Below are positions 1-39,343 of a DNA stretch of 39,343 nt, piece after piece; the first letter of the stretch is position 1, and each line of letters starts with the position of its first letter. Below the pieces are notes generated by a model. That model ran no database searches and was not told where the DNA came from. It saw only the letters and a list, made by a program, of their open reading frames with translations. Origin of the DNA: Bacteriovoracaceae bacterium (GTDB taxonomy: Bacteria; Bdellovibrionota; Bacteriovoracia; Bacteriovoracales; Bacteriovoracaceae); contig JAFMBV010000025.1 of assembly GCA_017858255.1 (NCBI GenBank), positions 1 through 39,343 on the forward strand, read 5' to 3'. The position numbers and the translations under genes were made by a program.

Positions 1-1
1 G

Positions 2-964
2 CAGGCGGCAATTGATCCCAAACGTTCACTTCAAGAGCAATTAACAGAGCGAACGGGAGCCAACTTTCAAACTGAGGATCAAGCACAGGGGTTTGTTCAA
101 GATATGAGACAAGTTTATCAAGACCCTAGTAATAAGGACGGCATTGTTGAAAGGTTAATGCGAGAAAAGAGTTTAACTCGTGAACAGGCCAGTAAAGTAT
201 ATGAATCTGAAAGTGGTTTTTATGGAAACTTGGCCGAAACGAAGGTAGATCAAGCTACTCCCTATAGTGAGGAAGTTAAAGAAGTTGATAGTTTACTTGC
301 AAGGATTTCAAAGCTTAAGGAAGATATTGAAAAGGATGATTTACCTATAAATAGTGAAGTGGCGGCCTCTCCAACTGCGGCACCAGTAGATCGGCAAAAC
401 CCTCAAATTGAAGAAGATTTTAGGAGAACACCGCCCGCGAGCCCAACAAGTTCACCAAATTCATTTGTTAGCAGTGCCCTTCCAACTTCAGGGAATCGCT
501 CCATAGCACAAAGTGGATTTAGTAGTGCAGACTCTGGTGGTGAAAGTGACGATGAGAGCATCATTAGCGAAGCTCTTACCTCAGATGCAATAGGAGAAGT
601 TAGCGAGGAATTGGTTGGTCCACCGGCACCAGTTAGGATTACTAAAGTAGAAGAAGAGGATCCTGTTCAACGACAGGCATCGTTAAATAGATTGGCCAGT
701 ATGGAGTTCTTATCTCTTCTCTTATTAGAGCTAGAGGGAGGAAAAGAACTCCCGTTTAGATCTCCTACTCCAGAAGAGCTGGCCTTAGTAACACCAGTAA
801 TTCCCACTTTAAGCGCCACGATAGAGCTTTCAAGCCTTCAGGTAACCACTCTAGAGAGTAGAGGTGAACGCTACTTCCTCTTCAAAGACTTTAAAAATAA
901 GAAAACAATTGTGGTCAATGCCCAGGGATCTCATCTAAGTAATATCCCGTCGGATCTCATTTAA
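2..964 (+). CDS. Hypothetical low-complexity protein, 5' end outside window
   Basis: The frame is open from base 2 of the window with no stop before the first ATG at 104, so the gene very probably begins upstream and only its C-terminal ~320 residues are seen. The visible part opens with a Gln/Glu-rich helical stretch, continues through a long Ser/Pro/Glu-rich, probably disordered segment (about residues 85-190 counted from the ATG at 104), and ends with a small folded-looking segment rich in beta-type residues. There is no signal peptide or membrane segment in the visible part. I do not recognise the family. Gene end followed by ~115 bases before the next gene. Confidence 0.7.
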   Translation, partial: QAAIDPKRSLQEQLTERTGANFQTEDQAQGFVQDMRQVYQDPSNKDGIVERLMREKSLTREQASKVYESESGFYGNLAETKVDQATPYSEEVKEVDSLLARISKLKEDIEKDDLPINSEVAASPTAAPVDRQNPQIEEDFRRTPPASPTSSPNSFVSSALPTSGNRSIAQSGFSSADSGGESDDESIISEALTSDAIGEVSEELVGPPAPVRITKVEEEDPVQRQASLNRLASMEFLSLLLLELEGGKELPFRSPTPEELALVTPVIPTLSATIELSSLQVTTLESRGERYFLFKDFKNKKTIVVNAQGSHLSNIPSDLI

Positions 965-1080
965 TTAGGAATAGTTGAACGCTTGAACATAAGTTATGCT
1001 TATGTCAAAGGCTGTCAAAATCAATTATTAAAATAGATCTAGCTTTGATAAATTTCCTCCAACAAGTAACGGAGGAAATA

Positions 1081-1575
1081 ATGAAAAAAACACTCATCAC
1101 ATTTTCCATGCTTTTTACCTTTGGCCTTTTTGCCCAAAGCACTGAACTTCCACAAGAGGTTGTGATCAAAACACTGCTTGATCAAACACACACGGCCACC
1201 CTGACGATTGAAAAAGATACGTTTATTCCAAACATCATGGGCTATGGTTGCGCGCTAGCCGCCATTAATGTCAGTAAAAACGTTTTCTATTTCTCTAGAG
1301 TACGCCGTACCCTCTACTCAGATTTTGGTGTCAAGGAAGAGGCCCTTACAATCCACAATCCCAACGGCAGATTCTGTACTGGCTGGGTTACTCCTAAGAA
1401 ACTCTTTGGCCCAGAATACATTTTAGGAAAACAAGTAGAGCTTGAAGTTCGTACTGTTAGAGAAATTGTTGAGACAGAAGACTTCAATGGAAACACATAC
1501 ACTAAAATTAGAGAAGTCGTATCAACCGAACTCTTCGGAGAAAAACTAAGTGCGGTAGGTGAACTATTTCTGTAA
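1081..1575 (+). CDS. Small exported hypothetical protein
   Basis: A 164-residue protein. The start at 1081 is chosen over the upstream in-frame codon at 1045 because GGAGG lies directly before it and the protein then opens with a typical signal peptide (MKKTLITFSMLFTFGLFAQS). The mature part has two cysteines (in YGCAL and RFCTG) that could form a disulfide, and alternates beta-type stretches. It is predicted periplasmic. No family is recognised. Faces the FKBP gene convergently. Confidence 0.75.
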   Translation: MKKTLITFSMLFTFGLFAQSTELPQEVVIKTLLDQTHTATLTIEKDTFIPNIMGYGCALAAINVSKNVFYFSRVRRTLYSDFGVKEEALTIHNPNGRFCTGWVTPKKLFGPEYILGKQVELEVRTVREIVETEDFNGNTYTKIREVVSTELFGEKLSAVGELFL

Positions 1576-1670
1576 GCATTTATTAGAGGTTTATAACTTC
1601 ATCTAAAACGCAAAAAATCTCTTTTAAAAAGTGGTTAAGCAATTAAGACTAAACTGCTACATGTGATTCT

Positions 1671-1702
1671 GACCGGCAACATCATAAAGAATGCTGCCGG
1701 CC
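1671..1702. terminator. GC-rich hairpin between convergent genes
   Basis: Arms GACCGGCAACAT and ATGCTGCCGGCC pair at 10 of 12 positions around an 8-base loop. It lies between the stop codons of two convergent genes (1575 plus, 1714 minus), where a shared transcript end is expected. Neither side has a strong T-run, so it may be a weak or factor-assisted terminator. Confidence 0.45.
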
Positions 1703-1713
1703 AGAAAATGAAA

Positions 1714-2328
1714 TTATTTAACTTTAATAAGTTCTACTTTAAATTTCAACGTTGAGTGTGGCTGAATTGTTCCACCAGCGCCTTGCGCTCCGTAGGCAAG
1801 ATCAGCAGGGATGGCCAATTCCCAAATATCGCCTTCTTTCATAAGTTGAAGAGCTTCAGTCCAACCAGGAATAACACCATTAACTGGGAAAGAAACCGTC
1901 TCCCCTCTCTGGTAAGATGAATCAAAAACAGTTCCATCAATTAGAGTTCCTTCGTAATGAGTTTCTACAGTTGAAGTGGCCTCTGGTGAAGCCCCTGTTC
2001 CACTTTGAAGAACACGATACTGAAGACCAGAGTCAGTTACAGTAACGCCTTCAACCAACTTATTCTCTGCTAAGAATGCCGTACCTTGAGCGATATTATC
2101 AGCTCCAGCTTTTTCAGAAAGCTCTTGGGCCGCCGCTTGCATTTTCTCTTGAAAGGCACCCATAACTCTACCAACTTCTTCTTCATTAATTTCGCTATCT
2201 TCACCTAGGTAAGATGAACGAACGCCTTGAAAGAAATCTTCAAAAGTAATTTCAATACTTTGATTTTTGAAATCTCCACCAATCTGACGACCGATGATAT
2301 AACTAATTTTTTGCTGATCTGTGTCCAT
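1714..2328 (-). CDS. fklB: FKBP-type peptidyl-prolyl cis-trans isomerase (FklB-like)
   Basis: A 204-residue protein with the two-part layout of FklB/Mip-type isomerases: an N-terminal helical dimerisation domain (about residues 1-100) and a C-terminal FKBP domain (about 105-204). The FKBP core is clear: VETHYEGTLIDGTVFDSS, FPVNGVIPGWTEAL, and AYGAQGAG followed by the closing strand LKFKVELIKV. It catalyses proline isomerisation and assists folding. There is no signal peptide, so it is probably cytoplasmic, as E. coli FklB is. The start has a strong site (AGAGAGGAAATT just before ATG). It is a single-gene unit. Confidence 0.9.
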   Translation of the reverse strand: MDTDQQKISYIIGRQIGGDFKNQSIEITFEDFFQGVRSSYLGEDSEINEEEVGRVMGAFQEKMQAAAQELSEKAGADNIAQGTAFLAENKLVEGVTVTDSGLQYRVLQSGTGASPEATSTVETHYEGTLIDGTVFDSSYQRGETVSFPVNGVIPGWTEALQLMKEGDIWELAIPADLAYGAQGAGGTIQPHSTLKFKVELIKVK

Positions 2329-2483
2329 AATTTCCTCTCTAAGTTGATTAAATTGACGCTATTTCGCCCCCAATCTAACTGAAGAGAGGTCTATTTCCAA
2401 GGAAAACAATGAATTAGGGGTAATACAAAGGCCGTAACTATCTAGTTTCATGATGTGAACTCGTAAAATGAACTTATAAACTT

Positions 2484-3101
2484 TTAAATACAGTTTAGTT
2501 TTTCCACGGAATAAAGGTCATTGGTATCTTCTAGGTACTGAGCTTGGTTCGTACAATTCAAACCAACAAGCCCCATAGAAGAGAGCCTTGGAGGTGAAAA
2601 AATCATACTAAAGAATGTTGCGCCTTCCATATTTTGATTTAAGTTAAGAACTAAGGAAGTAATCACTAGTGAGTTTTTAGTGATTTGCCAGCGCTGAGTT
2701 TGCTTATTAAACCCAAGGTTGAATTTTAAGGGTTTTATTGAATCACTCTCTATCTCTATCTCTATCTCTATCTCTATAAAGAAGTCTGGAACACTTAACG
2801 TAATCTCCCCACCTGTCGTGGTTGAGAAATTTTCTGAACTCAGGTTCACGATCGTAACAACCCTTTTGGCCTTTGCTCTTCCTTTTCTCTCTAGCCTTTT
2901 TAAATCAATACCATTTCTAGGAAAGGTAACCTCATAAAGGGAGATAATCTTATTATCCCTATCTGTTTTAATCATTAATTGATTTGATCTGAATAAAGTA
3001 CCATTTTTTTCGTAAGCATCTGCACGGGCAAGAAACTGCTCATTGAATCCGCTTACCGACACAGATGTTAATAATATGATCAAGGCCGACAAAGTTTTCA
3101 T
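2484..3101 (-). CDS. Exported hypothetical protein with (Glu-Ile)n repeat
   Basis: A 205-residue protein. The ATG at 3101 is preferred over the in-frame TTG at 3110; it gives a signal peptide (MKTLSALIILLTSVSVSG). No clear Shine-Dalgarno is visible. The middle carries a dipeptide run EIEIEIEIE encoded by a hexanucleotide repeat, probably one long edge strand of a beta-sheet. Near the C-terminus are two cysteines (GLNCTNQ and the final LNCI). It is predicted periplasmic or surface-located; no family recognised. It is divergent from the next gene at 3266. Confidence 0.7.
   Translation of the reverse strand: MKTLSALIILLTSVSVSGFNEQFLARADAYEKNGTLFRSNQLMIKTDRDNKIISLYEVTFPRNGIDLKRLERKGRAKAKRVVTIVNLSSENFSTTTGGEITLSVPDFFIEIEIEIEIESDSIKPLKFNLGFNKQTQRWQITKNSLVITSLVLNLNQNMEGATFFSMIFSPPRLSSMGLVGLNCTNQAQYLEDTNDLYSVEKLNCI
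2747..2777. repeat. Hexanucleotide tandem repeat inside a gene
   Basis: Thirty-one bases with perfect period 6 (unit TATCTC on the plus strand, about five copies) within the coding region of the minus-strand gene ending at 2484. Because the unit is a multiple of three, copy-number change would lengthen or shorten an Ile-Glu run without shifting the frame. Confidence 0.85.
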
Positions 3102-3265
3102 TATTTGCAACTTTTTTAGATTGAAGAATTTTAGAATTATTTAATCTAATAGCAGGCAGGGAATGCCAAATGAAGCCTGTTTCTCCCACTCTGTAAAATT
3201 AACAACTTAAATGGTTTTTTAATTCTCCTATGATATTAAAGAGAAAATCTTTATATGGAGTTATT

Positions 3266-3598
3266 ATGAACCTCAGAATTTCTTTAATTGCATTAAGCTT
3301 TTGTCTTTTTGGAGTATGTGCAAACGCTAGTCAGTCTCTCTCTGTTTTCACAAGCTGTGCTAAAGAACTTGATGGTGCAATGAAAGAAGCCAGAGCAATC
3401 GTTGCAAAAGATTTCTTAAACAACAAACCTCAATACAATATTGTTGTCGGCGCTCCCTATCAAGTCGGTGACGAATACTTCAAGGTAGATTACACAATTC
3501 TTTCAGAGAATCCTCAGACCTTAGTGCTGGAATTTAAGTTTTGGTATGATGGAGATGATCAATGTAATCGAGTTGAGTTTGAGGATTATATTTATTAG
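3266..3598 (+). CDS. Small exported hypothetical protein
   Basis: A 110-residue protein. ATG at 3266 is chosen over the in-frame codon at 3230 because GGAG precedes it and a signal peptide follows (MNLRISLIALSFCLFGVCANAS). The mature region contains two cysteines (FTSCAKEL and DDQCNRVE) that could pair, and a beta-rich C-terminal half ending in acidic residues. No family is recognised. Convergent with the next gene. Confidence 0.7.
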   Translation: MNLRISLIALSFCLFGVCANASQSLSVFTSCAKELDGAMKEARAIVAKDFLNNKPQYNIVVGAPYQVGDEYFKVDYTILSENPQTLVLEFKFWYDGDDQCNRVEFEDYIY

Positions 3599-3642
3599 TT
3601 TTAATAAATAGATCAGTGAACCTATTCAAAAATAGTAAGAGG

Positions 3643-4611
3643 TTAATAGTCTCCCCAAGATTTTGTTAAGGAAAATAGATAGCCAGTAACTTCGGCCTTG
3701 TCTTCCTTATCAGGTCTTAGGATAGCGTTTCTCACTACGGAAGATATATTAAAACCAACATTCCATGGTTTATAACGAAACTTCACCCCAATAGAGACAA
3801 AGCTAGGCGCAATATCAATTTGTCCTCTCGCCGCTGAACCTGATGGTGTACACCGTGGTGAACTGCCATCAAGATTGCCATTATTGACAGATACACGATC
3901 AGCTTCCCAATTTTGGCACTCATCACCTAAGCTAATCACACCAAGGGCATAAGGAGAAACAATCCAGTCTTCAAAGTATTTATACTCATACATAAAACCG
4001 CCGAAGGCGCTTGGAATTAACTCACTAAAGAAGAAATCCAACGAGGTATTAAGAGTGCCTGCTGCATTTGGTGGGAAAGCATAATTTTCAACATCCGAGT
4101 GAAAATCAAGATACATAAAAGATGGCCCCCCAAATACATTCAGGGTGTGTTTATCATTGTCACGAAAAAACTCGTAAGAAAGACCAAAGGCCAAATTAAG
4201 ATTAAGGGAATCAAAGTTAATGGATTTTGCAGTAACTTGACCGCCTACACTTTGAGTATGATTACCACCTTCAACTGTTGCCGCTTGAAGCCAGGTAACG
4301 AAGGCCCACTTCTCTTTAAATGAATAGGAGTAACCATAACTTAAACCAAAACCTTTTGCGTCGCCAACCTCATTGGCGACAGTTCCATTGGCCAGCTTAG
4401 CATCATCATCTGACTTTAAAGTCATATATCCACCAAGAATTTCATGGCGAGACTTTCCATGTTCATTTCTCAACAGAATTAAAGGGGGATCACTAGCAAG
4501 TTCAGTCATGGCCTGTTTAGCATACTCACTTGCCTGAGCGACAGCATCGTTAGCAAACGAATTATGCATTAAACAGACATAACCAACTACAAAAATCAAG
4601 TACTTGAGCAT
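3643..4611 (-). CDS. Probable outer-membrane beta-barrel protein
   Basis: A 322-residue protein with an N-terminal signal peptide (cleavage near NSFAND). From about residue 55 the sequence alternates hydrophobic and polar residues in many short amphipathic strands rich in Tyr, Phe, Trp and Gly (for example GFGLSYGYSYSF, LNLAFGLSYEFF, FGGFMYEYKYF, VSIGVKFRYKPWNVGFNI) and it ends in an aromatic residue (Tyr). This is the pattern of an outer-membrane barrel; the cargo or role is unknown. GGGGAAAAG precedes the start. Two cysteines sit in one loop (DECQNWE and SPRCTPS). Confidence 0.6.
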   Translation of the reverse strand: MLKYLIFVVGYVCLMHNSFANDAVAQASEYAKQAMTELASDPPLILLRNEHGKSRHEILGGYMTLKSDDDAKLANGTVANEVGDAKGFGLSYGYSYSFKEKWAFVTWLQAATVEGGNHTQSVGGQVTAKSINFDSLNLNLAFGLSYEFFRDNDKHTLNVFGGPSFMYLDFHSDVENYAFPPNAAGTLNTSLDFFFSELIPSAFGGFMYEYKYFEDWIVSPYALGVISLGDECQNWEADRVSVNNGNLDGSSPRCTPSGSAARGQIDIAPSFVSIGVKFRYKPWNVGFNISSVVRNAILRPDKEDKAEVTGYLFSLTKSWGDY

Positions 4612-4660
4612 CGCTTTTCCCCATAGAAATTTTATTGAACCCTCATTCTAGGTAAATTGA

Positions 4661-4677
4661 AAAAAAAGGCAATGCCT
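4661..4677 (-). terminator. Weak possible terminator
   Basis: On the minus strand a short AGGC-ATT-GCCT hairpin is followed at once by eight T. It sits downstream of the esterase gene. The stem is only 4 bp, so this is tentative. Confidence 0.25.
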
Positions 4678-4737
4678 AAAGATAAATACATTGTGAGGGC
4701 CAAAGCAAGCCACTTATTGAAATTGAGTTTGAATGAC

Positions 4738-5625
4738 CTAAGGAATTAGAAACTTCAGCATGGCCTTAGTGAACTTTCGTTTAAAGATTCCAAAATGCAC
4801 GCCCTCATTGATTTTGAAGTGCTCAACTGGAGCCTGACAATCTTCCATGACGAAGTGTTCAGTATCTTTTCCTCGCACAAAGTTGGTGGCGTTTAGTAAC
4901 TTATCTTGCTTCACAAACTCACCCTTGCAATCATTCTGATCTGCCCAACGAGTAACTTGAGAGAGAGCACTAGCAGATCCCGTCTTGCCATTATCTTTTC
5001 CTTCATAAGGAATTGTTTCGTCTTTGGTTCCATGAACATGTAACACAGGAATGGCACGGTCGTGTTCACAGAGAGACTTATCAAAATCCAAGAGTTCTGC
5101 ACTATCCCCTCTTAAATCACTAGTGCCGGAAATAGTCACAAGGCCCGCAATATTGATCTCGTTAGAACATGCGATTTTTGAAGCTAAGAAAGCACCATTA
5201 GAATAACCAATCAAATAAATGCGATTTTTATCAATACGGCCGATTTCTTTTGAGTTTGAAATTTGCTCAATCAAGTTCTTTATATAGGCCACGTCATCAA
5301 CTTCAGTTTTTTCAAAATCACAGCAAAAATTAGAGGCATTCCAAAAGTTCTTACCATTTTTATCCGTTAACCCGTTAGGAGTAGCATAAACAAAACCGAA
5401 TTTATTATTATAGGCACCTAAGCGCACATAATATTTCTGAATAGCTGAATTACCACCATAACCATGCATTGAAATGATCAGCGGCCATTTCTCCTGCTTC
5501 TTAAAAGTTCGAGGAAGATCCACCTTAACTTCCGTCCGCCCGCTCTCGATTGGAGAGAGAGTCACTGACTTGGCCATAGTTTTAAAAGAAACGAGAATAC
5601 TGAATATAAGAATATAGATTTTCAT
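4738..5625 (-). CDS. Exported esterase, PHB depolymerase / LpqC family
   Basis: A 295-residue alpha/beta-hydrolase with an N-terminal signal peptide (MKIYILIFSILVSFKTMAKS). It shows the family landmarks: the oxyanion region SMHGYGGN (about residue 53), the nucleophile elbow GYSNG with Ser142, the acid strand VHGTKDETIPYEG with Asp202, and a late His277 in EGVHFG. The family cleaves polyhydroxyalkanoates, feruloyl esters or other short-chain esters; the exact substrate cannot be told. Length is typical of the PHB-depolymerase-like esterases. In a predator it could digest prey storage polymer, but that is inference. Single-gene unit, divergent from the DJ-1 gene. Confidence 0.8.
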   Translation of the reverse strand: MKIYILIFSILVSFKTMAKSVTLSPIESGRTEVKVDLPRTFKKQEKWPLIISMHGYGGNSAIQKYYVRLGAYNNKFGFVYATPNGLTDKNGKNFWNASNFCCDFEKTEVDDVAYIKNLIEQISNSKEIGRIDKNRIYLIGYSNGAFLASKIACSNEINIAGLVTISGTSDLRGDSAELLDFDKSLCEHDRAIPVLHVHGTKDETIPYEGKDNGKTGSASALSQVTRWADQNDCKGEFVKQDKLLNATNFVRGKDTEHFVMEDCQAPVEHFKINEGVHFGIFKRKFTKAMLKFLIP

Positions 5626-5774
5626 GTCTTTCTTTTACTTTAGAGAGCTGGGAAGTAAAGCGGCTTTACTTTGACGTATAATTAATACCTTACACTTAAT
5701 TTAAACGATGATTAAAACCTTAGACCAGTAGGGTTTTTCAACTATTCTTATAGATATTATCAAAACTTATCTCT

Positions 5775-5793
5775 ATTGTAGGGTCACTACAAT
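5775..5793. promoter_or_regulatory. Palindromic operator candidate upstream of DJ-1 gene
   Basis: A perfect inverted repeat, ATTGTAG-GGTCA-CTACAAT, lies between the divergent esterase and DJ-1 genes, 17 bases before the DJ-1 start codon. Its position just upstream of the ribosome binding site suits a repressor operator or a leader hairpin. The regulator is not known. Confidence 0.45.
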
Positions 5794-5810
5794 CTAATCG
5801 GAGATAGAAA

Positions 5811-6554
5811 ATGAAAAACATAATATCGCTCTTTTTGCTACTACCCATACTTTTCGCTTCAACTATCACTTATGCTGCGAATAAGAAGATCCTACTCGTT
5901 GTCACGAATCATGAGCAATTAGGAACAACTGGTAAGAAAACAGGCTATTACTTACCAGAGGTGGCCCACCCCTACTTTAAGTTTATCAAAGCAGGTCATA
6001 AAGTAGTCTTCGCCAGTCCAAAAGGTGGGCGTGCTCCAATGGACCCAAAAAGCAAAGACCTTAAAGATCTAGAAAATAAGAAATTCTATGAAAACGAAGA
6101 ACTGATGAAGCAATTAGATAATACTGTTTCTCTAAATGACGTTAAGGCAAAAGATTATGATGCGATCGTCTTTGCTGGTGGCCATGGCACGATGTGGGAT
6201 TTTAATAACTCAGAAACTCTTAATAAGTTAACTGCATCTATTTATGAAAATGGTGGAGTTGTTGCAGCCGTATGCCACGGCCCTGCGGCCCTCATAAATG
6301 TTAAATTATCAAATGGTAACTACCTACTTAAAGGCAAGTCCGTTACTGGTTTTACAAATGTTGAGGAAGATATTGTTCAATTAAGTGCCCAAATGCCTTT
6401 TATGCTTGAAACTGAAATGATTAAAAGAGGTGCTAATTTTTCTAGTGCTGAAGCTTGGAAAGAAAAAGTTGTTGTCGACGGAAGGCTTGTTACTGGCCAA
6501 AACCCAGCTTCAGCAGGTGAGCTTGGTTCACAAATAGTAAAAATACTAAAGTAA
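5811..6554 (+). CDS. Exported DJ-1/PfpI family protein (Hsp31-like)
   Basis: A 247-residue protein of the DJ-1/PfpI superfamily in the Hsp31/glyoxalase III-like branch. The nucleophile elbow is Cys155-His156 in AAVCHGPAAL, with the partner Glu50 in GYYLPEVAHP; FAGGHGTMWD is the preceding conserved loop. Members act as methylglyoxal-detoxifying glyoxalase III, deglycase or chaperone. Unusually, it starts with a signal peptide (cleavage near TYAANKK), so it should act outside the cytoplasm. GGAGATAG precedes the ATG. It ends just before a hairpin shared with the opposing phosphonate operon. Confidence 0.85.
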   Translation: MKNIISLFLLLPILFASTITYAANKKILLVVTNHEQLGTTGKKTGYYLPEVAHPYFKFIKAGHKVVFASPKGGRAPMDPKSKDLKDLENKKFYENEELMKQLDNTVSLNDVKAKDYDAIVFAGGHGTMWDFNNSETLNKLTASIYENGGVVAAVCHGPAALINVKLSNGNYLLKGKSVTGFTNVEEDIVQLSAQMPFMLETEMIKRGANFSSAEAWKEKVVVDGRLVTGQNPASAGELGSQIVKILK

Positions 6555-6567
6555 TCAGATAATAGAT

Positions 6568-6595
6568 GGGATTAGGTCTATTTAAGCCTAATCCC
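6568..6595. terminator. Bidirectional hairpin between convergent genes
   Basis: A perfect 9-bp inverted repeat, GGGATTAGG / CCTAATCCC, with a 10-base loop, flanked by AATCAG and CTGATT that could extend the stem. It lies between the DJ-1 stop and the end of the transaminase gene; one arm and the stop codon of the transaminase gene are part of it. No strong T-run on either side. Confidence 0.55.
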
Positions 6596-7714
6596 TGATT
6601 GTTCGATATATTCGCTAATAAGATCAAGAAATAGCTGAATGTCTTCACTACCTAACTGACCAATATTAGAAATTCTAAAAGAGTTCTTCTCATCAACCTT
6701 TCCAGGATAAATGGTGATCCCCCTTTGGTAGAGATAATTATGCATACTCTCGAAGTTATAATTCTTATCTATTGGTTCAAGAAATGTTGTCAAGATTCGA
6801 GAGTTCTCTTTTTCTTCTAATAAAGGAGTGAAGCCAAAAGCACACATTCCTTCATGCATTTTCTCATACAGACCTGAATATTTTGCTGCTCTGGCCTCTA
6901 TACCACCATCTTCAAAAAATTCATCAAATGCTTCATTTAGGGCGTAGAGAGTTTGAACTGGAGGAGTAAATAAGAATTGGTTCTTTTCCTTTTGTGAAAG
7001 AAAGTTAGCGTAAAGATCAAAGTAAAAACTTTTCTTCTTAAACCCTTTAATTCTTTCTAGCTCTGATGCTTTAGCAATGACGATACCAAGGCCTGCCATT
7101 CCCTGAATGCACTTATTCGATGATGAAATCAGATAATCAACATCGTCTTTTACAAGATCAATATTAATTCCAGCATAGGAAGACATCGCATCGATTAGAG
7201 ATACCATTTTATATTTATCGCTAATGCTCTTGAACTCACTTATTGAATTTAAAATTCCTGTCGTGGTTTCATGATGAACAAAGGCCAAGACTTTAAATTT
7301 ACTACTATTTTTTGACAAGAATTGATCCACTTCCTTCCAATCAATTACCTGACCCCATTCAAAACGAATAACTTGTGAAAAAACGCCCAGATTATCGCAA
7401 ATCTGCTTCATTCTTTTTCCATAAGCTCCATTTTCAATAATCAAAACACCGTCATCTGTATTCGTGCAAGAACTCAAGCAAGATTCGATGGCTCCCGTCC
7501 CTGCACAGCCTAGTAATATACCTTCATAATTAGAATCAGCATTTACGACTTTCTTTACCTTTTCTCTTACATCGGAAAGTAGATCACCAAACTCTTTTTC
7601 TCTGGGGCAAATATCTTCAGTAACAAGTGCACTCTTAACCCTTGCTGAAGTTGTAGCAGGCCCTGGATTTAATAGAATTTTCCTTTCAATAGTCTTATTA
7701 ATTACTTCTTTCAT
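6578..7714 (-). CDS. phnW: 2-aminoethylphosphonate transaminase (PhnW-type)
   Basis: A 378-residue fold-type I PLP enzyme. Visible landmarks are the N-terminal LLNPGPATTS, the cofactor loop AGTGAIES (71-78), Asp175 in SLIDAMSS that contacts the PLP ring nitrogen, and Lys201 in SSSNKCIQG, the Schiff-base lysine. In biosynthesis the enzyme aminates phosphonoacetaldehyde to 2-aminoethylphosphonate. Placed last in the operon, directly behind the decarboxylase that makes its substrate, with a 17-base overlap, it fits the synthetic direction rather than degradation; no phosphonatase gene is present. AGGGAAATTA precedes the ATG. The final codons lie inside a terminator-like hairpin. Confidence 0.9.
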   Translation of the reverse strand: MKEVINKTIERKILLNPGPATTSARVKSALVTEDICPREKEFGDLLSDVREKVKKVVNADSNYEGILLGCAGTGAIESCLSSCTNTDDGVLIIENGAYGKRMKQICDNLGVFSQVIRFEWGQVIDWKEVDQFLSKNSSKFKVLAFVHHETTTGILNSISEFKSISDKYKMVSLIDAMSSYAGINIDLVKDDVDYLISSSNKCIQGMAGLGIVIAKASELERIKGFKKKSFYFDLYANFLSQKEKNQFLFTPPVQTLYALNEAFDEFFEDGGIEARAAKYSGLYEKMHEGMCAFGFTPLLEEKENSRILTTFLEPIDKNYNFESMHNYLYQRGITIYPGKVDEKNSFRISNIGQLGSEDIQLFLDLISEYIEQSGIRLK

Positions 7715-8867
7715 TAATTTCCCTAATATATTCTTTCATTCTCATGGCGACTTGCTCAGGAGTCACAGTTGGGCGTCCCAAATCTTTTGGAGACCCTGCT
7801 TTGATAACAAATCGAACAAAACTTAGCCCACCATTTTCAAGAATATTTTCAAGTGCTACTTCAAAAGATTCTATCGAATCAACTTCATAGATAATTTCAT
7901 AACCGCAAGAACGAGCAATACCACAAAAGTCTATTGACTCAGAAAAAGTTCTTTGACCACCTGTTGAATCATGGACGCCATTATCTAATAAAATATGTAT
8001 TAAATTAATAGGGCCCATCTGCCCCGCCAAGGCCATATTCCCTAATTTCATAAGAATGGCGCCATCACCGTCTATTACAACAATTTTCTCTTTAAATTCA
8101 GTTCGGCTCAACCCAAGAGCAATAGCTACAGCACAACCCATTGAACCAACCATATAGAGATTGTTTGGAGAATCTTCAATTTCAAAAAGCTCTCTTCCAG
8201 TCTTCCCAGTTGTGGCAATGAACATATCTTCCTTGCTTAACTTTCCTTTAAGAGACTTAATGGCCTCTGTTCGAGTGATCATCCCTTCTCTATTTAACAG
8301 TCTATTAATTTGAGTGCGATGTGGATCAATTAGCCGATCAACATGAGTACTCTTTAACTCATAGGAATCCACGCTTCCCTTTTTCATAACGAAGAAGAAA
8401 GCACGCCCCTGTTCTTCACAAATTTTATCAGCACGAGAAAATGCTTCCTTTACCTCTTCTGCTTCAGTTGGAAAGAACGCCCATGGTATTTTCATGAGAT
8501 CAAGAAGCTCTGTTGTTATTTCCCCCATAAGCTCGTGCTGAGGTTCATCACTTGCTCCATTCGGTTCTCCCCTTAACGTAACGATCCCTATGAAAGAAAT
8601 TTTCATGGTGTAGCTAAGAGAAGTTAAAGGGTTGACCGCATTCCCTAACCCAGAGTTCTGGAACATAACAATAGACTTTCTTCCACCAAGCCATGCTCCA
8701 CAAGCGAGAGCAACGGCCCCACCTTCATTTGTCGTTTCAACAAATTCAAGATCGATATCGTCAATAACGTAATTGATAAAGGGTTTTAAGTAAGAACACG
8801 GAGTCCCTGTAAACAGGGTGTAACCGTTTTCTTTGCATTCATTTAGAAACACACTTGAGTTTATCAT
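7698..8867 (-). CDS. ppd: Phosphonopyruvate decarboxylase
   Basis: A 389-residue thiamine-diphosphate enzyme. The N-terminal domain carries the cofactor-activating Glu48 in TTNEGGAVALACG and the QNSGLGN motif (70-76). The C-terminal domain has the Mg-TPP motif beginning with VIDGDGAI (Asp266, Asp268) and ending with LLDNGVHDS (Asn296). Both are typical of phosphonopyruvate decarboxylase, which drives the unfavourable PEP mutase reaction forward by converting phosphonopyruvate to phosphonoacetaldehyde. It begins 3 bases after the PEP mutase gene and overlaps phnW, so the three enzymes of AEP synthesis are translationally coupled. Length is usual for the family. Confidence 0.92.
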   Translation of the reverse strand: MINSSVFLNECKENGYTLFTGTPCSYLKPFINYVIDDIDLEFVETTNEGGAVALACGAWLGGRKSIVMFQNSGLGNAVNPLTSLSYTMKISFIGIVTLRGEPNGASDEPQHELMGEITTELLDLMKIPWAFFPTEAEEVKEAFSRADKICEEQGRAFFFVMKKGSVDSYELKSTHVDRLIDPHRTQINRLLNREGMITRTEAIKSLKGKLSKEDMFIATTGKTGRELFEIEDSPNNLYMVGSMGCAVAIALGLSRTEFKEKIVVIDGDGAILMKLGNMALAGQMGPINLIHILLDNGVHDSTGGQRTFSESIDFCGIARSCGYEIIYEVDSIESFEVALENILENGGLSFVRFVIKAGSPKDLGRPTVTPEQVAMRMKEYIREINERSN

Positions 8868-8870
8868 TAT

Positions 8871-10481
8871 CTAAAATACCTGTATCTTTTCATAATCTTT
8901 AAAATTATCAACATCCATCCAGTTACCTTCAATATAGGAAACACCAATTTCAATATCCTTTTTAATCAGATAGTTAATCATGTCTCCCATCTTCATCTCA
9001 CCAAAGCCATCTTTTAGAGAAAGATCTATCAGAGCCTTTTTCAAAATTTCGGAACCCTTAGCTGATGTCCTTACAAGTCCTATCCACTCACCATGCGGCG
9101 TTTCTTCTGACTCATCTCTTTGCTGGAGCATTGTCTTAAGTACCAGTGCAGACTCTTCACCAAATACCTTTGTGTTTTCTCTATTGCAAAAAACAAAGTC
9201 ACCTACATACTGAGAGTCTCGGTTTGACATCTTACTATCCACAACGATCATAATGTCTCTCGGACTTTCTTCCATCATATTTAGGATGTAACTCTTAAAA
9301 ATTATATCGCCATAACCAATAGTGAGATTACCCTCGATATGATCTTTTGCTTTAAAAAGTGACGCTAACTCTCCAGTTGTAGAGTAATCGTCATTATCAA
9401 TATAGTTGCACCCTAGTTCAGGAAAACTTTCTTTCTTATAGCCTCTGACGACATTAATTTCTTCAACACCAAAATTCCTAAGTTTATCAATGGTCTGTTT
9501 CAAAATTGGTTGGCCGTTAACATTTAACAAGGCCTTAGGTTTATTGGCGGTTAGTTCACCGAGTTCTTTTCCTCTACTTGCAGCTAAGATGATCGCCTTC
9601 TTTTCGCCATTCTTATGAAAATAAAGTTTTTCTGCTTCGGCAAGTTCTTGATCATTTTGTAATCTGAAGACTTCCTTTACGGGTACAATATTGTCTTCAA
9701 CATTCATCAGGTTTTGATCAATAAATATTTGCTTTGCCGTTTCCTGCATGGCCTTTACTGATGAGCGCATTAAGTGGTTGGCCCAAATAGCAGTAGATAT
9801 GCCGCGTTTTTTGAACTCTTCAGTTGGCGTTGAATAATACTTAGTGGGTACAATCACAACAGGACAACGATCGCCCCATTCCTTCATGAAACTAAAGATA
9901 TCATCTGGTGTGCTCTTCTTACTGTGCATAAGAATGGCAGTAGCCCCTGCATTTCGATAGGCCTCAGCTCTTTTTAAAGCTTCTTCTAAACCCCAACCAG
10001 CAATAAAAGCTTCTACTCTTGCGACAATACAAAAGTCATCATCAGTACGAGCATCGAGACCCGCCTTAATTTTCCCACTAAACTCTTCTATATCAGCTAA
10101 TGGTTGTTTTTCGCCCCTTAAGAAACTATTTGTTTTAGGAAATATTTTATCCTCAATACAAACACCGGCCACGCCTCTCTGCTCCAGTTTTTTGACTAAT
10201 CTTCTCATATTATTGAAGTTTCCATAGCCAGTATCACCATCTAGAAGAATAGGAACCGTCGTTGCATCACTCATAAACTCAACTGTCTCTAAGACCTGAG
10301 TCCATGAAGCCTCATTATTATCTCTCACACCCATTGCCGCACTAATGGAAAGACCACTGCCCCATATACCTTGAAAACCAGCTTCTTCAGCAATCTTTGC
10401 AGATAATCCATTATGAGCTTCCATCAGATACGCTAGCTCTTTACTTTGGATCATTTGTTTTAACACTGTTGTCTTTTTCAT
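8871..10481 (-). CDS. pepM: PEP mutase fused to nucleotidyltransferase
   Basis: A 536-residue two-domain protein. Residues 1-~285 are phosphoenolpyruvate mutase of the isocitrate lyase superfamily, with the metal motif [10 protein letters not shown] (Asp81, Asp83) and the diagnostic EDK-X5-NS signature at 110-119 ([10 protein letters not shown]) that separates true mutases from related lyases. Residues ~293-536 are a nucleotidyltransferase of the sugar-phosphate/LicC type ([28 protein letters not shown], and [12 protein letters not shown] near the end). The mutase makes the C-P bond; the fused domain probably activates a phosphonate with CTP, as shown for PntC-type CTP:AEP cytidylyltransferases. 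AAGGAAAGAGC precedes the ATG. The loop AASRG departs from the usual AAGxG. Confidence 0.93.
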
Positions 10482-10495
10482 GCTCTTTCCTTTCT

Positions 10496-11113
10496 TTAGT
10501 ACAGGCGATATCCCATAAAGAGACTTAACCCAATCATGAGCCCGCCACTTATCCTGCTAAAATAATTTAAATATTTATTTCTAATCGCTTCTTTAAATCG
10601 ATCGACTACTTTAATGAGAAAAACAAACCACAAAAACGAACCAATACCTAAGCCAATGGAAATTAAAATGATATTTAACTGATTAAAGACAAAGAGCTCT
10701 AAGCTTTTCACGAAGGCACCAAGACCCGTCATGGTTAGAACGAGAGCGGGGTTGGAGGTATAAATAACGATTCCCAACAAGATTCCTTTTGCGACACCTT
10801 GTGGAGTTTCTCTTTTTGTAGTTTCTTGAATTTGACTATTCTTGCTCAGAAGTTCTTTTAACCCTAAGAGAAAAATAATAACTATTCCTGCGGCTTTCAT
10901 TATAAAGGTAATTTTCTGGTCTATCTCTATAAGAGAAAGACCAGAGAGAATGATAAAGAAATAAATAACATCCATTAGCGAGCCACCAAAAGCTATCGAC
11001 AAGGCCCTCGCTGCACTTTTCTTTAGGTGAGTATTAATAACCCACACATTTATTGGACCAATAGGAATACACATCAAAAAACCAATGAATAGGCCGATTG
11101 TAAATGCGATCAT
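10496..11113 (-). CDS. LysE/RhtB-type membrane exporter
   Basis: A 205-residue, roughly six-helix membrane protein. The ATG at 11113 is chosen because it overlaps the stop of the preceding gene as ATGA and gives the family's normal N-terminus, a first helix followed by [14 protein letters not shown], the conserved Gly-Pro signature of LysE exporters. A longer frame to 11278 lies inside the upstream gene in another frame and is not needed. The family exports amino acids and small zwitterions. Inside a phosphonate operon it could export AEP or a derivative, or balance an intermediate; this is inference. 14 bases separate it from pepM. Confidence 0.75.
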
Positions 11114-11976
11114 TTTACGCCATCCACTGAGACGTTGACCCCGATCTGAATCATACTGACAAAGGCCAACCATAAATTTGACAGAACTATGGCAAAGAAA
11201 AAATATAACATTACATGTTGAGTTATCAGAGCAAGGGAGAGAAGCATTAAATGGGTTGAACCAGAAGTAATTCCCCACATGGGAAGAATTGACTTATTAT
11301 ATTTAAGATACTTTCCGACTTTAAAAGTAGACATACTCTTCGGGTTCTTTTGTGCCCGGCTAAATACCAAGAATAACCAAATGAGCAATCTCTCGAAATA
11401 ACTCCCACCTTCTTTATTTAACTTTTCTAGATCCCGTCTGTACTTTTCAATTTCTCTTATTCGGCCTTGCGGATTATTTTCTAAATAAAAGAGAAATTGT
11501 TTCTTATAGAAACTATAGATACTTGCATGAACAAGAATAAAAACTGCTGAAACGATGGCGAAGTAGTGTATTGGAAAAAAGTCATTTCCCTTACTTAACC
11601 CAATACTTAGACCTACGTAAAAACATATACTCGCCAAGAAATCCACAAACATATCAACGAGTTGCCCGTACTTACTCCCATTCTTCTTCATTCTAGCCAG
11701 CATTCCATCACAGCAATCTAAAACACTGAAAATAAATATTCCGACGCCTGCGTAGGCAAAACCTTTTGGCGTACCCGTCGTTAAAAAATAACCACTAATG
11801 ATCGCAATGATTAAAGCTACAATAGAAAAGTGGTCTGGTCTTAGGAAAGACCAGTTCGCCACCTTTAAAATAAGGAAGGCCAATGGTCTAAAGACGAAGA
11901 AGTCGAAAGGTTCTTCTAACTGAAGTTCTTTACTATTTCTCTTATATTCAGAGTAAAAGTTTGATGTCATATCCAT
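11110..11976 (-). CDS. CDP-alcohol phosphatidyltransferase family, phosphonolipid head-group transferase candidate
   Basis: A 288-residue integral membrane enzyme. The complete catalytic signature is visible from LDCCDGMLAR through GQLVDMFVD: D-xx-DG-xx-AR-x8-G-xxx-D-xxx-D (Asp87, Asp90, Gly91, Ala94, Arg95, Gly104, Asp108, Asp112), with about six hydrophobic helices. The ATG at 11976 is preferred over an in-frame TTG at 11988; GAGGA precedes it and it starts one base after the previous stop. The family swaps CMP from a CDP-alcohol for another hydroxyl. Next to two cytidylyltransferases and the AEP pathway, the donor is likely CDP-AEP or its hydroxylated form, and the acceptor a diacylglycerol or ceramide. 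The acceptor is not shown by sequence. Confidence 0.85.
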   Translation of the reverse strand: MDMTSNFYSEYKRNSKELQLEEPFDFFVFRPLAFLILKVANWSFLRPDHFSIVALIIAIISGYFLTTGTPKGFAYAGVGIFIFSVLDCCDGMLARMKKNGSKYGQLVDMFVDFLASICFYVGLSIGLSKGNDFFPIHYFAIVSAVFILVHASIYSFYKKQFLFYLENNPQGRIREIEKYRRDLEKLNKEGGSYFERLLIWLFLVFSRAQKNPKSMSTFKVGKYLKYNKSILPMWGITSGSTHLMLLSLALITQHVMLYFFFAIVLSNLWLAFVSMIQIGVNVSVDGVK

Positions 11977-11977
11977 G

Positions 11978-12736
11978 CTATTCCTCAAACATTATTTGAG
12001 CTTCTTTAAAATCTTCTGGTGTGTCTATCTCCATCCATTTTCCAGCAAGAAACTTATGAACGCCTACTTCATTTAATAGTAAGAATTCATTTAGAAGATG
12101 CTCCCAATTCAGGGATAAATTTTCAGGTTTTGATAGGAAGACTGAGGCCAAATCGGCTAAACGAGAAGTGTGCTCTTTATTAAACTTTAAAATTCCAATG
12201 GCCTCACCTGCGAAAGTGAACTTTTCAAGTTCCACTTTTGAGACTTCCCTTTTATCAATTGTCATGCGAGCAAAACCACTTGAATCAATCATTGTTTTTG
12301 CACATTCGACATCAGAAAGACTGCCTTCTCCCACGAGTATTTCACTCGATTTCTTTTTATTTAAAAACTCTTCTAGAATACATTGCTCGTAGACCAGGTC
12401 TGCATCAAAGATTAGACAAGAGTCTTCAATTTCTTTTATTCCCAGATATAGAGAAAATGTATTTCCATGATTTTTGTAGTCTTCATTTAAATAAAAAGAA
12501 AAATCGAAGTCATCAGTGTATTTCTGTGCAATATCTTGAATTAGCTCTTTTTTGTAACCTAGTACTAAATTAACCTTCTTAATTCCTAGATTTTTCCAAA
12601 TAGTGAAACTCCTCTCTAGCAGAGTTTTTCCCTCTAGTTCTAAGAGGCACTTTGGTCTATTTGTCATGTCACTAATTCTAGAACCATAACCAGCGGCCAA
12701 GACAACAGCTGTATACTCGCTATTATTAATCATCAT
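11978..12736 (-). CDS. Stand-alone nucleotidyltransferase, CTP:phosphonate or phosphocholine type
   Basis: A 252-residue nucleotidyltransferase. The nucleotide loop is VVLAAGYGSR (Arg20) followed by RPKCLLEL (Lys29); the metal-binding acid pair is FDADL (Asp111, Asp113) and a second metal acid lies in WMEIDTPEDF near the C-terminus. The layout resembles LicC-like CTP:phosphocholine cytidylyltransferases. It is directly followed by the CDP-alcohol transferase, so it is the natural supplier of the CDP-activated head group. It is not a simple duplicate of the domain fused to PEP mutase: the two differ in the glycine loop. Which of them takes AEP and which a hydroxylated or other substrate cannot be decided from sequence. 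Overlaps the dioxygenase gene by 11 bases. Confidence 0.85.
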   Translation of the reverse strand: MMINNSEYTAVVLAAGYGSRISDMTNRPKCLLELEGKTLLERSFTIWKNLGIKKVNLVLGYKKELIQDIAQKYTDDFDFSFYLNEDYKNHGNTFSLYLGIKEIEDSCLIFDADLVYEQCILEEFLNKKKSSEILVGEGSLSDVECAKTMIDSSGFARMTIDKREVSKVELEKFTFAGEAIGILKFNKEHTSRLADLASVFLSKPENLSLNWEHLLNEFLLLNEVGVHKFLAGKWMEIDTPEDFKEAQIMFEE

Positions 12737-13643
12737 TTGCCCCCTTCCTTACCCATAATCTCTCCATCGTTCTCTTTAGCGTTTTGCCTTTTCCTTTTTC
12801 GTAATCTTCAAGGGAAACGGCTTCGATGGCATCCGAAAAACAAGTTCTTCCGTGAAGGACTTGGGCATCTTTAGTGAGAAGAATGTCGGCCTTTTTCATG
12901 CGATAACGAACTTGAAACTCAGAACTATTTGTTAAAGCATCGAGTACATCAATAGCGTAGAGTTGCTCGTCTTTAAGAGGTTCCCCTGCTTTTTGATGGG
13001 CCGATTCCATATAAGGTCTAAGGTGACGAAAAAGAGGCTCGCCTTCTTCATTATAGGTAATTATTGGTGCACGATATAACTCATCTGCAACACCTCTCAT
13101 CTCCCAAACAAAGGGTAATTCCAATTCTTTTAGAGCATTTGGGTAAGAGGCCTTTAACTCTTGATGAACTCTCAGTCCATCAACAAGGATATTTTCTCCC
13201 CCGGCCAAGGCCGGAGAAACACAACTCATATACAAATAGTCCCAAGGTTCAGGGACGTTGACGTTGTCGGTATGAATACTCCCACCTTCTCTCGTCTGGT
13301 GGTAACGGGCCCCTTGAAACATCGAGCCTAAACGGTCGCGATCATAAACAGAGATAACTTTATGTCCCTGATCATTTTGAACTAATAACTCACCAAATAT
13401 TTCTCCAATAAGGGGATTAAGCCGGTGAATTTCACTAAATGAAAAATACTTCCCATCGCCGTTATCAAGCTCAATTACGATGGTACGAAAATCTTCTTTA
13501 ATCATTTGAACGAATGGCTCAAAAATCCCCCGGGGAAAATTTTCAGTCTGTGAATTAAGGAACTCTCTCAGTTGCCCCCTTGCGCCATCACTAATACTTA
13601 CCTTGTGAAAGAAAGAGGTTTTTAGTTGTTCTTCAGTATTCAT
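12726..13643 (-). CDS. Fe(II)/2-oxoglutarate dioxygenase (TauD-like), candidate AEP C1-hydroxylase
   Basis: A 305-residue protein of the TauD/TfdA-like jelly-roll dioxygenases. The iron-binding facial triad is visible as His124-x-Asp126 in GSIHTDNVN and the distal His264 in VLHGRTCF; Arg291 or Arg295 in KRTMERLWVR is placed to bind the 2-oxoglutarate carboxylate. Relatives include PhnY, which hydroxylates AEP at C1 to give 1-hydroxy-AEP. As first gene of the phosphonate operon it probably tailors AEP, CDP-AEP or the finished lipid rather than breaking it down, because no PhnZ-type oxygenase follows. AAAGGA precedes the ATG. Substrate assignment is inference from context. Confidence 0.8.
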   Translation of the reverse strand: MNTEEQLKTSFFHKVSISDGARGQLREFLNSQTENFPRGIFEPFVQMIKEDFRTIVIELDNGDGKYFSFSEIHRLNPLIGEIFGELLVQNDQGHKVISVYDRDRLGSMFQGARYHQTREGGSIHTDNVNVPEPWDYLYMSCVSPALAGGENILVDGLRVHQELKASYPNALKELELPFVWEMRGVADELYRAPIITYNEEGEPLFRHLRPYMESAHQKAGEPLKDEQLYAIDVLDALTNSSEFQVRYRMKKADILLTKDAQVLHGRTCFSDAIEAVSLEDYEKGKGKTLKRTMERLWVRKGANDD

Positions 13644-13698
13644 CCAAATTTTCCTTTGATTACCCCTTTATTAGTAGTACATTTGACCTACTAAACAT

Positions 13699-13716
13699 AT
13701 GAGTCAAATCACTCAT
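13699..13716. promoter_or_regulatory. Inverted repeat in divergent promoter region
   Basis: A perfect inverted repeat ATGAGT-CAAATC-ACTCAT sits in the 95-base space between the phosphonate operon and the divergent HTH gene. The central strand also reads TTGACT toward the operon with AAATGT 17 bases further on, a weak possible promoter. Its size and placement suit an operator for a dimeric regulator such as the neighbouring HTH protein. Confidence 0.4.
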
Positions 13717-13738
13717 TTACATATAAAAACGGTATTTT

Positions 13739-14281
13739 GTGACAAATGCACCAAGAAGTTATCATAAAGAAAAACTGACACTTACCTACTTACTTACATC
13801 GATATTTCTAATTATCTTAGTCGACATAACCTTCTATTTTCTGGAAGGTCATCCCTTAAAGGACATGGTTTTAGACCTATTACTAGAAGGATCTCTTCTT
13901 CTTCTTGTTCTCTTTACAGCTAATTACGTCTGGAAAAAATTTACATTTGAAATGGAGACCAATCATTCAATTGCTAAAGACCTTCTGAAAACTAAAGAAA
14001 GCGCCAATCTTTGGGAGAGGAAATCAAAAGATTTCGTAATAGAGTTTCAAGCCCATGTAACTATTCAATTTAATGAGTGGAACCTATCAAAGAGCGAGAA
14101 AGCAGTTGCGTTATTTGTTCTTCAAGGCAAGAGCTCAAAAGAAATATCAAGTATAAGGTTCACCTCAGAGAGAACCATCAGAAATCAATGCCATTCAATA
14201 TATGAAAAATCTGGCTTAGGTGGAAAGAGCGAACTCTCTGCCTATTTTTTAAACGAACTAATCGGCGACTATTTAGTCTAA
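13739..14281 (+). CDS. Membrane-anchored LuxR-type HTH regulator
   Basis: A 180-residue protein with two transmembrane segments (about 14-35 and 44-64), a linker, and a C-terminal LuxR/GerE-type helix-turn-helix at about 115-165 (NLSKSEKAVALFVLQGKSSKEI, then SERTIRNQCHSIYEKSGL). The turn and recognition-helix pattern matches the family. Translation appears to start at GTG; there is no good Shine-Dalgarno and no nearby in-frame ATG, so the start is uncertain. It lacks a receiver or autoinducer domain. Placed head-to-head with the phosphonate operon, it is a candidate regulator of it, perhaps sensing a membrane state; this is inference. Confidence 0.7.
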   Translation: MTNAPRSYHKEKLTLTYLLTSIFLIILVDITFYFLEGHPLKDMVLDLLLEGSLLLLVLFTANYVWKKFTFEMETNHSIAKDLLKTKESANLWERKSKDFVIEFQAHVTIQFNEWNLSKSEKAVALFVLQGKSSKEISSIRFTSERTIRNQCHSIYEKSGLGGKSELSAYFLNELIGDYLV

Positions 14282-14365
14282 TTCTCTTTTTTGTGATTCT
14301 TGTCCTATTTCCTATTGATAGTTTTCACCGTACTTTTCTTAAACCATAAAAGACAGAGGTAGTGT

Positions 14366-15127
14366 GTGCGTGCTTTTATTCAGTATATTCTATCTTTTTC
14401 TCTAATCATTAACCTCGCTAATGCCTCCACCAATCTTCAAAAAGTTTTAAAAGACGGTGACCAATTCTATGATGAAAGAGAAAGTTTAGATAAGGCCTAT
14501 CAGGCCCTCGCTCTCTACGAAAAATACCTTGATACGCATCCCGACTCTATTGATGCTTTATGGCGGGCGAGTATGGCCAATTACTATGTTGGTCATCTCC
14601 TCCAAGAAGAAAAGAAGAGAATTGAGCGTTACAAAAAAGGGGTTAAGCAAGGAGAACTCTGCGTTAAGCTTTCGAATAATAAAGTAGTCGAGTGTTACTT
14701 TTGGCTTGCCACCAATACTGCTCTTTTAAAAAAGGAATATGGGATATTCAGTCTCGCATTTGGAATTGGTAGCATTATCAAGATATTTGATAAGGCACTC
14801 AAGATAGATTCTAAGTATGCTGGATCAGGTCCATATAGGATGCTTTCTCTCCTCTACTATAAAGCTCCAGGTTTCCTTGGAGGTGACAGAAAGAAGGCTT
14901 ATTCCTACATATTGAAGGCCATGGAACAATCTCCTAAAGAATCTTTAAATTATTACTTTTATATTAAGTTTCTAAAAGACGATGGTGAGGCTGAAAAGGC
15001 CTTAGAAGTTGCGAAGAAATTTACGGAGGCTGCGACTCCTGCGGATTTCACCTATTTTGAGTCTAAGACTGCTTACAAAAATATTCTTCACTTTTTAAAA
15101 ACAAAAGAATTACCTAAGAAAGATTAA
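14366..15127 (+). CDS. Exported TPR-like protein
   Basis: A 253-residue protein with an N-terminal signal peptide (cleavage near LANAST) and alpha-helical repeats of TPR type, for example around residues 45-80 (AYQALALYEKYLDTHPDSI) and near the C-terminus (GEAEKALEVAKKF). The central GSGPYRMLSLLYYKAP with a following GGDRKKAYSYILKAME resembles the TRAP-transporter T-component (TAtT) group of periplasmic TPR proteins. It probably acts as a periplasmic binding scaffold; no partner transporter is nearby. Starts at GTG behind AGAGG. Confidence 0.65.
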   Translation: MRAFIQYILSFSLIINLANASTNLQKVLKDGDQFYDERESLDKAYQALALYEKYLDTHPDSIDALWRASMANYYVGHLLQEEKKRIERYKKGVKQGELCVKLSNNKVVECYFWLATNTALLKKEYGIFSLAFGIGSIIKIFDKALKIDSKYAGSGPYRMLSLLYYKAPGFLGGDRKKAYSYILKAMEQSPKESLNYYFYIKFLKDDGEAEKALEVAKKFTEAATPADFTYFESKTAYKNILHFLKTKELPKKD

Positions 15128-15185
15128 GTTTCTTCAACCTTGACCTTGTTAATATTGCTCCCATCTTGTCTAGACAGAAACTTAA
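15124..15185. repeat. Spaced perfect inverted repeat before trxC
   Basis: TTAAGTTTCT at 15124-15133 and AGAAACTTAA at 15176-15185 are exact reverse complements separated by 42 bases, ending 6 bases before the GGAGG of the thioredoxin gene. It could fold as a leader stem or mark regulator half-sites; TTGACC lies in the loop as a possible -35 element. Confidence 0.4.
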
Positions 15186-15201
15186 ATTCTATGGAGGAAT
15201 T

Positions 15202-15636
15202 ATGCTAGGTGTTTGTAAGTCATGTGGGGCGGTAAATAGAATGGATGCTAATACAGCACTACAAAAAAAGCCTGTCTGTGGAAAATGCCAAAAAGAGATT
15301 GAACTTCATGATTTAACCCAAGAAGTAACCTCCGAAGCCTTTAACAAAGTTTTAAGAAACTCAAAAATTCCTATTGTTGTGGACTTCTGGGCAAGCTGGT
15401 GTGGTCCCTGCAAAGTATACGGACCTACATTTCAAGAGGTATCAAAAGAATATCCCAATAAAGTTCAGTTCTTAAAGGTTAATACAGAACAAGAGCAACA
15501 ACTATCTGCCAGTTTTGGCATTAGAGGAATTCCCGCCACTATAATCTTCGTTAACGGAAAGAAGAAAGACAGCATTTCGGGTGCCCTCAACCACGACCAA
15601 CTAAAACAGTGGATTAACGCCAAGACTAATGAGTAG
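15202..15636 (+). CDS. trxC: Thioredoxin 2 (zinc-ribbon thioredoxin)
   Basis: A 144-residue protein. The ATG at 15202 is chosen over the in-frame codon at 15166 because GGAGG precedes it and it places the zinc ribbon at the N-terminus. Four cysteines (Cys5, Cys8, Cys26, Cys29) form the TrxC-type zinc site. The thioredoxin fold follows from about residue 40, with the active site WCGPC (Cys67, Cys70) after VVDFWAS and the cis-proline in RGIPATI. It reduces protein disulfides in the cytoplasm; in E. coli TrxC responds to oxidative stress. Convergent with the kinase gene. Confidence 0.95.
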   Translation: MLGVCKSCGAVNRMDANTALQKKPVCGKCQKEIELHDLTQEVTSEAFNKVLRNSKIPIVVDFWASWCGPCKVYGPTFQEVSKEYPNKVQFLKVNTEQEQQLSASFGIRGIPATIIFVNGKKKDSISGALNHDQLKQWINAKTNE

Positions 15637-15655
15637 GAGTATAAGCAAGGCAATC

Positions 15656-17698
15656 TTAACTTGAAGCAGTTCCAACACTATATTTAATTAAGATTTCGAC
15701 AAGGGCATCTTTCTTTAAGGGCTTGCTTAAATAATCTACCATGCCAATTTCAAGACAATTTTCTTTATCAGTTATAAACGCATTGGCGGTTAACGCTATT
15801 ATAAGAGGAGCTTTATCTCCCCATTTCGCTATAACTTCTTTAGTAGCGCAAATCCCATCCATTACAGGCATTTGTAAGTCCATTAATATAATCGTGTAAT
15901 AACCTATAGGCTTTGCACTTAGTTGTGTTAATACTTCGGCTCCATTTTCGACCATATCGCATGTGTAGCCCAGCTTCTCTAATCTTAACTTTGCAACTTT
16001 TTGGTTAATTAGATTATCTTCTGCTAATAAAATTTGATGAGGATATCTTTTGGCCAACTGAGAATTATCTTTTTGAGTTGTTAAATTCGTTTTTGATTGA
16101 GTTCCATTTTTTAAAGTCAGCTCTAAGAAGAAGGTTGATCCAATTTTTTCCTTGCTCTCAAGGTAGACCTTACCCCCCATAGCCCCAGCTATTTTTGAAC
16201 ATATCGTTAAACCTAGACCGGTACCACCAAACTTTCGAGTGATTGAACTATCAGCTTGTTTAAAGGCATCAAAAAGGTTTTTTTGGTTTTCCTCTGAAAT
16301 ACCAATTCCATTATCTTTAACATAGATTTTAAGTTTGGTCGTGTCGCTATTCGACTCTAATACTTCATGGCCAATTTTAACTTTTCCATTGGATGTAAAT
16401 TTAATTGCATTAGAGACAAAGTTTATCAAAATCTGCCCAATTCTATTACTGTCACCTTCTACCCACAAATTTTCACTATCTTTCATATCGTGAACATGGT
16501 TAAGATCATTACCATTTTCTTTGGCCTTTGCTTCCATGAGCTTACATGTATTCGTTATCAACTGATTGAGGTTAAAGTTAATATTTTCGAGCTCAAAGTT
16601 CTCTGCTTCAATTTTACTTAAATCTAAAATATCAGTTAACAGCTCCAAAAGCGCCTCACTACTAACTGACGCCGTCTCAACCATTTCCTTTTGATCATTA
16701 GACAACTCCGTCTCTGCTAAAAGGTCGATCATGCCAATAATACCGTTCATTGGCGTTCTAATTTCGTGAGACATATTTGCCAAAAATTCCGATTTGACTC
16801 TCTCAGCTCTTTTCAAGGCCTCAGCTTTATTGTTGAGTTCTTCTTCTTTTAAAACTAGATCCGTAATATCTTGGCAAGTTCCAGAGAGTAAATTTACTTG
16901 ACCATCTTTAAGACGACCTTCCCCTCTTGCCTCAACCCATACCGTTTGACTAGGGTCCACATGTTTGAACGTTCTAAAGCGCATTAAATAAGGTTCACCA
17001 TTTTCAATACATTTACCAACGACACTTGCCCAATGATCGACATCCTCTGAGTGAATCGTTGACTTATGTTTTTCTAAATCAGGCTCTCCATTATTTATAT
17101 TCTCAGGAAATATATTAAACATTTCCTTAGACCATGAGGTTTGTCCTTCTTCTATATCAAAAGTCCATGAACCAATTTTTGCAATCGACTGGGCCAATTC
17201 TAAATCTTTATTTTTTTTATCAATCTGTCTTTCAAGACTTTTACGCTCTGTTATATCTTGAGCTATTCCTAAGAACGCCACAATATTCCCACTGTCATCC
17301 TTTATCGCTGTTATAGCTAGCTGTATAGGAAAACGTCGCCCATTTTTATGAACATAAATCCATTCGTATTCATTCTTTAAATTTAATACTGAATGACAGA
17401 TGAAGGTCTCAAAGCCAGGAGCTATATCTTGACCAAGCTTTTCACTAAACTCTTTGCTGCGAGCAATGACCTCATCGAGATCATGAAAAATAGCAGGAGT
17501 TTCTTTTCCAACAAGTTCATCCGCTTTATACCCAAGCATTTCTTCGGCTTTAGGGTTGAAGCTCGTGATTTCACCTGTAACGTCAGTGGTGATAAACGCG
17601 TGAGCAGCATGGTAATGGATAGTATTAAGTAAATCTAGAGATTCACCAAAATCAGTCATCTTAATATTGCTTAATAATTCTGGCTTTTTGTCAGACAA
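15656..17698 (-). CDS. Hybrid sensor histidine kinase (PAS-PAS-HisKA-HATPase-REC)
   Basis: A 680-residue soluble hybrid kinase. Domain order: PAS with PAC (about 25-155, ending FLGIAQDITERK), second PAS/PAC (about 165-285, ending SGTCQDITD), a short coiled coil, HisKA with phospho-acceptor His311 in MSHEIRTPMNG, HATPase with N box (NFVSNAIKF), G1 DNGIGIS and G2 GGTGLGL, and a C-terminal receiver with Glu560-Asp561, Asp607 in LMDLQMPVMDG and Lys659 in LSKP. There are no transmembrane segments, so it should sense a cytoplasmic or cofactor-bound signal. It begins at TTG behind GGAG; an ATG at 17659 has no such site. No partner phosphotransfer protein is adjacent. Confidence 0.93.
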   Translation of the reverse strand: MSDKKPELLSNIKMTDFGESLDLLNTIHYHAAHAFITTDVTGEITSFNPKAEEMLGYKADELVGKETPAIFHDLDEVIARSKEFSEKLGQDIAPGFETFICHSVLNLKNEYEWIYVHKNGRRFPIQLAITAIKDDSGNIVAFLGIAQDITERKSLERQIDKKNKDLELAQSIAKIGSWTFDIEEGQTSWSKEMFNIFPENINNGEPDLEKHKSTIHSEDVDHWASVVGKCIENGEPYLMRFRTFKHVDPSQTVWVEARGEGRLKDGQVNLLSGTCQDITDLVLKEEELNNKAEALKRAERVKSEFLANMSHEIRTPMNGIIGMIDLLAETELSNDQKEMVETASVSSEALLELLTDILDLSKIEAENFELENINFNLNQLITNTCKLMEAKAKENGNDLNHVHDMKDSENLWVEGDSNRIGQILINFVSNAIKFTSNGKVKIGHEVLESNSDTTKLKIYVKDNGIGISEENQKNLFDAFKQADSSITRKFGGTGLGLTICSKIAGAMGGKVYLESKEKIGSTFFLELTLKNGTQSKTNLTTQKDNSQLAKRYPHQILLAEDNLINQKVAKLRLEKLGYTCDMVENGAEVLTQLSAKPIGYYTIILMDLQMPVMDGICATKEVIAKWGDKAPLIIALTANAFITDKENCLEIGMVDYLSKPLKKDALVEILIKYSVGTASS

Positions 17699-17818
17699 TC
17701 AAGGCTCCGCGTAAAGAAAAAATTAATCACTATATTTTACCACTTCTTCCTGATTTTTTTTATTCAGGTACATTTTACCTCGAGCTTAAAAACCCCAAAA
17801 GACATTAAAAATAGTGAC

Positions 17819-17826
17819 TGACGTCA
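17819..17826. promoter_or_regulatory. Short palindrome upstream of N-ATPase operon
   Basis: TGACGTCA, an 8-bp perfect palindrome within CTGACGTCATCAG, lies in the divergent region between the kinase gene and the N-ATPase operon. It may be a regulator site, but 8 bp is short. Confidence 0.25.
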
Positions 17827-17854
17827 TCAGAATACGGCCATAACTATGACATAA

Positions 17855-19336
<1,482 letters not shown>

Positions 19337-19337
19337 A

Positions 19338-19742
19338 ATGATGAAAACGTCGATGACTCTTAAAATTCTTATCCCAACTGGAATATTTCTTGAACAAAGT
19401 GAAATTCTTTCCATTGTTGCCGATGGCAAAAGTGGTTCATTCGGTCTCTTGCCCCATAGACTCGACTGTGTCGCCGTCCTTATACCTGGGATTCTAACTT
19501 ATAGAATCGAAAAAGGTATGGATATCTATGTTGCTATTGATGAAGGCACGCTCGTTAAGACTGGTAAGACTGTAGCAATTTCAGTGCGAAATGCAATCGG
19601 AGGACCGGATCTAAATAACCTCAAACATACTGTTGAAGAAGAATTCATAAAGATCAACGAAGAAGAGAGAGGCCTTCGTCTTGCTATAGCAAAACTTGAA
19701 AGTAGTTTTGTCCAAAAATTTACGGAGATGCATCATGAATAA
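19338..19742 (+). CDS. atpC: N-ATPase epsilon subunit
   Basis: A 134-residue epsilon-type subunit. The N-terminal beta-sandwich is recognisable (LKILIPTGIFLE, then GSFGLLPHRLDCVAVLIPGIL), and a helical C-terminal tail follows (about 95-134). It couples the central stalk to the c-ring and in related enzymes restrains ATP hydrolysis. It starts one base after the beta stop codon and overlaps atpQ by 8 bases. Confidence 0.92.
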   Translation: MMKTSMTLKILIPTGIFLEQSEILSIVADGKSGSFGLLPHRLDCVAVLIPGILTYRIEKGMDIYVAIDEGTLVKTGKTVAISVRNAIGGPDLNNLKHTVEEEFIKINEEERGLRLAIAKLESSFVQKFTEMHHE

Positions 19743-20043
19743 AAAAAAGGCTCCCCCTAATTTCGTCCAAAAAATCGGTACAGAATCTGTGAAAAAGATC
19801 AAATCGAAAAAGAAGCATGAAAGTACTTGGTTTGGTTTAGGCATGATGGGTCTCATTGGTTGGTCGGTGGTTGTACCGACATTACTTGGTGCAGCTCTAG
19901 GTATTTGGTTAGATAAGCGAACGACAGTTAGTTTCTCATGGACCTTGACCTTACTTGTTGTTGGCCTCTGTATCGGTTGCTTAAATGCTTGGCACTGGAT
20001 GAGTAAACAGCACAAAGATATGCAGGAGGATGAAAATGATTGA
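19735..20043 (+). CDS. atpQ: AtpQ (AtpI-like) subunit of N-ATPase
   Basis: A 102-residue protein with a Lys-rich N-terminus and two transmembrane helices (GMMGLIGWSVVVPTLLGAAL, then a second starting near TLTLLVVGLCIGCLNAWHW), the AtpI-type pattern. AtpI-like proteins help assemble the c-ring or supply ions; in N-ATPase operons this gene is called atpQ. The ATG at 19735 follows ACGGAG and overlaps the epsilon stop; the longer frame from 19696 lies within epsilon. Confidence 0.88.
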   Translation: MNKKKAPPNFVQKIGTESVKKIKSKKKHESTWFGLGMMGLIGWSVVVPTLLGAALGIWLDKRTTVSFSWTLTLLVVGLCIGCLNAWHWMSKQHKDMQEDEND

Positions 20044-20338
20044 AAACATAGATATCATAATCATTCTTATCGTTGGAATATTACTCGGAACATTCTTTTA
20101 CTCTGGTCTTTGGTGGACTGTTGATCAAGCAAGAAATTTACCTGTGCCTCTTTTTATGTTTTTAGTAAGTTTTCTCCTTAGAGTTAGTGTGACCCTAATT
20201 GGTTTTTATCAACTGATTAAAAGTTACCCTGAGGAACAAGGAATGAGCATCGCGATCTGTCTCTTTGGTTTTTGGACAGCAAAATTTCTTATCACAAGTG
20301 TCGTTCATCTCAAGAAGGGGCGAAAGGATGCAACTTAG
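20036..20338 (+). CDS. atpR: AtpR subunit of N-ATPase
   Basis: A 100-residue membrane protein with three hydrophobic segments, the AtpR protein found only in N-ATPase operons. Its segment PVPLFMFLVSFLLRVSV carries the intramembrane Arg thought to interact with the carboxylates of c subunits during ring assembly. The ATG at 20036 sits 6 bases behind GGAGG; the ATG at 20030 overlaps that site. It overlaps atpQ and atpB. Confidence 0.88.
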   Translation: MIENIDIIIILIVGILLGTFFYSGLWWTVDQARNLPVPLFMFLVSFLLRVSVTLIGFYQLIKSYPEEQGMSIAICLFGFWTAKFLITSVVHLKKGRKDAT

Positions 20339-21035
20339 TCCCGATAGTATTATTTACTGGCAAAGTGGTCCTTGGAAAATCAATTCGACTATACTAACGA
20401 CTTGGGCATTGATATTTTTTCTGACATTAAGTTCAAAATTAATAGCTAGAAAAATGTCCGCGGGTATTGAGCGTTCTCGTTGGCAGAATCTTTTAGAAAT
20501 TATCGTCTCTAATATTGAAAAACAAATTGTAGATGTAGGACTGAGTGAACCACGTAAGTATCTTGGATTTTTAGGGACAATATTTCTTTTTATCGCCACA
20601 GCGAGTGTTTGTACGATTATCCCAGGATATGAAACGCCAACTGGCTCCTTATCAACAACAACCGCCTTAGCTTTATGCGTATTTTTCGCTGTTCCCTTTT
20701 TTGGAATCAATGAAATTGGTCTGAGTAGTTATTTGCGCTCCTATATGAGACCAACATTTATCATGCTGCCTTTTAATATTATAAGTGAAGTCTCTAGAAC
20801 CTTAGCGCTCGCCATCCGTCTCTTTGGTAATATGATGAGCGGAACATTAATCATTGCTATCTTAGTCTCTGTTACGCCTTTGTTATTTCCTATTATTATG
20901 AGGGCACTTGGACTACTCACAGGAATGGTTCAAGCCTATATTTTTACTGTTTTAGCTGCTGTTTACATTGCTGCGGCCACCAGAGTGATAAAACCACAAC
21001 CTCCCCTAATCCCCATTAAAAAGGAAAATATATGA
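20328..21035 (+). CDS. atpB: N-ATPase a subunit
   Basis: A 235-residue membrane a subunit, the ion channel half of the motor. The essential Arg is visible in LALAIRLFGNMMSG, and the following helices end with TGMVQAYIFTVLAAVYIA, the conserved C-terminal half-channel helix. The ATG at 20328 lies inside the end of atpR and gives the usual short N-terminus; GGGGCGAAAGG precedes it. It overlaps atpE by four bases (ATGA). Confidence 0.94.
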   Translation: MQLSPDSIIYWQSGPWKINSTILTTWALIFFLTLSSKLIARKMSAGIERSRWQNLLEIIVSNIEKQIVDVGLSEPRKYLGFLGTIFLFIATASVCTIIPGYETPTGSLSTTTALALCVFFAVPFFGINEIGLSSYLRSYMRPTFIMLPFNIISEVSRTLALAIRLFGNMMSGTLIIAILVSVTPLLFPIIMRALGLLTGMVQAYIFTVLAAVYIAAATRVIKPQPPLIPIKKENI

Positions 21036-21313
21036 GCAGTTCGACAATTATCGCTGTGGTATCAATTTTGATCGCAGGAATTTCAACAAGTTTTGGCGCC
21101 ATAGGCCCAGCTCTTGCGGAGGGAAGGGCCGTTGCGGCCGCCCTTCAGTCCTTAGCCCAGCAACCTGATGCCTCAACAACAATTACGCGAACCTTATTTG
21201 TAGGTCTTGCAATGATTGAATCTACCGCGATCTATTGCTTGGTGGTTTCAATGATTTTAATTTTTGCCAATCCATTTTGGAATCACTTTATCGCAGAAAA
21301 TATAGGGAAGTGA
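21032..21313 (+). CDS. atpE: N-ATPase c subunit with two carboxylates
   Basis: A 93-residue hairpin of two helices, the c-ring protomer. Helix 1 contains Glu30 in GPALAEGRA, the position filled by Gln in classical Na+ F-ATPases; helix 2 contains Glu63-Ser64-Thr65 and Tyr68 in AMIESTAIY, the residues that bind Na+ in the Ilyobacter-type ring. Two facing carboxylates are a known feature of N-ATPase and some fusobacterial rings. Ser/Thr/Tyr suggest Na+ binding, but a two-carboxylate N-ATPase ring has been reported to move H+, so the ion is not settled by sequence. Confidence 0.95.
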   Translation: MSSSTIIAVVSILIAGISTSFGAIGPALAEGRAVAAALQSLAQQPDASTTITRTLFVGLAMIESTAIYCLVVSMILIFANPFWNHFIAENIGK

Positions 21314-21317
21314 AATT

Positions 21318-22094
21318 ATGCTCATAGACTGGTTTACTGTCCTAGCACAGGTCACGAATTTCCTTATTCTCATATTCCTCTTAAAGCGATTTCTTTATGA
21401 ACCAATACTTAATGCTATTGATAAGCGGGAAGAGTTAATAGCCAAAAGAATTTCTGACGCTAAAGAAATGGAGGATGAAGCAAAGATGATTGGAAAAGCA
21501 CTTAAAGATAAGATTGAGGATTATGACAAGCACAGCACGGATCGTGAGAGGGAATTGAATGAAAAATTAAAGCTCGAAAGTGAACGTATGCGAGAGAAAG
21601 CAAGAATAGCGGCCGTTAAACTAAGCGAAAAGTGGCATAAAAACCTCGAAGAAGAGGCCTTCCATTTAAACCAAGTGATCGTTAAGCGTACACAATCAGA
21701 AGTTATCGCTCTCACGAGAAAAACTCTTAGTGACCTTGCTGGCACAGAGCTAGAAGACCGGATGATTGAAGTATTTGTTAAAAGATTAAAAGGAATGGAT
21801 CAGAATAGGAGGGAAAACTTAAAATCAATATTACAGGCCTCTCAAAATAAAATCACTATTAATAGTTCATTTGAAATTTCAAATACCCAAATCGAAACCA
21901 TAAAAAGCACAGTAACCAAACTTGTCAATACACAAATCGAAGTCCAAGTGGAAGTGGTGCAAAACCTCACAAGTGGTATCGAGTTGATTATGAATGGGCA
22001 AAAGATTGCATGGAGTATAGAAAACTATTTGGTCTCAGTTGAAGAGCGCTTTCAAAAAACTTTACAAGATAACATTAAAGGCAAGATAGGCTAA
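21318..22094 (+). CDS. atpF: N-ATPase b subunit with delta-like extension
   Basis: A 258-residue protein, about 100 residues longer than ordinary b subunits. Residues 1-25 form the membrane helix ([20 protein letters not shown]), followed by the [15 protein letters not shown] junction and a long charged coiled-coil to about 140. The remainder, including the terminal [19 protein letters not shown], has the look of the C-terminal domain of delta (compare the family pattern of a hydrophobic strand, a Gly turn and a short helix). No separate atpH exists in the operon, so this fusion probably supplies the peripheral-stalk cap. Confidence 0.9.
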
Positions 22095-22105
22095 AAAAGG
22101 GCACC

Positions 22106-23638
22106 TTGAAAGAAGAAGCAAATTATTTAAAAAATTCTCTTGATCTAGCATTTACTTATCTCGGTGATATTCGAGAGGACTTTTTGCCAGAACTAGACTT
22201 CAAGGAAGTCGGTAAAATTACAAGTATAGCGGTAAGTGTGGCGAAGGTTTCGGGTCTTCCAGGAGTTGGATTCGACGAACTCCTCTCCTTTCCAGGGGGA
22301 GTTCAAGGCATCGTATTTAATGTGGATGCTGACGAAGTTGGGGTGGTTTTATTAAGTGATTACTGGCGCCTAAAAGCAGGAGACGAAGTACGACGCACGG
22401 GCCGTGTGATGGATATTCTTGTAGGAGAGAAATTATTAGGAAGAGTTCTCGATCCTCTGGGTCGTCCCCTAGATAACAGAGGGCCATTAAAAGTAAGTCA
22501 TCGTTTACCAGTTGAAAGACCAGCACCTCCTATCATGAACCGCTCCCCTGTCACAGAACCCCTTCAAACTGGTATTAAAGTTATAGATGCCCTTATCCCA
22601 ATAGGTCGTGGCCAACGTGAATTAATCTTAGGTGATCGCCAAACTGGAAAAACAACCATTGCCATTGACACGATTCTTAATCAACGTGATCAAAATATAC
22701 TTTGTATTTATTGCGCTATCGGACAGCGTGCTTCAGCGACGGCCAAAGTGGTGGCAACTTTAAAAGAAAAGGGTGCTATGGAGTATACAGTTGTCATTGT
22801 AACAGAAGGCAACGACTCACCAGGGCTAACTTATGTTGCCCCCTATGCAGCAACCTCCATTGCAGAATTTTATATGGAGCAGGGTCGCGATGTATTGATT
22901 GTTTATGACGATCTTACCCATCATGCCCGCGCCTATAGGGAACTATCGTTACTACTAAGAAGGCCCCCAGGACGAGAGGCGTTCCCAGGAGATATTTTCT
23001 ATATTCATTCCAGACTTTTAGAAAGAGCAACTCACCTTAGTGAAGATCTTGGCGGGGGCTCTCTCTCTGCCCTGCCGATTATAGAAACTGAGGTCCAGAA
23101 TATATCTGCCTATATCCCTACAAATCTTATTTCTATAACTGATGGCCAAATATATCTCTCCCCCTCTCTCTTTGAATTGGGCGTTCTCCCAGCGATAGAT
23201 TTTGGAAAGTCCGTTTCAAGAGTCGGTGGAAAAGCACAGCGTAGGGCCTATCGTGATGTAACAGGTGATCTCAAACTGGCCTATGCTCAGTATGAAGAGC
23301 TGGAGACTTTTGCTCGTTTTGGAGCGCGATTAGACGAAGAGACAAAGAATATTATTAATCATGGGAAAAAAATTCGTATTTGCCTTAATCAAAATGAATT
23401 TTCTCCTGTTAATATATTTGCCCAAATTGTTTTACTCATGGCCTTAAAGAAAAAACTCTTAGACAGAGTTCCTCAAGCTCAAATGGAAGAGGCGAAAAGT
23501 TTACTACTCGATGCCTCAAAAGATACACCGGACGAAATACAAAAACTATTTATTAATGATCAGGTGTTGAGTCTTGATCAACAAAAGGTGATCACTGATC
23601 TAATTAAAGAGTCGCTAGCGCCTTTATTAAAAGATTAA
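22106..23638 (+). CDS. atpA: N-ATPase alpha subunit
   Basis: A 510-residue alpha subunit. Walker A is GDRQTGKTT; the arginine finger region follows [10 protein letters not shown], and YCAIGQRAS and [18 protein letters not shown] complete the nucleotide-binding core. It forms the non-catalytic sites of the hexamer and offers the Arg finger to beta. Translation starts at TTG behind AGGG, 11 bases after the atpF stop. Length is normal. Confidence 0.95.
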
Positions 23639-23657
23639 AAGAAAAAGGAGTGAGCTA

Positions 23658-24557
23658 ATGCCCATGACAATGGCCAATCTACAAAAGAAAATGGGCATAG
23701 CAAATGACCTTCAATCTGTCGTTCGAACAATGAAGGCGATTTCGGCATCTAGTATTGCAGAATATGAAAAATCATTAAATGCCTTAACTGAGTACTTCCA
23801 ATCAGTAGAGCTTGCATTGGGAGCGTGTTTTCGCAAAGACCTACAATCTCAAAAGAACCTATTTATTATTGATGATAGAGAAAAAGAAAAAAACATTGTA
23901 AATATTGTCGTCTTTGGCTCTGACCAAGGTTTAGTGGGAAAGTTTAACGATGTAATAGCTCAGTTCGCTCTAAAAGAAATGGAAGTAATTCCTAATCCTA
24001 TTCGAATCTATTGTGTTGGAGAGCGTGTTCAAAGTCGTCTTATCGATATGGACCAGACTATTGAACAGGTTTTTTTACTTCCAACTTCTGTTAAGGCGAT
24101 TACCCCACTTATAGGCCAGATACTTTTAGAAACTATTTCAAATACTGAGAATATGGAAGAGTCCACCCTTTACTTAATTTATAACGAAAGGAAAGCTGGT
24201 GCCTTATATGAATCAGTTATCAAAACCATTCTTCCTCTTAATCAAGCTTGGCAACAAAAGATCACAAGGAGTCCCTGGCCTAGTAATCAATTGGCCGAAA
24301 TTATAGGAGATGGTAGGTCTACCTTAGTTGTACTTCTGCGGGAGTATCTCTTTGTTTCTCTCTTTAGAGCGTGTACAGAATCCTTGGCAAGTGAAAATGT
24401 GAGCCGACTGGCCGCGATGCAAAGAGCTGATCAGAATATTGTCGAAGTACTTGAAAGTATGAATGCTACCTTTCATCAATTGCGCCAAGCTGGTATCGAT
24501 GAAGAGTTATTCGATGTTATCTCTGGATTTGAAGCTATATCCAAAGATCTTACTTAA
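23658..24557 (+). CDS. atpG: N-ATPase gamma subunit
   Basis: A 299-residue gamma subunit, the rotor shaft. The N-terminal helix with MKAISASSI and the C-terminal helix with ENVSRLAAMQRADQNI match the two ends that form the coiled-coil inside the alpha-beta ring; the middle SDQGLVGKFND is the conserved Rossmann-like start. AAAAGGAGTG precedes the ATG. It closes the nine-gene operon. Confidence 0.94.
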   Translation: MPMTMANLQKKMGIANDLQSVVRTMKAISASSIAEYEKSLNALTEYFQSVELALGACFRKDLQSQKNLFIIDDREKEKNIVNIVVFGSDQGLVGKFNDVIAQFALKEMEVIPNPIRIYCVGERVQSRLIDMDQTIEQVFLLPTSVKAITPLIGQILLETISNTENMEESTLYLIYNERKAGALYESVIKTILPLNQAWQQKITRSPWPSNQLAEIIGDGRSTLVVLLREYLFVSLFRACTESLASENVSRLAAMQRADQNIVEVLESMNATFHQLRQAGIDEELFDVISGFEAISKDLT

Positions 24558-24571
24558 AATCTCGGTCAAGA

Positions 24572-24850
24572 CTATGGTTTTCTTCTAATTTTTAAGAGTT
24601 CCGGCGATCTCAATAATTTCCTTGCCTCGTCTAGTTCAGCTTTTATTTTTTCGTCAAAATCTTTATTAGAGTTCCTCTCCATGTATGTGAGTGCCGTAAA
24701 AATATGGTCAACAGAGCGCACCAAAGAGTTGTGACCTGCAGTTATCTCACCAATACGTTCAGAAAAGATTCTATTGGCAAGAATAACATTTGCCACCATT
24801 GTAATGGCGATGAGGATAATACCTTGAAGAAAAATATTTTTACGGTTCAT
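24572..24850 (-). CDS. Small single-pass membrane hypothetical protein
   Basis: A 92-residue protein with one N-terminal transmembrane helix (about 8-27, LQGIILIAITMVANVILANR) and a charged helical tail. AAGGAGATGAAGC before the ATG is a strong ribosome binding site, and a TTCAAA-17-TATTAT promoter lies upstream, supporting it as a real gene. No family recognised. It resembles the membrane-plus-helix part of chemoreceptor-like proteins but has no signalling domain. Confidence 0.65.
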   Translation of the reverse strand: MNRKNIFLQGIILIAITMVANVILANRIFSERIGEITAGHNSLVRSVDHIFTALTYMERNSNKDFDEKIKAELDEARKLLRSPELLKIRRKP

Positions 24851-24895
24851 GCTTCATCTCCTTGAGCTTACAATATTTACGAACTGCTCAACGAT

Positions 24896-24931
24896 ATAAT
24901 ATGCTTAATTGTAGTACTTTTGAATTATAAT
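24896..24931. promoter_or_regulatory. Overlapping divergent promoters
   Basis: Minus strand: TTCAAA (24919-24924) and TATTAT (24896-24901) are 17 bases apart, directed at the small membrane protein gene. Plus strand: a perfect TATAAT at 24926-24931 faces the S51 peptidase gene, with only a poor -35. The two overlap, so transcription may be mutually exclusive. Confidence 0.45.
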
Positions 24932-24982
24932 CGAGCTTATAACAATATTTTATTTAAAAATATGGTCTGGAGACTAAAATCA

Positions 24983-25663
24983 ATGAAACTGATTATGACA
25001 GGAGGCGGAGATTCAGAGCACTTTGAGGAAATTGATCAATTCTTTATTTCTCTTCTAAGTACAGACCCCAAGCTACTCTTTATTCCCCTCGCAGGTGATC
25101 CCGAAAACTTTAATGATGGCCTTGAGAGAATCCAAGGTACCTTTTCAACGATCCATTTTGAAAAGATAGAAATGTGTTTAGATTTAGAAGAATTGGAGTG
25201 GGAATACTTAAAAAATTTTGATGCCATTTATATTGATGGAGGGAATACTTTCACTCTTATGGAAGAAATTCGAAATACCCACTTCTATGAGCTTATTCAT
25301 CGCTTCATTCACCACGGTGGCGTGATCAATGGAGATAGTGCTGGTGCGATTATTTTAGGAAGCCACCTTGAGACGGCTCACTTCGGAGAAACTCCCGATG
25401 AGAACTTAGCAAATATTATCTCTTATCAAGGTCTCAACTTACTAGGTCAGTATGCCATTCATTGCCACTATCAAGAATCTGAAAAGAAGGAAGTTCAAGA
25501 GTTTGTAGAAGAGTTCGGTTTTCCCGTTATTGCTCTTCATGAAAATTCGGCGATTTGCGTGAATGACCGAGAGATTGAGGTTATCGGGGAGGCTTCAGCT
25601 ACTATTTTCACTCATAAAAGCGTTGAGGTTGTCCTTCCTGGACACAAGAAATTAATGGAATAA
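24983..25663 (+). CDS. Peptidase S51 family protein (dipeptidase E / cyanophycinase-like)
   Basis: A 226-residue protein. The ATG at 24983 is favoured over the codon at 24920 because GGAG precedes it and it starts with the family's first strand MKLIMTGGGD. The nucleophile elbow is INGDSAGAIIL with Ser119, and YIDGGNTF (84-91) is the conserved preceding loop; His residues follow in AIHCHYQ. S51 enzymes cleave alpha-Asp dipeptides or cyanophycin. The sequence has no signal peptide, so it is cytoplasmic and more likely a dipeptidase-type enzyme than a secreted cyanophycinase. Confidence 0.85.
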   Translation: MKLIMTGGGDSEHFEEIDQFFISLLSTDPKLLFIPLAGDPENFNDGLERIQGTFSTIHFEKIEMCLDLEELEWEYLKNFDAIYIDGGNTFTLMEEIRNTHFYELIHRFIHHGGVINGDSAGAIILGSHLETAHFGETPDENLANIISYQGLNLLGQYAIHCHYQESEKKEVQEFVEEFGFPVIALHENSAICVNDREIEVIGEASATIFTHKSVEVVLPGHKKLME

Positions 25664-25667
25664 AGAC

Positions 25668-25686
25668 TTTAAGAAAAAATCTTAAA
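25668..25686. terminator. AT-rich hairpin between convergent genes
   Basis: TTTAAGA and TCTTAAA pair perfectly around an AAAAA loop, between the S51 gene and the opposing gene ending at 25682. The stem is 7 bp and nearly all A/T, so it is a weak candidate. Confidence 0.3.
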
Positions 25687-26308
25687 TCGTATCTAAGATT
25701 AGACTATAAAGTTTGGCCATTTTTGACTCAAAAAATCTAACCCCAGTTTCTTCAATAAATTGTTCTTTTTGTTTTTCTCTAAGAACTTTTAGACCCATCG
25801 AACCTTGTGAAGTTTTTGTAATGCTAATCTCTACTTCAGTAACGCCGTCTGCAGAAATTGAGGAAAAGGTTTGGGTTTCAAGGATAAAACTTTCGTATAC
25901 TACAGAGTCGTCGTCGTTAACTAATAGACAGCATGGTCCCGGTATGACAAGTGTAAAGTCTGCTTCCACCGCACCAACTCTAAGTTTAACGGAATCAATT
26001 GTCTTAGTAGGAAGAAGAATCTTACTTTTAACTGTTACCGTTTTACCTGGTTTTATCCGTATATAGTTTGAAAAAGGAGCATGAATATTTTCCGATGTAC
26101 TGCCTATAAGAGAGCCTAAATTATTGCGGCTTTCAGCGTTTATAAGGGTCACGCCAATTTTATATTCATTACTGCTACTAATGGGATCAGCGTAGTCTAA
26201 GGCTTTGAGTGTTACTTTAACTTCAAACTCTGAATAGTCTACTTCTGTACTAGCAAAGGCAGATGTCATGAATAGTGAAGTTATAATAAATAATGATAGA
26301 AATTTCAT
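25682..26308 (-). CDS. Exported hypothetical protein
   Basis: A 208-residue protein. The ATG at 26308 is chosen because AAGGA lies about 10 bases upstream and a signal peptide follows (MKFLSLFIITSLFMTSAFAS); the longer frame from 26344 would bury it. The mature part is mostly beta-type, with an adjacent cysteine pair in GPCCLLV and a helical C-terminus. It lies 173 bases downstream of the fibre gene on the same strand and could be co-transcribed or independent. Family not recognised. Confidence 0.7.
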   Translation of the reverse strand: MKFLSLFIITSLFMTSAFASTEVDYSEFEVKVTLKALDYADPISSSNEYKIGVTLINAESRNNLGSLIGSTSENIHAPFSNYIRIKPGKTVTVKSKILLPTKTIDSVKLRVGAVEADFTLVIPGPCCLLVNDDDSVVYESFILETQTFSSISADGVTEVEISITKTSQGSMGLKVLREKQKEQFIEETGVRFFESKMAKLYSLILDTI

Positions 26309-26481
26309 TGGCGATAATCCTTGTAAACCTTTAATTGTTGCCAAGGTATCCTAATTATTAATATTTGACCTACTCAGGGCCCTTATTTACATACCTTTTA
26401 AGAAACTAACACTTAATAGGTAGGCTTATTTCTAGCATTTTTAGGTGAAAAGAGCAGATGATCCCAAGGGTGGGTTAGGAA

Positions 26482-29400
26482 TTATTTTTTAAGAATGGCC
26501 TCTTCTATTAATTTAAGACGCTCTTCAAGATTTTGTACTTTTTCTTTAAGAGCGGTATTTTCTTCTTTCAACGACGCGATCTCGCGAGAATTTTCCTCTA
26601 CTTTTACTTCTAGGCCTCTAAACCTCTCAAACATCGCCACATTCTCATTCACTTGATCACCAAAGAGAAGATCAAGCTCCTTAATTGAATTAAGCATGGT
26701 CCAAAAAATAGCATCACTTTGAAGCTGAAGATAACCGCTGTCCATCATCGTTACCGCTTCAGGAACAACCTTCTCCACTTCCTGAGCGACAAAGCCCACT
26801 TGCTCTTCAGTGTCTTTTATTCCGAGAGGGTTATCTTCATTGTAATGAAAGAAGACAGGATCAAGTTCCCTTACAGAAGCGAGACCTCTTTCAAATTTTC
26901 TCGTAACCGTTTTTAACCTTGCATCGGAGAAAACCGCCCAAGCCGTCCCGCCAGTTTTTGAAGCGTTACCATTAACACTTAACTTTTGGTCTGGACTAGT
27001 AGTACCAATGCCGACATTTCCACCAGGCTCAATATTAAGTTGAGTCGCCACACCTGTCTCAGTTATTTGAAAAGAACCATCTCCCTGAGAGCCAAGGTGC
27101 CACCTTTCGCCATCGCCATTTGCAAACAATAGAAGTGATGGTTGATTTGCCGCAGTTTCCCGGGATAGTTTAAGAAGATACGGGTTACTTCCTTCTATAT
27201 GTAGTCTGTGAGTTGCAGCAGGTGCGACACCGATTCCTACGTTTCCATTTTCTTTTACTGTCATGGCCGAGCTGTATGTCCAAAGGCCATCATTAGAGAG
27301 AAAACCAAAGTCGATTTGACCAGCACTTCCGTCGTGAGCAATACCATAGAGGTTTGTTTCATAACTGGCCCCAGTCATATCAACCCCAAGACCCATATGG
27401 GAGTCCCCTTGGTTCCAAAAAATAAAGCGCTGCTGATCTTCTGGATTTCCCGTTAGAATAGAGACGTCAGAACCAAGGTCTAACTGAGCTTCAGGACTAC
27501 CAGTAGTCACGCCGACACGACCAGCTGCAGTCACCCTCATTCTCTCAAGAGCATTCGTGGAGAACTCCAAAGTATTTGAACCAGAGCTGTAAATCCCTGT
27601 ATCAAGATCATTACTAAATGAATAAGAAGGGCTCGCTGCAGTTATTCCCGCATGTGTTAGTCTATAGGAGCCTGCAGTTTCACTTTGTAGTTTTACATTA
27701 TCAATGGAAAGTCTAGTCAGGTTGTTCGTTTCAATATTTATAGCTTGATTATCATTAGTACCAATAGCTATTGGCGCTCCCGTAGTGTTTCCTCCATCGA
27801 GAATATCTCCAGTATCTGTTGCCGCTGTTTTACAAGTACCATCTCCATCAAGATACTCACCAGCAGAACAAAGTGTTCCTGCATTGGTATTAGTATCCGT
27901 CGTTTTAGCTCCACAAACCCAACGAGAGTTCGTGTTATCCCATTCTAAAACTTCCGTATCTGCACAAGCGACATTATTCGGTTGATACCCAAAATAAAGA
28001 CCAGCACCATTAGCAATAAGATCAACTCCAACTGAATTAACCACGAGGTTAATATCATCAGTATTTTGAGTCAGAGTTAGTGAAGAATCACTTGAAGCAA
28101 GAGACCTAAAGTTAAGTTGAGTCGTTGTCTTATCTTTAAAAACTTGAGAACCGGCCCCTGTGTTAGCAGCCGTATTGGTTTCTCCACTACCAGAAACGGC
28201 AGCAGATAAACACCCGGAACCATCAATACATATGTCGTTTCCTGTGGTGACATTAATGTTTCCTGCAACAGTAAGTTTTTGAGTTGGGGCCGTAGTACCA
28301 ATCCCTAAATTCCCACTGTTGTTCATTGTCATTAACTGAGTATCGTTATTCGACCAATTAAATAAGTTTGCTGCTGAAACAGCACCACCAGATTCGGTGA
28401 CATTAAACTGCATAACAGCATCACTTACCTGACTTGCAGTATTTAATGTTTCCGCATGGATGATACCGCCAACGCCTCGAGTGCCACTAATATTATTTGC
28501 ACCTATCATTTTAAATAACGGAACCCGATGATTATCACTTCTACTTGAGTTAAAATTGAAAAGTACTGCATCTGAGCTGGCAAGATTTAAAATATCTCCC
28601 CCATCCCCGGGCAATTTCGCTTCTATTTGAGCACTAGGATTAGTCGTTCCTACCCCTAAAAGTCCTCCACTTGTGACCCGCATAACTTCACTACCGTTAT
28701 AATTTATACTTAGCGGAATAACAGTTGTTGGTCCGGCAAGAGCATCAATATAAGCACCAAAGCTTGTAGATCCAAAGACCATTTCGTTTCGGGCCAAAAG
28801 AGCTGTTGAAACAGCAGTCATATTTGTTCCACTCGAGGTTGCTGTGGCCAGTACTCCAGCGACAGGAGAGCTTAAAGATGGATGGTTATTTGTTGCAGCA
28901 GAATTAACGACAACATGTCCTTGAACGCCAACAGCTAATCTACTGCTTGAACCCATGGTAGTGGTACCGTAGACACCATAATTTGGCCCTCCTCCTCCAC
29001 CTCCACCTTCGGCGTATACTCCATAACGAGAGGTAGCATTATTATTAGCAGGAGCATCAATAAAGGCACCATAAAAAGGGCCAACTTGTCCACCAGACAC
29101 TCCCCCTCCTGTAACCTCTAGAACCTTATTATTTGTAAAACCATTGCTAACAATCCTTGCTCGAGAGGTACCAGGACTAGTCGTCCCAATACCAACATTT
29201 CCAGTATTGTAGTAAATATCAGAACCCGTTGTTGTCCACTGCGATGATGTAATAGCTCCAGTCGCAGTATCTACATAAGTTTTCACTGCATTCTGAGAAG
29301 GAACCATGGTATCACTTGTGCCAAGAGTGTTGGTTGTATCAAGTGTCAGTGTTGTGTCGACTGTTTTTGCCCCACACTCCCACCGAAAGTTGGTGGCATC

Positions 29401-30150
29401 GTACTGAAGGACTTGATCCTCAGTACAGGCAACATTATTTGGTCGGTAATCTAAATAAAGACCAGCACCGTTAGCAATAAGATCAACCCCAACAGAGTTC
29501 ACAGCAAAATTAATATCATCAGTGTTTTGAGTGAGGGTTAAAGAGGAATCACTTGATGTGAGAGATCTAAAGTTAAGTTGAGTCGTTGTCTTGTCTTTAA
29601 AAATTTGAGAACCAGCCCCTGAGTTAGCAGCGGTATTAGTTTCTCCACTACCGGAAACAGCAGCAGATAAACATCCAGAACCATCAATACAAATATCGTT
29701 TCCTGTGGTGACATTGATGTTACCTGCAACAGTTAATTTTTGAGTAGGATTGGTTATACCAATTCCGACATTACCACCAACTTCCATAAATAGCGGAGGT
29801 GTCGTTCCTGTTGAATCCTCATAAAAGCAAAAGCCTTCATTAGTGCTAGAGGACATAAACCAGTTTTTATCATCATCCTGAAATCTCAAGGCCACATTAT
29901 CTGAGGCCGTATCTGCAATATGAAGGCGAACAGAGGGATTGCTTGTTCCTATCCCCACATTTCCTTGAGGTATGATCAAGATATTCCCAGTACCATCACC
30001 ACCGTTTACATTTGCCTTGATCTCTAAATTTCCGGTAGCACCATAGTGAGTAAGGTTGGCATAATCTTGATTTTGATAATCACCATCGTCACCATTTAAA
30101 ACAAGTGTCGATCGACCCGTATTATTTGTGTTTTCACCAATAATCATCAA
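26482..30150 (-). CDS. Mosaic fibre protein, 3' part, with S74 self-cleaving chaperone
   Basis: The 3' segment (1222 residues from the first internal ATG) of a large fibre gene; the frame is open upstream of that ATG to about 30344 and joins the 5' part by a frameshift near 30325. It consists of repeated phage-tail-fibre modules with many NVGIGT-type turns. At residue 1075 SDARLK begins an S74 intramolecular chaperone, followed by FHYNEDN, QVGFVAQEVEKV and a C-terminal coiled coil (about 1165-1222). The Ser and the Lys five residues on match the Ser-Lys cleavage pair of endosialidase-type chaperones, which fold trimers and then release themselves. Such fibres in Bdellovibrio (MAT proteins) bind prey. 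Not clearly expressible alone. Confidence 0.8.
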   Translation of the reverse strand: MMIIGENTNNTGRSTLVLNGDDGDYQNQDYANLTHYGATGNLEIKANVNGGDGTGNILIIPQGNVGIGTSNPSVRLHIADTASDNVALRFQDDDKNWFMSSSTNEGFCFYEDSTGTTPPLFMEVGGNVGIGITNPTQKLTVAGNINVTTGNDICIDGSGCLSAAVSGSGETNTAANSGAGSQIFKDKTTTQLNFRSLTSSDSSLTLTQNTDDINFAVNSVGVDLIANGAGLYLDYRPNNVACTEDQVLQYDATNFRWECGAKTVDTTLTLDTTNTLGTSDTMVPSQNAVKTYVDTATGAITSSQWTTTGSDIYYNTGNVGIGTTSPGTSRARIVSNGFTNNKVLEVTGGGVSGGQVGPFYGAFIDAPANNNATSRYGVYAEGGGGGGGPNYGVYGTTTMGSSSRLAVGVQGHVVVNSAATNNHPSLSSPVAGVLATATSSGTNMTAVSTALLARNEMVFGSTSFGAYIDALAGPTTVIPLSINYNGSEVMRVTSGGLLGVGTTNPSAQIEAKLPGDGGDILNLASSDAVLFNFNSSRSDNHRVPLFKMIGANNISGTRGVGGIIHAETLNTASQVSDAVMQFNVTESGGAVSAANLFNWSNNDTQLMTMNNSGNLGIGTTAPTQKLTVAGNINVTTGNDICIDGSGCLSAAVSGSGETNTAANTGAGSQVFKDKTTTQLNFRSLASSDSSLTLTQNTDDINLVVNSVGVDLIANGAGLYFGYQPNNVACADTEVLEWDNTNSRWVCGAKTTDTNTNAGTLCSAGEYLDGDGTCKTAATDTGDILDGGNTTGAPIAIGTNDNQAINIETNNLTRLSIDNVKLQSETAGSYRLTHAGITAASPSYSFSNDLDTGIYSSGSNTLEFSTNALERMRVTAAGRVGVTTGSPEAQLDLGSDVSILTGNPEDQQRFIFWNQGDSHMGLGVDMTGASYETNLYGIAHDGSAGQIDFGFLSNDGLWTYSSAMTVKENGNVGIGVAPAATHRLHIEGSNPYLLKLSRETAANQPSLLLFANGDGERWHLGSQGDGSFQITETGVATQLNIEPGGNVGIGTTSPDQKLSVNGNASKTGGTAWAVFSDARLKTVTRKFERGLASVRELDPVFFHYNEDNPLGIKDTEEQVGFVAQEVEKVVPEAVTMMDSGYLQLQSDAIFWTMLNSIKELDLLFGDQVNENVAMFERFRGLEVKVEENSREIASLKEENTALKEKVQNLEERLKLIEEAILKK
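27895..28310 (-). repeat. Fibre gene long repeat, copy B
   Basis: About 415 bases encoding a module that runs from QKLTVAGNINVTTGND to the CGAKT ending, near-identical in protein to the copy at 29355-29765. It is a duplicated fibre segment within one gene; differences are scattered single substitutions. Confidence 0.75.
29199..29382 (-). repeat. Fibre gene second repeat, downstream copy
   Basis: Encodes a module containing TLTLDTTNTLG, VPSQNAVKTYVD and DIYYNTG, repeated at 30478-30662 with strong nucleotide similarity, including a long exact run around the TTNTLG codons. Confidence 0.7.
29355..29765 (-). repeat. Fibre gene long repeat, copy A
   Basis: Partner of the copy at 27895-28310, in the same orientation. 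Both encode GNDICIDGSGCLSAAVSGSG and the following ~100 residues with few changes. Recombination between them would delete about 1.46 kb, close to a multiple of three. Confidence 0.75.
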
Positions 30151-30209
30151 CGAATGATTGTTACCACCATCATTAGAAAAGCCATAGATGTTCGTTCCAT
30201 CGCGAATAT

Positions 30210-31958
30210 CTAGTTTACGTGAGGGAGTTGCCGTCCCAATTCCAACATCACCATCAGCTTCAATGACAAACTTACTTGTCTCGACAACGAGGAGATCACC
30301 CGTTCCACTATTATGGTTATACTTAAGGCGGCTCCTCCGTTATTAGCAAATATCGTCGTATCACCACCAAAACCGACATTAAAACGGCTAACAGTATTGG
30401 CATCGAGATTAAAAAGATTTCCAGAGGTCGCACTCACTTGGAGTTGAGAATTAGGAGCAGTTACCCCAACACCGACAACTCCAGTGTTGTAATAAATATC
30501 AGAGCTCGTTGTTGTCCACTGGGAAGAGGTCAAAGCTCCAGAAGCGTTATCTACATAAGTTTTCACTGCATTTTGTGAAGGGACGACGGTATCGCTCGAG
30601 CCAAGAGTGTTGGTTGTATCAAGTGTCAGTGTTGTGTTTACTGTTTTCGTGCCACAGACCCATCCCTGCGCTCCATTCCACTCAAGCACTTGACCGTTTG
30701 TACAAGCACCACCATTAGGTTGATAACCAAAGTAAAGTCCTGCTCCACTAGTTATAGCATCAACACCTAAACTCGTTGTCGGAGTTGGCATCGTCTTACA
30801 GGTTGCATCTCCATCGAGATATTCACCTGCACTACAAAGCGTTCCGGCGGTGGTGTCTGTATCGACGGGGATACTCTGACAGGTACCATCCCCGTTTAGA
30901 AACTCACCCGTGTTACAAATTGTTCCGGCATTGGTGTCACTTGCTGCAGCCGTCTTACAAGTTCCGTCTCCATCAAGATACTCACCAGCACTACAAATTG
31001 TCGCAGCATTTGTATTTGTATCGGTGGGGATTGCATAACAACTGCCATCACCATCGAGGTATTGTCCCGCACCACAAAGAGTTGCTGCGTTGGTATTGGT
31101 ATCTGTTGGTTGAGGTTGAACAATCCATTCACTTCCAGCATTATCCCAGATCAGAATGTCACCATCCACACGACCACTAATATTTACATTCGCTATATCC
31201 GCGAGAACACTTCCCGTTTTAGTAATATCACCCCAAACAAGTGAGACAACGCCCGTTTTCCCGGCAACGCTGGTGACATCGTTTGATCCAATCACAACAT
31301 CCCAAGAGAAAGTGGCCCCGTTATAGACCGCCCAATCACCTGTAGAAAAAGTGTTACCATTGCTATTTCCATCGGGATCGTTAGTCCCTCCGGTGCTTAC
31401 GATATAGTAGTGACCAGAAGCTTCGGTAACTGTTCGCTGATCACCGGCCGTAGCATCATATGTTCCCTTGTAACTTAAACCAGTCAAAGGCGCGGGACCC
31501 CAGTTCGTTCCGTCATAAGTTAAGACGTCACCTGCAAAGGCACCCATATCATTTAATTTGGCCGCCGTGACTTGGCCGTCTTGAAGATCAAAAGTGATTG
31601 TGTAAGTTGAGGCCCCCTCAGCATTTGAAATAATAAGACTGAAGACACCGTTGACGGCCATAACAAAATTACTAAGTCCATTCGCCACAAGACTCGTGGC
31701 ACTTTGAGATTCAATAGCAAAAGTTTCATCAAATCCACTAGGCCCCGTCACTCTTAGAGAAGTCGCGGTATCAAGATAATTTCCTGTAACAACAAGTTGA
31801 TTGGAAACGATATCCACATTCGTTACCGACACGAGATTTGAGGGTGCTGTCTTTGCGGGATTTTTTATGTTCTTATCCACACCTTCAATTTTAATTCTCG
31901 ACTGGTTACAAGAAACCAGAAAAAGTGGAAAGAGAATGGTGAGAAGAAGTAATTTCAT
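30210..31958 (-). CDS. Mosaic fibre lipoprotein, 5' part (frameshifted)
   Basis: The 5' segment of the fibre gene, 582 residues from ATG 31958; an in-frame upstream ATG at 31985 is less likely because the later start gives a clean lipoprotein signal (MKLLLLTILFPLFLVSC, lipid-modified Cys17). Residues ~45-130 form an IPT/TIG-like beta domain, then phage-tail-fibre repeats, including four CSAGEYLDGDGTC-type repeats (cysteine pair each). After GGAAL the frame runs into about 33 unrelated residues and a stop, while the neighbouring frame continues with KYNHNSGTGDLLVVETSK, typical fibre sequence. The fibre would be anchored to a membrane by its lipid and project outwards. Confidence 0.8.
   Translation of the reverse strand: MKLLLLTILFPLFLVSCNQSRIKIEGVDKNIKNPAKTAPSNLVSVTNVDIVSNQLVVTGNYLDTATSLRVTGPSGFDETFAIESQSATSLVANGLSNFVMAVNGVFSLIISNAEGASTYTITFDLQDGQVTAAKLNDMGAFAGDVLTYDGTNWGPAPLTGLSYKGTYDATAGDQRTVTEASGHYYIVSTGGTNDPDGNSNGNTFSTGDWAVYNGATFSWDVVIGSNDVTSVAGKTGVVSLVWGDITKTGSVLADIANVNISGRVDGDILIWDNAGSEWIVQPQPTDTNTNAATLCGAGQYLDGDGSCYAIPTDTNTNAATICSAGEYLDGDGTCKTAAASDTNAGTICNTGEFLNGDGTCQSIPVDTDTTAGTLCSAGEYLDGDATCKTMPTPTTSLGVDAITSGAGLYFGYQPNGGACTNGQVLEWNGAQGWVCGTKTVNTTLTLDTTNTLGSSDTVVPSQNAVKTYVDNASGALTSSQWTTTSSDIYYNTGVVGVGVTAPNSQLQVSATSGNLFNLDANTVSRFNVGFGGDTTIFANNGGAALSITIIVERVISSLSRQVSLSLKLMVMLELGRQLPHVN
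30320..30330 (-). other. Frameshift joining the two fibre halves
   Basis: On the minus strand the gene reads GCC GCC TTA in one frame and must continue AAG TAT AAC in the other; the sequence has TTAAG where TTAAAG would keep one frame. A single lost A therefore explains the break. With it restored, the gene from 31958 to 26482 gives about 1825 residues without interruption. No heptameric slippery site is present. It could be a real mutation, phase variation at a short A-run, or a sequencing error. Confidence 0.8.
30478..30662 (-). repeat. Fibre gene second repeat, upstream copy
   Basis: The other copy of the module at 29199-29382. The two copies lie on opposite sides of the frameshift site, showing that both reading frames derive from one repetitive gene. 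Confidence 0.7.
30800..31080 (-). repeat. Cysteine-pair short repeats in fibre
   Basis: Four consecutive copies of a ~23-residue unit (pattern C-x4-YLDGDG-x-C with Thr/Asn/Asp-rich spacers), with a fifth copy near 27820-27890. The two cysteines per unit, 12 residues apart, could form a small disulfide-closed loop. Confidence 0.7.
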
Positions 31959-32297
31959 CTTTATTGTAGTCCGCCTTACATACATCTTATCGGTAGGTTA
32001 TTATCAGGGTTTAACCGCTGGGAAGATGATTCCTGAATAAATACAGTCACTTAGAGATCATAAAGTAAAAAAAGACAATTAGAATTGCCAAAATTTCATG
32101 GTAATTCCAGTCTTAAGTGATTGAAATTGTATCGGAGCCCCAAGGGACTAAAAGTCCTAAGTAGTGAGAAGTTTGTTTAAGCTGACTTGAATTATTTCTC
32201 AAATCATCGATTAATATTTTACAAAACTTACCTCAAACAAAATCAGCTTTTACCGAGTCAACTTGATTAAGGCGTTACAGCTTTGTATGCTCTCGTC
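31959..32297. other. Intergenic region between fibre gene and kinase-like gene
   Basis: About 340 bases of divergent spacer. It holds the fibre gene leader on the left, a nested stem-loop candidate at 32047-32120 (outer arms TCACTTA/TAAGTGA, inner GAATTGCC/GGTAATTC with one mismatch), a tight hairpin GGACT-AAA-AGTCC at 32145-32157, and a promoter at 32263-32291. No gene is seen. Confidence 0.5.
32263..32291 (+). promoter_or_regulatory. Promoter of kinase-like gene, possibly leaderless
   Basis: TTGATT and TATGCT with an exact 17-base spacer, each matching four of six consensus bases. The -10 ends six bases before the ATG at 32298, where the transcript would start at or next to the start codon. 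No Shine-Dalgarno is seen, which agrees with a leaderless message. Confidence 0.4.
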
Positions 32298-33233
32298 ATG
32301 ATTGAAGCGATTCGCCCTACTATTCTTGAAAAAACGGGAGCATCTAAAATTTTAGATATCCAACTTATCCAGGAACTCTGGAGTGGATATGGTGAACTTA
32401 ACAGGATTCTTCTGGACAATGGTTCCGTCATTCTAAAATTAATTAAGTTAATTAAATTAGATAAATTAAAAGAAAAAAATGATCATCCTCGCGGTTGGAA
32501 TTCCAATATCGGACACATCAGAAAAAAGACTTCCTATGAGGTGGAAACCACTTGGTATCAAAATTTTAACTCCCCGATCGACGGGGCCATCATTCCCAAG
32601 CACATAGCAAGTGGCAATACTGGTGAATACCAATACTTAATTCTCGAAGACCTCAAAAGTAAAAACCTCAATCCCAAATCATCCGCGAACTGGGAAGAAG
32701 TCAAAAATTGCTTAAGTTGGTTGGCCTATTTTCATCGATCATTTCTAGGCGAGAAAGTTCAAGGGTTGTGGCTTATCGGTACATATTGGCATTTAGATAC
32801 TCGCCCAGAAGAACTCGAGGCCCTCACCGACTTAGAATTAAGAGAAGCGGCTCGCTTAATTGACTCAAAATTAAATCAGGCCAAGTATAAAACGATTGTT
32901 CATGGGGATGCCAAACTAGCGAACTTCCTTTTCACTAAAGACCTGGCAGCAGCTGTGGACTTTCAGTATGTTGGTGGAGGAGTCGGCGTAAAAGATGTGG
33001 CCTACTTTCTTAGTAGTGTTTTTAGAGAGGACGACCTCGAAGAACTCGAAACTCAATGTCTTGATTATTACTTTAAAATCTTAGATCATCCTGAAGTCGA
33101 AACTGAGTGGAGAGAACTTTATCCCTATGCATGGTGTGACTTCTATCGTTTCCTACAAGGATGGTCACCGGGCCATTGGAAAATAAACTCTTATTCTGAA
33201 AAAATGAAACAGAAGGTTCTTAAATGTCTTTAA
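32298..33233 (+). CDS. Phosphotransferase-fold protein (choline/ecdysteroid kinase-like)
   Basis: A 311-residue protein of the aminoglycoside/choline kinase-like fold. The catalytic loop is IVHGDAKLANFLF (His202, Asp204, Asn209) and the metal motif is VDFQYV (Asp221), where Gln replaces the usual Gly or Asp neighbour; an N-terminal lysine (Lys47 in VILKLIK) is placed to bind ATP. The pattern is close to the EcKinase-like group that phosphorylates small alcohols. The ATG at 32298 is used; the frame extends to a TTG at 32283 but that would overlap the promoter. It overlaps the phosphatase gene by 10 bases, suggesting a kinase/phosphatase pair. Substrate unknown. Confidence 0.75.
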   Translation: MIEAIRPTILEKTGASKILDIQLIQELWSGYGELNRILLDNGSVILKLIKLIKLDKLKEKNDHPRGWNSNIGHIRKKTSYEVETTWYQNFNSPIDGAIIPKHIASGNTGEYQYLILEDLKSKNLNPKSSANWEEVKNCLSWLAYFHRSFLGEKVQGLWLIGTYWHLDTRPEELEALTDLELREAARLIDSKLNQAKYKTIVHGDAKLANFLFTKDLAAAVDFQYVGGGVGVKDVAYFLSSVFREDDLEELETQCLDYYFKILDHPEVETEWRELYPYAWCDFYRFLQGWSPGHWKINSYSEKMKQKVLKCL

Positions 33234-34087
33234 CCAAATTGCAACTAAACGAGTTACTTCAAACGGCAAAAACAGCGGCGATAAGTGCCGGTGAAATTAT
33301 GAAGAGCTACCAAGGCGGCCAAATAGAAACTCAATCAAAAGTTGGTGGGGAAAATCTCGCCTCCCAAGTTGTCACCGAGGTTGACCTAAAGGCCGAAAGA
33401 GCAATTCTCGCGATTCTCAACCCCACGTTAAAAGAATATAACATAGGCCTTTTAACGGAAGAGACGACTGATGACAGCTCCCGCTTTGATCACGATTACT
33501 TTTGGTGTATTGATCCAATAGACGGCACCCTTGCCTTTAGTCGAAACGAAGATGGCTACAGTATCTCGATTGCTCTTGTTTCAAAAGAAGGTGTTCCCGT
33601 AATCGGAGTTGTTAATAATCCTAGAAGTGAATCCATGTATTCCGCTATCAAAGGAGAGGGAGCCTTCAAAAACGATTCTCCTTTAAAAATCAACATTCAA
33701 TCAAAAGATATCACTCTCCTATTTGATCAAAGCTATTTAAAATATCCAAGTTATCAAAAGCAAATTGAAGAACTTGAAGAAAAACTAAAATCCCTTGGTT
33801 ATGAATCACTTATTCACCATCATCTTGGAGGAGCAGTCATGAATGGAATAACCACTATTGAAATGGCTCCAGCTCTTTATTACAAGTTCCCTAAAAAGGC
33901 GGATGGTGGTGGAAGCCTTTGGGACTTCGCTGCTAGCTCCGTCATTCAATCTGAGGCCGGTGGATTTAATAGTGATTATCATAGAAATCCATTAGACCTC
34001 AACAGAGCTGACTCTACATTCATGAACCATTGTGGAATAATTTACGCAAGCAACGAAACATTACTTGAGCTTGTACCGAAAGTTTAA
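33224..34087 (+). CDS. Inositol monophosphatase family phosphatase (CysQ-like)
   Basis: A 287-residue Mg-dependent phosphatase. The metal-binding motifs are LLTEETTDD (Glu79-Glu80), CIDPIDGTLAFSR (Asp97, Asp100, Gly101) and SLWDFAASSVI near residue 230. These define the IMPase/FBPase superfamily; the length fits either inositol monophosphatase or 3'(2'),5'-bisphosphate nucleotidase (CysQ), and the sequence alone does not separate them. It begins inside the end of the upstream gene and probably shares its transcript. Cytoplasmic. Confidence 0.85.
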   Translation: MSLTKLQLNELLQTAKTAAISAGEIMKSYQGGQIETQSKVGGENLASQVVTEVDLKAERAILAILNPTLKEYNIGLLTEETTDDSSRFDHDYFWCIDPIDGTLAFSRNEDGYSISIALVSKEGVPVIGVVNNPRSESMYSAIKGEGAFKNDSPLKINIQSKDITLLFDQSYLKYPSYQKQIEELEEKLKSLGYESLIHHHLGGAVMNGITTIEMAPALYYKFPKKADGGGSLWDFAASSVIQSEAGGFNSDYHRNPLDLNRADSTFMNHCGIIYASNETLLELVPKV

Positions 34088-34100
34088 AAAAGGAAGAAGA

Positions 34101-34466
34101 ATGAAAACAATCGCAATATGTCTATTAGCGCTAACAATACCTTCTATTTCAGCTAATAGCTTAGAAGGGATAGTCACCTACAAAGAAAAACAAGCGACTG
34201 GTGTTCTTTTTATATTTGCTAAAAAGTTTGATGGCACTATGCCTTTACCTCTTGCCGTTAAAAGAATTGCTAATCCAAAATTCCCATTAAGTTTTAGCCT
34301 CTCTGCAAAAGATGCCATGATGAAGTCCATCCCTTTTGAAGGCCCTTTTAAAGTTACAGCTCGCTTAACAAAATCAGGGGATGTGATGGATAAGTCAGGG
34401 CCAGAAGGAGTTACCACGAAATCTTTAGAGATTGGGGCCAAAGGCATTAAGATTGATTTGAAGTAA
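34101..34466 (+). CDS. Periplasmic protein resembling the C-terminal domain of CcmI
   Basis: A 121-residue exported protein (signal MKTIAICLLALTIPSISANS). ATG 34101 is chosen for the AAAGGAAGAAG just before it; the codon at 34065 lies inside the previous gene. The mature part closely follows the pattern of the periplasmic C-terminal domain of cytochrome c maturation factor CcmI/NrfG: LFIFAKKFDG, PLPLAVKRI, FPLSFSLSAKDAMM and VTARLTKSGD. In CcmI that domain binds apocytochrome c, but here it stands alone without the membrane or TPR parts and no other ccm gene is near. Function is therefore inferred only. Confidence 0.65.
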   Translation: MKTIAICLLALTIPSISANSLEGIVTYKEKQATGVLFIFAKKFDGTMPLPLAVKRIANPKFPLSFSLSAKDAMMKSIPFEGPFKVTARLTKSGDVMDKSGPEGVTTKSLEIGAKGIKIDLK

Positions 34467-34486
34467 GGCATTGGCCTTACTCTTCA
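34463..34486 (+). terminator. Terminator after CcmI-like gene
   Basis: GTAAGGC and GCCTTAC pair perfectly around ATTG, followed by TCTTC. The stop codon of the upstream gene is in the first arm. The T-tail is modest. Confidence 0.5.
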
Positions 34487-34554
34487 AATGTTTTCACAAT
34501 TTGTTAAAACATTTCACAAAAACGTCGTTGTTTAAGCGATAAGCTTTAGTTTTT

Positions 34555-34584
34555 TTGACAGGCCCTCCTAGTAGAAACTATTTT
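34555..34584 (+). promoter_or_regulatory. Promoter of six-cysteine secreted protein gene
   Basis: A perfect -35 TTGACA and a TATTTT -10 with an 18-base spacer, 32 bases before the start codon. A good Shine-Dalgarno (AAGGAG) follows before the ATG at 34616. Confidence 0.5.
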
Positions 34585-34615
34585 ATAGAGACACCCAATT
34601 TCTAAGGAGAACTTT

Positions 34616-35005
34616 ATGTCAAAAATTTTAATCTCTGTCTTATTCGTCCTTTTTTCAGCAGTAAGCGCTCAAGCTAATCAAAATGATTATATAGATTCTG
34701 ATTCCTATTCAGACGAGTTTTCTTACGACTATGAAGAAGAAACTCTTAACAAAAAGAATCCTGCAGGAAGTAAGTGGGTTCGAGTTAACTGTTCTAGAAA
34801 TAGCACATGTTACCCGCCAGCTGGTTTCAAATACAGAAACTTCAGCGTCGAGGTAAGAGGATCGGGCTGTAAGGGATCAAGTCGCAGAAGAGTAAAAATG
34901 ACAAAAGACTATATCATTACATCAAGAGATTGCAGTGTAAGAGGAAGTATCTTCGTCATACCTGCATCAGCTTGCAGAGGTGACTATAGGTTTTGTAAGT
35001 CTTAA
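34616..35005 (+). CDS. Secreted six-cysteine protein with acidic pro-like segment
   Basis: A 129-residue protein with signal peptide (MSKILISVLFVLFSAVSAQA). Residues 21-43 are strongly acidic with no basic residue; residues 46-129 are basic (19 Lys/Arg against 4 Asp/Glu) and carry six cysteines (59, 65, 85, 106, 120, 127), enough for three disulfides. The acidic-then-cationic Cys-rich layout resembles precursors of defensin-like peptides, but there is no visible family match. It has its own promoter and terminator-like structures, so it is a single-gene unit. Function unknown. Confidence 0.75.
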   Translation: MSKILISVLFVLFSAVSAQANQNDYIDSDSYSDEFSYDYEEETLNKKNPAGSKWVRVNCSRNSTCYPPAGFKYRNFSVEVRGSGCKGSSRRRVKMTKDYIITSRDCSVRGSIFVIPASACRGDYRFCKS

Positions 35006-35019
35006 GCGTTTAACAATCT

Positions 35020-35094
35020 AAGAAGTCTTTGTCGTATGCAGTTGCTGTTTTCCAGTTTATGAAATATCAGCACAGAAATGTTCAAAGACTTCTT
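35020..35094. terminator. Long inverted repeat at convergent gene ends
   Basis: AAGAAGTCTTTG (35020-35031) and CAAAGACTTCTT (35083-35094) are perfect 12-bp reverse complements with an inner TGCTG/CAGCA pair. They enclose the stop codon of the minus-strand PLP gene, so one arm is coding. This could serve as a bidirectional transcript end; there is no T-run. Confidence 0.4.
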
Positions 35095-36871
35095 GATGCC
35101 TTTTTAAATCAAAATCGGCCGCAACTGAAACACGCACGATATAATCCTTATCACTCTCTTTTGTTGTTCCTTGAGTTGAAGTCGCCGGAATTGTCCAATA
35201 GCAGCCCTTAAGCTGACCATAACTCACACAGTGTTTACTCTCTTCAGGAATCGCCTCAATCATCATGCTTATAAGCTTATGATTAAGTTCGCGTTTATAG
35301 TTCTCCCTCTGCTCATGAGTATCCCCCTTCGTTGGTAGATCGAGGGAGAATACAGAAGGAGTAAAGGTCGCATCCGCTAATTCTTGAGTTACAAAATTTA
35401 TCTTTACGCCTGGAAGTTTTTTTTCCATTAGATCAACAAAACTGCGCGTATTTTTATAGGCACTAGCAATTCTCTCATTCATTGAGGGCATGTTTTTAGT
35501 TAAAATTTCAATCTGCAGGTCTGTCGCCTTATTATCACAAAGCTTTAAATGATCTTCGACATAACTCATATAAGACTCAGCACTGTCGTTGGCGACACAA
35601 TAGCCAGCGGTACAAAGTCCGCCACTAGGAAACTTAGATCCACTTACATAGGAGATGGTGCTTGCATCTCTCAAGAAACCGGTTTCTCCAAAAAATTTAA
35701 CATTAGGACAAAAGGTTTGATCTAAAATGAAAACGGGTCCAACAGCATCTGATTCACGAGAGGTTTTTCTTGGCTTTTTTAAGGTTGCCCTCAGCTTTTC
35801 TAGATCAGGTATTTCTACGCGAGGATTAGTAGGAATTTCAGCAATGATGTAAGGGACAGCATTTTCCAATGCAACTTCAGTTAAAATTCGCTCAAGCTCC
35901 TGCACCATGTCCTTGCCGCTATCGACAGGGAGGTCCACGATCTCTACATTTTCAACACAAGCGGCGACTCTACGGGCCTGATCATTGGTTCCACCGTAAC
36001 AATTTGGAGGAACGATAAATTTAATATCCTTCCCGGGGTGATTGTCACGAGCATAGTGAACCAATCCCATCATGATGGCGTATTGGACGGAAAGACCACA
36101 AGAACCAATTGAAACGGCACTCTTGGTACTAGTGATTTCATTAATTGTTTTAATTAATTTACTGGAATCGGCCTGGTTTGATTCAGTTGCAGGAATTCCA
36201 ATGGATTTATTTAAGACCTTTAAACAATTATGAGGAGTCATGGCAATCGACTCCCTTCTCCTCACATGCTGAATCTCTGAAATGTACTCATGATCATTTT
36301 TCATGACTTGAATCACGCTACCAAGTGATGGATAGAGATTTACAATAAAGTCTGCTCCTATCACTCTTTCGGAATCGACCTCATCATTAATGACAATCGT
36401 ACTCCCTTCAAAACTTGGAATTTTTTCAAAATCAACAACCTTTTCGAGATCAAATTCATAGGCGTAAATTGACCTTAGATCTTCAGGATCAAAGTTATTA
36501 GGAAGTGAATCTTTATAAAAGATTTTAGTTTTTTTATTCAAGAATTTATTTTTTCTAAGAACAGCTAGAATTGGCATCGTCTGAGAAGAAAAAGAGATGA
36601 CACTCTCTACTTCTAGGCCGGTTTCTTTAGCTATTGCCCACTCAAGAACACAAGAAAGCGGATGACCTAGTCGGATGTAATCAAAAGCTGTTGGCAGCTC
36701 ACTTAGCTCTTTACCACTGGTCTTATCAGCGGCCTCAAACTTTTGAAGGAATTCAACTTTTGCTAATTCTTCATTGTAAGTATCAAGCCTATGCGTTGTA
36801 AGCCCTAGCCAATCTGACGGCATATTCTCAATTACATTTCTTAGGGTTTCTTTCATATTTCTATCACTCAT
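35057..36871 (-). CDS. PLP-dependent Cys/Met metabolism-type protein with long N-terminus
   Basis: A 604-residue protein. From about residue 245 it has the Cys/Met-metabolism (cystathionine gamma-synthase type) PLP fold: a cofactor loop in SIGSCGLSVQ, AEIPTNPRVEIPD, the ring-nitrogen Asp384 in FILDQTF, and Lys413 in YVSGSKFPSGG. Ordinary members are about 400 residues; here an N-terminal extension of roughly 240 residues with Rossmann-like stretches precedes the fold. The enzyme probably works on a sulfur- or homoserine-type amino acid, but the specific reaction is not determined. No signal peptide. Stand-alone gene. Confidence 0.75.
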   Translation of the reverse strand: MSDRNMKETLRNVIENMPSDWLGLTTHRLDTYNEELAKVEFLQKFEAADKTSGKELSELPTAFDYIRLGHPLSCVLEWAIAKETGLEVESVISFSSQTMPILAVLRKNKFLNKKTKIFYKDSLPNNFDPEDLRSIYAYEFDLEKVVDFEKIPSFEGSTIVINDEVDSERVIGADFIVNLYPSLGSVIQVMKNDHEYISEIQHVRRRESIAMTPHNCLKVLNKSIGIPATESNQADSSKLIKTINEITSTKSAVSIGSCGLSVQYAIMMGLVHYARDNHPGKDIKFIVPPNCYGGTNDQARRVAACVENVEIVDLPVDSGKDMVQELERILTEVALENAVPYIIAEIPTNPRVEIPDLEKLRATLKKPRKTSRESDAVGPVFILDQTFCPNVKFFGETGFLRDASTISYVSGSKFPSGGLCTAGYCVANDSAESYMSYVEDHLKLCDNKATDLQIEILTKNMPSMNERIASAYKNTRSFVDLMEKKLPGVKINFVTQELADATFTPSVFSLDLPTKGDTHEQRENYKRELNHKLISMMIEAIPEESKHCVSYGQLKGCYWTIPATSTQGTTKESDKDYIVRVSVAADFDLKRHQEVFEHFCADIS

Positions 36872-36936
36872 AGCTTTTCCTTATCATTTGCTTCAATATA
36901 CAAGAAAGAGAATGGTCTTTAAACTTTGAACTCACT

Positions 36937-36964
36937 TTGACACACCTGGCAATCTGCTTAATCT
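36937..36964 (+). promoter_or_regulatory. Possible promoter upstream of permease
   Basis: A perfect TTGACA is followed after 16 bases by TAATCT. It would start a leader of about 90 bases before the permease. The -10 is poor. Confidence 0.3.
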
Positions 36965-37058
36965 CACAGTGTTACAGATATGCATGGAGTAGTTTATGGT
37001 CTATCTCGTTCTAGTAACTCAATAATTAGATAGATGGATAATTTTTCATGGGGAACTA

Positions 37059-38063
37059 ATGAATATATTTAACTGGTTAAATTCAATACTACTTAAGATG
37101 GACTGGTTATCTCATTTGGTTAAAATTTTTACTGAGCAAGTTTTGCAATTGGACTCTAAAGAGCGTTTCGGAGCGAGTGTCCATTTCTTTATTTATGATG
37201 TCATAAAAATTTTTATTCTCCTCTCTGTGCTCATCTTCTTCATTTCCTGGGTACAAAGTTTTTTTCCGCCAGAGCGCACTAAAAAGATTCTCGGTAACAT
37301 GAGTGGGCTAAAAGCAAAAATAGTTGGTGCCCTTATGGGGACGATTACGCCTTTTTGTTCTTGCTCATCAATCCCCCTATTCATAGGCTTCACAAACGCG
37401 GGACTTCCAGTTGCAGTTACTTTTTCCTTTTTAATTTCATCCCCTCTTGTCGATTTGGCCTCGGTCATATTACTGGCGAGTATTTTCAATTGGCCGATAG
37501 CCCTTGCCTACGTCATTACTGGCATTGTCATGGCCGTTATTGGTGGCAGTATTATCGGCCAAGCTAAGATGGAGAGGTATATTGAAGACTTTGTCTTAAA
37601 AAACAAGATGGAAGACCTTGAGCAGGAAGAATTATCAATAAAAGAGCGAACCCAATTTGCTGTGGATCAAGTTAAGGATGTATTTCAGAGAGTATGGATT
37701 TACGTCGTTATTGGTGTTGGTATTGGGGCAACTATCCATAACTGGATTCCTGAAGATGTCATTAGCGCCCTTATTGGAAAAGACAAATGGTGGTCGGTTA
37801 TCGTTGCCACTATAATGGGAGTTCCAATGTATGCTGATATTTTTGGAACATTACCAATAGCAGAAGCACTCGTGAAAAAAGGTGTCGGCCTAGGCACGGC
37901 GCTGGCCTTTATGATGTCTGTTACTGCACTTTCACTACCGTCAATAGTCATGTTAAAAAAAGTCGTCAAGATGCCTTTGCTTGTCATGTTTATCGGAATC
38001 ACATCTACAGGAATTATAATAATCGGGTACCTATTTAATACTTTTGATTATTTATTTTTCTAA
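37059..38063 (+). CDS. YraQ/ArsP-type permease (DUF318)
   Basis: A 334-residue membrane protein with about eight transmembrane helices in two halves. The first half carries the conserved ITPFCSCSSIPLFIGFTNAG (Cys100, Cys102) and SFLISSPLVDLAS; the second half the matching MGVPMYADIFGTLPIAEAL. A charged cytoplasmic loop lies between the halves (about 180-215). Related ArsP proteins export trivalent organoarsenicals, and the paired cysteines suggest thiol or metal(loid) chemistry. The next gene, a CxxC protein, overlaps its end. Substrate is not known. Confidence 0.85.
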   Translation: MNIFNWLNSILLKMDWLSHLVKIFTEQVLQLDSKERFGASVHFFIYDVIKIFILLSVLIFFISWVQSFFPPERTKKILGNMSGLKAKIVGALMGTITPFCSCSSIPLFIGFTNAGLPVAVTFSFLISSPLVDLASVILLASIFNWPIALAYVITGIVMAVIGGSIIGQAKMERYIEDFVLKNKMEDLEQEELSIKERTQFAVDQVKDVFQRVWIYVVIGVGIGATIHNWIPEDVISALIGKDKWWSVIVATIMGVPMYADIFGTLPIAEALVKKGVGLGTALAFMMSVTALSLPSIVMLKKVVKMPLLVMFIGITSTGIIIIGYLFNTFDYLFF

Positions 38064-38079
38064 TCTCTTGGAGGAACAC

Positions 38080-38310
38080 ATGGAAATTAAAATTTTAGGC
38101 TCTGGTTGTCAAAAATGTATAAAGTTAGCAGAAGCAACCGAACAAGCCGCTAAAGAATTGGGTATTGAAATTAATCTAGAGAAAGTAACTGATATTGAAA
38201 AAATAATGTCTTATTCTGTAATGTCTACCCCGGCATTGGTGGTAGATGGGGTAGTTAAGATCAAAGGCAGAGTCCCAAGTAAGGACGAAATAAAGAAAAT
38301 ATTGTCCTGA
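38080..38310 (+). CDS. Small thioredoxin-fold protein (redox-active disulfide type)
   Basis: A 76-residue thioredoxin-fold protein. The ATG at 38080 follows GGAGGA; the longer frame from 38044 overlaps the permease. The active site is LGSGCQKCIKL with a CxxC pair close to the N-terminus and the cis-proline in STPALVVDG. Proteins of this type commonly sit beside DUF318 permeases and probably transfer electrons or a metal(loid) to them. Cytoplasmic. Co-transcribed with the permease. Confidence 0.9.
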   Translation: MEIKILGSGCQKCIKLAEATEQAAKELGIEINLEKVTDIEKIMSYSVMSTPALVVDGVVKIKGRVPSKDEIKKILS

Positions 38311-38320
38311 TCTTTTTGGG

Positions 38321-38345
38321 TTAGGTAGGATTAGGTAGGATTAGG
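38321..38345. repeat. Ten-base tandem repeat
   Basis: TTAGGTAGGA occurs twice in tandem with a third partial copy (TTAGGA) that overlaps the stop codon of the GDT1-like gene. It lies between convergent genes. Confidence 0.8.
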
Positions 38346-38610
38346 ATTTAAAAAGAATCCATGATCCCATCAAGATGAAAGCGCTTCCTGAGATTAACTT
38401 CATCTTGCTAGGATCAATAAATTTCCCCAACACTGTGCCACCAAGGACACCAAGAACAGCTGCAAGTGCCAGGGCCAAAATCGTGGCGAATAATACGGAG
38501 TAAGTAGACTTTGTTTGCGATGCCGCTGCAAGTGCCGCGAATTGAGTTTTATCCCCAATCTCTGCAACGAATATTGTAACAAATGTGGCACTAAAAACAG
38601 ACCAATCCAT
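38341..38610 (-). CDS. Half-length TMEM165/GDT1 (UPF0016) family protein
   Basis: An 89-residue membrane protein with about three helices. The family signature is visible as AEIGDKTQFAALAAAS (E-x-G-D-K/R-T/S, Glu17-Thr22). GDT1 proteins are cation transporters for Mn2+ or Ca2+, usually with two such repeats in ~200 residues. With one repeat only, this protein should work as a dimer, either with itself or with another short family member elsewhere. It begins 2 bases after the upstream gene's stop, so the two are probably co-transcribed. Confidence 0.85.
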   Translation of the reverse strand: MDWSVFSATFVTIFVAEIGDKTQFAALAAASQTKSTYSVLFATILALALAAVLGVLGGTVLGKFIDPSKMKLISGSAFILMGSWILFKS

Positions 38611-38612
38611 AA

Positions 38613-39212
38613 TTAAAGCCGAGAGTTAGCACCGAGGAGTTTACAAGCAAATTGCGCACTCTTTGGGTTCTTCATTATATTGTGCCAAGCATCTCCATCT
38701 TCATTAACCATTTCGAGTACTTCAGTGAAGGAAAAGACAGGTTCGCTTAATTCTTTTAAGGTCTCTGATGAAAGGTTTTCATATAAGAATCCCTTTAATA
38801 AGCTAGCGACTTCTTTGTTATTAGTCGTTCCGCTGCAATAGGTAGTTCCTGCACTTTTATCAGTAATGTCATAATGCTTTACAACGATACCTTTTACACT
38901 TTTTTCAATTTGCTTAAGCTCTCGCTCTATCTCGGCACCCTTAGTTTTTGTTGTAGGAATATAATAGATATTATTGCGGGCCTTATTATAAGCTGAGGCC
39001 ATCATCGCAATGCCTGATTTGGTATGCTTAATGTCAGTTATCCCGCCGGTTAGTGCAGCATCACTATGGTTAGTTGACCTTTCAACGGCAATTAGAAACT
39101 CTTGATTTACAACGACATAAACATAGGCCTCAAAATCGCCTCTTCTATTTGTAAGAGTATGATGTTCTTTTCTTATCTTATCTATTAAATCTTGCATCTT
39201 TCCGTTACTCAT
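38613..39212 (-). CDS. Hypothetical cytoplasmic protein
   Basis: A 199-residue protein with no signal peptide or membrane segment. It is mixed alpha/beta with a central Lys-rich region; two cysteines (TYCSGTT, QFACKLL). AAGGAGCTTC before the ATG is a good ribosome binding site. It is directly followed by the GDT1-like gene, which may link it to cation handling, though nothing in the sequence says so. Family not recognised. Confidence 0.7.
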   Translation of the reverse strand: MSNGKMQDLIDKIRKEHHTLTNRRGDFEAYVYVVVNQEFLIAVERSTNHSDAALTGGITDIKHTKSGIAMMASAYNKARNNIYYIPTTKTKGAEIERELKQIEKSVKGIVVKHYDITDKSAGTTYCSGTTNNKEVASLLKGFLYENLSSETLKELSEPVFSFTEVLEMVNEDGDAWHNIMKNPKSAQFACKLLGANSRL

Positions 39213-39343
39213 TTAGAAGCTCCTTAGAATTCTTATAATTATAAATAGAGGGTATTAGATATTAGTTACTTTGCCAATTTAAGGAGAATACGGCGCTAAA
39301 CCCCTTAAATACAATCGATCTAGCAGCTTGAGGAAATATTTTC

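Follow-up and report, generated by a model that had tools for sequence, protein, structure and literature searches.

Candidate genes for a hydroxylated aminoethylphosphonate sphingolipid in a seven-gene operon of a Bacteriovoracaceae genome

Bacteriovorax stolpii, which is classed in the Bacteriovoracaceae, contains a sphingophosphonolipid with a 1-hydroxy-2-aminoethylphosphonate head group, according to passages of PMC8154272 and PMC12366243 that cite Watanabe 2001 and to a passage of PMC6148460. These passages bear out what the first-pass annotation of the DNA described here had stated about this chemistry. Conjugates of 1-hydroxy-2-aminoethylphosphonate (HAEP; AEP, 2-aminoethylphosphonate) were postulated earlier from the genomes of other bacteria (Yu 2013 and Bartlett 2017, via passages of PMC8154272 and PMC12366243). 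The annotation had called the genetic basis of such lipids not well established. That stands insofar as the literature searched (Yu 2013 and Bartlett 2017 apart) yielded no genes assigned to the B. stolpii lipid, but it has to be qualified by the genomic postulates mentioned in those same passages. AEP cytidylyltransferase activity has been demonstrated in vitro for PntC-AEPT of T. denticola (PMC6697681), and the gene set spt, bcerS and cerR is known in Caulobacter (PMC11087976). HAEP-ceramide, the fusion of PEP mutase to a nucleotidyltransferase (PepM-NT), PntC and the genomic postulates of HAEP conjugates are already known. A sphingolipid with a C–P bond has been known chemically in bacteria since 2001, and the operon described here offers candidate genes for such a lipid.

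The window is a stretch of 39,343 nucleotides from the genome of a predatory-type bacterium of the Bacteriovoracaceae (contig JAFMBV010000025.1). At 6578–13643 it contains an operon of seven genes, all on the minus strand, in the order tauD-like dioxygenase, nucleotidyltransferase (NT), CDP-alcohol phosphotransferase (CDP-OH), lysE, pepM-NT fusion, ppd and phnW. The genes named by the first-pass annotation are all present where it placed them, on one strand, and its claim of junctions that overlap or lie 1–14 bases apart agrees with the ORF coordinates, in which every junction is an overlap or a gap of at most 14 bp. Overlaps join tauD to NT (11 bp), CDP-OH to lysE (4 bp, with the lysE start at 11113) and ppd to phnW (17 bp); the gaps are 1 bp between NT and CDP-OH, if the latter starts at the ATG at 11976, 14 bp between lysE and pepM, and 3 bp between pepM and ppd. 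The lysE gene probably starts at the ATG at 11113 rather than at the GTG at 11278 of the mechanical ORF list. Many Bacteriovoracaceae have this gene set as well, so the grouping is not due to chance. We consider it fairly probable that this operon makes a hydroxylated AEP head group and attaches it to a lipid of the membrane, with ceramide as the most likely acceptor.

Two features of the surroundings are missing from the first-pass annotation. A terminator-like hairpin with a 10-pair stem, identified by consensus match only, is located at the 3′ end of the operon (6568–6595), between it and a convergent DJ-1 gene. Upstream, a divergent gene on the plus strand (13739–14281) encodes a LuxR/GerE-type DNA-binding protein (PF00196) with a hydrophobic N-terminal half, a candidate regulator whose homologues occupy the same position in two further genomes (G001 and G077; 41–42% identity). 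A promoter scan retrieved no more sites than were found in shuffled sequence. Elsewhere in the window, we noted by reading a second-type F-ATPase-like cluster at 17867–24557 (beta, a, b, alpha and gamma subunits), possibly an N-ATPase, and at 26482–30150 a very long repetitive protein with a C-terminal domain resembling the chaperone of endosialidase (S74).

The first-pass annotation claimed a complete AEP pathway, and all three enzymes score above their curated equivalog cut-offs: PepM (8871–10481, minus strand) with 400.6 bits against TIGR02320 (cut-off 319.6), the phosphonopyruvate decarboxylase Ppd (7698–8867, minus strand) with 408.5 bits against TIGR03297 (cut-off 312.5) and the PhnW/AepZ-type 2-aminoethylphosphonate transaminase (6578–7714, minus strand) with 380.8 bits against TIGR03301 (cut-off 360.8). 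The PEP mutase motif EDK-x5-NS is likewise intact, as claimed, and residues 1–291 of PepM score 467 bits against 1m1b, the solved PEP mutase of Mytilus. By established family chemistry, PepM would convert PEP to phosphonopyruvate, Ppd would decarboxylate this to phosphonoacetaldehyde and PhnW would transaminate the latter to AEP. A catabolic reading of the operon was set aside, pepM together with ppd being biosynthetic. The pepM gene also carries a fused C-terminal NT domain of the PF12804 type, not mentioned in the earlier annotation, so the operon encodes two NT domains. Such a double arrangement is not unusual, since clusters in which a fused NT accompanies a separate one have already been described (PMC6697681).

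The stand-alone NT (11978–12736, minus strand; PF12804, NTP_transf_3) has T. denticola PntC-AEPT (6pd1) as its best solved relative, followed by LicC (1jyk). Its linkage to pepM and its nearest relative fit PntC, a LicC-like NT with a preference for AEP, and the protein is a proposed CTP:AEP/HAEP cytidylyltransferase. Going by this relative, the enzyme would combine AEP or HAEP with CTP to give CMP-(H)AEP. It shares the pattern ECAK...DKR...GEA.GI with other tauD-linked NTs. Strict specificity of the NT for the product of the dioxygenase is a weakened proposal, as a related NT occurs in a genome without tauD in its operon (G290).

The first gene of the operon (12726–13643, minus strand) encodes a TauD-family Fe(II)/2-oxoglutarate dioxygenase of 305 aa, for which PF02668 (TauD, 74 bits) is the only Pfam match. 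Residues H124, D126, H264, R266 and R291, including those of the HxD...H motif, are invariant in 19 homologues. Its best sequence match in the PDB is the phosphonate hydroxylase FrbJ, with a weaker match to TmpA (2-trimethylaminoethylphosphonate dioxygenase). It cannot be filed as TmpA, because it scores 46.7 bits against the TmpA equivalog NF049936, far below the cut-off of 400. The predicted model (pLDDT 82) has the right fold class; its best fold match is TtnM, which is not a phosphonate enzyme. Several genomes of genus g4 additionally encode a second, solitary tauD homologue with 46–49% identity, away from any phosphonate gene (L151:8242-9183, L152:8742-9692).

Wherever a locus extends far enough to show the gene order, tauD is followed directly by the NT gene. 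The named-genome scan detected the same pair in four SAR11 single-cell genomes (L138, L139, L140 and L141), in which no SPT was found, although these genomes are small (0.7–1.0 Mb) and may be incomplete. The PepM of L138 has another cytidylyltransferase domain, PF01467, as its fusion partner, so the tauD-NT pair is found alongside more than one kind of PepM and in differing surroundings. In L138 and L140, pepM lies near the pair, and L138 also has sugar-polymer-like genes, with genes for a TylF-type methyltransferase and a CDP-OH protein among them. Given that the pair is also present in SAR11 genomes with no SPT match, the substrate hydroxylated by the dioxygenase is most likely the phosphonate rather than ceramide. 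The enzyme would convert AEP to HAEP, with the hydroxyl probably at C1; we infer both this position and the order of hydroxylation and activation. We tentatively suggest, at somewhat less than even odds, that tauD-NT is a mobile two-gene module for AEP hydroxylation and activation, serving a ceramide pathway in Bacteriovoracaceae and in the unrelated genome UBA2778, and another acceptor in SAR11. If this is true, the makers of hydroxy-AEP conjugates would include some abundant marine plankton alongside predators.

Alternatively, the dioxygenase could act on the sphingoid base, an acyl chain or another non-phosphonate substrate, leaving a plain AEP head group. TauD enzymes are diverse, and the pepM operons of two genomes (G290 and G317) lack tauD while keeping most of the other genes; these operons would be predicted to yield unhydroxylated head groups. 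Nevertheless, the constant order of tauD and NT, which extends to SAR11, the position of FrbJ as the nearest sequence relative, and the location of the hydroxyl on the phosphonate in the B. stolpii lipid (in the passage of PMC8154272) make a non-phosphonate substrate improbable.

Transfer of the head group is assigned to the CDP-OH protein (11110–11976, minus strand; PF01066, above the cut-off), a proposed CMP-(H)AEP:ceramide transferase. Enzymes of this kind transfer a group onto an alcohol from a donor activated with CDP, and a phosphonolipid calls for such a step. The complete motif claimed in the first-pass annotation is indeed present (DCCDGMLARMKKNGSKYGQLVDMFVD): it follows D-x2-DG-x2-AR-x8-G-x3-D-x3-D, and 20 homologues show no variation in its catalytic columns. 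The nearest solved relatives are AF2299, CEPT1 and CPT1, and the predicted model (pLDDT 91) matches AF2299 best, with a Foldseek probability of 1.00. By analogy with choline/ethanolaminephosphotransferases, the enzyme would transfer the phosphonate from CMP to the primary hydroxyl of ceramide and release CMP. A CDP-OH paralogue with 48% identity and no Pfam match is encoded elsewhere in the same genome (L042:175-1032, contig C35), and its motif is broken, GDTLEEMKS replacing CDGMLARMK. In genome G061, where neither a PepM nor a TauD match was found, a PntC-PhnW fusion is convergent to lysE and CDP-OH genes (L047:6993-8846, 8815-10364).

The adjacent LysE-family membrane protein (10496–11113, minus strand; PF01810, 62 bits) is a possible exporter. 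It does not appear to be strictly needed, since lysE is absent from the operon of G113.

Ceramide as the acceptor was assumed in the earlier annotation and now has genomic support from four sides. First, contig C134 of the same genome carries consecutive genes for an SPT-like protein, a GNAT protein (bCerS-like) and an epimerase-type reductase (CerR-like), the latter two assigned by position and family, and a fatty acid hydroxylase gene lies nearby. This cluster would be the source of ceramide. SPT is the top family for the first of these proteins, whose score of 489 bits does not reach the equivalog cut-off of 640. Second, PepM was detected in 22 of the 369 genomes of the phylum, and all 22 carriers encode SPT, vs 177 of 369 overall. 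The Fisher p values of 5e-8 (phylum) and 3e-6 (within the family) overstate the case, because relatedness is uncorrected; SPT is also common in the phylum. Third, tauD, NT, CDP-OH, lysE and pepM occur together in UBA2778, recorded as Methylococcaceae, at a locus with 55% G+C and gammaproteobacterial lptF/lptG-like neighbours (judged by reading); its SPT is above the NF047599 cut-off and adjoins a CerR-like gene. Fourth, the pepM operon of G016 lacks the CDP-OH gene, and the sole CDP-OH match of that genome follows a second bCerS-like GNAT gene at a distance of 18 bp and precedes a gene for a PF08557 protein (sphingolipid delta-4-desaturase domain, above the gathering score). Of the four observations, this arrangement ties the transferase to sphingolipids most specifically.

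These observations also bear on the possibility that the acceptor is diacylglycerol and the product a glycerophosphonolipid, with use of ceramide absent or minor. The nearest solved relatives act in glycerolipid synthesis or CDP-alcohol transfer, and the SAR11 clusters combine tauD-NT with CDP-OH genes in genomes with no SPT match, so the wider CDP-OH family may use other acceptors. However, the SAR11 CDP-OH proteins are distant (only 19% identical), and the complete co-occurrence of pepM with SPT, the SPT of the unrelated carrier UBA2778 and the relocation of the CDP-OH gene beside ceramide-type genes in G016 all argue against diacylglycerol, which we regard as an unlikely main acceptor. In some relatives that encode SPT, we noted by reading a separate cluster of inositol-phosphate synthase, NT, distant CDP-OH and HAD genes (L056:5496-9760, L057:5537-9751, L155:5442-9680), which may represent a route to inositol sphingolipids.

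Cell surfaces, including their glycans, are where most bacterial AEP ends up (PMC6697681), and the phosphonate could be placed on a glycan or surface polymer, with a polyprenyl-type or sugar acceptor for the CDP-OH enzyme. In one member of the same family (G053), polysaccharide-type genes surround a pepM operon that lacks CDP-OH, suggesting that glycan-type phosphonates may also occur in the family. Yet that operon differs from the present one precisely by the absence of CDP-OH, lysE and tauD. A search of the window's own genome (G000) detected no LicD family gene, and there is no recognised glycosyltransferase in or beside the operon. A glycan product is thus very improbable here, and a lipid, most likely a ceramide, remains the preferred acceptor.

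The lipid reading of the first-pass annotation is upheld in part: AEP synthesis, CTP activation and CDP-OH transfer fit well-matched families, whereas the lipid product, ceramide as its acceptor and the hydroxyl at C1 are predictions. The trait is patchy, as no PepM match was found in the six genomes searched from the window's own genus. B. stolpii was not among the operon matches of the named-genome scan, which may omit genomes close to the window's own, and a cultured, sequenced carrier was identified in Bacteriovorax sp. BSW11_IV, a strain known in the literature (PMC4511183). The points weighed against the preferred reading are the SPT score below the cut-off, the failure of the dioxygenase against the TmpA profile, its fold match to TtnM, the SAR11 CDP-OH genes without SPT, the patchy distribution and the lack of a B. 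stolpii match. Each step of the proposed pathway has a candidate enzyme, among them a ceramide phosphonotransferase and an AEP hydroxylase, and a cultured carrier can be named. The operon may also help to explain the source of the hydroxy-AEP consumed by phosphonate-degrading bacteria.

Compared with described systems, the operon shares with the Pnt clusters (Rice et al. 2019, PMC6697681) a PepM fused to a PF12804 domain with a second NT nearby, the characterised T. denticola enzyme being the best solved relative of that NT; unlike them, it adds a TauD dioxygenase, and CDP-OH replaces LicD or glycosyltransferases. TmpA and FrbJ have the same TauD-type Fe(II)/2-oxoglutarate fold and act on phosphonates, whereas the operon dioxygenase sits in a lipid-type biosynthetic operon and scores far below the TmpA cut-off. 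The eukaryotic choline/ethanolaminephosphotransferases CEPT1 and CPT1 belong to the same superfamily as the CDP-OH protein, have the same motif and use a lipid alcohol as acceptor for a head group activated with CDP, but their similarity to it is low (E 7e-5 and weaker); here the donor would be a CMP-phosphonate and the acceptor probably ceramide. The phosphosphingolipid pathway of Caulobacter (PMC11324152) has a core of spt, ceramide synthase and cerR type, which the spt-like, bcerS-like and cerR-like genes of this genome resemble, and differs in that its head group is added via ceramide kinase, whereas here it would come from an activated phosphonate. The HAEP sphingophosphonolipid of B. stolpii is known from chemistry only; B. 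stolpii and the present genome belong to the same family, and the head group and ceramide reported for that lipid agree with the product predicted here.
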